Virus record (IMG/VR): IMGVR_UViG_3300036791_000312
Span: 1-43,603 of that record
Source of the DNA: a virus
DNA length: 43,603 nt
Strand: one strand, 5' to 3'
In this document: one piece after another, positions 1 through 43,603 of the stretch
How the letters are laid out: every line of letters begins with the position of its first letter
How positions within the stretch are numbered: the first letter of the stretch is position 1
Program-made: the position numbers and the translations under genes
The notes under the pieces: generated by a model
Seen by the model: the letters and a program-made list of their open reading frames with translations, nothing else
What the model was told of the DNA's origin: nothing
Databases searched by the model: none

Positions 1-54
1 GCTCCAGGCCTCGAACAGGCCGATGTGGTCGTACTCGCCGTTCCACTCCCAGTC
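1..54. repeat. Contig-end repeat, left copy
   Basis: These 54 bases recur at the right end (43550-43603) in the same orientation with one mismatch (c at 46, g at 43595). An end overlap of this kind is what assemblers leave on circular or circularly permuted molecules. The endolysin reading frame runs through it without a break, which supports joining the ends. Confidence 0.9.
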
Positions 55-735
55 GTAGCAGACGAGATCACCCGGGATGGGTGAGTCGGTCGTCGAGAGG
101 CCTGCACGATTCGCGCGAGCGTCCGCGACGATGTACGGCACGTAGGCGTAGGACGAGCCCTTCGCGAAGGTCTTGTTGTCACCGGCCAGCACGTAGGCCC
201 AGGTCGTGAAGATCGCGCACCACGGGACGCCGTTGCTGCCGTACCACTCGCCGTACTTCTGCAGGTTCGACTCGGCCGGGCTCTCCTTCGTCCCGAGCTC
301 GCCCGTCGCGTAGGCGAGCGCCGTCTGCCGGGTCGAGCCCTGCGGCGGCGGTGCGGGCTCGTGGCCCTCGAACAGCTCGTAGGCCTCGTCGATCAGGCTC
401 GCGGCAAGGGAGTCCATCGCCATCTCGCCCGCGTGCGGGAAGCCCTCGGGCACGCGGATCGAGCGCAGCGTGTTGAAGGTCGACCTCCCGATGTAGCCCG
501 TGGCGTCGAGGTGCTGCTGCCGCTGCACGCCAGCCACGCCGCTCTGCCCGACGTTGCCGCTCGTCCCGTGCGCGAAGCCGTTCGAGTAGACCTGGTCGAA
601 GTTCTGCCAGGGCCAGCGTCCCGCTCGCGCGATCGTGCGCTTGTAGGCCTCTACGTCGGGCCCGTTGCTCGACGCCGGGTAGCCGTTCGCATCCGGTGGG
701 TAGAGCGGACGCGGGAAGCCCGCCACCTCGACCAT
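1..735 (-). CDS. CHAP-domain endolysin, 5' part (continues at right end)
   Basis: This is the first 245 codons of a cell-wall hydrolase cut by the contig ends; the last 41 codons and stop are at 43424-43549, giving about 286 aa. An N-terminal region (about residues 26-95), containing GVAGVQRQQHLDATGYIG, looks like a peptidoglycan-binding domain. A CHAP-like amidase/peptidase domain follows, with probable catalytic Cys173 in NGVPWCAIF and His237 in EYDHIGLFEAW. I chose the ATG at 735 because GGGAGG lies just upstream and PRPLYPPDANGY follows. A GTG at 783 would add 16 residues. It probably acts on peptidoglycan at lysis. Its neighbours are a small membrane protein across the join and a tail-side gene ending at 767. 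Confidence 0.85.
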   Translation of the reverse strand, partial: MVEVAGFPRPLYPPDANGYPASSNGPDVEAYKRTIARAGRWPWQNFDQVYSNGFAHGTSGNVGQSGVAGVQRQQHLDATGYIGRSTFNTLRSIRVPEGFPHAGEMAMDSLAASLIDEAYELFEGHEPAPPPQGSTRQTALAYATGELGTKESPAESNLQKYGEWYGSNGVPWCAIFTTWAYVLAGDNKTFAKGSSYAYVPYIVADARANRAGLSTTDSPIPGDLVCYDWEWNGEYDHIGLFEAWS

Positions 736-766
736 CGGGCCTCCCGCATACGGCTGCTGCCACCAC

Positions 767-1174
767 TCAGTCGTCGTCGTCACCCTCCTCGGCCTCGGTC
801 GGCGCCTCGTCCTGCTCCTCGTCGCCCTGGTCGGGCGGCGGCGGCGGCGGCGTACCGGGCGGTGGGATCGTCGGGTCGGTGTGCTCGCTCATGGGATCTC
901 CTTCGGGTTGTCGTTCGATCTCATCGTCGTCGAGCAGCCTGTAGCCGCCGGGGATCGCGGTCGGCTCGTTGCCGTTCTGCGGCTCCTCCTCCAGGACGAG
1001 CAGCTCTCGCTCCACCTTGCCGTCAGCGTGGAGCTCCTCCAGCACCTCGGCCACGTCTCCCGGCTGCAACCCGTCCGCGATGAAGGCCGCGGCGTTCGGG
1101 AAGATGAAGTACCCGGGCGACTGCCCCGAGAGCACCTTGAGGACCGCGAGCCGAAGGTCGGTCTTCGCGCTCAC
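767..1174 (-). CDS. Hypothetical acidic protein with proline/aspartate-rich tail
   Basis: This encodes 135 aa from a GTG that overlaps the collar-fibre stop (GTGA). Residues 1-65 look folded (AVLKVLSGQSPGYFIFPNAA, then a helical ADVLEE-like stretch). The C-terminus is low complexity, with a poly-Pro run and ending in four Asp. An in-frame ATG at 892 preceded by AAGGAG could start a second product of about 41 aa (MSEHTDPTIPPP...). It lies between the tail fibre and endolysin genes; I do not recognise a family. Confidence 0.6.
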   Translation of the reverse strand: MSAKTDLRLAVLKVLSGQSPGYFIFPNAAAFIADGLQPGDVAEVLEELHADGKVERELLVLEEEPQNGNEPTAIPGGYRLLDDDEIERQPEGDPMSEHTDPTIPPPGTPPPPPPDQGDEEQDEAPTEAEEGDDDD

Positions 1175-1926
1175 GTCTTGACGATCTTCGCGACGACCAC
1201 GTAGCTCGGGGCGTCGACGGTCGCGCCCAGCGTCCCGACCGTGCCGCCGATCGCGACCGCCACAGCTCCGTTGATCGCGGGGACGGAAGTCGGGTTGCCG
1301 ACCGCGCCGCTGCGCTGCAGGCTGGCGTAGGCGTAGGCGGTCGTGCCGCTGTCGACGAACTGCGAGCCCGCACCCGGGTCGCGATGGGAGCCGTTCGGGT
1401 CGTTCCACTGCATGATCCCGCCTTGAGCGCCGCCGTGGTAGTGGCCCGCGTCGGCGAAGCTGATGTTGTCGGCGTGCGCATGGGCGGGCAGCGAGAGGTT
1501 GTGCGATGGCGCGGCCGTGACGCTGTTCGTGTGGGAGTGTCGGACGCGACGGGCGGCGGGTGCGGTGCCGTCGTTCAGCCCGAGTGCGTTGACCTCGGCG
1601 GCGCCTCCAGGCGAGAGCCCGACGAGCACCCGGCCGCGAGTGTCCGGCAGGTTGAAGGTGTTGACCCCATCGCCACCACCCCAGGTCGTCCCGATGACGC
1701 CAAAGAGCGTCGCGTAGGTCGTCCGTGAGATGGCCGAGCCGTCGCAGAGCAGGAAGCCCGCTGGCGCCACCGTCGCGTACCAGTCACCGCCCATCCCGGG
1801 CGGGACGCCGACGTTCGGGAGCACGGCCTCGATCCGCTGGGCGAGCGCTTGAATGTCGCGCGGAACGTCGGCCGAGTCCGTCTCGTCCGGGTAGGGCAGC
1901 GCGTAGACGGGCGTCGTGTGACTCAT
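1171..1926 (-). CDS. Phage tail-collar fibre protein
   Basis: This 251-aa protein starts at an ATG with AAGGAG upstream; a longer in-frame extension lacks a good ribosome site. The segment around GFLLCDGSAISRTTYATLF followed by FNLPDTRGRVLVG is the signature of the tail-collar domain found at the tips of phage fibres. The second half is rich in His (HSHTNS, PAHAHADN, HYHGG), as in collar-family fibres whose His clusters bind metal ions. It is the last recognisable tail gene after gpI, the usual place for a receptor-binding protein. It probably recognises the host surface. Confidence 0.85.
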   Translation of the reverse strand: MSHTTPVYALPYPDETDSADVPRDIQALAQRIEAVLPNVGVPPGMGGDWYATVAPAGFLLCDGSAISRTTYATLFGVIGTTWGGGDGVNTFNLPDTRGRVLVGLSPGGAAEVNALGLNDGTAPAARRVRHSHTNSVTAAPSHNLSLPAHAHADNISFADAGHYHGGAQGGIMQWNDPNGSHRDPGAGSQFVDSGTTAYAYASLQRSGAVGNPTSVPAINGAVAVAIGGTVGTLGATVDAPSYVVVAKIVKT

Positions 1927-1942
1927 GGGAGCTCCTTCGCCT

Positions 1943-2650
1943 CTAGGGCGGGGTGTCAGTCCAGACGGCCTGGTAGGTCGGGTAGGCGGCCTTGAGCGCC
2001 GCATACGTGGCGTGGCCAGTGACGACCTGGCTGTAGATCTGCCCGGTCGTGCAGGTGTAGGTGAGGATGATCCCGGCGGGCGTCTGGAGCTGGAGCGCCG
2101 TCAGTGTCGCCGCCGGATTCGGCGTCTGCCCCGCGTAGGTCTGCACGGCGAGGTAGTAGGCGTAGTTCGGCGTGTCGGCCGGGTCGTGCGCCCGCTCAGT
2201 GACGAAGACGGAGCGGTTGCCGGTGAGCGTCGCCTGCGCGGCGGCCTTGATCGCCGCTGGGGTGCCGCGGTTGAAGCCGTCCGTCGCGGTGATCCGCTCG
2301 CGGTCGGTCGCGTCGTCGTCACTCGCGAGCAGCCGCACGCCCACGAGCTGCGCGAGCCAGGGCAGCGCCTCGGGCGGGCAGCGGTTCACGTCGAGCAGCA
2401 GCGACCACCCGGGTCCGTCGGGCGTGTCGCGCACCCAGGCCTCGACCTGCTCGTAGGCGAGCGTGGCGGCGTTGACGAAGATCAGCAGCGACCAGCCGTA
2501 GCTCGGGTCGTACTGCGCGAGCGGCGCCAGCATCCCGTAGAGCCGCTGGCCGAAGGGCTGCGGCGCGAGCTCGTCGGGTGGCGTGGAGTCGGAGCCGCCA
2601 CTCGCGAGCGGCTTGGCCTGCCCGCGGTAGGCGACGGCCTGCTCGGCCAC
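1943..2650 (-). CDS. Baseplate/tail protein gpI family
   Basis: This 235-aa protein starts at a GTG one base after the J stop; the frame runs further upstream but without a better start. The pattern LYGMLAPLAQYDPSYGW, then LPWLAQLVGV, then GTPAAIKAAAQATLTG, is typical of P2 gpI/XkdU-like proteins. These join the J-type wedge protein to fibres at the baseplate edge. Gene order J-I-fibre agrees. The final 60 residues (TYATYAALKAAYPTYQAVWT-like) are less conserved. Confidence 0.8.
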   Translation of the reverse strand: MAEQAVAYRGQAKPLASGGSDSTPPDELAPQPFGQRLYGMLAPLAQYDPSYGWSLLIFVNAATLAYEQVEAWVRDTPDGPGWSLLLDVNRCPPEALPWLAQLVGVRLLASDDDATDRERITATDGFNRGTPAAIKAAAQATLTGNRSVFVTERAHDPADTPNYAYYLAVQTYAGQTPNPAATLTALQLQTPAGIILTYTCTTGQIYSQVVTGHATYAALKAAYPTYQAVWTDTPP

Positions 2651-2651
2651 G

Positions 2652-3842
2652 TCAGCCGACCTCTTGCTCGACCGTGCCCGTGATCGTCCCGACCTGCGGC
2701 ATCGGGGCGACGCCCGTGAGGGCGATGTCGGCTGTGCCCATCGCGCCACCGTGGACGCCGATCGTCGTCGCGTTCTTCACGTAGTGGACGCCGTCGACGC
2801 GGTTGATCTGTTCGGTGATCTCCAGGTAGCGCACGACGGTCGCGTTCAGCCAGGAGCGTCCGGTCGTGTCGCCGTAGGGAGGCACACCCCAGGTCGCAGG
2901 CGAGAGGTAGGTCTGGAGCTGCGTGACGATCCGTGCCTGTACGTCGGCCGGGTCCCACTCCGGGTAGCAGACGGCATCGAAGTGCACGTCGATCGACGTG
3001 TACGTCGGATCGGCCACGAAGACGAGGAAGTTGACCTCGCGCTCGCTCTGCAGCAGGTCGTCGACCGCGGTCTTGATCGTGGCCGAGCACGGCTGTCCGT
3101 TCGCGTCGACCACGACGACCGTCACACAGCGCGGGCAGTTGGCGTTGATCGGCGGGCCCGGGTTGTAGAGATCGATCGCGACGGCACGAGAGACGCCAGC
3201 GACCTCGCGCTGCGCGATCACGGCGAAGTCCTGCGACAGGATCGGGCGTGGTGTCAAAAGCGTCAGCAGCGCCGAGAGCCGCGAGAGGTAGGCGTCGCTC
3301 GTCTCGGCGTCCTGGCCACCGCTCGTCGGTGCGTCGAGCGTGACCGAGGAGATGAAGACGAGCGAGTCGATCACGCTCACGTCACCCGAGAGCCCGGAGG
3401 CAACGGCCCCGGCTTCGAGGGCGTGACACTCGACACCGCTCACCGTCGTCTGCCCCGCTGCGATCACGGTGTCGGCTGCGACGAAGAACCCGTAGCCCTC
3501 CGTGCTCGCAGGCGGCGTGACCGCGATCACCGTTCCCGCGGTGATCGTGTAGCCCGCGTTGTCGACGGCCGTCCAGGTCGTGAGCGCCGTCGCCTGCACG
3601 GCCGGGTAGGGCGGTAGCCCGAGGATCGTCGCGCCGTAGTAGGCGAAGATCGCGTCCGGCACGAGCCCGATCAGCTCGCGCAGCTCGCCCGCGATCATCG
3701 CGAGCGCCTCGATCATCCAGCTCTCCAGGTTGCCGTTCGCTGGCGTCCAGCCGGGCACCTTGCCCTGCAGGTAGTCGAAGGCCTCGCTCGCGAGGTCGCT
3801 CGGTGTCGAGTCGACCGGGACCGGAATGTAGGTCGAGCTCAT
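2652..3842 (-). CDS. Baseplate wedge protein, gpJ family
   Basis: This 396-aa protein starts at an ATG. The N-terminal region (YIPVPVDSTPSDLASEAFDYLQGKVPGW, residues about 4-31, then WMIEALAMIAGELRELIGLVPD) and the centre (SGGQDAETSDAYLSRL, residues about 175-190) match the baseplate J/gp47/XkdT family, where a GxDAETDxxYRxR-like segment is diagnostic. It forms the wedge arms of contractile-tail baseplates. It sits between gp25 and gpI as in PBSX and P2-like phages. Confidence 0.9.
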   Translation of the reverse strand: MSSTYIPVPVDSTPSDLASEAFDYLQGKVPGWTPANGNLESWMIEALAMIAGELRELIGLVPDAIFAYYGATILGLPPYPAVQATALTTWTAVDNAGYTITAGTVIAVTPPASTEGYGFFVAADTVIAAGQTTVSGVECHALEAGAVASGLSGDVSVIDSLVFISSVTLDAPTSGGQDAETSDAYLSRLSALLTLLTPRPILSQDFAVIAQREVAGVSRAVAIDLYNPGPPINANCPRCVTVVVVDANGQPCSATIKTAVDDLLQSEREVNFLVFVADPTYTSIDVHFDAVCYPEWDPADVQARIVTQLQTYLSPATWGVPPYGDTTGRSWLNATVVRYLEITEQINRVDGVHYVKNATTIGVHGGAMGTADIALTGVAPMPQVGTITGTVEQEVG

Positions 3843-3843
3843 C

Positions 3844-4164
3844 TCAGTCCTCCGTTCGGACTTGCACGTCGACCTCGACGTGACTCACGAGCGCATCCCA
3901 GAGGTCTGGGTACTCGCTGAGCGTCGCGGCAGCTCGTGGCTCCCACTGCGCGATTGCAGCGCGGATCGTGTCGAGGTCAGGCCCGGGTGACGAGAAGGTC
4001 GGGTCCTCCAGGCCGAAGGTCGGCAGCTCGACGCGAAAGCCGACCGGGCAGACGAGCACTGCCAGGCAGGCGTCGGCCACTTCCGCGATCGAGTCCTGCT
4101 CGTTGACGGCCGCCTGCGGGGAGGCGAAGCGGAACGGGTACGCGAAGTGCGGCACGTCGGTCAC
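3844..4164 (-). CDS. Baseplate gp25/gpW-like wedge protein
   Basis: This 106-aa protein starts at a GTG overlapping the previous stop by 4 bases. Features typical of the T4 gp25/P2 gpW family are an N-terminal YPFRF, an internal VGFRVELPTFGLEDPTF (residues about 40-56) and RAAIAQWEPRAA near residue 70. The family initiates sheath assembly at the baseplate. It is directly followed by the J gene, as expected. Confidence 0.85.
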   Translation of the reverse strand: MTDVPHFAYPFRFASPQAAVNEQDSIAEVADACLAVLVCPVGFRVELPTFGLEDPTFSSPGPDLDTIRAAIAQWEPRAAATLSEYPDLWDALVSHVEVDVQVRTED

Positions 4165-4352
4165 GGGACGATCGGCGGGCCCTCGGGAGCCGTTCCCGCG
4201 TCGCCGGTCGTCGGCTGCATCGAGACGTTCGCCGTGCAGTAGTCCTTCGTCGGATTGCCGCCGAGCGCGGCGAGCACCTGCGCCGCCGCCGCGTCGGGCG
4301 TGTAGGCGAAGCTGTCGCCCTCCCCGAGCTGAATGTTGACCTGAATGAACAC
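4161..4352 (-). CDS. Small conserved-looking tail-region protein
   Basis: This 63-aa protein starts at a GTG with AGGAGG upstream, nine bases after the spike-like gene. A longer open frame exists upstream but lies inside the collagen-like gene and is a shadow. Sequence such as QLGEGDSFAYTPDAAAAQVL suggests a compact domain; a single Cys is present. Its place between spike and gp25 suggests a baseplate accessory role. No family is recognised with confidence. Confidence 0.6.
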   Translation of the reverse strand: MFIQVNIQLGEGDSFAYTPDAAAAQVLAALGGNPTKDYCTANVSMQPTTGDAGTAPEGPPIVP

Positions 4353-4360
4353 GCCTCCTC

Positions 4361-5593
4361 CTAGGTCGCGGACAGTCGCACCGGGACGATGGTGAAGTTG
4401 ATCGCGTAGTAGGTCGAGCCCGCCCCGCCGTAGCCGCAGGAGCCGACCGACCAGCCCTTCGTATATGCCTGCTTCGCGGGAGCCGTCGCGAGTGCGACGT
4501 ACCACTGCGCTTGATTCGTCGCGGCGGTTTGCGCCGCGTTGTTTCCAGGCGAGTTGACCCAGACGCCGTAGTACAGGGTGGTGGCCGTGGTGCCGGTTAG
4601 CGCCTGGCAGCCGCCCTGAACGATGTACTCGCCGTCCTTCGGAATGGTGAACGCGGTCGCGCTGAAGTTCTGCCAGACGCTCGTCGCGCCAAGCGTCTGC
4701 GTCGCCCCCTGCGAGCTGACGACGGGCGCCCCGCCGATGCACTCCCACGGGTAGCCGCTCGTCGCGGCTGCGTTGTAACGCAGGTGCCACTCGTAGGTCG
4801 GGTTCGCCAACCCGTCGACGTAGAGGATCTGCTCGCCGTCGTAGGGTGCCGCCGGGAACTGACTCGTCGCGGCGTAGTACGGCTGCTGCGCGATCAGCGT
4901 CCACGCCGAGCCGTTCGATTGCCAGGTGCCGAGACGGTCGGTCGCCTTGTAGATCGCCCCGGCGTTCGCGGCGCTCGCCGCAGGCCGAGCCGCGTGCGTG
5001 CCGCTCAGACACAGACCCGCCACGTCGCCGGGGTTGATCGGCTGCCAGACCGCCGCGCCGCCGACGCCCTTGATCCACTGCCCGTTGACGACCGGCGTCG
5101 GGACGCCGACACCTGCCACGCCCTGCGGGCCTGCGACACCTTGCGCCCCGGTGTCGCCCTTCGGGCCCTGCGCTCCTGTCGGCCCCGTCGGCCCCGTCGG
5201 CCCCGCGACGCCCTGCACTCCCTGATCGCCCTTCGGGCCCTGCGTTCCCGTCGCTCCAGTCGGCCCGGTCGGCCCCGCTGGCCCGGTTGGCCCTTCCGGC
5301 CCCTCGGGTCCCGGCGGCCCCGGCTCTCCGGTGCCGTAGGTAGGTGCGTTCGAGATCACCCAGGGCGTCCCGTCCTCCTCCGAAAGGACGAGCAGGACCT
5401 CATCGCCCTTCAACGGCGTGCTCGATCCGGGCACCCAGCGGCACGGGCCCCAGACCTGCCGATCGCCGTCGAAGGCGCCGACCGTCACGTAGAGGTCGTC
5501 GTCGGGACCGACAGGCGTGTTGACGATCGTCGCCTTGACCGCCGAGACGGGTGGGTCGGGCGGCCGAAGGAAGTCGGAGATCGTCGAGCTCAT
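4361..5593 (-). CDS. Baseplate spike-like protein with collagen-like repeats
   Basis: This 410-aa protein starts at an ATG that overlaps the hub stop. Residues about 18-82 look like the OB-fold of gpV/gp5-type spike proteins ([21 protein letters not shown]). Residues about 88-162 are Gly-X-Y repeats ([20 protein letters not shown] and onward), a collagen-like trimeric stalk. The remaining 250 residues contain Trp- and aromatic-rich segments and may be a tip or carbohydrate-binding domain. Its position between hub and gp25 supports a central spike or short fibre. The exact class is inferred. Confidence 0.75.
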
Positions 5594-7533
5594 GAGCCCT
5601 GCCAGTGGCGAGGGGTGAAGCCCGCGGTCGGGTGCATCTCGGGCTTGAAGCCGAGGAGCTCGTTGCCGCTGCCCCAGTCACCCGTGCCGAAGTGCTGCCA
5701 GCCCTGCGCCGTCTTGAAGGCCGACCAGACGTGCACGCTGTTCGCCCAGAGCGTGAAGTTGTCACCCTCGCCTGCGACGCCCCACTTCGCTGCGAAGTCG
5801 CCGGAGCCGTAGACGGGATCGCCCGGCTGGAAGCCCATCCCGGCCGCCGCGAGCATCGCGGCCTGCAGGCCCGAGCAGTCGAAGCCGATCCCGGTGTCGA
5901 CCGTGCCCGTCTGTGGGTCGACCATGTGCGGGTTGTCCGGCGTCCCGGCGTGCGCGTGGCCGCCGCCCCAGATGTAGGGGTAGCGCTTCGCGGTGAGCGC
6001 CTGCGCAGCGGCGTAGGCACGGGCGAGCACTGAGCCGCCGCCCCGCGCGAGCCCGGGTGTCGTCCCGAAGGGCTGCGAGGGATCGGTGCTCGCGCCCGGG
6101 TCGGTCGCGGGCTCCAGTAGCGGCAGCGTCACCCGCCTGAGCGTGATCGTCGTCTCGGCGTCGAAGATGCCGCGGCTCACTTCCGACACGAGCCAGCGTC
6201 CGTCCGCTGGCCCGCAGTCGTAGAGCTCGACGAGCGAGCCAGGTGGCACGCCCCAGCGCGAGCTCCGCGCGGTGACGGTCGCCTGCGAATCGTTCTTGCC
6301 GTTATCGACGTTGAAGTCGATCCCGTCGATCCCCAGCGTCTCCTCGGAGATCACGAGCTGCGGCTGCTGCCGCAGGAGTGTCTGCTCGCTTGCGTAGACG
6401 ACGGCGCCGCCGACGACGTAGCAGCGCCACTGCACCTGCTGCGCGAGTCGCTGCATGCAGGCCCAGGAGTTTTCACGCTTGCCGTTCGTGCCACCGCGCT
6501 GGAACTGGAACGGAGCTGCAGCAGTCGTCGCCGTCGTCGAGAAGCTGGCCGAGTTGGCCTTGCTCTTGAGGTTCGCGGGCTCGCCGTTGTAGGCGTTCAC
6601 CCAGGCCGTCGCCTCCGTCTCGTACTGCGAGTAGGCGGCGGGCGCCGAGCCCTGACAGCCCTGCGCGATCTGGCCCGCCGTCGCCTCAGGGTGCTTCGCT
6701 GCGATCTTGATCGCGCCGCCACCACCGAGCTCGTTCGTGAAGAAGCCGCGCTGCAGGAAGGCGCTTGCGCACTGCTCGATGTCGCGGTTGTTGATCCCCA
6801 TCGGCACCGCGGTCGAGGTGCGCACCTGGAGGATGCCGAGCGAGTCGAGGTCGCCGTGGTTCAGGTTCAGCATCGTCGACTCGGTGATGCAGGCCTCGAT
6901 CAGCGCGATCTCGACGCGGTCGGAACAGCCGAGCGAGTTGGCTACGTCGAGTACGCGCTGGCCGTTGCCGAGCTGCTCGGGCGTCGCCGCCGATCCCTTG
7001 ACCGTGAGCCCCTGACCTGTCGCGAGTCCCCTACCGAGCGAGGCCGCGCGATCGGCGGTGGTCACCTTCTGGTTGGAGCTCGTGATCGCGACCTTCTGCG
7101 TGACGTGCAGCTCCGGGCAGACGAACTCGATCGGCGGCTGTACCTCGCGAACGAGCGAGAGGATGAACTCGGCTCGCGTCATGCTCGCGCGGCTCGCCTT
7201 CTTCGGCCCGCTCTTGGCCTTGAGATACGCGACGACGCGGTCCTCGAAGGTCAGATCCAGCGAGGTGCCGGACTTCGAGAGCGCCGTCAGGCGCCACCAG
7301 TTGCCGTCGAGCTCCAGGTCGATCTGCTGCGAGAAGACGCCCGAGCGCAGGAGGTCGCGCCGCGAGTCGTCGACGGTGATCGACAGCGTCGAGGCCGACT
7401 CCATCGTGCGGTCGAGCGTCCCGTCTGTCACCCGTGCGGCGATCGAGATCCCCGGCAGGACGAGGTGCTTGGTCGCGACTTCGAGGACGAGCTGGCCGAG
7501 GCGCGTGTCGCGGGCGAGGGCGAGGCTGCTCAC
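5590..7533 (-). CDS. Tail hub protein with lysozyme-like and NlpC/P60 domains
   Basis: This 647-aa protein starts at a GTG. Residues 1-175 and about 345-470 resemble the gpD/XkdQ baseplate-hub fold ([29 protein letters not shown]). Between them, residues about 190-317 contain [20 protein letters not shown], a lysozyme/transglycosylase-like motif with probable catalytic Glu218. Residues about 510-640 form an NlpC/P60-type peptidase ([15 protein letters not shown] with Cys553; NSVHVW with His601). A hub carrying both glycan- and peptide-cutting domains would open the wall during DNA injection. It follows the LysM gene with a 4-base overlap. Confidence 0.88.
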
Positions 7534-8264
7534 GGGATGCGGATCACCTGCCCGGGCACGATCGCCCGCGGATCGCGGATGCCGTTCAGCTTCGCGATCT
7601 CAGGCCAGCGCTTCGCGTCACCGAGCTCCTTCGCCGCGATCGAGAGCAGGTCATCGCCCTCGAAGAAGCCCGCGACGACGGTGCCAGGCGTGCCCGGCTT
7701 GTAGGTCGTCCCTCGCGCTCGCGCCGCGACGATCCGCTTGCGGGCCCCGCCCTGCGCAGCCTTCGCGCTCATCGCCTTGAGCTGCTGCAGCTGCGTCGGA
7801 GAGTCGTTGCCGACCCGCACGTCCGAGACGTACTCCAGCAACGAGAGGGTCACCTGCTGGCGCACGCGGTTGCCCTTCTTGTTCGCGAGCGCATCGCCCC
7901 AGGTGAGCGTGTCGATCACCCACGGCAAGCGCTGGTGCGGCACCTGAGCACCCGGTGCGGCGATCGTGATCCGCGGCGGCCAGCCGTCCGAGGCCGACGG
8001 GAAGCCGAGTCGCTCTAGCGCCGAGCACTCGCGCTCGACCGAGGTGCCAGTGCCCCAGCCGTCGAGCAGGATCGACACGTCCATCCGCAGTGAGGGCGAG
8101 CCCGACCAGACCGTCATCACGGAGCGCTGCGGGCGCACGACCTCCGTCCAGCCGCCGTAGCCCTGCGTAACGTTCGGGCGGTCGGCGCCGAGACGGGCGG
8201 TGATCGTGGCGGGTGGATCGACCGAGCGGATCGTGATCCAGCCGAGGCGCGGCTCCTGAGCCAC
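7530..8264 (-). CDS. LysM-domain tail protein (XkdP-like)
   Basis: This 244-aa protein starts at a GTG. The last 45 residues form a LysM domain (GDDLLSIAAKELGDAKRWPE, then [22 protein letters not shown]), a peptidoglycan-binding fold used at the tail tip. The N-terminal 190 residues are like XkdP/gp53-type tail proteins. It lies between tape measure and hub, the usual place of the LysM baseplate component. It could hold the hub to the tube or contact cell wall. Confidence 0.85.
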   Translation of the reverse strand: MAQEPRLGWITIRSVDPPATITARLGADRPNVTQGYGGWTEVVRPQRSVMTVWSGSPSLRMDVSILLDGWGTGTSVERECSALERLGFPSASDGWPPRITIAAPGAQVPHQRLPWVIDTLTWGDALANKKGNRVRQQVTLSLLEYVSDVRVGNDSPTQLQQLKAMSAKAAQGGARKRIVAARARGTTYKPGTPGTVVAGFFEGDDLLSIAAKELGDAKRWPEIAKLNGIRDPRAIVPGQVIRIP

Positions 8265-8267
8265 GGA

Positions 8268-10085
8268 CTACCCCCTGCGTGCGAGCTGATCGGAGGCGAC
8301 GCGGGCGACGGCCTGCGCCACCGCCTTGCGGTCGAGGATCACCTGAGTGTGGATCACGAGGTCGCGCCCGTGCCCGGCTGCGACCGACGCCGTGTCCGGC
8401 GTCGGGCGGATCAACGCACCGGCTGGGAGCGAGACGAGCTCGGGCCCGCGCTCACCGACGACGAACGAGCCCGGCGTCCCGACCATGCCCCCGTACTGGC
8501 CGAAGGCGGCGTGGAAGGCGCCACCGATTCCCTTCGCGGCCCCGAGCGCAAGCTTCCCGCCCGGAATGTGCTTGATCGCCCCGGTGACCGCATTCGGGAT
8601 CTGCTGCAGCCAGTGGAGGAGGTCCTGGATGCCGTGCCGGATCGCCGTCAGCACGCCGAGCACGAAGGCCTTGACCTGGCCGAAGTGCGTGATGATGTAG
8701 GCCGCCGCCAGGCCGAAGGGGCCGAGCAGCACGCCGAGGAGCAGCGGCCAGTTCTGCTTGATCCACGTCCAGACGAAGCGCACCGCGATGAGGGTGTAGC
8801 GCAGCGCGAGCTGCACGCCCTCGCGGAACACCTTGATGTGCTTGTAGGCCTCGTAGAAGGCCAGGCCGAGCGCGACGATCGCGAGGATCACGACGCCGAC
8901 CGGGTTCGCTTCCCATGCAGCATTCAGGAGCCAGGTCGCCGCCGTCCAGGCCTCGGTCGCGAGCGCGGCACCCTTCTGCGCCGCGGCGACGATCCACGTC
9001 CAGGCGGCGACGACCTTGTCCCAGGCATACATCGCGCGGAGCGCGTACGTCTCGCGCTCGGTCCAGAGCGTCGCGAGCTTCGTCGTCACCCAGTAGGCGG
9101 TGAGGGCGCCGACGAGCCCGTAGATCACCACCTTGAGTCGGTTCGCGTGCGTGGTGATCGGTGACAGGAGCTTCGCGAACCACATGAAGACGTTGCCGAT
9201 CTGGATCAGCACCGGCAGCAGCGCCAGCGCGAGCTGCGTCTGGAGCCCGTGGAAGGCCGCGGAGAGCTCCTTCTGCTGGTGGATCGCCTTGAGGTTGGCC
9301 TGCACCTGCTGCTCGGTGAGGTAGTGCCCGGCCTTCTGTTGGGCGGCGAGCCACTCCTCCATCCCCTTCTTCCCCTTCGAGAGCACGGGCAGGAGCTTGT
9401 AGCCCGCCCGGCCGAACAGGAGCTGCGCGTCCGCGGCCCGGTTCGCCGGGTCCTTCATCTTCTTGAAGGCGTCCGCCACGTCGAGCAACACGGTTCCGGT
9501 GTTGTGGCTGCGCAAGTCCTTGAGCGGGACGCCGAGCTGCGTAAAGAGCGCCTTCGCCTTCACGCTCTGCGCCTGCGCCTGCGCGATCCCGTTCGAGAGC
9601 TTCTGCATCTGCTTCGCCGCGCCGGGGCCGCCCGCCGCCGCCACGAGGTCGATCTGATGACGGAGGTCCGCGATCTTCTGGCTCGCCGTCGTGCTGTTGC
9701 CAGTCGCCTTCGCGATCTGCTTCGAGAGGGTCTGGAACGACACGGACACCTGCCGTGACGAGATGCCCATCTCGTCGGTAGCCGCCAGGAACTCGGACGA
9801 CGTGACGGCGCTCATCCCGGTCTGCTGCTGCAGGCGGTAGGTCGACTTCGCGAGCTCCTCGGTCGAGGTGATCGCCTTGTCGATGAAGCGGACGACGCCG
9901 TAGATCGCTGCTGCCCCGGCGGCGTACTTCAAGAGCCCCTTCGCGCCGAGGCTCGCGCTCGCCCCTGCGGTCTTGGCGCTCTGGCCGACCTTCGCCGTCG
10001 CAGCCGAAGCACGCTCCGCATCCGAGACGAAGGCGCCGACCTGGCGGAAGTTGAGCAGCACCTCGATGACCGAGGGTGGTGGCAC
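8268..10085 (-). CDS. Tail tape measure protein
   Basis: This 605-aa protein has a GTG start. The N-terminal half is helical and Ala/Gln/Lys-rich, with segments such as ATDEMGISSRQVSVSFQTLS typical of tape measures. Several hydrophobic segments lie in the second half (around IYGLVGALTAYWVTT, VVILAIVALGLAFYEAY and LLLGVLLGPFGLAAAYII). A Gly-rich C-terminus ends with GERGPELVSLPAGALI, common in this family. It is the longest tail gene bar the hub and follows the chaperone pair. At about 0.15 nm per residue it would imply a tail near 90 nm, an estimate only. Confidence 0.9.
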   Translation of the reverse strand: MPPPSVIEVLLNFRQVGAFVSDAERASAATAKVGQSAKTAGASASLGAKGLLKYAAGAAAIYGVVRFIDKAITSTEELAKSTYRLQQQTGMSAVTSSEFLAATDEMGISSRQVSVSFQTLSKQIAKATGNSTTASQKIADLRHQIDLVAAAGGPGAAKQMQKLSNGIAQAQAQSVKAKALFTQLGVPLKDLRSHNTGTVLLDVADAFKKMKDPANRAADAQLLFGRAGYKLLPVLSKGKKGMEEWLAAQQKAGHYLTEQQVQANLKAIHQQKELSAAFHGLQTQLALALLPVLIQIGNVFMWFAKLLSPITTHANRLKVVIYGLVGALTAYWVTTKLATLWTERETYALRAMYAWDKVVAAWTWIVAAAQKGAALATEAWTAATWLLNAAWEANPVGVVILAIVALGLAFYEAYKHIKVFREGVQLALRYTLIAVRFVWTWIKQNWPLLLGVLLGPFGLAAAYIITHFGQVKAFVLGVLTAIRHGIQDLLHWLQQIPNAVTGAIKHIPGGKLALGAAKGIGGAFHAAFGQYGGMVGTPGSFVVGERGPELVSLPAGALIRPTPDTASVAAGHGRDLVIHTQVILDRKAVAQAVARVASDQLARRG

Positions 10086-10088
10086 CGG

Positions 10089-10247
10089 CTACCCCTTGTT
10101 CATCTTGTTGACGATGGCGATCGAGCGCTCCGTCACCGCCCGCAGGAGCAGGCGCTCGCGCTCGTCCTTCGTGCTGATGTAGCGGCCGACCGGAAGCCCC
10201 AGGAGACCCATGTAGGCCAGGAGCGTCACCGTGCTGCCGCTCGTCAT
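10089..10247 (-). CDS. Tail assembly chaperone, downstream (frameshift) reading frame
   Basis: This 52-aa frame has an ATG overlapping the previous stop (ATGA) and stays open upstream of that ATG. It is in the -1 frame relative to the preceding gene, and the mRNA reads GGGGGAA just before the stop (10247-10253). It may therefore be the C-terminal extension of a frameshifted G-T type chaperone rather than a separate protein. It lies immediately before the tape measure, where such pairs occur. A short N-terminal hydrophobic stretch (LLAYMGLLGLPVG) is visible. Confidence 0.7.
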   Translation of the reverse strand: MTSGSTVTLLAYMGLLGLPVGRYISTKDERERLLLRAVTERSIAIVNKMNKG

Positions 10248-10795
10248 TCCCCCAGCAGGTCCTCCTCCAGCTCGGCCTCCTGGCCTGAGCTCCACTGGTA
10301 GAGGTCGATCTGTGCCCGCTCGATCGCGACCTCGGGCGAGGGTGCCCCGGAGTAGAGCGCCCGCAGGAGATCGCGGGCCCGGTCGGCCTTCACGCCGAGC
10401 AGCTCGGCCAGGCGGGCGTCGATGCGCACCGGCTCGCCCTCCGGGTCGATCCCCTCCAGCTCGTCCTCGGGACTGCGGCGCCCGAGCACCTCGCGGCACG
10501 AGTCGGTGATGACATCGGCGTTGAAGCCGAAGTCCAGCATCGCCGCGCCGCCGCCGACCTTCGCCGCACGCTCGCGTACCTGCCCGAGCTTCTTCGCGTC
10601 GATCGGGCCGCAGCGCAGCACGAGGCAGCGGTTGTAGCCGGGCACCTCAAGGTCGAGGTAGCGGTCCTGCACGAGGGCCTCGCGGCGCTTGCGCACGGCG
10701 TCGAGTACCGAGTCGCCTGGGGCCGCCTGGATCGGCTGCGGCTCCTCGACGAGCACCTCGTCCGCGGGTTCGGTGAAGTGCTGCAGGGCCTCCAT
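10244..10795 (-). CDS. Tail assembly chaperone (G-like)
   Basis: This 183-aa protein starts at an ATG in a TGATG overlap with the tube gene. It is acidic and helical, containing PGYNRCLVLRCGPIDAKKLGQV and ending DLYQWSSGQEAELEEDLLGE. Position between tail tube and tape measure, acidity and the -1 overlapping frame downstream fit the upstream half of the tail-assembly-chaperone pair. Such proteins bind the tape measure and are absent from the virion. I assign it mainly by context. Confidence 0.7.
   Translation of the reverse strand: MEALQHFTEPADEVLVEEPQPIQAAPGDSVLDAVRKRREALVQDRYLDLEVPGYNRCLVLRCGPIDAKKLGQVRERAAKVGGGAAMLDFGFNADVITDSCREVLGRRSPEDELEGIDPEGEPVRIDARLAELLGVKADRARDLLRALYSGAPSPEVAIERAQIDLYQWSSGQEAELEEDLLGE
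10247..10253 (-). promoter_or_regulatory. Candidate -1 programmed frameshift site
   Basis: On the mRNA strand this is GGGGGAA followed directly by TGA, read CTG GGG GAA TGA. Slipping back one base after GAA would give ATG ACG and continue into the frame ending at 10089. G-rich heptamers of this type are used for tail-chaperone frameshifting in many long-tailed phages. The P-site re-pairing is perfect; the A-site re-pairing is poorer. Confidence 0.5.
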
Positions 10796-11214
10796 CACGC
10801 AGGCACCGAGCCAGCGGGTGTGATCTCCATCTCGATCGTCGCCGCATCGGTCGAAGTCGAGTCGACCTCGGGCGGCGTCACCCGCTTGAGCACGCCCGTG
10901 TAGACGAGCGCCTTGCCCCACGGCTGCCCGTTCACGTCGAGCGAGGTCTTGGTGATCTTCACCTGACCCTTGCCCACACGCGAGAGCAGCCAATGCAGCT
11001 GCGGGTCGTCACGCTGGTGGTCGTAGTAGCGGGAGACGATCACCTGCCCGATCGTCACCGAGCCACCGAGCGAGATGACCGCGTTCATGCCGCCGGGCTT
11101 GTAGGTCAGCTCGTCGGTGTCGGACTCGCCTCCGGTCTGCACGTCGAAGGTACCCAGGTGCGTGCCGTCCACGACGACGGTCACGTCCCACATGTCCTTC
11201 CGGACGCCTGTCAT
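10795..11214 (-). CDS. Tail tube protein
   Basis: This 139-aa protein starts at an ATG. It is beta-rich, and KPGGMNAVISLGGSVTIGQV followed by VSRYYDH resembles XkdM-type tube proteins of contractile phages, as does the acidic D/T-rich segment at 25-36. It directly follows the sheath gene, the normal order. It should form the inner tube through which DNA passes. Confidence 0.8.
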   Translation of the reverse strand: MTGVRKDMWDVTVVVDGTHLGTFDVQTGGESDTDELTYKPGGMNAVISLGGSVTIGQVIVSRYYDHQRDDPQLHWLLSRVGKGQVKITKTSLDVNGQPWGKALVYTGVLKRVTPPEVDSTSTDAATIEMEITPAGSVPA

Positions 11215-11227
11215 CTAGTCCACCTCC

Positions 11228-12544
11228 TCAAGCCGCCACGGCGGGCAGCGCTTCGTTCACGGCGACCTTCACGATCTCGATCACGACCCACTCAGCGAAC
11301 GGACTCATGCGGACGCCGATGACGGCGTGCAGCTCGCCGTTCGCGATGGTGTCGGGCGTGTTCACCGAGGAGCCGGTGTCCACGTAGAAGGCGTCCTCGG
11401 GCGTGTCGCCGTAGAGGGCGTCCTCGTTGTAGAAGTCGAGCAGCATCCCTGCGAGCTCGCCGTTGAAGGAGGCCAGCGTGCGGCCCCGGCCGTCGAGCTG
11501 CGCGAAGACGTAGTTCTCTCCGATCGCCTCGGCGTCGGCCACGATGCCCATGTTGAGACGGGCGTTGCCGAAGTCGAGCCACGCAGGCGTGGCGATCGGA
11601 TCGACGCAGGAGCGGAAGCCGTAGGTGCGAACCCCGCCGTAGATCAGGCGGGCCATGTTCACGCCGCTCGTGTTCAGCGTCGCGTAGTCGGCGTCCGAGT
11701 AGCGGCCGTTGAGGTCGATCGCGTAGACCGCCTGCCCGTTGACGCCAGCGGCGGGCTCGTTCGGCCCGTAGACCGGATCGTTGCGGGCGATGATCCCGGC
11801 CACGACGGCGCTGTAGGGCACCGTGCGCGTCGTCCCAGCGACCATGCCGGGCACGACGGCCGAGGGCGCGAACAAGGCGCCGTAGCGTCCGTTCGCATCG
11901 AGCTGCAGCGCGAGCCCGGCCGCCCCGAGCACGCTCGCATCACCGTCGGCGCAGCTCAGGAGGCCGACGCGGTTGGTGACGCTGCAGTGGGCGAGGACGG
12001 CACTCTGGTTGTCGACCACGGCCGCGAGCGTCGGGTCCGCGAGGAAGACCTGCCCCGGCCCGTAGTCCTTGCTCATCGCGGTGAGCGCGGAACCGATCCC
12101 GGCGTCGGCCGCACGCGGGACCGCGGCCAGGCGTGCGTTGACCGCGTCGAGCAAGTCGGCCTTCGTGCCGTACTCGTTCGGGTCGAGTCCGTACTCGACT
12201 GCGACCTGGTCGAGCTCGGAGCGTGTCATCGCCTCCAGGTCGGAACCGCTCGGGACGCTCGGCGCCGAGAACGTCGTACCCGCGAGGTTCGTCGAGGCGA
12301 CGTACAGCTTCGAGCCGCCCTCGCGGAAGTAGGTGTCCGCCGCGTCGTAGGTGGCCTGACTCGTCGCGTCGCGATCGCCGAAGGTGGCGACGTACTCGGT
12401 CATCGAGTGGACGAGCTCGACCGCACCCGGCGTCGTCGCGCCGCCGGTCGGAGTCGCACCGATGACGAAGGCAACCCCGGTGTCGGTCGGGGCCGAGCGA
12501 GGCGGCGGTAGAGCGCGAGAGATCACATCGACTCCGGGCCTCAT
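11228..12544 (-). CDS. Contractile tail sheath protein
   Basis: This 438-aa protein starts at the ATG at 12544; the open frame upstream of it is a shadow of the neighbouring gene. MRPGVDVISRALPPPRSAPT at the N-terminus and the C-terminal NGELHAVIGVRMSPFAEWVV with VDPIATPAWLDFGNARLNMG are typical of sheath proteins. It defines the phage as contractile-tailed. Residues about 103-140 carry a SAP/HeH-like helical insert (MTRSELDQVAVEYGLDPNEY then GTKADLLDAVNARL), discussed as a finding. The closest functional class is P2 FI/XkdK. Confidence 0.92.
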   Translation of the reverse strand: MRPGVDVISRALPPPRSAPTDTGVAFVIGATPTGGATTPGAVELVHSMTEYVATFGDRDATSQATYDAADTYFREGGSKLYVASTNLAGTTFSAPSVPSGSDLEAMTRSELDQVAVEYGLDPNEYGTKADLLDAVNARLAAVPRAADAGIGSALTAMSKDYGPGQVFLADPTLAAVVDNQSAVLAHCSVTNRVGLLSCADGDASVLGAAGLALQLDANGRYGALFAPSAVVPGMVAGTTRTVPYSAVVAGIIARNDPVYGPNEPAAGVNGQAVYAIDLNGRYSDADYATLNTSGVNMARLIYGGVRTYGFRSCVDPIATPAWLDFGNARLNMGIVADAEAIGENYVFAQLDGRGRTLASFNGELAGMLLDFYNEDALYGDTPEDAFYVDTGSSVNTPDTIANGELHAVIGVRMSPFAEWVVIEIVKVAVNEALPAVAA

Positions 12545-13233
12545 CTGTCCTCCTCTTGAGTAGGTGTCGGGATTGGAAGCGGGCTCGTCCCGAAGTTCAG
12601 GACCTGCTCCTCGTGCGTCTCGACGATCGGCCAGTGCGCCCACGGGTCGTCCTGGGGCACGTCGGGCGCAGTCGGCCCGGCGTTGGCCGTGGCGCACTCC
12701 TCGACGGTGACCGTGAAGTGGGCTTGCCCGGCGCTCAGAGAGCGCGAGTCGTCGTAGACGAGATCGTCGTAGCGCTCGTCCAGCCAGACGGTGCCGCTCG
12801 CGTAGCCGTCGAGATCGGGCCGCTGGATGATGAGCGTCCGCACGGCCGCCACGTAGATCAGGGCCATCTCGTGCGCCTCCTCCTGATACCGCGCCGAGCA
12901 GACGCAGCCGAAGCCCATGACCCAGCGGCAGGTGTAGAGGCCGCGGCTGTCCTTCGTCGGCGGCGTCGCCTGCCCGGCCGAGGTCATCACGAGACGTGGA
13001 AGCTGATCCTCGGGCCACTGATCGAAGCTGATCGCCCGCACGAAGGAGCGAGGCCGCGCGTAGTAGCCCTGCGCGAGCTCGTGCTGACGTTCGACCTCGG
13101 AGAGGTAGGTGGAGATCCAGCGCTTGAACAGCGCGATGCACCAGTCCTCCACGTCCGAGCCCGTGACGATCCGCCCGAAGATCGAAAGCGGATCAGGGTT
13201 CAGCACGCCGTGCGAGTCGGAGACCGTGCTCAC
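12541..13233 (-). CDS. Probable tail terminator/completion protein
   Basis: This 230-aa protein has a GTG start in a 4-base overlap. It contains WCIALFKRWISTYLSEVERQ near the N-terminus and a middle with RLVMTSAGQATPPTK then YTCRWVMGFG. Pro-rich C-terminal ends are seen. It sits between the gp10-like gene and the sheath, where tail-terminator proteins lie. Function is inferred from position. Confidence 0.6.
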   Translation of the reverse strand: MSTVSDSHGVLNPDPLSIFGRIVTGSDVEDWCIALFKRWISTYLSEVERQHELAQGYYARPRSFVRAISFDQWPEDQLPRLVMTSAGQATPPTKDSRGLYTCRWVMGFGCVCSARYQEEAHEMALIYVAAVRTLIIQRPDLDGYASGTVWLDERYDDLVYDDSRSLSAGQAHFTVTVEECATANAGPTAPDVPQDDPWAHWPIVETHEEQVLNFGTSPLPIPTPTQEEDR

Positions 13234-13700
13234 AGACGTGGCCCGTCGACGATGTAGGCCTGTGCCGTCTCCGTCATGCGCTCGACCGTCGCGGGCGTCG
13301 GCTCGATCACCAGACGGCGCGGCATCGTCTTCGTCCCGTGCTGATGGAAGTGGGCGTAGGGAACGTCGGCGCCGAAGGCGAGCGTCGTACCGCCACCCGC
13401 GAGCAGCGACAGCCCGACCTGATCGCCACCCGAGGTGAGCGCTCGCTCCATCTCACCCGTGCGCCGCAGGATGCCGGGCTCCCAGCCGTTCGCTTCCTTG
13501 AGCGCGACGGTCGCATCGTCCAGCGGTAGCCAGCCGGGGCCGTTGAGGTCGAAGCGGCGCTTCTCGTCCTCGTGGAAGAACACGTCCAGCGCGGGCTTGA
13601 CCGGTAGCAGGTTCTCGGCACGACGGCCGACCTGCAGGATGCGGTCCGCCGCCAGCTTGTCGCCTACGACCTCGACCTCGACAACCGGGCCCGTGCTCAT
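13230..13700 (-). CDS. Head-tail completion protein (HK97 gp10/virion morphogenesis type)
   Basis: This 156-aa protein starts at the ATG at 13700 in a 4-base overlap. The order WLPLDDATVALKEANGWEPG, then ILRRTGEMERAL, then PYAHFHQHGTKTMPRR is the usual pattern of gpS/gp10-like proteins that complete the head-tail joint. Position after the connector gene agrees. Confidence 0.75.
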   Translation of the reverse strand: MSTGPVVEVEVVGDKLAADRILQVGRRAENLLPVKPALDVFFHEDEKRRFDLNGPGWLPLDDATVALKEANGWEPGILRRTGEMERALTSGGDQVGLSLLAGGGTTLAFGADVPYAHFHQHGTKTMPRRLVIEPTPATVERMTETAQAYIVDGPRL

Positions 13701-14218
13701 GCTGCCGCCGCCCGCAGCCGCTCCAGCTCGACGGCGTCGATCGCGAGATCCGAGTCCGCCCAGATCCACGAGTACGGGATGCTCGTCCAGCTTCCGACCG
13801 GCGCCATCGCCACGTCGTAGGACGGGAACTCGCCGCTGCCACCAGCGCCACCGCTGACCGAGGTCGTCAACGCCGCAAGGTCGTCGAGGTACTCCTCACG
13901 CAGCTGGGTGTAGGCCGAGCGGTCGGTGCGGACCTGCTCGGGGAAGTAGGACTTCTCGACGCGGAGCGCCGCGCGGTAGGCGACGAGCGCCTGGAAGGCC
14001 GTCACCTGCTCGGCGCTCAGCTTGTCGGTCGCCGGGAAGCGCACGCCGACGAGTCCCATCGCGGCGTCGATCTGCTCGTCGACCTGATCGCCTGTCGGGC
14101 GCGTGTCGTCGTCGAAAGTGCCGACCTCGTTGCCCGCCGAGTCCTTCGTGCGAGCGCGGAGCAGCAGCGCGACCTGATCGACGGTCGGCCTGCCGGGATC
14201 GGGCGGCGGCGTGCTCAC
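13697..14218 (-). CDS. Head-tail connector protein
   Basis: This 173-aa protein starts at a GTG overlapping the preceding stop. VDQVALLLRARTKDSAGNEV and helical AFQALVAYRAALRVEKSYFP resemble the helical connector (gp6-like) adaptors that sit under the portal ring. Gene order capsid-connector-gp10 supports this. Confidence 0.65.
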   Translation of the reverse strand: MSTPPPDPGRPTVDQVALLLRARTKDSAGNEVGTFDDDTRPTGDQVDEQIDAAMGLVGVRFPATDKLSAEQVTAFQALVAYRAALRVEKSYFPEQVRTDRSAYTQLREEYLDDLAALTTSVSGGAGGSGEFPSYDVAMAPVGSWTSIPYSWIWADSDLAIDAVELERLRAAAA

Positions 14219-14448
14219 GGCAGCGGCTCCGGGTACGGGAAGCCCGGCACGTTCAGCATCCGCTCGGTGACGGGCCAGGTGCCGGGTGCGTTGTACTCGT
14301 AGAGCAGGTCGTAGTTGCGCTGCCACCAGTCATCCGGCCAGTCGGCAGGCGGTCGTTGCATCCGCTCAGCCAACAGGACCTCGCGCAGCCCGACGCCCGC
14401 CCACCGAGGTGCGCTCACGATCGGTGGACGGGAAGCGGGCAGCGGCAT
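14215..14448 (-). CDS. Hypothetical small head-region protein
   Basis: This 77-aa protein starts at an ATG in a TGATG overlap with its neighbour. It is Trp/Pro-rich (WPDDWWQRNYDLLYEY). I do not recognise a family. It could be part of the connector region or a minor head protein. Confidence 0.6.
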   Translation of the reverse strand: MPLPASRPPIVSAPRWAGVGLREVLLAERMQRPPADWPDDWWQRNYDLLYEYNAPGTWPVTERMLNVPGFPYPEPLP

Positions 14449-14654
14449 CAGCTCGACGAGCTCGCCGAGGAGGAGCTGGACGCCTTCTTCGTCGTCGGAG
14501 CCGGTGCGTCACCGCTCGGCGTGCCGAGCGTCTGCTCGACGCGATGGCCCGAAGGCGGGTTCTGCTCCGGATCCGGCTCGATCCTCTCGTAGGTCGAGTC
14601 CCGGGCGTCCGAGGACAGCTTCGGGTCGAAGCCCGACTGTTCGGTGCTACTCAA
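14448..14654 (-). CDS. Hypothetical disordered Ser-rich protein
   Basis: This 68-aa protein has a TTG start with GGGAGG upstream. It is Pro/Asp/Glu-rich with a Ser-rich C-terminal tail (KKASSSSSASSSS). It lies between capsid and connector genes. It is probably unstructured; no family is assigned. Confidence 0.5.
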   Translation of the reverse strand: MSSTEQSGFDPKLSSDARDSTYERIEPDPEQNPPSGHRVEQTLGTPSGDAPAPTTKKASSSSSASSSS

Positions 14655-14667
14655 GGTGCCTCCCTCT

Positions 14668-15603
14668 CTAGGCCGTGTTCGTGATCGCCACGACCGAGCG
14701 GTTGATGTCGTGGACCATGAAGGCCAGCCGCGTCTCGTAGCGGATCGCGGTCAGGTTCTCCTGGAACAGCTTGCGGTCGGTCGTGCCGTCGTTGACGGTC
14801 GCCTCGCTGGAGCTCGTCAGCGTCACGTCCTTGCGGATGCGGACGTGCAGGTTCGGCCGGTAGGTGACGAAGCCGATCACGATGCCAGCGGCAGGAGCCG
14901 TCCCTGGCTTGTCGAGGTTCGTCGAGACGAACGACGAGAGGCCGTAGAGCGGATCGCGGCCCGTGCCGGTGCCGTAGATCGGCATGGACGGATCGAGCGT
15001 CGACCGTGCGTTGCGCAGGACCTGCGCGAAGCCGAAGCCGAGCAGGACGCCCATCTGGCTGGAGTCGCCGTAGCCATTGCCCTCCAGCACGCCCATCGCG
15101 TTCGAGATCGCGAGCTGCAGGCCGTCCGGCTTCGTCTGGTCGTACTCGACCGTCGCCGTCGTGTTGCGGAGCATCGAGTCGAAGACGCCCGTGATCTGGT
15201 TGCCCTTCTGCAGGCCAGTGGCGTTCGAGTCGATCACGTCGTTGATCGCCGTCCGCACGCCCGAGTCGACCAGCACGTTGAGGTCGCCGCTCTGAACGTC
15301 CTCCAGCATCTCGTCCGTGAACAGGACGATGCTCGCGAACTTCTTCACGTTGATGTAGGTGATGTCGAACTGAGCGCCGGTCACCGGCTTCGTCGCACCC
15401 TCACCGACTGCCGAAGCGGTCGGCTGGCCGAGCCAGATCGGGAACTGCGTCTTGACGGCGCCGGTCGCACGCTTGTCGCCCGCAAGGGCGATCGCGCCCG
15501 ACTCGATGAGGATCGCCTGCGTGAGGATCTCGCCTTGCTCGGGTGGCAGTAGGTAGCCACCTGCAATCGGCGGAACCTCGGCGATCGGGATTTGATTCGC
15601 CAT
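14668..15603 (-). CDS. Major capsid protein, HK97 fold
   Basis: This 311-aa protein starts at an ATG with GAAGGAG upstream. It contains GGYLLPPEQGEILTQAILIE near the N-terminus, KKFASIVLFTDEMLED in the centre and RYETRLAFMVHDINRSVVAI near the C-terminus, which fit an HK97-fold capsid of the phage major capsid family. It follows scaffold and portal. The length is that of a mature capsid plus a short N-arm; no separate protease is seen. Confidence 0.92.
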   Translation of the reverse strand: MANQIPIAEVPPIAGGYLLPPEQGEILTQAILIESGAIALAGDKRATGAVKTQFPIWLGQPTASAVGEGATKPVTGAQFDITYINVKKFASIVLFTDEMLEDVQSGDLNVLVDSGVRTAINDVIDSNATGLQKGNQITGVFDSMLRNTTATVEYDQTKPDGLQLAISNAMGVLEGNGYGDSSQMGVLLGFGFAQVLRNARSTLDPSMPIYGTGTGRDPLYGLSSFVSTNLDKPGTAPAAGIVIGFVTYRPNLHVRIRKDVTLTSSSEATVNDGTTDRKLFQENLTAIRYETRLAFMVHDINRSVVAITNTA

Positions 15604-15643
15604 CTCACTCCTTCGGTGGCCCGGCACTCAAGCCGGGCGAGGG

Positions 15644-16177
15644 TCAACCGCGACCCCGACCGAGCGAACGGAGGAGGAGCTCGTTGTGCGCCTCCTCGGG
15701 TGTCTTCAACTCGGGCACGGGTGTCCGCGCTCCACCGTCGAAACCCGCGGTGGGTGGGCGTCCCGAATCGGCAAGCAGTGCTGCCAGCTCCTCGGCCCGG
15801 AGCTCGATCTCCTCGCGGGTCGAGCCGGTGAGGAACTTGGTCGCCTCCAGGGAGAGTCCCTTCTCGGTGGCGACCTCGACGCGCATGCGGTACGAGCGCT
15901 CGTCGGCCAGCGCCTTCTCGGCGGTGGTCGCACGACCCTCGGCCAGCTCCAGCTCGCTCTTGTCCCGGTCCTCGAACTCCTGGAGACGCTCCTCCAGCTC
16001 CGAGAGCCGACTGCGACTGGCGGCGTTCTCACGGCGTAGCTGCTTGACGTAGGACTCCGCATACGTGCGGCCTTCGCCCTCCTGGGGCGTCGGTTCGCCG
16101 TTGCTTGCGGGCTCCTGGCCCTCGCGGCCCTCAGGCTCCTGGCCTTCGAGCGGCTCGGTGGGCGATGGCTCGTCCAT
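15644..16177 (-). CDS. Capsid scaffold protein
   Basis: This 177-aa protein starts at an ATG. The N-terminus is acidic and Gln/Pro-rich. A long coiled coil follows (residues about 43-100, with RLSELEERLQEFEDRDKSEL), then a helical LRAEELAALLADSG and a basic tail LLLRSLGRGRG. This organisation and its place between portal and capsid are typical of scaffold proteins. Confidence 0.85.
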   Translation of the reverse strand: MDEPSPTEPLEGQEPEGREGQEPASNGEPTPQEGEGRTYAESYVKQLRRENAASRSRLSELEERLQEFEDRDKSELELAEGRATTAEKALADERSYRMRVEVATEKGLSLEATKFLTGSTREEIELRAEELAALLADSGRPPTAGFDGGARTPVPELKTPEEAHNELLLRSLGRGRG

Positions 16178-16192
16178 CCTTGCCCTCCTTCG

Positions 16193-17692
16193 TTACTGCG
16201 TAGGTGGTGGCCCGCCGCCACCCGGCGGCGTCGTGCCCGCAGGCGCGGGCGTCGGCTCGCCCGAGGGTGCGGCAGTGGCCTGCGACCCGGGCGTTGAAGT
16301 CAGGATCTCGCGGGCCGTCGCGGCCTCGGCCTTCGCTGCGGCCTGCAGCTCGGCCTCGCGCTTCGCCTCCTCGGCCTTCTCCATCTCAGCGATCTGCTCG
16401 GGCGTGTAGCCGAGCTCCAGCCAGATGACCGGCAACGGGATGCCGAGCGTGGACTTCTTCTGGGCGGCGTCGACGAGCGCACCCGGTGCGACCCGCTCGG
16501 GGTTCTGCCAGATGGCTTCGCAGTCGGCGGCCTCGACCTTGATCCCGGTAGCCGTAAGCGCCAGTGCGATCGCTTCCTCCCAGGAGTCCGAGAAGAACAG
16601 GGTCTTGCTCCTGCACTTCGAGACGAGCCCGGCCTCTGCAACCGAGAGGGCGTCGCCGCTCATGTTCACGAGCTTCGCGAGCAGGTAGTGCGGTGGCGTG
16701 CGCGTCTGCGCCGCGAGGTGCGTCACGTACATCTCGATCGCGTTGACGAAGTTGTTGAGGTCAGCGGCGGGCAAGTCCATGACCCGCGCATCTGGTGGCT
16801 TGAAGCTCCAGAGCCGACTCATCGCCGCCTTCAACTCGACGGCCGAGAGCGTCGCGCCGGTCTCCGGGTCCTTCGGCAGCTCGATGCCCGTCACGACACG
16901 CTGCGGGAACGCCCCGTACTCGGAGGTGACGATCATGTCCGTGCACAACTTGTTGATCGCGTTCTGCAGCGGGATCGCGGGCTCGAGATCCGAGTGTGCG
17001 ACGCCGAGGATTCCTGGCTTGTTCTCCAGCGGGATCACCGGCACGACGCCGAGCGGGTTGTCGACCTCGGCGGGCTCGCCCGTCCGTCCGACCCAGGTCG
17101 TCCCGCTGATCTGCGTCCCTGGACTCGACACGGGCTCGGCGCTCTCCCACTTGAGCACCACGTCCGGCAGGTAGAGCGTCAGGTACTGGTAGCCATCGTC
17201 ACCGAGCCAGCGCTTGATCGCTGCGAGACGGTTGCGCCGGTTGCCCGGGTCGGTCGCGACGAGCACCTGCGAGGCGTGCTCGACCGTGATGAGCGGCTCA
17301 CCGCCGTTCGGGTCGACGAGCAGGAAGGCGCGGCCGTTCTTCCCAGCCTCGGTGTGCGCGACCACGCTCTCCACGTCGAGTGCGTTCGCCTGCCAGAGCG
17401 CCCAGGCGTCATCACTCACGTTGCCCGTGACCCGGAAGCCGACGACACGCAGGCGCTCGACCGCGGCGTCGACGACGATCTGACACCAGTTGTCCGCGAA
17501 GGCACTGAACAGGGCGCCGAAGGCCTCACGGAACTTCGAGGTCGCGAACTGCAGCGGGTGACGCCCGTCGTAGTAGGCCTCGTACCACGAGGCTTGCTCG
17601 GCTCGCACGTCGAGCACCGGCAGCAGGAAGTTGCGCCAGTCCTCGGGCGTGCGCTCAGCGGCGCGTGGCAGCCGTGTCGCGATCGTGCTCAC
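16193..17692 (-). CDS. Portal protein (SPP1 gp6-like)
   Basis: This 499-aa protein has a GTG start overlapping the terminase stop. ASWYEAYYDGRHPLQFATSK near the N-terminus, NALDVESVVAHTEAGKNGRA, and IPLQNAINKLCTDMIVTSEY are the standard marks of this portal family. The C-terminus is Pro/Gly/Thr-rich (GTTPPGGGGPPP). It should form the dodecameric ring for DNA entry and exit and terminase docking. Confidence 0.92.
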   Translation of the reverse strand: MSTIATRLPRAAERTPEDWRNFLLPVLDVRAEQASWYEAYYDGRHPLQFATSKFREAFGALFSAFADNWCQIVVDAAVERLRVVGFRVTGNVSDDAWALWQANALDVESVVAHTEAGKNGRAFLLVDPNGGEPLITVEHASQVLVATDPGNRRNRLAAIKRWLGDDGYQYLTLYLPDVVLKWESAEPVSSPGTQISGTTWVGRTGEPAEVDNPLGVVPVIPLENKPGILGVAHSDLEPAIPLQNAINKLCTDMIVTSEYGAFPQRVVTGIELPKDPETGATLSAVELKAAMSRLWSFKPPDARVMDLPAADLNNFVNAIEMYVTHLAAQTRTPPHYLLAKLVNMSGDALSVAEAGLVSKCRSKTLFFSDSWEEAIALALTATGIKVEAADCEAIWQNPERVAPGALVDAAQKKSTLGIPLPVIWLELGYTPEQIAEMEKAEEAKREAELQAAAKAEAATAREILTSTPGSQATAAPSGEPTPAPAGTTPPGGGGPPPTQ

Positions 17693-19032
17693 TGGAAGGC
17701 GAACTCCGTTCGGTCGAGGTTGTCGGCCAGCGCATCGCTGCGGGCCTCGTAGGCGAGCACGGCCGCGATCGCGAGATCGATGTTGGCGCCCGTGCGTCCC
17801 TTCTCCAGCCAGTAGCCGCCGCGGGCCTCGCGGATCTGGGCGTTCAGCATGTGCCGTGCGAGTGCTTCGTCACCCGTGTGCACGACTGCACCCGCGATCA
17901 GGTCGGTACGGAAGCGCTCGACCGCCGCCATCATCTTCGTGCGGCTCGTCTGGAAGCGCAGCACGACCGAGCCGTAGCGCCGTGCCCACTCGTCGATCTC
18001 GGTCTGCCAGAGCGGCGGGTCGGCGTACATGCGCTCGACCCGGTACAGCTCGAAGGCGTCCTCAACCTGCGCGTCGACCTCGTCCGAGCGCACCTCCCAC
18101 TCACCCGGGCCCTTCGGCTTCTCCCAGACCGCGAGCGGCTGCAGCAGCCCGTCACTCAGACGGCAGGCGACGAGTGCGGTGGCGTCGTGATAGCGCGAGC
18201 CGTCGAAGCCGAGCGCGATCGCGTCCCCGGGCTCCAGCCGTTCGGCCGAGGCGGCGTCCTGCCACATCTCCGGCCGCAGCCACCACGTTTCGGCACCCAT
18301 CCAGATCCCGCAGGCGAAGCGGGCCCACTGCCACGGCAGCATCGAGGGCGAGCTGTGCCGCTGCGCGAGCAGCTCGGGCGTCTGCCAGCTCGCGGGGTTG
18401 ACCTCCTTCACGAGCCGCAGGTCCTCGGTGTCCTCGTCGGGCTCCAGTGCCCACTCGTGCATCGCGAAGCTGTCGTCGTCGGTGCGGACGTGCAGGTAGT
18501 GCCCCTCGCGCCGCAGGCCTGGCAGCTTGCGAGCCGCCGCCCGCATCTCCCCGAGCGGTGAGAGCTCGTGATCGCCCGCCGTCGAGATCGTCACCATCTG
18601 GCCGTTGCGCGGCCCGAGCCCGTCCCGGAAGACGCCGTAGAGATCGGCCGAGCGGTGCCGGTGCAGCTCGTCGACGAGCGCCAGCGTCGGGATCACGCCG
18701 TCGGCCGTGTCCACGTCGGCCGCCAAGACTCGAATCCGCCCGGAGTCACGGCGGCTGCGGATCTGCCGGTAGCCGGACTTCGTGACCACCCGCCGCTGCA
18801 GGCCCTCCGAGCGCCCGACGAAGCCGGTGGCCTGCTCGTAGAGGATCGTCGCCTGATCGCGTGAGGCAGCGCCGATCACGCACTCGGCATCCGGCGTCAC
18901 GATCAGGTGGTAGAGCGAGAGCGCCGCGAGCAGGGTGGTCTTGCCGTTCTTCTTCGAGAGCAGGACGAGCGTCTCGCGGACGCCCTCGAAGTAGTCCGTC
19001 AGCAGCCGCCGCTGGAAGGGCTCCAGCAGCAC
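17689..19032 (-). CDS. Terminase large subunit
   Basis: This encodes 447 aa from a GTG, the first standard start. Walker A is around LSKKNGKTTL, Walker B around TLALVDELHRH, and the nuclease domain shows ALGFDGSRYHDATALVA and ANIDLAIAAVLAYEA. The N-terminus is likely longer: codons upstream read GDLGSFDRFCRALTLEQGG, expected for this family, and the frame is open to 19161. A CTG at 19152 with AGAGGA just upstream could be the true start (487 aa). The protein powers genome packaging and cuts the concatemer. The portal gene overlaps by 4 bases. Confidence 0.92.
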   Translation of the reverse strand: MLLEPFQRRLLTDYFEGVRETLVLLSKKNGKTTLLAALSLYHLIVTPDAECVIGAASRDQATILYEQATGFVGRSEGLQRRVVTKSGYRQIRSRRDSGRIRVLAADVDTADGVIPTLALVDELHRHRSADLYGVFRDGLGPRNGQMVTISTAGDHELSPLGEMRAAARKLPGLRREGHYLHVRTDDDSFAMHEWALEPDEDTEDLRLVKEVNPASWQTPELLAQRHSSPSMLPWQWARFACGIWMGAETWWLRPEMWQDAASAERLEPGDAIALGFDGSRYHDATALVACRLSDGLLQPLAVWEKPKGPGEWEVRSDEVDAQVEDAFELYRVERMYADPPLWQTEIDEWARRYGSVVLRFQTSRTKMMAAVERFRTDLIAGAVVHTGDEALARHMLNAQIREARGGYWLEKGRTGANIDLAIAAVLAYEARSDALADNLDRTEFAFQ

Positions 19033-19087
19033 GGGCCCGCCCTGCTCCAGCGTCAGCGCACGGCAGAAGCGATCGAAGGAGCCAAGG

Positions 19088-19612
19088 TCACCCGTGGTAC
19101 CCGCGGCGCCGCTCGGCGAGCTCGTCGACTTCGGTGAAGGGGTCGTCGTCAGGGGATTCCTCTACGGGTTGTGGTGGTGGGGCCTCGGCTCGCATGCGGA
19201 CGGAGGGCTTGCCGTAGCGCGTCGGCGCGAGTCGTTCGAGCAGCCAGCTCGCGGCCTGCCAGGAGTCGCGGGCGGCGCGGGTGATCTCACCGACGAGCAG
19301 CACTTCGGCCTCGGCCTGCGAGCGCTCGACGGCCTCACGGAAGATCCGGTACTCCACGTCCTCGGCCTTGCCCGAGCGCCCGCGTGTCATCCAGCGCTTG
19401 TAGGTCGAGTAGTCGACGCCGATGGCCTTGATCGCAACCTGCAGGTAGGCGCCCGAGCGCAGCATCGTCGTCAGCCGGTTCGAGAGCTCCTCGGTCAGGA
19501 GCGTCGGTCGCCCGACTCGACCCATGTGTGAGACGCACTTCGTGAAGCCCTCCATCGCGTTGCGCTTGCAGGGCTCACCGGCCACGGTCGTCGCGTCGCA
19601 GAGCTGCGTCAC
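19088..19612 (-). CDS. Terminase small subunit
   Basis: This 174-aa protein starts at a GTG overlapping the methyltransferase stop. Residues 1-30 look like a zinc knuckle (Cys5, Cys15, Cys26, His29). A helix-turn-helix-like segment follows (LLTEELSNRLTTMLRSGAYL; KAIGVDYSTYKRWMTRG), then a helical oligomerisation region and an acidic tail. It recognises phage DNA and delivers it to the large subunit. The large-subunit frame probably begins inside this gene. Confidence 0.88.
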   Translation of the reverse strand: MTQLCDATTVAGEPCKRNAMEGFTKCVSHMGRVGRPTLLTEELSNRLTTMLRSGAYLQVAIKAIGVDYSTYKRWMTRGRSGKAEDVEYRIFREAVERSQAEAEVLLVGEITRAARDSWQAASWLLERLAPTRYGKPSVRMRAEAPPPQPVEESPDDDPFTEVDELAERRRGYHG

Positions 19613-20295
19613 CGGCTACAGCGCACAAGCGAGGAAGGCGGGAAGAACGTGTACTGCGTGCCCGGCTTGACCTTGCGCCCGTTGACGTAGCGGAAGTGCT
19701 CCGCGAGCCGCGCGAGCACGTCGAGATACACGTCCGTCGAGCGCTCGTAGTCGAAGTGCCACTCGAAGACCAGCTTGTGCAGGTGCCCGAAGTCCTCGAC
19801 GGCCTGCAGCAGCTCGATCTCGGCGCCTTCGATGTCGAGCTTCGCACCGTCCATGCCTGCGATCGCGTCCTCGAAGGCAACCACCGGGACCGCGAGCCCC
19901 TCGGCCCGCTGCTTGAGCAGCGAGTGACGCCAGAGCGAGCGCGAGAGGCCGAGGCGACCTGTGCCCCGATGCAGGGCCACGGCCTTCTCGCGCACGCGAG
20001 CGGTGAGCCCGTTCAGGGCCAGGTTGCGCCGCGCGAGCTCGGCGTGCTCGGGCCAGGGCTCGTAGGCGGTGACGGTCGCCCCGGCAGCGGTCGTCAGCAC
20101 CGCGAAGGTACCGATGTTGGCCCCAGCGTCGAGCCAGCGTTCGCCCGGCTCAGGGTGGAAGGCCCGCGTGAAGTACGACCGCCGCCGGACGACTTCATCG
20201 AGCACGCTCTCATCGGAGCTGCCCGGCCGGATGAGCCAGTGGAAGCCGCCGCACTCGACCTGCACGAGGTCGAGCCGCTCGGCAACGGTGCTCAT
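19609..20295 (-). CDS. FkbM-family methyltransferase
   Basis: This 228-aa protein starts at an ATG that overlaps the dioxygenase stop. It has an S-adenosylmethionine site: motif I WLDAGANIGTFAVL at residues 54-67, then VTAYEPWPEHAELARRNL with Glu79. The FkbM-like segment AKLDIEGAEIELLQAVEDFG lies around residue 155. FkbM enzymes O-methylate sugar or other hydroxyls. Tight coupling to a TET/JBP-like oxygenase and to terminase suggests the substrate could be oxidised phage DNA bases; this is inference. A metabolite or capsule substrate is the alternative. Confidence 0.85.
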   Translation of the reverse strand: MSTVAERLDLVQVECGGFHWLIRPGSSDESVLDEVVRRRSYFTRAFHPEPGERWLDAGANIGTFAVLTTAAGATVTAYEPWPEHAELARRNLALNGLTARVREKAVALHRGTGRLGLSRSLWRHSLLKQRAEGLAVPVVAFEDAIAGMDGAKLDIEGAEIELLQAVEDFGHLHKLVFEWHFDYERSTDVYLDVLARLAEHFRYVNGRKVKPGTQYTFFPPSSLVRCSR

Positions 20296-21119
20296 CGGGC
20301 GAACCTCGACCGCTCGCGCTCCGTGCGGCGCTGCGCTGCCAGGCGAACCGAGTCGACCTTCGGATCGCAGCGCCACATCTGCTGCAGCGAGTAGAAGACG
20401 ATCGAGAAGCGGTAGCCGTCCGAGCGGGCGATGCGGAACGGCGAGACGCCATGCAGGATCGACTGCCCATCGAACATGAGCAGTGAGTGATCCCGCAGCC
20501 GGAAGCAGAGATCGAGCTCCGGGCAGACGAGGTTGCCACCGACGCAGCCGGACTTGAAGACGAGCATGTTCGACCAGCAGTCCGCGAAGTTGCCCGTGTC
20601 GAAGTGGTAGGGCAGCTTGTTGTTGCGGTTGATGATCCCGCTCGTGAAGACACCACCTGCGAGCCGCCACTCCGGGAGCACGCGGGAGACGATCTGCTCG
20701 TGCTGGGCATAGAGCTCCGGGTTGAGCCGCCGGTACCAGGACTCGACGACCTCAGCCAGAGCTGCGATCACGGCGTGCTGCGTCGGCGCCTCGCTCGCCA
20801 GCTTCGCGTCCCGACAGGTCTCCTCGCCGCGCACCGTGACCTTCGGCGCGTAGCCGAACGTGCGGGAGGTCGAGACCATCCCAGCCGTGCGTGAGGTCGT
20901 CGCGAAGCGGATCGAGCGCAGCGCCGCGACGGCCATCGGCAGCTGCTCGTCGAGCTCGACGTAGACGGCCGCAGGTGCCGCATCGTTGCCGAGCGTGACG
21001 ATCGCGGGTTGATCGACCATCACCGAGACGTGGCGCTCGTCGGCGTAGGCACCGCGGTAGCGCTCCAGGTCGACCTCGCGGCGCTCGACGTACAGCCGCT
21101 CGAAGCCCTCATCCCACAT
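20292..21119 (-). CDS. TET/JBP-like Fe(II)/2-oxoglutarate dioxygenase
   Basis: This 275-aa protein starts at an ATG overlapping the ParB-like stop by 11 bases. FTSGIINRNNKLPYHFDTGN carries the HxD metal pair (His172, Asp174). The next parts are GGNLVCPELDLCFRL, then LLMFDGQSILHGVSPF with distal His223, and GYRFSIVFYSLQQM with Arg237 for 2-oxoglutarate. This layout matches the TET/JBP family that oxidises 5-methylcytosine or thymine in DNA. The N-terminal 150 residues are unassigned. No cytosine-C5 methyltransferase is visible, so thymine or a host-methylated base is the likelier substrate. Confidence 0.82.
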   Translation of the reverse strand: MWDEGFERLYVERREVDLERYRGAYADERHVSVMVDQPAIVTLGNDAAPAAVYVELDEQLPMAVAALRSIRFATTSRTAGMVSTSRTFGYAPKVTVRGEETCRDAKLASEAPTQHAVIAALAEVVESWYRRLNPELYAQHEQIVSRVLPEWRLAGGVFTSGIINRNNKLPYHFDTGNFADCWSNMLVFKSGCVGGNLVCPELDLCFRLRDHSLLMFDGQSILHGVSPFRIARSDGYRFSIVFYSLQQMWRCDPKVDSVRLAAQRRTERERSRFAR

Positions 21120-21756
21120 CGGTCACCGCCGCGAGGACGATGGCCTCGACGACCTCCGAGTAGGAGTCGACGCCGAGCTTGTCTCCGATCGCGTCGAGCG
21201 CATCGACCAGCCGCTCGTAGCGCTCCTGGTCGTAGCTGAGCTGGATGCGGAACAGCGTCGCGTCTCCGATCGCGTAGGGCTGCCCGGCCGGGTCGGCGCG
21301 GCGCCCAGCCTGTTCGAGCCGCGCGGGCTCCAGGTAGGCGAGCAGGGCATCGAGGTCGTCACGCGAGTAGCCGATCCCGTCGAGGGACTCGGTCGTCGCG
21401 AGCTCGCTCAGCAGCTCGGCCAGCTCGCGATCGTCGTAGAGCCCGAGGTCAGCGAGGCGGTTGTCTGCCAGCAGGTAGGCCTCGACTTCCTCGTCCGTGA
21501 GATCGCTACGCACGGTCGCGACGTGCGACCACCCGGCACGTCGAGCGGCCTGCCAGACGTGGTGCCCGGCAACGATCGTGCCGTCCGTCAGCGCGAGGAT
21601 CGGGCGCTGCTGCCCGAAGCGATCGAGGCTGCGGCGGATCGCGTCCACATCGCCGCGGCGCGGGTTGCGTGGATGGGCGTGCAGCTCGTCGAGCGCGACG
21701 AGCAGCGGCTCCAGTCCTGCGTTGCCGGTCCAGACCGTCGTCGTTCGCGTCGACAT
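21109..21756 (-). CDS. ParB/Srx-fold protein (ParB-like nuclease domain)
   Basis: This 215-aa protein starts at an ATG with GGGAGGGG upstream. Residues 14-110 form a ParB-like domain: LHAHPRNPRRGDVDAIRRSL, DGTIVAGHHVWQAARRAGW (GHH in place of the usual GHR) and VEAYLLADNRLADLG. The C-terminal third is less conserved. Such domains accompany DNA-modification and methyltransferase genes in phages. It opens a run of tightly coupled genes (dioxygenase, FkbM, terminase). A role as nuclease, nucleotide-binding or DNA-guiding factor is possible. Confidence 0.85.
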   Translation of the reverse strand: MSTRTTTVWTGNAGLEPLLVALDELHAHPRNPRRGDVDAIRRSLDRFGQQRPILALTDGTIVAGHHVWQAARRAGWSHVATVRSDLTDEEVEAYLLADNRLADLGLYDDRELAELLSELATTESLDGIGYSRDDLDALLAYLEPARLEQAGRRADPAGQPYAIGDATLFRIQLSYDQERYERLVDALDAIGDKLGVDSYSEVVEAIVLAAVTDVG

Positions 21757-21864
21757 GGCCCCTCCCTTCGCGTCTGATTTCGCACCGCACGCACGCGCAC
21801 GCGCGTTTTTCGGGTTTTTTCCGCGGCAGGCCAGCTGCCGTCCGCCCGATGCACCGATGGGGTC

Positions 21865-22029
21865 CTACCCCTGGTGCTGTCCGCTACGGATGCGGGCGTG
21901 CGCCAACGCTCCGTGCTTCGTCTTCGAGCGAGCGACGATCTTGCCGTTCGACTTGTCGACCACTGCGAAGTTGCCAGTGCTCGCGGTCTTCGTCGGCCGA
22001 TGGTGGACGGTGAACCTGTCAGCGGGCAC
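21865..22029 (-). CDS. Small basic hypothetical protein
   Basis: This 54-aa protein starts at a GTG with AGGAGGG upstream and overlaps the HNH gene by 11 bases. Sequence includes FAVVDKSNGKIVARSKTKHG and ends RIRSGQHQG. It is Lys/Arg-rich and might bind nucleic acid. The following 108 bases (21757-21864) hold T-runs (gcgcgtttttcgggtttttt) but no clear gene. Confidence 0.65.
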   Translation of the reverse strand: MPADRFTVHHRPTKTASTGNFAVVDKSNGKIVARSKTKHGALAHARIRSGQHQG

Positions 22030-22309
22030 GACGCCCTCCTCTCACGCTGTTGTGACACTCGCCGCACAGTGCGACGAGTCGATCCATTGGTGCCAGCTCG
22101 GGGCCACCGAGTACGAGTGAGTCGACGTGATGCACCTCGACTGCCTGCCGACCACACCACTCGCATCGTCCCTGTGCGTTGCCGATCACCTTGCTTCGCA
22201 GTCGGCGCCACGGTCGTCCGCCTCTGCGCCGATGCTGCTCACAACGAGACTCGCCACTGACAGCGATCGTCGGGCAGCCGGGCACGGCACAGACCGTGCC
22301 TGCTCTCAT
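22019..22309 (-). CDS. HNH endonuclease
   Basis: This 96-aa protein starts at an ATG overlapping the previous stop (ATGA). An N-terminal zinc cluster (Cys7, Cys12, Cys23, His26) precedes the HNH core: RCEWCGRQAVEVHHVDSLVL with the tandem His at 60-61, then MDRLVALCGECHNSVRGG. HNH genes beside terminases are common and often needed for packaging cleavage. It is separated from terminase by the ParB-TET-FkbM set here. Confidence 0.88.
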   Translation of the reverse strand: MRAGTVCAVPGCPTIAVSGESRCEQHRRRGGRPWRRLRSKVIGNAQGRCEWCGRQAVEVHHVDSLVLGGPELAPMDRLVALCGECHNSVRGGRRAR

Positions 22310-22590
22310 CGCCGCTGCTTGCGTTCCGTCAGCACGCGCACGTCGAGCACGGCCACACGTGGGATCTGCATCACGTCTGCGCACATCGCTGCATCCGCCT
22401 CGCGCTCGTTGCGCGTGCTGCCCATCAGCAGCACGTAGTCGTCGTGATCGACGAGCAGGTAGCCGCAGGAGTGATGCACGAGGTCGTCGTCCGCGGCACT
22501 ACGGACTGCGGCATGGATCGACTGCCAGCCTGCCGTGCTCTGCGAGTCGAGCCAGTCGACCTCGACGAACTCGTAGGGCGTAGCGCTCAA
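22306..22590 (-). CDS. Hypothetical protein
   Basis: This 94-aa protein has a TTG start overlapping the previous stop. Contains EFVEVDWLDSQSTAGWQSIH and VDHDDYVLLMGSTRNEREAD; a compact mixed alpha-beta domain is likely. No family is recognised. Confidence 0.65.
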   Translation of the reverse strand: MSATPYEFVEVDWLDSQSTAGWQSIHAAVRSAADDDLVHHSCGYLLVDHDDYVLLMGSTRNEREADAAMCADVMQIPRVAVLDVRVLTERKQRR

Positions 22591-22799
22591 CCGCCGACGT
22601 TCAGCGCACGCACCTTGGCCCGCGCTTCCTTGTCGTGCTCGTCGAAGTCGCGTCCGTCGAAGGCGTTGTGGACGACGTGCTGCACACCGGCCTCTGGGTA
22701 GTCGATCGTCGGGCCGCAGGCGCAGTCAGCACAGAGCGAGTGCTCGGCAAGATCGTCGACGGGCACCGTGTGCATCCGGCCGACGTTGCGCCAGCTCAC
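22587..22799 (-). CDS. Small acidic Cys/His protein
   Basis: This frame encodes 70 aa from a GTG, or 62 aa from the ATG at 22775 (MHTVPVDDLAEHSLCADCAC). Similar short proteins with a CxxCxCGP-like segment and a C-terminal HNAFDGRDFDEH are frequent in actinobacteriophages. Their function is unknown. The Cys cluster suggests metal binding. Confidence 0.65.
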   Translation of the reverse strand: MSWRNVGRMHTVPVDDLAEHSLCADCACGPTIDYPEAGVQHVVHNAFDGRDFDEHDKEARAKVRALNVGG

Positions 22800-22802
22800 G
22801 GC

Positions 22803-22895
22803 CTAGCCCCAGCCGTGGAAGTAGGCGATCACGACGAAGACGGCGATCACGACGAGCGAGGCCGTGCGGACGAACGACTCGTAGTTCGGGTTCAT
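22803..22895 (-). CDS. Tiny single-span membrane protein
   Basis: This 30-aa frame (MNPNYESFVRTASLVVIAVF then VVIAYFHGWG) starts at an ATG overlapping the neighbouring stop (ATGA) and ends before the next gene. One membrane span covers residues about 10-27. Its translational coupling argues that it is real. Function unknown. Confidence 0.6.
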   Translation of the reverse strand: MNPNYESFVRTASLVVIAVFVVIAYFHGWG

Positions 22896-23143
22896 CGCTT
22901 CCCCTTCTTCGGCTTGAGTGCGGGTACTCGACGATGGACGACGGCGTTGACCTTGCCTTTCGTACCCATCGTGTCGCCTCGCGCGGCATACGACTTCGCA
23001 GCTCGGCCCGTCGCGATCCGCTGGCGTTCCGAGATCCCTGCCTTCTTCGCCTGCGCCTTCGTCGGCACCGGGTAGGCCCGCTTCGACGGGTACACGAACG
23101 CCGACGGTGGCAGCTTCGAGCGCTGCTTCGCAGTCAGTGCCAT
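22892..23143 (-). CDS. Small basic conserved phage protein
   Basis: This 83-aa protein starts at an ATG. The pattern ALTAKQRSKLPPSAFVYPSK then AYPVPTKAQAKKAGISERQR recalls a widespread actinophage family of unknown role (members usually begin LTAKQRKALPxSAFAxP). A Lys/Arg-rich tail follows. A 111-base stretch upstream (23144-23254) may hold its promoter; I cannot place one securely. Confidence 0.7.
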   Translation of the reverse strand: MALTAKQRSKLPPSAFVYPSKRAYPVPTKAQAKKAGISERQRIATGRAAKSYAARGDTMGTKGKVNAVVHRRVPALKPKKGKR

Positions 23144-23254
23144 GTGAACAGAACCCCCTGAGATTCGACCCGAGAGCGCACGTCGCACTACAGCAACTTG
23201 CGTGTCCGCGACTATGAGGCGGAACCGACTCGGGCTCGCCTCGGAGCGTAGCGC

Positions 23255-23563
23255 TTACGTGCCGAGCTGTCGACGCATCTTGTCGAGCGTGCGCCGGATC
23301 GCCCGAATGTCGGCGCTCAGATTCGGCTCGACGCGAGCGAGCTCCAGGGCTTCGAGCTCCAGCTCGATCACGGCCGTGGCGCTGCAGAGGGCGAAGCGAT
23401 CACGAGCTGCCTTCGCCCGGTGCGCCTGCCGTGTCAGGGAGCGCTGCTCGGCCTCGCTCACGGCCTCGGGCTCATCGCTCAGGGCTTGATGCGGCTCGGC
23501 CGTGTAGCCACACTCCGAGCGCTGGTGCAGCAGACGTGGCAGCTCGACGGCGAGTCCGCTCAC
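23255..23563 (-). CDS. Hypothetical helical protein
   Basis: This 102-aa protein starts at a GTG overlapping the neighbouring stop. The second half is helical (ATAVIELELEALELARVE; IRRTLDKMRRQLGT). A similar VVELELAGL segment is seen in the protein at 31545-31877, perhaps a shared module. Function unknown. Confidence 0.6.
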   Translation of the reverse strand: MSGLAVELPRLLHQRSECGYTAEPHQALSDEPEAVSEAEQRSLTRQAHRAKAARDRFALCSATAVIELELEALELARVEPNLSADIRAIRRTLDKMRRQLGT

Positions 23564-23760
23564 ACCTTCACCCGTTGCCCGACTGCTGCCAGGCGGCTCG
23601 CGGCACGACCTCGGCGCCAGGCTCGCTGGTAGTCCAGGAGCCAGCTGGTTGCAGGGCGTCCGGCTGCTCCATCGAGGTAGCCGATCCGCCGCAAGGTCCG
23701 GGTCGTCGCCTCTCGCTTCACCCGGCCGTAGGCTACACCGATGTGACCTGCGGGCGCCAC
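23560..23760 (-). CDS. Small basic hypothetical protein, first of the leftward late operon
   Basis: This 66-aa protein has a GTG start and is basic throughout (RVKREATTRTLRRIGYLDGA). It is divergent from the rightward gene at 23833, with 72 bases between. The late operon promoter is expected here. No family is recognised. Confidence 0.55.
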   Translation of the reverse strand: MAPAGHIGVAYGRVKREATTRTLRRIGYLDGAAGRPATSWLLDYQRAWRRGRAASRLAAVGQRVKV

Positions 23761-23832
23761 TGCGGGTACACGACGGCTCAGTCATCATGAATGGCGGCGC
23801 GTGTACGCGGGCCACAACGAACGGAGGCGACG
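23761..23832. promoter_or_regulatory. Divergent intergenic region between late and rightward operons
   Basis: These 72 bases separate two genes transcribed away from each other. They must carry at least the rightward start signals, including ggaggcgacg ahead of the ATG. A 19-base stretch ending in the ATG (23817-23835) is repeated exactly at the integrase start. No clear -35/-10 pair stands out in this GC-rich sequence. Confidence 0.45.
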
Positions 23833-24102
23833 ATGACCAAGACTTTCTACGTAAAGGGCGTGAAGATGCGCACCAGCTCCCAGCGGCGCTACGTCGTGGT
23901 TGCGGGGCGGGAGCACGCTGCTGAGGGTCGGCAGTGGGACTACCGCACCGAGTCCTACGTGCCCAGGCACTTCGCAGCGATCGCGCCCTCCATCGTCAGG
24001 CGCAGCGACAGCTTTGAGGTCGCACGTAAGGCAGCGTCGGCGCAACGGGTGGCGGGCGGTTACGCGGTCGTGATCGATACGACCACGGGTGAGGAGGTCT
24101 AA
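23833..24102 (+). CDS. Small basic hypothetical protein
   Basis: This 89-aa protein starts at an ATG with GGAGG six bases upstream. Contains FYVKGVKMRTSSQRRYVVVA and ends YAVVIDTTTGEEV. It is the first of six rightward genes. Basic residues and beta-like strands suggest a nucleic-acid-binding fold, but there is no firm family. Confidence 0.65.
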   Translation: MTKTFYVKGVKMRTSSQRRYVVVAGREHAAEGRQWDYRTESYVPRHFAAIAPSIVRRSDSFEVARKAASAQRVAGGYAVVIDTTTGEEV

Positions 24103-24137
24103 CCCGCCAAGCGCATCGCAAGCCTAGCGACCGAGCT

Positions 24138-24167
24138 GGGCGGGCCCCGGGTTTGACCCCGAGGCCC
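24138..24167 (+). terminator. Hairpin between first two rightward genes
   Basis: The sequence gggccccgggtttgacccc followed by gaggcccg can pair gggcc with ggccc and gggt with accc around a ttg loop. It has no T-run. It may be a partial terminator or RNA stabiliser in the 132-base gap between genes at 23833 and 24235. Confidence 0.35.
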
Positions 24168-24234
24168 GGACAGATCGGCCGGGATGCAACCCCGACCCAT
24201 CACTCAACCAACGAGCACAAGGAGCGTACAGATC

Positions 24235-24771
24235 ATGGCCAGCAAGACCACCACCAGCACCACCGAGAAGCCCGCCGTCGACCTCGTCGAGGCGATCACG
24301 AAGAACCTGTCCGAGCTCGGCGTCAAGGCCGAGCTCCGCTGGTCGCCCTCCGGCAGCTACGCCTCGACGATGGTCGGCAAGGTGAACATCGGCTACGTCT
24401 TCAAGCAGAACCGGACTGGCGTCCGCGTCGAGCCTGCGGCCTCGACGGCCGACCTGCCGAAGTCCGTCAAGGGCTTCACGGCAGGCAAGCGCTCCGAGCG
24501 CTTCGGCCTCGTCGGCATCGTCAAGCTGCCGAGCGACGCGAAGCACGCTGCAACCGCCCTCAAGGTCGCGCTCGACAAGGCCGAGAAGGAGACGGCGACG
24601 AAGGCCGCCACGAAGAAGGCGACGCCCGCGAAGGCGACGCCCGCGAAGAAGCCTGCAGCGAAGAAGGCGCCTGCGGCGAAGAAGGCCCCGGCTGCGCCGA
24701 AGGCCGAGAGCGCCGCGGTCACCGCCAACACCGTCGTCGTCCGCGAGGGCGCAGGCCCGCAGGCGGCGTAG
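24235..24771 (+). CDS. Protein with histone-H1-like Lys/Ala/Pro tail
   Basis: This 178-aa protein starts at an ATG after AAGGAG. Residues about 13-115 form a compact domain (VEAITKNLSELGVKAELRWS; GFTAGKRSERFGLVGIVKLP). Residues about 122-157 are repeats of KKATPAK/KKPAAKKAPAA type, as in histone H1 and in actinobacterial HupB tails. The likely role is DNA binding or compaction; the N-domain is not HU-like by eye. It could alter host or phage chromatin. Confidence 0.7.
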   Translation: MASKTTTSTTEKPAVDLVEAITKNLSELGVKAELRWSPSGSYASTMVGKVNIGYVFKQNRTGVRVEPAASTADLPKSVKGFTAGKRSERFGLVGIVKLPSDAKHAATALKVALDKAEKETATKAATKKATPAKATPAKKPAAKKAPAAKKAPAAPKAESAAVTANTVVVREGAGPQAA

Positions 24772-24773
24772 GG

Positions 24774-24992
24774 ATGGACTGGTTCGACATCGTCGACCAG
24801 GACGGTCGCGAGCTCGCCGAGGCGGAAGGCATCGACGCCGCCCGGCGGGCCGCGATCATCCTCTGCGTCGAGAACGACGGCGAGCCGATGGCCGTGCACC
24901 ACGCCGTCACCCACGAACTCATCGGAAGCGTCAGCATCGGCCCAGTCGGGCCGATGTGGCGTTCCTCGACACTCGAAAGGCGGTTCCAGTGA
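24774..24992 (+). CDS. Hypothetical protein
   Basis: This 72-aa protein starts at an ATG three bases after the previous stop. It is acidic: DWFDIVDQDGRELAEAEGID, then an Arg-containing end. No family is assigned; the spacing suggests co-translation. Confidence 0.6.
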   Translation: MDWFDIVDQDGRELAEAEGIDAARRAAIILCVENDGEPMAVHHAVTHELIGSVSIGPVGPMWRSSTLERRFQ

Positions 24993-25222
24993 TGGCCGAG
25001 CGGATCACGCAGGCGCGGCTCTCGCTGCGCCAGAACGCCGTCAACAGCGCCCTGCGCGACGGCATCCACGTCATCGCGAGCGGGCGCAACGGCTACACGG
25101 CGCTCGACCTCTACCACGGCGACAGCCTCGTCCGGCTGCTCACGATCGGCACGAAGCGTGAGGTCTACACCTACCTGGGAGCGATGCTCGAAACGCTCTC
25201 GATCATCGGGAGGATCGACTGA
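24992..25222 (+). CDS. Hypothetical protein
   Basis: This 76-aa protein starts at an ATG in a TGATG overlap. Contains RDGIHVIASGRNGYTALDLY, ending LGAMLETLSIIGRID. Mixed alpha-beta; function unknown. The following gene overlaps at the stop. Confidence 0.65.
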   Translation: MAERITQARLSLRQNAVNSALRDGIHVIASGRNGYTALDLYHGDSLVRLLTIGTKREVYTYLGAMLETLSIIGRID

Positions 25223-25506
25223 TGGCGGACGACGGAGATTGGCACCTTGCGGGCTCGCTCTCGCGCGGGATCGGTCGCGCGTGGCTCGTCACGAATCACG
25301 GTCTGGACGACCGCTGGGGACAAGGCCCTTGGCACGTCGCGACCTCGACGCGACAGGCAGGGATGCGCTGGCTGCGCGAGCAGCTCGACGGCGAGCACGG
25401 TTCACGCGTGCCGGTACGGATCGAGTGGCAGACGCCGACGCTCGCGTTCGTCTACGTCGACCGCGAGAAGTACGCGCCCTCGCCCGGCGACGCGGACGAG
25501 TTGTGA
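25222..25506 (+). CDS. Hypothetical protein
   Basis: This 94-aa protein starts at an ATG overlapping the previous TGA by one base. Trp-rich (RWGQGPWHVATSTRQAGMRW) with an acidic end. No family is assigned. Confidence 0.65.
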   Translation: MADDGDWHLAGSLSRGIGRAWLVTNHGLDDRWGQGPWHVATSTRQAGMRWLREQLDGEHGSRVPVRIEWQTPTLAFVYVDREKYAPSPGDADEL

Positions 25507-26030
25507 TGAGCCGCCCGGCGACCCTCGCCGCACTCCGCGAGAGCGTGATCGGCTCGGCCCGCAAGATCGGGCACTCGTTCACGAAGCCGGACGACGACTG
25601 GGCGAACGTCTTCGTCACGCAGTCGCCCGACGGCGTCAGCTCCGAGCCGCTGCCCTCCGAGTGGTTCGAGCATGGCTTCCAGAAGGATCGCGTGGCCGCC
25701 GCCCTGCGGCTCGCGCTCGTCATGCGCGGCGTCTACCGCTACGCCCTCCTGCTCAACACCTACGGGATCGAGCTCCCGACCGCCGAGCCCGAGAGCTACG
25801 AAGTGCTCGACGCCGTCGCCGCGGAGGAGGTGCGGATTCGCGACCTGCCAGGCCGCTACGAGCTGCTCGTCCTCACGGTCGGAGACGCCGAGACCGAGGA
25901 GCTATGGACGGCGAAGATCGAGCGGAGCGAGATCCACCCACCGAAGCTGCGCCCGTTCGAGCAGTGGGGACCCGGCGAGAACGTCGGCTTCGAGGGTCGC
26001 TTCACGGGCCTGAACCAGGCGCTGCGCTAG
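25506..26030 (+). CDS. Hypothetical protein, last of rightward cassette
   Basis: This 174-aa protein starts at the ATG at 25506 in a TGATG overlap. Contains GHSFTKPDDDWANVFVTQSP, a helical core KDRVAAALRLALVMRGVYRY and ends EGRFTGLNQALR. No recognised family. It is followed by a strong hairpin at 26058, so it ends the operon. Confidence 0.7.
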   Translation: MSRPATLAALRESVIGSARKIGHSFTKPDDDWANVFVTQSPDGVSSEPLPSEWFEHGFQKDRVAAALRLALVMRGVYRYALLLNTYGIELPTAEPESYEVLDAVAAEEVRIRDLPGRYELLVLTVGDAETEELWTAKIERSEIHPPKLRPFEQWGPGENVGFEGRFTGLNQALR

Positions 26031-26057
26031 ACTCGCCCTGTCAGAACGAGAGCAGTC

Positions 26058-26097
26058 AACGCCTACGGCCCGCGACGCACCGCGGGCCGTAGGCGTT
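26058..26097. terminator. Strong bidirectional hairpin terminator
   Basis: A perfect 17-bp stem (aacgcctacggcccgcg with its complement) around the 6-base loop acgcac lies between the end of the rightward cassette (26030) and the end of the converging leftward operon. No T-run follows on either side. Its symmetry suits ending transcription from both directions. Confidence 0.8.
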
Positions 26098-26244
26098 CTA
26101 GGCTTCCAGGGCATCGCAGGTGACCTCCTCGATGCCACGTCCGCGAGACATGCGCAGGTCGTCGCGGTCGTGGGCGCGTCGGCGCCCTCTGTCGTCGAGA
26201 TCGGGGGCGTCGGCGCGATCAAGCGTGATCGCGGGCCCAGCGAC
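26098..26244 (-). other. Open frame with no standard start, abutting the terminator
   Basis: Between an in-frame TGA at 26245-26247 and TAG at 26098-26100 there are 48 open codons reading ITLDRADAPDLDDRG, then RGIEEVTCDALEA. The stop touches the terminator stem. No ATG, GTG or TTG gives more than 17 residues, so it is either a decayed gene or untranslated 3' sequence. Confidence 0.3.
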
Positions 26245-26386
26245 TCACGTCCTGCGGCGTCACGCCCTCGGCGCCGACCGCGAGCACGAGGAAGGCCTGC
26301 AGCAGCTGCGCGGGTTCCACCAGTGGCCTCTGGTTGAAGGCCCAGCGGATCACGACGCCCGCGGCTTGCTTCTCCTGTCGGGTCAC
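26219..26386 (-). CDS. Small hypothetical protein, end of early operon
   Basis: This 55-aa frame (TRQEKQAAGVVIRWAFNQRP, then EGVTPQDVSRWARDHA) starts at a GTG in a 4-base overlap with the preceding gene. Its coupling and protein-like composition support it. Helical; function unknown. Confidence 0.6.
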   Translation of the reverse strand: MTRQEKQAAGVVIRWAFNQRPLVEPAQLLQAFLVLAVGAEGVTPQDVSRWARDHA

Positions 26387-26742
26387 TCGCAGCCACGACG
26401 GAAGGTCTTGAGCTCCGGGTCGTACTGGTACCAGCAGACGAGATCGTCCAGCGGCATCGTGTCGAGCGAGTCCGGGTCGAAGCCCGAAGGCCGCTCGCAG
26501 TGCGTGCAGGTGCCACCGTCGATCAGCGTCTCCAGCAGCCGCGCGACGGCGACGAAGGGATCGCGACCGGCGGCTGTGTCCCAGCGCCCATCCCGGTACA
26601 TCGCGACCGCGAACCAGACCGTCGGCTGCTCGTCGTCTGACCAGCGGAGCTGGAACTGCGAGCTGCCGGTCCGTCGCACCATCTCGACGCCCGCGAGGAA
26701 GCGCTCCTCGACCGCCTTCGGCATCGCGCCCGGAACGTTCAC
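26383..26742 (-). CDS. Hypothetical protein with Cys pair
   Basis: This 119-aa protein starts at a GTG overlapping the previous stop. Contains VEMVRRTGSSQFQLRWSDDE, a GTCTHCERPSGF segment (CxxC) and an acidic end. The Cys pair suggests metal binding. Family unknown. Confidence 0.65.
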   Translation of the reverse strand: MNVPGAMPKAVEERFLAGVEMVRRTGSSQFQLRWSDDEQPTVWFAVAMYRDGRWDTAAGRDPFVAVARLLETLIDGGTCTHCERPSGFDPDSLDTMPLDDLVCWYQYDPELKTFRRGCE

Positions 26743-26939
26743 GCCAGCCGCCGCACGTCGTAGCCGTTGCGGTGCAGCTTCGCCCCGAGCTCGCCGTCGA
26801 ACGCGCGACCCTTCATCCAGCGCCTACCGATCGGTGCGACCTTCGTCACGACGCCCGCAACGACGCAGAAGGCGAAGGTCACGCCAGGCTTCGAGGCGAC
26901 GTACCAGGCCTCAGACGGCGCGGTAGAACCGGCGCCCAC
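26739..26939 (-). CDS. Small basic hypothetical protein
   Basis: About 66 aa from the GTG at 26939; the open frame extends further upstream over the next gene, so the start is uncertain. Contains SEAWYVASKPGVTFAFCVVA and ends GAKLHRNGYDVRRLA. Function unknown. Confidence 0.5.
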   Translation of the reverse strand: MGAGSTAPSEAWYVASKPGVTFAFCVVAGVVTKVAPIGRRWMKGRAFDGELGAKLHRNGYDVRRLA

Positions 26940-27090
26940 GCGCCACGGCCTCCGTCGCCAGCCGCCCGGCTTCACGTGCGAAGTGCGCCTCCCGCTGCCC
27001 AGCACGTCGACCACGCTCGCGCACGAGCCAGTAGCGCAGGTAGGCGAGCGGGTGCCGGACGACCCGGCGCCGGACGAGCACCTCCCTCAC
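26911..27090 (-). CDS. Small Arg-rich hypothetical protein
   Basis: This 59-aa frame starts at a GTG overlapping the previous stop by 4 bases. It is rich in Arg (VREVLVRRRVVRHPLAYLRY, then RERGRRAGQREAHFAREAG). It overlaps its downstream neighbour by about 29 bases. Likely helical, maybe nucleic-acid binding. Confidence 0.55.
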   Translation of the reverse strand: MREVLVRRRVVRHPLAYLRYWLVRERGRRAGQREAHFAREAGRLATEAVARGRRFYRAV

Positions 27091-27338
27091 TCGTCGAGCA
27101 CCGCGGGTGAGGTCGGCGCGTAGCTGTCCGGGTAGACGTGCCAGGGCTTGAGCCCGCGCTCGACGCGCAGCTCGTTGACGCGCACGATGCAGACCTCACA
27201 GATCGGCTCCCGGCTGTCGTGCTGCTCGGGATCGTCGTCGTGCGGGTTGTAGCTCGGGACGCGGATCGGGTTGAACGCGAAGGCGCCGCCGCAGAGGAAG
27301 CAGGTACCGAAGGCGATGATCGCGGGCTCGTCACTCAT
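27087..27338 (-). CDS. Zinc-ribbon-like hypothetical protein
   Basis: This 83-aa protein starts at an ATG in a 4-base overlap; a longer frame upstream is a shadow. Two CxxC pairs (GTCFLCGGAF and PICEVCIVRV) flank an acidic loop, typical of a small zinc fold. Function unknown. Confidence 0.65.
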   Translation of the reverse strand: MSDEPAIIAFGTCFLCGGAFAFNPIRVPSYNPHDDDPEQHDSREPICEVCIVRVNELRVERGLKPWHVYPDSYAPTSPAVLDE

Positions 27339-27724
27339 GCGTCGAGCTCCTCCAGCGCTGCGAGGACTTCGGCCTGGGTCGTCTGCGGGACGCCGTTCGA
27401 GCCGCCCCGCCAGATCACGCGCTCGGCAACCTTGACGGCACGCTCGATCGAGTGCGGCAGCAGCTCGATGTTCGGGCAGTCCTGACCAGCCGGGTAGTAG
27501 TTGCCGCAGCAGAGGCAGAGCGTCGCGGCGGCGGCCTGATCGAGCGCCGTCCGCGACGGCAGGAACCACGACTCCAGCGCGGCGATGTAGGCGAGCAGTG
27601 TGTCGCGATCCGCAAGCGAGACCTGCACGAACGGCGCGAAGTGTGTCGGCGAGTCGGCGTCGGGAGCGACCACCTCAGCCGTCTTGAGCCGGTGGACGGC
27701 GTCGCTCGGGCTCTCGTCGCTCAC
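27335..27724 (-). CDS. Hypothetical protein with CxCC motif
   Basis: This 129-aa protein has a GTG start. Helical, with LCLCCGNYYPAGQDCPNIEL near the centre, suggesting zinc binding. Ends LAALEELDA. No family is assigned. Confidence 0.6.
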   Translation of the reverse strand: MSDESPSDAVHRLKTAEVVAPDADSPTHFAPFVQVSLADRDTLLAYIAALESWFLPSRTALDQAAAATLCLCCGNYYPAGQDCPNIELLPHSIERAVKVAERVIWRGGSNGVPQTTQAEVLAALEELDA

Positions 27725-27864
27725 GACCGCCTCCGTTCGCGCAGCACGAGCCAGACGAGCCAGGCGACGATCGCGACGACCGTCAGCCAGCCGAGTGTCG
27801 TCATCACGAGCGTCGCCGCATGACTCGCCGTCGTCACGCTCGGCGTGTACGGGTCGCTGTTCAC
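27721..27864 (-). CDS. Small membrane protein
   Basis: This 47-aa protein starts at a GTG overlapping the previous stop. One membrane span (LGWLTVVAIVAWLVWLVL) is followed by RERRRS, so the C-terminus should be cytoplasmic. Function unknown. Confidence 0.6.
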   Translation of the reverse strand: MNSDPYTPSVTTASHAATLVMTTLGWLTVVAIVAWLVWLVLRERRRS

Positions 27865-27986
27865 GAGCGCCGCCGTCTGCGCAGCGCGTCGAGTGACCAC
27901 CAGCCGAGCCAGACGACGCCGACGCCGAGCACGAGCCCACCCAGGTCGACGACGTACCAGCCCTCGGGCGCGAGCTTGGCGATCAC
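27861..27986 (-). CDS. Small membrane protein
   Basis: This 41-aa protein starts at a GTG overlapping the previous stop. One span (LGGLVLGVGVVWLGWWSL) precedes DALRRRRRS. It resembles its downstream neighbour in plan; the two adjacent membrane peptides might act together. Confidence 0.55.
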   Translation of the reverse strand: MIAKLAPEGWYVVDLGGLVLGVGVVWLGWWSLDALRRRRRS

Positions 27987-28198
27987 GAGTCCGTCCCGAT
28001 CGCGAGCTGACCGATCCGCTTGCCGACATCGAGACAGCCGACGTGGACCCAAATCGGTGCGGTGATGATGTCTCCGACCTGCGCACCGACCTTCACGACC
28101 ACCGTGCGGTTGTCGTCGAGCCGTTCGAGCCCGACGAACTCGTCGGGTGGGATCGGATCGCCGCAGATATCGCAGCGCAGGACGCCGTCGCCGATCAC
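27983..28198 (-). CDS. Small zinc-binding hypothetical protein
   Basis: This 71-aa protein starts at a GTG with a 4-base overlap. CDICGDPI near the N-terminus and HVGCLDVG near the end provide four likely zinc ligands. Function unknown. Confidence 0.6.
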   Translation of the reverse strand: MIGDGVLRCDICGDPIPPDEFVGLERLDDNRTVVVKVGAQVGDIITAPIWVHVGCLDVGKRIGQLAIGTDS

Positions 28199-28470
28199 GA
28201 CGGCGGGTCCCAGCGCTTCCCGGCCGCGAGCCCGACGCGGAAGTTGTGCTCTAGCGCGAGCCACATCGGTGCCCCGATGAAGGTCAAGTTGCAGAGCTTC
28301 TGCGCAAGTGCTGGCGTGATCTTCGTCGTCCCGCGTAGCACGCCCTGGAGCGTGCGGTCGGAGATCCCATAGAGGTTCGCGACCGACTTCGGCAGCCCGA
28401 TCTCCGCGAACCACTCGGCCAGCGTCTCGCCTGGCGCGACGACCCAGTCTGGATCAAAGGGGTAGCTCAT
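28195..28470 (-). CDS. HigA-like XRE helix-turn-helix protein
   Basis: This 91-aa protein starts at an ATG. VAPGETLAEWFAEIGLPKSV, SDRTLQGVLRGTTKITPALA and FIGAPMWLALEHNFRVGL match the HigA/VapI-like antitoxin family (PGE...L...ITP..A..L). No HigB toxin-like gene is next to it, so it may act alone as a regulator. It is coupled to genes on both sides. Confidence 0.75.
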   Translation of the reverse strand: MSYPFDPDWVVAPGETLAEWFAEIGLPKSVANLYGISDRTLQGVLRGTTKITPALAQKLCNLTFIGAPMWLALEHNFRVGLAAGKRWDPPS

Positions 28471-28835
28471 GGCTCGTCGGCGCCGAGCTGCTCCAGCACG
28501 TAGCGCATCGCATCGGCGGGCGTCTCGGCCTCGTCCTCCGGGATCGAGATCATCCGCACGTCCCCCGAGATCGTCGTCACGAGGGCGTGCAGACCGTCGT
28601 CCTCGTCACGCTCCATCACGACGCTACCGGGCAGCCGCCCGAGCACGTCTCCGACCTCCGAGAACATCTGCCGCGCTCGCCGCAGCCCGAGCATGTAGCC
28701 GCCGACCGCGACGACTGCGACGCCAACGGCGATCTGGAGCGGCGCGAGCCAGCGTGCACCGCCGAGCGAGTCCGCAGCCGTGAAGCATCCGGCGACGATC
28801 ACGGCGTAGGGCGCGATGCGGTCGAAGCGGCTCAC
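28467..28835 (-). CDS. Membrane protein with acidic C-terminal domain
   Basis: This 122-aa protein starts at a GTG. Two membrane spans lie near residues 9-27 and 32-50 (PLQIAVGVAVVAVGGYMLGL). The rest is acidic and soluble. Function unknown; it may sit in the inner membrane facing the cytoplasm. Confidence 0.65.
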   Translation of the reverse strand: MSRFDRIAPYAVIVAGCFTAADSLGGARWLAPLQIAVGVAVVAVGGYMLGLRRARQMFSEVGDVLGRLPGSVVMERDEDDGLHALVTTISGDVRMISIPEDEAETPADAMRYVLEQLGADEP

Positions 28836-29041
28836 GGCTCACCCGCCTGCTCCAGCGCCTCCGTCCCGGCACGGCGTAGTGCGTTGCGGTGGTCTTCGAG
28901 CTGGTCCGCGTAGTCGACACGCCCAAGGTCTTCAAGTGCTGACTGCGCCTGCTCGATGCACTCGGCGGCGATGGTCAGGTGGTTCGCAGCATCCCGCCAC
29001 AAGTCACGTCGGTTGTAGGCCTCGATCTCTGCCTCGCTCAT
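28832..29041 (-). CDS. Hypothetical helical protein
   Basis: This 69-aa protein starts at an ATG in a 4-base overlap. All-helical, with DAANHLTIAAECIEQAQSAL. Function unknown. Confidence 0.6.
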   Translation of the reverse strand: MSEAEIEAYNRRDLWRDAANHLTIAAECIEQAQSALEDLGRVDYADQLEDHRNALRRAGTEALEQAGEP

Positions 29042-29307
29042 CGTCCCTCCTGCGTCACGAGCTTCACTTGGTCGCTCTCGACGAGCCACTCATGGACAGG
29101 GCAGGTGTCGCCGTTGTGATCGAAGCCGATGACGCCACCTTCGCCGTTCCAGCTCCCAGGCTCACCCGTGCAGTCGAGCCCGAGCGCGGCGCCGAGGATC
29201 GTCTCAGCCTCGATCAGGTGCTGCCGGTTGAGCCCGAGGTCGGCTACCTCGTCGAGGCGCTGGAGCGCTCGCAGGGCGAGTCCCAGCGGTGAGTCGGCCA
29301 CGCTCAT
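29038..29307 (-). CDS. Hypothetical protein
   Basis: About 89 aa from the ATG (one more from the GTG before it). Helical first half, then a Gly/Trp-rich half with two Cys (LDCTGEPGSWNGEGG; HNGDTCPVHEWLVE). Function unknown. Confidence 0.6.
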   Translation of the reverse strand: MSVADSPLGLALRALQRLDEVADLGLNRQHLIEAETILGAALGLDCTGEPGSWNGEGGVIGFDHNGDTCPVHEWLVESDQVKLVTQEGR

Positions 29308-29579
29308 CACGGCACCGCCAGGACTGGATCGTCGGACACGGCACCGTCCGACCCAAGCGTGTGGACGGCACCGGTCCGGCGAAAGATCGCGAAGCGCCAG
29401 ACCGCGTAGGCCTCGCTCTCACCCTCGCTCGGCTGCCCGAGCTCGACGAGCAGCCACGGTGCCGGTGGTGCGCCGACCGAGCGGCCAGGCACCGTGGCGT
29501 CGAGCAGCTCCAGGTGCGGATGCAGTGCCAGCAGCCGGTTGAGCCCTTGCCGACACGGGTTCGGCTCGAAGCTGCTCAT
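29307..29579 (-). CDS. Hypothetical protein
   Basis: This 90-aa protein starts at an ATG in a 4-base overlap; the longer frame upstream is a shadow. Contains NPCRQGLNRLLALHPHLELL and AYAVWRFAIFRRTGAVHTLG. Function unknown. Confidence 0.6.
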   Translation of the reverse strand: MSSFEPNPCRQGLNRLLALHPHLELLDATVPGRSVGAPPAPWLLVELGQPSEGESEAYAVWRFAIFRRTGAVHTLGSDGAVSDDPVLAVP

Positions 29580-29980
29580 GTTGCTGGCGTCTCGGCACGC
29601 CGTTCCGCGATCACGTCCTCGAAGCTGTCGACCCAGCGCCCGAAGTGGTCGTAGTCGTAGGCCTCGTCGAGCGCCTCCATGATCTCCTCGTGCGTCCCAG
29701 CCTCGCGATCCTGGAGCGTGCTGTAGAGGGTCTGCTGCACCGGATCGCCTGGGAACAGCTCCTCCAGGTCGACACCTTCCGCAGCCTCCCACTCGGCCAG
29801 GTGCTCCGGGCAGAGCGCCGTCCAGCTGACGACACCGGGACGCAGCTCGACGAGCACGCCTTCGCGTGTCTCGCGGTTGCAGGAGCCACCCCGCGTCTCG
29901 TCGACCGTCTCGATCGCCTGACAGAGCCAGGGCTCGACGTTCTCGTCAGCGACCTGCGTGAATGTCCCGAGCTCGCTCAT
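29576..29980 (-). CDS. Acidic Cys-containing hypothetical protein
   Basis: This 134-aa protein starts at an ATG. Four Cys/His positions (EPWLCQAI, GSCNRETREG, ALCPEHLAEWE) could bind zinc, and the C-terminal half is acidic and helical. Its acidity might mimic DNA, but that is a guess. Function unknown. Confidence 0.65.
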   Translation of the reverse strand: MSELGTFTQVADENVEPWLCQAIETVDETRGGSCNRETREGVLVELRPGVVSWTALCPEHLAEWEAAEGVDLEELFPGDPVQQTLYSTLQDREAGTHEEIMEALDEAYDYDHFGRWVDSFEDVIAERRAETPAT

Positions 29981-30279
29981 GACGGCCAGCCGATCTGCGC
30001 CTCGACCTGCTCGGGCGTGCGCCAGCGCAGCCAGAGTCCGTGCGTCTCGGCGTCGATCCGGATCACGACGGCCTCCAGCCGCTCATCGGGCTCTCGCTTG
30101 CGGATCACCTTCCGCGCTCCGTAGGGCTGTGAGGTGCCGTTCGGCCAGACGCCGACCCGGGCCCACTGCCCGGGTCGCTTCTTCACCGCCTCGATCGCAG
30201 CGTCCCACTTGCTTGCCCGCCACGACTGCGGCGGGTCTTCCCAGGCGATCTCGACGGTGCCGTTCTCGTCGGCGCTCAT
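29977..30279 (-). CDS. Hypothetical protein
   Basis: This 100-aa protein starts at an ATG in a 4-base overlap. Contains SWRASKWDAAIEAVKKRPGQ then RKVIRKREPDERLEAVVIRI; a small beta-alpha fold is likely. Function unknown. Confidence 0.65.
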   Translation of the reverse strand: MSADENGTVEIAWEDPPQSWRASKWDAAIEAVKKRPGQWARVGVWPNGTSQPYGARKVIRKREPDERLEAVVIRIDAETHGLWLRWRTPEQVEAQIGWPS

Positions 30280-30692
30280 CGCTTCTTCGTCCCGTAGAGG
30301 AACTCCCGCCGCAGCATGTGGCCGAGCATCGTCTCACCACGCTGGAACCTCGAAGTCACGTGCGCCATTACCTCGACCATCTGCTCGTCCGGCATCTTGT
30401 CGACGATCTTGAGTGCAGGTGCACGATCGGCAGCCGAGACGACTCGGCGTCCGCCCTGCGAGAGCTGCCAGGTGCGGTGGTTCTCGTCGAACACCACCAT
30501 CCCGTACTTCCGCATCCAGGCCAGGCGCATCCCGACTGGACGACCACCTTCCTCGGCGTCGAAGCCCAGCTCCTCGGCCAGCTCCAGTGAGTTGATCCCG
30601 CCGTTCTCGGACTCTGCGAGCCGGTACATCAAGTCCAGATCGCGGAAGTCGTAGAGGCTCGCGTGCGTAGGTCTGACTCGTTGCTTAGCCAT
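30276..30692 (-). CDS. Winged-helix-like regulatory protein
   Basis: This 138-aa protein starts at an ATG. Residues 17-75 (LDLMYRLAESENGGINSLEL, RPVGMRLAWMRKYGMVVFDE, RTWQLSQGGRRVV) have the order of a winged-helix DNA-binding domain. The rest is helical. It overlaps the C2H2 protein gene by 8 bases; both may be regulators. Confidence 0.65.
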   Translation of the reverse strand: MAKQRVRPTHASLYDFRDLDLMYRLAESENGGINSLELAEELGFDAEEGGRPVGMRLAWMRKYGMVVFDENHRTWQLSQGGRRVVSAADRAPALKIVDKMPDEQMVEVMAHVTSRFQRGETMLGHMLRREFLYGTKKR

Positions 30693-31443
30693 GACTGCCG
30701 TCCCCGTTGGCGCCGATCAGCATGTAGCTCTGGCCGCCACCCTGGGCAATCCGATCGAGCCGGATCTCACCTGCATCCCGGATCTCGTCGAGTGCCTTCC
30801 GTGCTGTCCCGGTCGTCATCGCATAGAGGCCTCGCACCTTGAAGATCTCGACCAGCGAGTTGGCCGTGAAGCCGTTCTCCAGCTCCTCGGGGTGCTCTGC
30901 GATGAAGCCACGGATCGCGGCAACCCGCTCGGCCTGCTGGCGCTCCGTGCGTGCAGCGTTGCCATCGGATCGCTTCGGCGGTGGGGCGAAGGTCGGGTCA
31001 AGTCGCTTGAGCACGGCCTCCACGTCTCCACGTGCGGCACGAAGGGCGTGCGCCTCTGCGAGGTTCACGTCAAGTCGCTGATCGAGATCGCGCAACTTCT
31101 CACGCAGTGGCGTCACCATGTCGGCCAGTGAGCCCCGCACGTCGGCTACCGCCTCTCGCGTTGCGCGGTCGAGCAGCGCACGCTCCTTCTTCGCTTCGTT
31201 CTTGCCACGCTGTCCACGTGACTTCCGCTCGGCGTCTGTCAGCGTCCTCGTTGACTTCTTCGCGACGGCAGTGTCTGAGGGCTCGTACCCGTGCGTCTCA
31301 CTCAGGTGACGATTCAGACCTCGGTTGAGCGTGAACGTCTTCGTGCAGTCGGGCTCCGGGCACTCGAACAGCCCATCCTCACCCGCGGTGTAAGTGCCGA
31401 CCTTCTTGGTCGTGGACTTCTTGGATTCGGCAGTGGTCGCCAT
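30685..31443 (-). CDS. C2H2 zinc-finger protein with C-terminal winged helix
   Basis: This 252-aa protein starts at an ATG with GAGAGGAAGG upstream. A classical C2H2 finger (CPEPDCTKTFTLNRGLNRHL, then SETH) has Cys28, Cys33, His46 and His51. A Lys-rich segment and a long coiled coil follow (residues about 85-140), then a winged-helix-like end (LVEIFKVRGLYAMTTGTARK). C2H2 fingers are uncommon in phages, and this arrangement suggests a DNA-binding regulator. It starts after a 101-base gap, where a promoter may sit. Confidence 0.7.
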   Translation of the reverse strand: MATTAESKKSTTKKVGTYTAGEDGLFECPEPDCTKTFTLNRGLNRHLSETHGYEPSDTAVAKKSTRTLTDAERKSRGQRGKNEAKKERALLDRATREAVADVRGSLADMVTPLREKLRDLDQRLDVNLAEAHALRAARGDVEAVLKRLDPTFAPPPKRSDGNAARTERQQAERVAAIRGFIAEHPEELENGFTANSLVEIFKVRGLYAMTTGTARKALDEIRDAGEIRLDRIAQGGGQSYMLIGANGDGSHG

Positions 31444-31544
31444 GCCTTCCTCTCAGTTGACGGCTCGAACAGGTTCCGCCCGGCGGGCGGCGCCGCAGGA
31501 AGTGTGCCCCGCTGCACGACCGATGCGCAGGCATGGGCGGCAGT
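31444..31544. other. Intergenic gap upstream of the zinc-finger gene
   Basis: These 101 bases separate two leftward genes, so they may carry a promoter for the regulator gene at 31443. On the transcribed strand there is a GC-rich inverted repeat (ccgcccgccgggcgg) about 45 bases before the start. No reliable -35/-10 pair is visible. Confidence 0.35.
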
Positions 31545-31877
31545 CTAGAGCACCGAGCGGCTGCATCCATAGCTCTCACGGAGGGCCTGGAGCTCGGCCC
31601 GGGCCTGGTAGCCACGGTCACGGATCGAGTCTGCCTTGCGGGTCCGCTGTTGCGACTCGCTCAGCCGCTGCCGGATCAGCTCCCGGTAGCCCGGCAGATT
31701 CTTGAGCCAGAGGCCAGCCAGCTCCAGCTCGACGACAGCGGAGCGGCTCCCTGTACTCGCGCCTCGTGCAGACGACTCCAGAGGCCCGGCTCCGTCTGAT
31801 GACCTCCCAAGCTGCTCAGCTGGTGAGTGGTCGGCGCGGCCCTGGGGAGCCGCTCTGATCTCGTCGTGCTGGATCAC
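31545..31877 (-). CDS. Hypothetical helical protein
   Basis: About 110 aa from the GTG at 31877 (gaggtg context); a longer frame upstream lies within the ATPase gene. The N-terminal half is low complexity, the C-terminal half helical (AVVELELAGLWLKNLPGYRE; QRLSESQQRTRKADSIRDRG). A VVELELAGL-like segment is also in the protein at 23255. Start uncertain. Confidence 0.5.
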   Translation of the reverse strand: MIQHDEIRAAPQGRADHSPAEQLGRSSDGAGPLESSARGASTGSRSAVVELELAGLWLKNLPGYRELIRQRLSESQQRTRKADSIRDRGYQARAELQALRESYGCSRSVL

Positions 31878-31884
31878 CTCTGGA

Positions 31885-33174
31885 TCACCCAAACGGGTAA
31901 CCGATCTCAGGGGGGTGATCTGGTGAGGGGTGCGCTGGCGCAGGCGCTGGAGGTGAGCTGGGCAGGTGCTCCCCCCTTTCAGGGGGGGGATCACCTGGCT
32001 CACCTCCATCTGGTGCCTCAGGTGAGCTGGGTGAGCTGGGGTGAGCCAGAAATACTGGCTCACCTCCGTTTTCGCTAGGTGAGCCAGGTGAGCTGAGGTG
32101 ATCCAGCTCTAGCTGGCTCACCCAGAGGTCGGGATTCGTCGTGTAGCACTTCGCCGTCCCGCCTCGCCCCGGTGGACCGACTTCGTAGCCGATCTTACTC
32201 GCGATCCGAAGCCGCTCCAAGGCCTCGCGCACGCGACCCTCGTTGAGGCTCAGCTCCTTCGACCACTCCTTCGCCGTCAGCCAGTTGCACGGCCGCGCGA
32301 GGATCGCGGCCTCGATCTCGTCGTCACTCTTGGTCGTCGTGGTGTCGAGGTGGAAGCCTCGCTCGCGCGTGTAGAGCATCGGCATCGCGGCGTTGACCTC
32401 CAGGTCGCCGTCCCGATCCTTCAAGTAGCGCAGCCGGGCGAAGCCCTGCCGCCCGCGCTCGATCCCGAGCACGATCTCAGCTCCGCGGGTCATCGCGCCC
32501 GAGCCGGACACGTCGTGCAGGGTCAGCTTGCGCAAGCCCTCCTTCCCGGCGATCTCCTTCCGCGGGTGGGCGGGCAGCAGGAGCGCGAAGTGGTAGCGCG
32601 TGCGGAAGGCGTCGAGCGCCCGCATGAGGTCGATGATCGCCCGCTCGCTGTTCGGGTCTTCGGCCCGGTGGGCCTTGTAGTACGGGTCGAGCAGGACGGC
32701 GACCGGCTGGTGCTCGAAGATCGCGGCATCGAGCGCCGCGAAGTGCTCCGGGTCTTGATCGAGGGCGAGCCCATCCGGCACGGTGATGTAGAGCACGTCG
32801 TCGCGTCCGTCGACGCCTGCCTCACGGATCCCACGCTTGATCGAGCGCAGGCCCTGCTCCAGGTCGACGACGAGCACCGGCCCGACGCCTGCACCTGTCC
32901 AGCCGAGCATCTCAGCACCTGAGACGATCGCCGTCAGCGCCTGCAGGGCGAAGGTCGTCTTCCCGTGACCGGTGTCCCCGACGACGATCGTGCGGTAGCC
33001 GCGGTAGACGAGCGGCCCGAGCAGCGACCACTCAGGCGGTGGGTCGGGGATCTCCATGATCTCGGCGGCCGTGCGCACGAGCAGCCGGAAGGAGCCGTCG
33101 TCGTCACGGTGGTAGGTCGAGCGCATCAGCTCGACGAGCTCCTCGACGGTCGGCTCGTGCTCGGGCTCGCTCAC
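31885..33174 (-). CDS. RepA/DnaB-like AAA ATPase (replicative helicase candidate)
   Basis: This 429-aa protein starts at a GTG. A RecA-fold core has Walker A GDTGHGKTT (residues 66-74), Walker B AVLLDPYYK, and a following LLLPAHPRKEIAG loop, as in RepA-type helicases. A winged-helix-like region comes next (AKEWSKELSLNEGRVREALE). The last 75 residues are Ser/Pro/Gly-rich and are encoded by DNA packed with GGTGAGC repeats (31952-32122). The likely role is helicase or replication initiator, with the origin inside its own gene. No primase is seen. Confidence 0.85.
   Translation of the reverse strand: MSEPEHEPTVEELVELMRSTYHRDDDGSFRLLVRTAAEIMEIPDPPPEWSLLGPLVYRGYRTIVVGDTGHGKTTFALQALTAIVSGAEMLGWTGAGVGPVLVVDLEQGLRSIKRGIREAGVDGRDDVLYITVPDGLALDQDPEHFAALDAAIFEHQPVAVLLDPYYKAHRAEDPNSERAIIDLMRALDAFRTRYHFALLLPAHPRKEIAGKEGLRKLTLHDVSGSGAMTRGAEIVLGIERGRQGFARLRYLKDRDGDLEVNAAMPMLYTRERGFHLDTTTTKSDDEIEAAILARPCNWLTAKEWSKELSLNEGRVREALERLRIASKIGYEVGPPGRGGTAKCYTTNPDLWVSQLELDHLSSPGSPSENGGEPVFLAHPSSPSSPEAPDGGEPGDPPPERGEHLPSSPPAPAPAHPSPDHPPEIGYPFG
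31952..32122. repeat. Iteron-like repeats within the ATPase gene (candidate origin)
   Basis: Nine copies of an 8-base unit lie in 171 bases. Six read GGTGAGC(C/T) on the plus strand (starting 31952, 32021, 32030, 32040, 32078, 32087), and three are GGCTCACC (31997, 32057, 32115). A C6/G-run hairpin is at 31971-31989. Origins built from iterons inside the initiator gene are known in lambdoid phages. Ser-Pro coding alone could make such repeats, so the origin role is inferred. Confidence 0.6.
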
Positions 33175-33410
33175 TCGGCCACCACGGTTGCGTCGTAGGC
33201 TCGCTTGCCGAGGATCTCCAGGCAGCCCTCGTAGCGCACCTGCAGCGCAAGCCGTCCGCTCCGCTCGGCCTCCAGCTGCCAGGCGAGCTCGCTCAGCTCG
33301 TCCGAGGCGATGCGCAGGCGCCGCGCGAGCTCGGGCCGGGCCTCGTCGAGGCCATCGGCGTAGGTGCGCAGCTCGCGGGCCCGCTCCAGGGCCTCGGCCG
33401 GGTCGATCAC
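33171..33410 (-). CDS. Hypothetical helical protein
   Basis: This 79-aa protein starts at a GTG adjacent to the upstream stop. Coiled-coil-like (ALERARELRTYADGLDEARP; DELSELAWQLEAERSG). It is coupled to the ATPase by a 4-base overlap; it might be a loader or a partner, but nothing shows this directly. Confidence 0.6.
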   Translation of the reverse strand: MIDPAEALERARELRTYADGLDEARPELARRLRIASDELSELAWQLEAERSGRLALQVRYEGCLEILGKRAYDATVVAE

Positions 33411-34679
33411 TCAGAAGCCCTCGGGGAACTGTCCGTAGGGCACGGGCTCGGGCTTCGGCTCGGGCTCGGCCTCGGGCTCGGGCGTCGCCGCAGACGTGCC
33501 CGCCGCCGTCGCCCCAAAGCCGCCTGCTGCCTCGCTGGGCTTCACCCGGCCTTCCTTGATGACCAGCCAGTCGATCAGCTGCACGGCCTCAGGACGCAGC
33601 AGGGAGTCCCGTAGCGGTGCCCAGTGCAGCACGCCCTCGGGATCGCGCCCACCGATCACCTCGGCCATCACGCCGGGATCGATCTGGCGCAGGCCTGCGA
33701 TCGAGGTGTAGAGCTGCTCGGTCGTCAGGTGATCGGGTCGCAGCTTGCCGACCAGCACGTTCAGCTTCTTCGCCTGCGCCTCGGTCAGCTTCATCGTCGC
33801 TCGCGATCCGGTGGACGCTGGAGCGGCTGCTGGAGCAGCCACCTCAGTCGGGGTGGGCTCGGGTTCGGGAAGGGGTGTCGATCCCGCGCCTACGTGCTCA
33901 CCGGGACCGAACGGCGCCTGTCGAGACGACCGCGGAGCGGCGGGCTCGGAGACGGCGTCCAGCGCTTGCTCGACCGTCGGCGTACCTCGCGGGACGGGCA
34001 CGTGTCCCGGTTCCAAGGCACGGGGCGAGCCGTCAGGACTCCCCGAGCCGAGGGCGAGGTAGCCGACGGCGAGATCGATCGTCGGTACGACGAACCTGGT
34101 GACCTGCTGATCCTTCACGGAGCGCCGCTGCTCCAGCCGCAGCTTGGCGGGGACGAAGGTCTGCCCACCTGCAACGGCGTCGACGATCTTCATCGCGGTC
34201 GGGATCTCCAGACCGGCGAAGATCCCACGGGTGATGAGCCGCCAGCCGAGCACGGTGTCGAGCTCGGGCAGCGCGACCGTCAGCCGGGTGTAGAGGTCGC
34301 ACTTGTCGACACCTTCGGCGTTACAGATGCAGGGCCCGTCCGTCAGCTCCTCGTGCTCGCCGTCGCAGATCCGCTCGCAGCGGGTTGCACCCTGCCAGAG
34401 CTCGTAGCTCTGCCGGACGCTGTAGGCAGGCATCACGAGGATCGGCAGCTCGGCTGCCTCGGTGTAGACCTGCCACTGCTCACCGGTCGGGCCCGCCCAC
34501 GGTGTGACCGTGCCACCGTAGAGCTGCGCCGCCTGCTCCAGCAGGGCCTTGGTCGGTGAGGTCAGACGCCAGGCATCGAGACGACGCCCAGCTCCCCGCT
34601 CGGGCTTCTCACCGCCTGCGCGGATCGCGCCGACGAGACTGAGACGACGCTGCAACTCGATCAGGGGTGTCGGGCTCAT
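33411..34679 (-). CDS. Recombination directionality factor, phiC31 gp3-like
   Basis: This 422-aa protein starts at an ATG. RRLDAWRLTSPTKALLEQAA, LYGGTVTPWAGPTGEQWQVY and the Cys cluster (Cys101, 105, 117, 119, 127: CERICDG...CIC...C) followed by LGWRLITRGIFAGLEI match the phiC31 gp3 family. Those proteins reverse large serine integrases to excise the prophage. The C-terminal 130 residues (from MKLTEAQAKKLNVLVGKLRP) are a separate helical region with Pro/Glu repeats. It pairs with the integrase at 40732. Its first 13 residues recur in the next gene. Confidence 0.8.
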   Translation of the reverse strand: MSPTPLIELQRRLSLVGAIRAGGEKPERGAGRRLDAWRLTSPTKALLEQAAQLYGGTVTPWAGPTGEQWQVYTEAAELPILVMPAYSVRQSYELWQGATRCERICDGEHEELTDGPCICNAEGVDKCDLYTRLTVALPELDTVLGWRLITRGIFAGLEIPTAMKIVDAVAGGQTFVPAKLRLEQRRSVKDQQVTRFVVPTIDLAVGYLALGSGSPDGSPRALEPGHVPVPRGTPTVEQALDAVSEPAAPRSSRQAPFGPGEHVGAGSTPLPEPEPTPTEVAAPAAAPASTGSRATMKLTEAQAKKLNVLVGKLRPDHLTTEQLYTSIAGLRQIDPGVMAEVIGGRDPEGVLHWAPLRDSLLRPEAVQLIDWLVIKEGRVKPSEAAGGFGATAAGTSAATPEPEAEPEPKPEPVPYGQFPEGF

Positions 34680-35008
34680 ACGCCCCCTCCGTCCGTGTTG
34701 TGCGCGGGGTGGTCGGGCCGCTCACACAGGTTCGACGGGCACGGCCGCCACTCGTTCTCATCGGTCAGGCACATGCACGGGAACTCGCACTGCCGCACCA
34801 GCTCGACGAGGTGATCGTGGGCGGTGTTCAGCCGCTGTTTCGAGAGCGTCAAGGCAGACGCGAGCGTGCCGTCCTCGTCCATCGCGAACAACGACGCAGC
34901 TTCGCCTGCGCGGTCGACCTCCTCGGCCTCGGCGATCAGATATGCGTCTGCCGCGAACGCGATAGCTTGCAGGCGACGTTGCAGCTCGATCAGGGGTGTC
35001 GGGCTCAT
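34676..35008 (-). CDS. Hypothetical protein sharing its N-terminus with the directionality factor
   Basis: This 110-aa protein starts at an ATG. MSPTPLIELQRRL is identical to the start of the adjacent gene; the remainder is helical with a Cys cluster at its end (CEFPCMCLTDENEWRPCPSN; CERPDHP). Possible zinc binding. The shared start is a tandem duplication of a gene beginning. Confidence 0.65.
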   Translation of the reverse strand: MSPTPLIELQRRLQAIAFAADAYLIAEAEEVDRAGEAASLFAMDEDGTLASALTLSKQRLNTAHDHLVELVRQCEFPCMCLTDENEWRPCPSNLCERPDHPAHNTDGGGV

Positions 35009-35241
35009 GACTCCCGCTCCAGCCATGAGGCCGCCGTATCGAAGTCGACGTTGAACGCGACCGGCTGGCCTCCCCGCCACACGTCGTAACTGCCGCCGCC
35101 CCCATCGAGGGCGCCCGTTTCGCAGCACACCTCGATGTCGGCTCTCGCTACGCACGGCACGTCGCCCGCCAGGGTGACGATGCTCGCTCCCGACACACGC
35201 CGCGCGAGCGCGTACAAGGCAAGCCACATAGTCGGGCTCAC
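35005..35241 (-). CDS. Hypothetical protein
   Basis: This 78-aa protein starts at a GTG and begins MSPTMWLALYALARRV, also near the repeated start. Contains DVPCVARADIEVCCETGALD with three Cys. Function unknown. Confidence 0.6.
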   Translation of the reverse strand: MSPTMWLALYALARRVSGASIVTLAGDVPCVARADIEVCCETGALDGGGGSYDVWRGGQPVAFNVDFDTAASWLERES

Positions 35242-36044
35242 AGCCGCCTCCCCCCGCGCAGGCCGCTGTTGTACTGCTCGCGGAGCCAGTCGGAATACGT
35301 GACGGACTTCGACTGACCCATAGCGTTGTCGACGGCCTTGAGGATGTACCCGGGATGGAGCTTCGAGAGCTTCATGACGAGACGGTCGTCGTCGATCCGG
35401 TCGAAGTAGCGGCCGATGAAGGTCGCGAGCCCGAGCAGCGTCTTCCCCTCGTAAGCCTCACGAGACGGCGAGTTGCCCCAAGCGAGCTGGCGAATGTAGA
35501 GCACCCGCTCCAGGAGGTCAGAGCCGCCCTTGTCGTAGATCGCCACGATGGCCCCGGCCGGGACCGCGCCGCTCGCGCTAGCCGACTTCCCCATGTGCAG
35601 GTCGTACTCCTGGAGCGACTTGTTGATCAGCATGCTGCCCGGGTCGGCCGCACCGAGCGATCCGATGAACTTCTCGAAGGCCGAGAGCAGTTTGCGATCG
35701 CGGTTGATGCGAAGGAACAACTCCGCGAGTCGCTCCTTCGTCGCGATCCCCTCGACCAGGAGCACGGCGACGAGCTCCAGCCCGATGCCTTCACACGCCC
35801 CGAGTCGCTGCTGACCGTCGAGGTCGATGTAGTGACCCTCGAAGGCAGCGACCAAGGGGAAGGCGTAGGCTGTGCGGTCGAACTCGCCAGTGAACTTCGC
35901 GATCTGCCTGGGAAGCCGCTCGCGCTGGAAGTTCGCCATCAGGATCTGGTCCCGTCGTAGCGTGACGAGCCGAATCCGCTCGGCACCCTCACCCTCGTAG
36001 ATCCGGAGGGTCGGGGGTGCTTTTGGTTCAGTGACAATCGCCAT
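35238..36044 (-). CDS. ParB-like/DGQR-family protein
   Basis: This 268-aa protein starts at an ATG. The ParB/Srx-type core includes YIDLDGQQRLGACEGIGLEL around residue 75 and AELFLRINRDRKLLSAFEKF, a plan typical of DGQ(H)R-domain and ParB-like proteins. The C-terminal half is helical. It sits beside a second ParB-like gene; roles in DNA transactions or nucleotide binding are possible, not shown. Confidence 0.75.
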   Translation of the reverse strand: MAIVTEPKAPPTLRIYEGEGAERIRLVTLRRDQILMANFQRERLPRQIAKFTGEFDRTAYAFPLVAAFEGHYIDLDGQQRLGACEGIGLELVAVLLVEGIATKERLAELFLRINRDRKLLSAFEKFIGSLGAADPGSMLINKSLQEYDLHMGKSASASGAVPAGAIVAIYDKGGSDLLERVLYIRQLAWGNSPSREAYEGKTLLGLATFIGRYFDRIDDDRLVMKLSKLHPGYILKAVDNAMGQSKSVTYSDWLREQYNSGLRGGRRL

Positions 36045-36058
36045 CTGGATCTCCTCCG

Positions 36059-36817
36059 TTAGCGCAGCGCTCGCGAGACCACCGTGCGCTGTTCGAGCGC
36101 GATGGCGACCTCAGTGAGCTTGCGGTTGACACGCTGGACTCGCTCCAGCATCCGACGAGCCTGGGCCGGTGTCGTGCCCCAGAGCCGCTCCTCGTCCCAT
36201 GTCCGCAGGTACTTGTCGAGCGGGTCGAGTACGTCTTTCAGGTCCTTCCGCCCGTACTCGCGGTGGGCCTTCCCGCTCTTGCCGCTCGGCGTCCGGCCGA
36301 GCGTCTTGCTCGCTGACCGGAGTGTCGTCTTGCCGGTCTTCACCTCATCGAACAACTCGGGGCTCGCCTCCTTCACGGCCTTCGCCTCCTGCACGTAGCG
36401 GGGACTGGCACCCGTGAGAGCGGCAGCGTCCTCACGCGACTTCGGGGCCGCTTGTGGCGCGTTTGCCACAAGCGGCTTCCGCTTGTTGTTCAGCGTCCGT
36501 TGCCGCTCTCGCGCCTCGGCCTCGAACATCGGGAGAGCCTCGACGGCGATCGCGGCTCTCTGCCCTGGCGTCAGATGCCGACGGTGGACGTTGTGCGAGA
36601 GCACGTAGCGAAGCGGTGACTCGCCATCCCACTCCTCGAATCGCGGCTCGACTCCGGCCCGTTCACACGCGAGGAAGCGGTTGCGTCCGTCGAGGATGAG
36701 CCCTTGGTAGGTAGTGATCGGGTCGAGAAGACCGTTGGCGCGAAGGTCGTCGGCCAACTCCTCCAGCTCGCCCTCGGTCATCAAGGGGAGCAGGTCGGCT
36801 GCGGGGTGGAACTTCAC
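36059..36817 (-). CDS. ParB-like nuclease-domain protein with helix-turn-helix
   Basis: This 252-aa protein starts at a GTG. LMTEGELEELADDLRANGLL, YQGLILDGRNRFLACERAGV and LSHNVHRRHLTPGQRAAIAV are ParB-type (DGRNR in the nucleotide-binding site). A helix-turn-helix-like RYVQEAKAVKEASPELFDEV and a Lys-rich end follow. Partition proteins share this plan, but no ParA or clear centromere site is near. It may act as a regulator or nuclease. Confidence 0.78.
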   Translation of the reverse strand: MKFHPAADLLPLMTEGELEELADDLRANGLLDPITTYQGLILDGRNRFLACERAGVEPRFEEWDGESPLRYVLSHNVHRRHLTPGQRAAIAVEALPMFEAEARERQRTLNNKRKPLVANAPQAAPKSREDAAALTGASPRYVQEAKAVKEASPELFDEVKTGKTTLRSASKTLGRTPSGKSGKAHREYGRKDLKDVLDPLDKYLRTWDEERLWGTTPAQARRMLERVQRVNRKLTEVAIALEQRTVVSRALR

Positions 36818-37032
36818 AGCAGCGCCTCCTGTCCGAGCAGGCCATCCCGTGCGAGCGTCACGCAGGCTGGGTGGGCCCACTCCTGTCGGGTCTCACGCAT
36901 CGCGATGTCCGAGCCGCCGTGCTTACCCGAGGCCCGGACACCGGCCATGCGCTGCCAGCCGACGACTCGCTGCCAGACGTGCGGCGAGCTCACGTCAACC
37001 GGCTTCTTGCAGATCGAGCAGAGCGGCTCCAC
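36814..37032 (-). CDS. Small zinc-binding protein
   Basis: This 72-aa protein starts at a GTG three bases after the neighbouring stop. CSICKKPVDV near the start and WAHPACVTLA near the end supply CxxC and HxxC ligands. Function unknown; small zinc proteins of this form are common in actinophages. Confidence 0.65.
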   Translation of the reverse strand: MEPLCSICKKPVDVSSPHVWQRVVGWQRMAGVRASGKHGGSDIAMRETRQEWAHPACVTLARDGLLGQEALL

Positions 37033-37035
37033 CGT

Positions 37036-37383
37036 CTAGTCACCCCGTTCGAGTTGCTCCAGGTGCACATCGGTCACGATCAAGCCCTTCGTCTGCACGA
37101 CGGCATCCACATCGCCCTCGCTGTCACGACGGTGGATCTGGCGGGCGCCCGCGACGTGCACGCCGACGATCAGCTCCGCGGAGCGGCCCGCCTTGAGGCC
37201 GTTGAAGAACTCGACCTGCTGCGCATTCGAGCGGTCGAGCTCGACCGTCCCCGAGAACGCGATCTTGAGCACGGTCGGGTCGGTGAGATCGGTCACGACC
37301 TTCACGCGCGGAACGTCGAACAGCTTCCCGGCATCGGGATCGGGCCCTGCGGCCGTCCCGTCAATCGCCGCTGCTGCACTCAT
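37036..37383 (-). CDS. Hypothetical conserved-looking protein beside Cas4-like nuclease
   Basis: This 115-aa protein starts at an ATG. Beta-rich centre (VLKIAFSGTVELDRSNAQQV; ELIVGVHVAGARQIHRRD). Similar genes often lie beside the Cas4-like exonuclease in actinophages. Function unknown; perhaps a single-strand DNA-binding or recombination accessory. Confidence 0.65.
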   Translation of the reverse strand: MSAAAAIDGTAAGPDPDAGKLFDVPRVKVVTDLTDPTVLKIAFSGTVELDRSNAQQVEFFNGLKAGRSAELIVGVHVAGARQIHRRDSEGDVDAVVQTKGLIVTDVHLEQLERGD

Positions 37384-37658
37384 GGCTCTCCTTCCGAGTC
37401 GTCAGTCCGCCGCCAGTCGGCGGCGTCCGGGCAGGTCGCGAAGTGCGACGTGTAGAGGTCGAGCACGCCCAGAGCCCGGGCTCGGTTGAGCGTCTCGCGG
37501 TTGAGGAAGATCGCCATCGGCACGCCGATGGAGGTGCGCCCGACGATCGCGGCCGAGCCCCGAGGGCCCGACTCCACGTCGAGCGGGTGCCGCTTGCCGG
37601 TGCGGGCCGTGATCACCCACAGGAGCGGTGCCTTGCACGATCCACAGAGGGCGCTCAC
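37380..37658 (-). CDS. Zinc-ribbon hypothetical protein
   Basis: This 92-aa protein starts at a GTG in a 4-base overlap. LCGSCKAPLLWVITARTGKR and a later HFATCPDAADWR provide a CxxC and HxxxC set. Such proteins occur near recombination genes in actinophages. Function unknown. Confidence 0.65.
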   Translation of the reverse strand: MSALCGSCKAPLLWVITARTGKRHPLDVESGPRGSAAIVGRTSIGVPMAIFLNRETLNRARALGVLDLYTSHFATCPDAADWRRTDDSEGEP

Positions 37659-38464
37659 ATCGCCTCCGGGGGGATCAGCTCGGGGCCGATCGAGGACTTC
37701 GACGTTTCGAGCTGCCAGGTCGCTGCCCGCAGCACGTCGAGGAAGGCGTTGTAGACCTCGTCCGTGATCCGGATCGCCCGTGCGAAGCAGTCGTAGGGCG
37801 TGATGACGATGCAGATCGCCCCGTTGACCTGCGGCATCGGCTCGTGGTCGAGCGTCGGGTCGTAGACGTAGTAGCGGTTCTTCCAGCGGTCGTACCGCTG
37901 CTCGCTGTTGACGCCGAGCACCTCGGCGCGGGCGTAGGCAGCGAGCTGCAGCGCGACCTCGGGGTACGGGTGGCGACTGTCCGCGTCCGGCCCCTTGTCG
38001 GTCGTTTTGTAGTCGAAGATCACCCGCCGCCCGCAGATGTCCATGATCCCGTCGCAGGTGCCTGCGTAGCGCTCGCTCAGGTTGTAGACGGGCGCCTCGG
38101 CGAGCAGGAAGCGCGGCTTGAAGGCGTGCAGCCACTGCCGGTACTGCTGCACGTAGGGCTCGATCCCTGGGATCGCCGGGACAGTCGAGCCGAGCGCGAT
38201 CGCCTCGGCGGCGGTGTGCACGTCGGTGCCGCGGATCTTCGCTTCCTCGGTGCGCTGGTAGCTCTTGCCGACCAGCCACTTGATCGTCTCCTCGCGGCCT
38301 TGCTCGGCCAGCATCACGTCGACCGTGCGCTGGTTGTCGAGCGCCGCGGCAGCGACCTGCGACTTGTGCCAGCGCAGCAGCCCTGGCCCGGTGCCGAGCC
38401 CCTGCTTGATGAGCGTCGTCACGGACCAGAGCTGCTGCGTCTCCGTCCCTTCGAGCAAGGTCAC
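37655..38464 (-). CDS. Cas4/RecB-like PD-(D/E)XK exonuclease
   Basis: This 269-aa protein starts at a GTG. RecB-family core: GTDVHTAAEA (His83), AEAPVYNLSERYAGTCDGIM (Glu123, Asp138), RVIFDYKTTDKGP (Asp151, Lys153) and EVALQLAAYARAEV. The order of active-site residues is complete. It probably processes DNA ends for recombination. It is coupled to a RusA resolvase. Confidence 0.88.
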   Translation of the reverse strand: MTLLEGTETQQLWSVTTLIKQGLGTGPGLLRWHKSQVAAAALDNQRTVDVMLAEQGREETIKWLVGKSYQRTEEAKIRGTDVHTAAEAIALGSTVPAIPGIEPYVQQYRQWLHAFKPRFLLAEAPVYNLSERYAGTCDGIMDICGRRVIFDYKTTDKGPDADSRHPYPEVALQLAAYARAEVLGVNSEQRYDRWKNRYYVYDPTLDHEPMPQVNGAICIVITPYDCFARAIRITDEVYNAFLDVLRAATWQLETSKSSIGPELIPPEAM

Positions 38465-38958
38465 GTCTCCACCCCGAGCTCAGCCAGGACCTGATCGATC
38501 ACACGGTCCTCGTGCGGGAGGATCGGCTCCAGCTCGACCTCGGCCCGCGGCGGCTCCCCGTAGACCTTCGTCGCCGTGATCGCCACGAGCTGCGAGTCGT
38601 CGTGCAGGACGATCCCGGTCACGGCGTCCGCGATCGCACGGACGAGCTTGTCAACGTCCGGGCGCGTGCGCACGTAGAGCGGCGCCGACGACTTGATGAC
38701 GCCCTGGTTGCGGCCGGTGCCGTAGTGACCCTTCGGACGCGGGAAGACGAAGCGCACCGTCAGCGCGACCGGTCCGAACCACATCGGCGCCCCGTTGACG
38801 GCATCGAGCGCCGCGCTCGCGATCGCCTGTCGCCACGGTCGCAAGTGCGGGTTGTCGTCACGCACGAAGGCCCGTCCGCCCTTCGTCATCCCCGAGGTCT
38901 TCGAGCCCTGCGGCTGCGGCAGGCCGAGCACGGTGAACTGCAGCGCGAGCTCGCTCAT
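38461..38958 (-). CDS. rusA: RusA-like Holliday junction resolvase
   Basis: This 165-aa protein starts at an ATG; the frame upstream has no better start. The RusA motif RTRPDVDKLVRAIADAVTGI with Asp101 and Asp103, then LHDDSQLVAI with the acidic pair near 120, is complete. It resolves branched DNA before packaging. It lies directly before the Cas4-like nuclease. Confidence 0.9.
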   Translation of the reverse strand: MSELALQFTVLGLPQPQGSKTSGMTKGGRAFVRDDNPHLRPWRQAIASAALDAVNGAPMWFGPVALTVRFVFPRPKGHYGTGRNQGVIKSSAPLYVRTRPDVDKLVRAIADAVTGIVLHDDSQLVAITATKVYGEPPRAEVELEPILPHEDRVIDQVLAELGVET

Positions 38959-39140
38959 GGCGTCGGCTCCCACGGGTCGAGCTCCCGGCGCAGGTCCGCG
39001 AGCTTCTCGGCCGTCTCGGCATCCATCCAGCTCGGCGCCTTGAGCGCCGCCGGGAGGTGCTTCGCGTTCCAGTCCCGCGTCTCCAGGCTCGCGGCCTTGC
39101 GGTGACGGCCTCGCTTCCGATCGAACTTCTCGACCTTCAT
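38955..39140 (-). CDS. Small basic hypothetical protein
   Basis: This 61-aa protein starts at an ATG in a 4-base overlap. N-terminus MKVEKFDRKRGRHRKAASLE is strongly basic; the rest is helical. Function unknown. Confidence 0.6.
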   Translation of the reverse strand: MKVEKFDRKRGRHRKAASLETRDWNAKHLPAALKAPSWMDAETAEKLADLRRELDPWEPTP

Positions 39141-39514
39141 GGCGTCGCCGCCGGATCGAACTCGGGGTGCTTGGTCTTGACGTGCCGGGCGACGTTCTGG
39201 AACGTGCGCTGACAGCACGGGCAGACGCCCGCCGCCGCCCGCTTGCGGGCCTTCGTGAGCTGGCCCTTCGTTGCCGAGTGCGACCGCTCCTCGTGCGCGA
39301 GCAGATCGCGCGTCGCCTCGTGCCGCCGCCGCTCCTGCTTGAGCTGCTCCTCGTAGGTGTCGCGGTAGACGAAGGTGTGCCCGAGCGGGCAGTAGACGTT
39401 GTAGTTCGCGTGGTTGCGTGCGTAGCTGTGCAGGTTCGCGGGGATCGCGAGCGCGATCCCGCACCAGCACGAGGTGACGACGAGCGTCTCGGTGTAGTCG
39501 AGCGTCACGCTCAC
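39137..39514 (-). CDS. Protein with C-terminal C2H2 finger
   Basis: This 125-aa protein starts at a GTG in a 4-base overlap. An N-terminal zinc-ribbon-like part (SCWCGIALAIPANLHSYARN, then YCPLGHTFVY) precedes a helical stretch and a CPCCQRTFQNVARHVKTKHP finger (C2H2 spacing). Possibly DNA binding. Function unknown. Confidence 0.65.
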   Translation of the reverse strand: MSVTLDYTETLVVTSCWCGIALAIPANLHSYARNHANYNVYCPLGHTFVYRDTYEEQLKQERRRHEATRDLLAHEERSHSATKGQLTKARKRAAAGVCPCCQRTFQNVARHVKTKHPEFDPAATP

Positions 39515-39687
39515 GTCGCCACCGCCTTCGTGCGCGTCGAGCCGCTGTAGATCAGCTCGTGTCGACGGCAGAAGTAGATCTCCGTCGGCAGCTCGTCGTC
39601 GAGGTCGACGATCGTTGCCCAGGGCATCGCGGGCTCGTTGCAGCCGCGCACCTGGCACTCGTTCCGGCCATCTGCTAGCCGGTGCAT
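39511..39687 (-). CDS. Small Cys/His hypothetical protein
   Basis: This 58-aa frame starts at the ATG at 39687, overlapping the previous stop (TGATG), and ends in a 4-base overlap. NECQVRGCNEPAMPWATIVD and YFCRRHELIY supply CxxxxC and CxxH ligands, typical of small phage zinc proteins. Function unknown. Confidence 0.65.
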   Translation of the reverse strand: MHRLADGRNECQVRGCNEPAMPWATIVDLDDELPTEIYFCRRHELIYSGSTRTKAVAT

Positions 39688-39998
39688 CAGGTACCCTTCT
39701 GCGAGGCGGCGCCGACCGCCGAGTGCGTGAGGGGAGTCGCCTCCGTTCCGCGCTCGGACTGGTCGGCGCCACTCCTATGTACGCGGTCAGCGCAGTCCTC
39801 CAGGGTTCCGGCCAGCATCAGCCAGTGCCGTGAGCGTTCGAGTACGTCGTCGTCCGGGTCGACTGGCAGTGCCGTGTCGAGGCGCTGCGCGTAGAGACGC
39901 AAGAGCCGCGCCGCTTCCCGCTTGCACACGTCGGCCAGGTCGTCCGGTTCAACCCCGAGCGCATCGCACACGTACCCGGGTGTCGAGTCGTCATCCAT
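39687..39998 (-). CDS. Acidic hypothetical protein
   Basis: This 103-aa protein starts at an ATG with GGGAGGG upstream. Helical centre (DLADVCKREAARLLRLYAQR). It is the second gene of the leftward early operon. Function unknown. Confidence 0.6.
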   Translation of the reverse strand: MDDDSTPGYVCDALGVEPDDLADVCKREAARLLRLYAQRLDTALPVDPDDDVLERSRHWLMLAGTLEDCADRVHRSGADQSERGTEATPLTHSAVGAASQKGT

Positions 39999-40010
39999 TG
40001 CTCCCTCCCG

Positions 40011-40349
40011 TCAGGGGATGAGCCCGCAGGCGCGGGCGGTGTTGGGCCACGGCTCGAAGCCGCGGGCGAAGTAGCCGCGCATCGCGACGGCCAGCTGCAC
40101 CGCGGGTGGCCAGTGGTCGGCAGTGCCCCAGGCCGCGAGGTACTCGGGCCCGTAGCTCCGCATGAAGGTCACGTCCATCTGGAAGCCGCCGTAGTAGGGC
40201 GGGTTCGGGTCGGTCCAGCTCCCCTCGTGAGCGTGGATGCACGCGAAGTCGCGCACCAGGCTTTGAGGACTTGAGTTGGCACTCGGGGTCGAAGCCACGA
40301 GCGTCACGGCGACCGTTCCGGCCACCAGGATCAGGGCAGCTCTCCTCAC
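40011..40349 (-). CDS. Secreted Rpf-like muralytic enzyme
   Basis: This 112-aa protein starts at a GTG with AGGAGGG upstream; the longer frame is not supported. A signal peptide (RRAALILVAGTVAVTLVAS) leads to a lysozyme-like Rpf domain: FACIHAHEGSW with probable catalytic Glu42, PYYGGFQMDVTFMRSYGPEY, then RGFEPWPNTARACGLIP. In my memory this form is common in Thermoleophilia, which hints at the host. It may remodel wall peptidoglycan. It is the first gene of the early operon, an odd place for a lytic enzyme. Confidence 0.8.
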   Translation of the reverse strand: MRRAALILVAGTVAVTLVASTPSANSSPQSLVRDFACIHAHEGSWTDPNPPYYGGFQMDVTFMRSYGPEYLAAWGTADHWPPAVQLAVAMRGYFARGFEPWPNTARACGLIP

Positions 40350-40548
40350 GCAGTCCCTCCTGCTTGGGGTCAGGTGCGGCGTGAGCGGGACCGAGCGCGA
40401 GCTGGCGCGAGTGATCCGCGCCCTCGACTCCGCTCGGCGCTCCGCTCGCGCCTTCAAGACGGGAGGCCACAGGCGCGTCTACGCCGAGTCCCGTGGCTGC
40501 CGATTCTGAGTCGGGCCGGACTCCCGTCGAGCTCTCTGCGAAACGGAA

Positions 40549-40572
40549 GAAGGCGCCCTCGCGGGCGCCTTC
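40549..40572 (-). terminator. Intrinsic terminator or attenuator in the early leader
   Basis: A perfect 10-bp stem (gaaggcgccc with its complement) and a 4-base loop are followed, on the minus strand, by a pyrimidine run ttcttccgtttc. It lies upstream of the Rpf-like gene, so it would stop leftward transcription before the early operon unless overridden. It could instead insulate the operon from transcription entering from the right. Confidence 0.6.
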
Positions 40573-40636
40573 GGGCATACTTCGGGTGGGTTCGCTCGGA
40601 GCGCTAGTTGGCTCTACGAGCGGGCTTGCGAGGCTA

Positions 40637-40682
40637 GTGGCACTTTCGCTCGGCGCCGTTTGGGAGCGAGCGGAACTACCAC
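40637..40682. promoter_or_regulatory. Candidate operator pair upstream of integrase
   Basis: GTGGCACTTTCGC (40637-40649) and, on the other strand, GTGGTAGTTCCGC (40670-40682) share a G(C/T)GGNA(C/G)TT(T/C)CGC-like form, spaced 33 bases. Similar sequences flank the repressor gene (42475-42488 and 43176-43188), so they may be repressor sites controlling integrase and the early promoter. Confidence 0.4.
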
Positions 40683-40731
40683 TCGTTGCTAGACTCAGAC
40701 CTGTACCAGCATCACACGAACGGAGGCGACG

Positions 40732-42291
40732 ATGGACCAGCACTACCGCAGCGACCTGCCCTACGTCGGGCTCGTCCGGGTGTCCCGTGTGGGCGCCCGC
40801 AAGAAGAACGACCGCTACATCACCACGCGGATTCAGAAGAAGGAGATCCACGAGATCGCCGAAGGCCACGGCGTCAAGGTGGCCGAGATCCTGGAGGACG
40901 AGAACAAGACCGGGGCGAACCTCAACCGCCCGGCCTTCCAGCGGGCCCGCGAGCTCGTGCTCAGCGGCCAGCGCGGCGGGATCATCGTGATGAAGGTCGA
41001 CCGGCTCAGCCGCAACATGCTCGACCTGCTCAACACCGTGCAGGAGATCGAGAACGCGGGCGGCGCGATCTTCTCGGGTGACGGCGATCCCTCGATGCGC
41101 GACGCAACCAGCGCGATGATGACCGCGATGCGAGGCAACCTCTCGCAGGGCGAGCTCGGCAACATGAAGGACCGGATCGACAAGAACATGGCCGACGCCG
41201 TGAGCCGAGGCGTTCACCTTGGCAGGCCCTTCGGGTACGCGCGGCCGAAGCCCGGCAAGCCGCTCGTCGAGGACGAGATCGAGGCACCCATCGTTCAGCG
41301 CATCTTCGAGCTCCGGGCGGACGGCATGGGTTGGGTCCCGATCGCCCGCACGCTGAACGAGACGACGAGCGTGCGACCGCGCAGCGGCAAGCCCTGGAAC
41401 CACAACGCCGTCCGCGGGATCGTGCGGAACGACGCCTACCTCGGTGTCGTCCGCGGTGGCGGTCGCACCTACAAGGGCCCGCTCGCGCACGCCCCGCTCG
41501 TCTCGCGCGAACTCTGGCGGCGTGCGAACCGGGCGACCGGGACGCGCAAGGATCAGGTCGGCAGCGGCGCCTGGGAGGGTGGCTCGACGGGCGCGAGGCG
41601 CGGGCCAAAGGAGGGACATCTCCTGACGGGTCTCGTCCGCTGCGCCGGGTGCGGCTACGTGATGCAGCACTACCGGGCAGGCCAGGGCTCGCGGCGCTAC
41701 TACCGCTGCCCGAACCGTGGCAACGGGGCCTGCCAGGCCCCGGCGAACGTCAACGCCACGCAGGCCGAGACCTTCGTCGTCGAGCGCTTCAAGGCCCTCT
41801 ACCACGACGTTGAGGCGGTCGGCTTCCTCACCGATGAGCACGTCACCGCCGCGCAGGCCCGGTTCGATCAGGCCGAAGCGGGCTTCGTCTCGATGGCAGC
41901 GGCGCTGCAGACGCTGGGCTCGATGACGGCGCTGGAGAAGCGGCTGTTCCAGCAGAGCCAGGACGAGGTGCGGCGCGAGCTCGCGAACGCGGAGGCAGAC
42001 CTGCAGTCCGCGCGGGCCTCGGTCGCCTCGACCGACCTGCCCGTCGACGCCCTCCACGAGAACGCCTTCGACACCGAGCCGGTGGACGTGCAGCGTCACT
42101 ACCTAAGCCTGGTCTTCGCGGCTCTGGTCGTGCGGCGCTACCGCCCCGATCCCGTCGGGCTTCGGCACGAGCATGTGGCCGACCGGGCCCAGGTCGTTGG
42201 GCGCGACGAGGCGCCGGACGGGTCGGCCCGTCTGATCGACTTCTGCGCCGCACTCACCTGGAGCGAGCCAGCGGGTGCCGCGGTGCTTTAG
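40732..42291 (+). CDS. Large serine integrase
   Basis: This 519-aa protein starts at an ATG with GGAGG upstream. The resolvase domain (residues about 10-150) has catalytic Ser18 in LVRVSRVG, MKVDRLSRNMLD and the QGELGNMKDRIDKNMADAVS helix. The recombinase domain follows (HNAVRGIVRNDAYLGVV), then a zinc ribbon (VRCAGCGYVMQHYRAG, with CPNRGNGAC) and a coiled coil at about 375-440. It inserts phage DNA into the host chromosome; the gp3-like protein at 33411 should reverse it. The attP site is probably close but cannot be fixed without the host sequence. Confidence 0.95.
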   Translation: MDQHYRSDLPYVGLVRVSRVGARKKNDRYITTRIQKKEIHEIAEGHGVKVAEILEDENKTGANLNRPAFQRARELVLSGQRGGIIVMKVDRLSRNMLDLLNTVQEIENAGGAIFSGDGDPSMRDATSAMMTAMRGNLSQGELGNMKDRIDKNMADAVSRGVHLGRPFGYARPKPGKPLVEDEIEAPIVQRIFELRADGMGWVPIARTLNETTSVRPRSGKPWNHNAVRGIVRNDAYLGVVRGGGRTYKGPLAHAPLVSRELWRRANRATGTRKDQVGSGAWEGGSTGARRGPKEGHLLTGLVRCAGCGYVMQHYRAGQGSRRYYRCPNRGNGACQAPANVNATQAETFVVERFKALYHDVEAVGFLTDEHVTAAQARFDQAEAGFVSMAAALQTLGSMTALEKRLFQQSQDEVRRELANAEADLQSARASVASTDLPVDALHENAFDTEPVDVQRHYLSLVFAALVVRRYRPDPVGLRHEHVADRAQVVGRDEAPDGSARLIDFCAALTWSEPAGAAVL

Positions 42292-42417
42292 GGCAAGGCG
42301 AGCGGTGAAGGCATCCGACAGGTCCTGCCGAGCCGTCACCGTCGCCTCACCCCGAACAACCTCACGCCTGAGTCGCCTCCGTTTGGGTTGGCAGTGAGGA
42401 AGGTGTTCTACATGAAG

Positions 42418-42447
42418 CCGCCCGGCAGCGTCCAGCGCTCCGGGCGG
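42418..42447 (+). terminator. Hairpin downstream of integrase
   Basis: An 8-bp stem ccgcccgg/ccgggcgg encloses a 14-base loop, 127 bases after the integrase stop and upstream of the repressor. It ends in a short T-containing stretch (tgttcagttc). It may end integrase transcription. Confidence 0.45.
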
Positions 42448-42474
42448 TGTTCAGTTCGACTTCTCTCGCACGTA

Positions 42475-42488
42475 GCGGGAACTTCCGC
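42475..42488. promoter_or_regulatory. Candidate operator before the repressor promoter
   Basis: The near-palindrome gcgggaacttccgc lies just upstream of the proposed repressor -35. It resembles the operators at 40637-40682 and 43176-43188, with one extra base. It would allow autoregulation. Confidence 0.35.
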
Positions 42489-42499
42489 CCGCAACTCGC

Positions 42500-42529
42500 T
42501 TTACGTTCAGTCCGTTAAGCAGGCAGAAT
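42500..42529 (+). promoter_or_regulatory. Candidate repressor promoter
   Basis: TTTACG and CAGAAT are spaced 18 bases apart, 28 bases before the repressor's TTG start. This is the best sigma-70-like pair in the 266-base region 42292-42557. GC-rich hosts often have weak -35 elements, so the call is tentative. Confidence 0.45.
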
Positions 42530-42557
42530 CTGCAGACAACCTGGAGGCGACTCACCT

Positions 42558-43007
42558 TTGAGCGACCGCGGCGAGAGCTCAACCATCGGAGAACGGCTCT
42601 GCCAAGCTCGCGCGGCCACGGGTTTGACTCAGCGTGAGGCAGCGGCGCGGCTCGGGATCTCGCGCCGGGCGCTCTCGGACTGGGAGACCGACAAGCGGCT
42701 CCCGCACATGCAGCTGCCCGACCTGGCTGGCCTGTACGGCGTCTCGATCACCTTCCTCATGTACGGGATCGAGCCCGCCGAGGAGGCGGTCGCAGAGATC
42801 CAGCTGAACATCGACAACCTGCGAGAGCGGGTCGACGAGCTCACTCAGATCGTCCACAACGTCAGTCAGGATCTGACGACGGGTCTTCGAGAGGCAACGG
42901 CCGCCCTGGAGGCCGTGCAAGTCCTCCTGGAGCGTTCCTTCGCGGAGCAGGCGCTGCGAGATCTCGAAGCCGCTCAAGTCCGCGTCGGAGATGCCGTAGG
43001 CGAATAA
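42558..43007 (+). CDS. XRE-family repressor with coiled coil
   Basis: This 149-aa protein has a TTG start; GGAGG lies about ten bases upstream. A clear XRE helix-turn-helix covers residues 12-70 (ARAATGLTQREAAARLGISR, then RALSDWETDKRLPH). The rest is an amphipathic helix (IQLNIDNLRERVDELTQIVH and onward) suited to dimerisation. No peptidase-type C-terminal domain of the LexA/CI kind is present, so induction would not go by RecA self-cleavage. It likely maintains lysogeny through the operators nearby. Confidence 0.85.
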   Translation: MSDRGESSTIGERLCQARAATGLTQREAAARLGISRRALSDWETDKRLPHMQLPDLAGLYGVSITFLMYGIEPAEEAVAEIQLNIDNLRERVDELTQIVHNVSQDLTTGLREATAALEAVQVLLERSFAEQALRDLEAAQVRVGDAVGE

Positions 43008-43175
43008 GCAGGACGGCACGCTCGGCGGCCTGCGCATCGGCAGCCGCAGCGGTTGCCGTGAGCCCCTGCACTCCTCCCCTTTGGGCCGATCTTGCCTACC
43101 GCGCCTGCGCCTACCACCTGCTCAGAAGTCGCTCACTCTAAGCCCCTACACGTGGCAACGCCAACGGGGGACTAT

Positions 43176-43188
43176 GCGAAAGTGCCGC
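43176..43188. promoter_or_regulatory. Candidate operator between repressor and lysis genes
   Basis: On the minus strand it reads GCGGCACTTTCGC, differing by one base from the site at 40637-40649. It lies in the 225-base gap between the converging repressor and small membrane-protein genes. That gap holds no gene I can support. Confidence 0.4.
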
Positions 43189-43232
43189 TACGTGCGCGAA
43201 GTTTGAGGCCGCCCGGCCGCCCCCACTGCACG

Positions 43233-43427
43233 CTACGACGGCCTCTGCGGCCACTCCTGCGTCGGGTCGTCGTCGACGGGCTCGTCATCGAATCGCTCGC
43301 GCTCGACGAAGACGCCGAGGCGAGTGATCCGGATGCCACTGTCCCGCCGGATCAACCGGAAGGCGAGCACGAGCGCGAGCGCGAGCACGGCTGCGCCGAG
43401 CAGCGCGTAGACCACCTCGTTCCTCAT
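43233..43427 (-). CDS. Small membrane protein, holin candidate
   Basis: This 64-aa protein starts at an ATG that overlaps the endolysin stop (ATGA). One membrane span (VVYALLGAAVLALALVLAFR) is followed by RLIRRDSG and an acidic C-terminus. Its coupling to the endolysin suggests a lysis role (holin or similar). One-span holins exist, but nothing proves it here. Confidence 0.6.
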   Translation of the reverse strand: MRNEVVYALLGAAVLALALVLAFRLIRRDSGIRITRLGVFVERERFDDEPVDDDPTQEWPQRPS

Positions 43428-43603
43428 GCAACCCGCACGAAGACCGTGGCCTGCCCGGAGGTAGACCGCGTGCGCCGCATCACCTCACCGCCGTTGGAGT
43501 TGTCGCTCTCAGAGGTGTTGCCCTCGATCGCCGTGAAGGAGCCGGGCGAGCTCCAGGCCTCGAACAGGCCGATGTGGTCGTACTCGCCGTTCCAGTCCCA
43601 GTC
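43424..43603 (-). CDS. CHAP-domain endolysin, 3' part
   Basis: This is the 3' end of the endolysin that begins at 735: 59 codons plus stop, of which the first 18 (43550-43603) duplicate bases 1-54. It ends GEVMRRTRSTSGQATVFVRV then A. FTAIEGNTSESDNSNGG is the usual last strand of CHAP domains. The duplicate copies differ at one residue: W-E-W at the left end and W-D-W here. Joined, the gene has no frameshift. Confidence 0.85.
   Translation of the reverse strand, partial: DWDWNGEYDHIGLFEAWSSPGSFTAIEGNTSESDNSNGGEVMRRTRSTSGQATVFVRVA
43550..43603. repeat. Contig-end repeat, right copy
   Basis: Direct repeat of bases 1-54 with a single mismatch (g at 43595 for c at 46). Removing one copy gives a circular length of about 43549 bases. 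Confidence 0.9.

Follow-up and report, generated by a model that had tools for sequence, protein, structure and literature searches.

The window analyzed here is an entire viral record, IMGVR_UViG_3300036791_000312 (43,603 bp, 68.6% G+C). Because its terminal ∼54 bases repeat at the other end with one mismatch (read by eye), the genome is probably complete and circularly permuted; it encodes a serine recombinase and a Gp3-like recombination directionality factor, so the phage is probably temperate. On the minus strand, genes run from an HNH endonuclease through a ParB-like protein, a TET/JBP oxygenase, and an FkbM-type methyltransferase to the small terminase subunit (TerS), the large terminase subunit (TerL), and the portal protein (Table 1). 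The ParB and TET genes overlap by 11 bp, and the TET/FkbM and FkbM/TerS junctions by 4 bp each, just as the original prediction had it when it described three overlapping genes coupled to TerS by overlaps of 4 to 11 bases. Its phrase "fused into the packaging operon" was loose: the coupling by overlap is real, but the genes are separate ORFs, with no fusions.

Table 1. Features of the window discussed in the text
Feature	Coordinates	Strand	Basis or remark
Portal protein	16193..17692	-	PF05133, 98 bits
TerL	17689..19032	-	PF03354, 66.8 bits; PF20441; listed start late
TerS	19088..19612	-	PHROG 4102, E 2e-26
FkbM-type SAM methyltransferase, 228 aa (proposed O-methyltransferase)	19609..20295	-	PF05050, motifs, fold
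TET/JBP 2OG-Fe(II) dioxygenase, 275 aa	20292..21119	-	PF12851, conserved site, fold
ParB-like protein, 215 aa	21109..21756	-	First cassette gene; GHH variant of ParB motif
HNH endonuclease	22019..22384	-	Upstream of cassette; PF01844, 22.4 bits (cut-off 21.4)
Gp3-like recombination directionality factor	33411-34679		
Serine recombinase	40732-42291		

Several other features of the genome were noted. The TerL frame stays open 5′ of its first ATG, GTG, or TTG (19032-19140) and extends into conserved sequence, so translation probably begins at an unusual start codon. Near the recombination genes (35238-36880) lie two further genes, one matching DUF6551 and the other ParB-like by eye, without a Pfam match; a tail-region protein (4361-5593) carries collagen-like repeats (PF01391). 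A TET scan of species genomes yielded no host for the phage, its single match being an Ignavibacteria MAG.

The oxygenase scored 48.1 bits against Tet_JBP (cut-off 34.9; E 9.5e-13), and the residues of its Fe(II) triad (the HxD residues H172 and D174, plus H223) and its 2OG arginine (R237) are invariant in a 21-row alignment of relatives, bearing out the earlier TET/JBP assignment. Its AlphaFold (AF2) model (pLDDT 90) has a double-stranded β-helix nearest those of known TETs: the best structure was human TET2 (Z 20.8; 260 residues at 3.7 Å), followed by NgTET1 at Z 20.0 and CMD1 at Z 19.0; the FTO and AlkB families ranked below (Z ∼15). Enzymes acting on nucleic acid thus match first, and a prolyl or phytanoyl hydroxylase, the kind of match that the original prediction said would refute it, was set aside on this structural evidence. 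The oxygenase probably oxidizes a DNA base. The queuine transglycosylase label attached to such proteins in PHROG 6059 and in GenBank records is wrong, since the protein is a TET/JBP enzyme; TET/JBP proteins appear there as "queuine tRNA-ribosyltransferase" or "DpdA-like." Records with mislabeled TET/JBP or ParB-like proteins include L003 (813-1691) and L034 (NC_020857.1; 6699-7484 and 5360-6001).

The methyltransferase exceeded the FkbM cut-off (33.9 versus 22.7 bits) and retains the family motifs D56xGxNxG, E79P80, and K152xDxEGxE, those for SAM included, in agreement with its original classification; its AF2 model (pLDDT 87) is a Rossmann methyltransferase fold. The best structural matches of this model were mostly RNA base methyltransferases, and the predicted fold singles out no acceptor, a base hydroxyl included. 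FkbM families use varied acceptor hydroxyls, and many homologues methylate small molecules or glycans; PF05050 enzymes with known function are mainly O-methyltransferases. Both the nature of these homologues and the RNA methyltransferase matches would suit a TET and an FkbM enzyme that, although cotranscribed with packaging genes, have RNA, a virion protein, or a small molecule as their target in place of phage DNA. We consider this very improbable: the TET fold lies nearest DNA-acting TETs, the linkage to ParB and terminase is conserved across unrelated phages, and DNA-hypermodification genes occupy the same slot. Family membership, together with the exchange with glycosyltransferases described below, suggests that the FkbM enzyme probably transfers a methyl group to a hydroxyl.

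The first cassette protein matched the ParB-like families PHROG 620, 723, and 8071 (E 4e-34 to 2e-33), consistent with the initial call of a ParB-like protein with a GHH variant; because its ParB_N score (PF02195; 20.3 bits) falls below the Pfam cut-off of 26.3, we name it ParB-like only. Of 90 viral TET loci scanned with a ParB HMM, 81 had a match upstream of TET.

With ParB, TET, and a tailoring gene upstream of terminase, the cassette is of an established type among phage DNA-hypermodification operons, and the placement of ParB-TET beside packaging genes has precedents. Iyer et al. 2013 and Burke et al. 2021 reportedly deal with such operons; the latter is said to have shown phage TETs acting on 5-methylcytosine (5mC) and to describe clusters in which TET, paired with a C5-methyltransferase, builds complex bases, a partner that the window lacks. 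TET lies downstream of ParB in the regions examined from cultured Gordonia, Rhodococcus, Mycobacterium, Microbacterium, and Arthrobacter phages, and terminase follows within the same stretch except in Arthrobacter phage Prairie. The tailoring position is variable, holding a glycosyltransferase (TAGT), a P-loop kinase, an amino acid:DNA transferase (ADDT), or FkbM. In the cassettes of mycobacteriophages and Arthrobacter phages such as PRodriguez/Acadian and Prairie, as in the window, ParB, TET, and a hydroxyl-tailoring enzyme are neighbors and mostly overlap (directly upstream of terminase in PRodriguez), but tailoring is assigned to TAGT and a PIG-L deacetylase rather than FkbM. Gordonia phage LittleMunchkin and Rhodococcus phage Tonitrus likewise have ParB-TET upstream of terminase and no C5-methyltransferase; their operons contain ADDT (PF18724) and a gene annotated as "adenylate kinase" (a Ploopntkinase3 match in LittleMunchkin), and, unlike in the window, the hydroxymethyl base is apparently phosphorylated and then amine-replaced, not O-methylated. 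What differs here is the TET-plus-FkbM variant with its predicted methoxymethyl base, on which the literature searched, a set outside Iyer 2013 and Burke 2021, contained nothing relevant.

The present analysis adds an FkbM subfamily tied to TET. A single-sequence FkbM search of viral contigs returned only the contig of L007; a query built from an alignment of FkbM proteins alone returned 81 viral loci. TET was present in 70 of these 81, a count biased by seed members drawn from TET-linked FkbMs; it lay ≤300 bp away in 66 and was always on the same strand. Both TET/FkbM gene orders occur, with at least two order changes required on the FkbM tree, and the presence of FkbM on the TET tree implies at least eight gains or losses. 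FkbM and TAGT were never found together beside TET (0 of 14 versus 28 of 69; Fisher p 0.0016, uncorrected for relatedness), and no TAGT lay within 3 kb in any of 69 FkbM+TET loci; a tree-corrected test of exclusivity pointed in the same direction, with too few pairs. The recurrent linkage, the order changes, and the exclusion of TAGT all strengthen the functional TET/FkbM pairing proposed earlier.

Within the window's own phage family, whose TETs are 66 to 76% identical, the content of the slot between TET and TerS swaps. It holds FkbM in the window and L011, a C5-methyltransferase plus FkbM in L007, TAGT in L008, L009, and L012, a C5-methyltransferase plus an unclassified, weakly TAGT-like gene in L010, and a P-loop kinase in L037. 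Given this exchange and the failure of the two to co-occur beside TET, FkbM and TAGT look, from their gene neighborhoods, like two interchangeable ways of capping one hydroxyl.

As to which base would be modified, the original argument for thymine was that cytosine methyltransferase and glycosyltransferase genes are absent, and by profile this holds: no C5-methyltransferase (PF00145) match was found in the window genome, which thus lacks the partner expected of a 5mC-TET pathway, and Pfam scans of selected window ORFs found neither TAGT nor another glycosyltransferase. Nor did PF00145 match in 9 isolate genomes with ParB-TET; of 25 additional FkbM records, 22 likewise gave no match. Thymine is favored because C5-methyltransferases are missing from the window, these isolates, and most FkbM records, and because ADDT and kinase genes, which belong to the 5-hmdU pathway, share the slot; if the pathway proposed below is right, thymine is its likely substrate. 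The inference stands only in part, since L007, the closest relative (TET 76% identical), has the order TET, C5-methyltransferase, FkbM, so that 5mC could be the substrate. A cytosine route, in which a phage or host C5-methyltransferase makes 5mC, TET oxidizes it to 5-hydroxymethylcytosine, and FkbM yields 5-methoxymethylcytosine, would fit this gene order, the C5-methyltransferases of some other TET records (among TET+FkbM records, L117, L130, and L132), and the reported action of phage TETs on 5mC. We nonetheless judge it unlikely: the apparently complete window genome and the nine isolates lack PF00145 matches, and methylation by the host would leave 5mC sparse. Active-site residues do not discriminate between the two bases, because L245 (eight after R237), which is nearly invariant, is also found in L007 with its C5-methyltransferase; N177 lies five after H172. 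The C5-methyltransferase-like proteins in the TET-terminase slots of L007 (6813-7481) and L010 (2643-3299) are short, and the former passes the PF00145 cut-off while the latter does not.

Some FkbM relatives occur without TET. Two of them, L129 and L173, adjoin thymidylate synthase (TS)-family and kinase genes: in L129, FkbM lies beside a dNK-like kinase and a TS-family gene, and in L173 (5105-8502) it overlaps a 5-hmdU DNA kinase gene (PF18723), with a TS-family gene close downstream, forming a TET-less hypermodification cluster. If these TS-family genes encode hydroxymethylases, a hydroxymethyl pyrimidine would be supplied without TET. In the window, such a nucleotide-pool route and a 5-hmdU kinase were both set aside, as neither PF00303 nor PF18723 had a match. 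Another locus that lacks TET, L120 (4021-6690), combines ParB and FkbM with a radical SAM enzyme, which is possibly another means of activating a base; L170 has ParB, TAGT, and FkbM, also without TET.

The L173 kinase might consume the same hydroxyl, which counts against O-methylation. This pairing, the diversity of FkbM acceptors, and the general capacity of TETs to oxidize past hydroxymethyl would be accommodated if TET made a carboxyl that FkbM converts to a methyl ester, or if FkbM methylated an amino or other group of the modified base. Such routes seem improbable to us, though less so than a target other than DNA: FkbM replaces in the slot, and never accompanies beside TET, an enzyme (TAGT) that uses the hydroxymethyl oxygen, and O-methylation is the prevailing activity of its family.

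TET/FkbM pairs are also carried by cultured phages. Pelagibacter phage HTVC112P has the order ParB-TET-FkbM, and Prochlorococcus phages MED4-117 and MED4-184 have ParB-FkbM-TET, one gene before the large terminase; all three resemble the window in having ParB, TET, and FkbM upstream of terminase, and the cyanophages differ from it in gene order. Prochlorococcus phage P-HS2 contains an FkbM homologue. The proteins of all four phages are distant from those of the window, with FkbM identities of 27 to 29%. In the two MED4 phages, the annotated "DNA methylase" is a ParB-like protein and the "queuine tRNA-ribosyltransferase" a weak Tet_JBP match. Because these laboratory-cultured phages carry the pair, the methoxymethyl model is open to direct test.

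The linkage of TET and FkbM, the exclusion of TAGT, and the cultured carriers make O-methylation of a TET-made hydroxymethyl pyrimidine the best model. According to this model, the cassette would modify the phage's DNA while it is being packaged or just beforehand. A pyrimidine of the DNA, most likely thymine, would have its 5-methyl group oxidized to hydroxymethyl by TET, and FkbM would move the SAM methyl group onto the hydroxymethyl oxygen. The resulting 5-methoxymethyl-pyrimidine would be 5-methoxymethyl-dU for a T substrate and 5-methoxymethyl-dC for 5mC. ParB would probably provide DNA binding or site choice. The methoxymethyl base may shield the DNA from host nucleases, replacing the sugar that TAGT would add in sister phages. 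We regard this pathway as a whole, with thymine as its most likely starting base, as moderately likely.

A broader proposition, on which we are evenly divided, is that there exists a widespread class of phages whose DNA contains an undescribed base, 5-methoxymethyl-deoxyuridine (or -deoxycytidine), made by TET followed by an FkbM-superfamily enzyme dedicated to O-methylating DNA; we know of no earlier FkbM enzyme that acts on DNA. If this is true, a function would be assigned to phage methyltransferase family phrog_28597, listed as unknown in PHROGs, and a DNA O-methyltransferase would become available to mark or protect 5-hydroxymethyl bases. The known phage base modifications would also gain a small neutral cap, one that could take the place of a sugar on the same hydroxyl.
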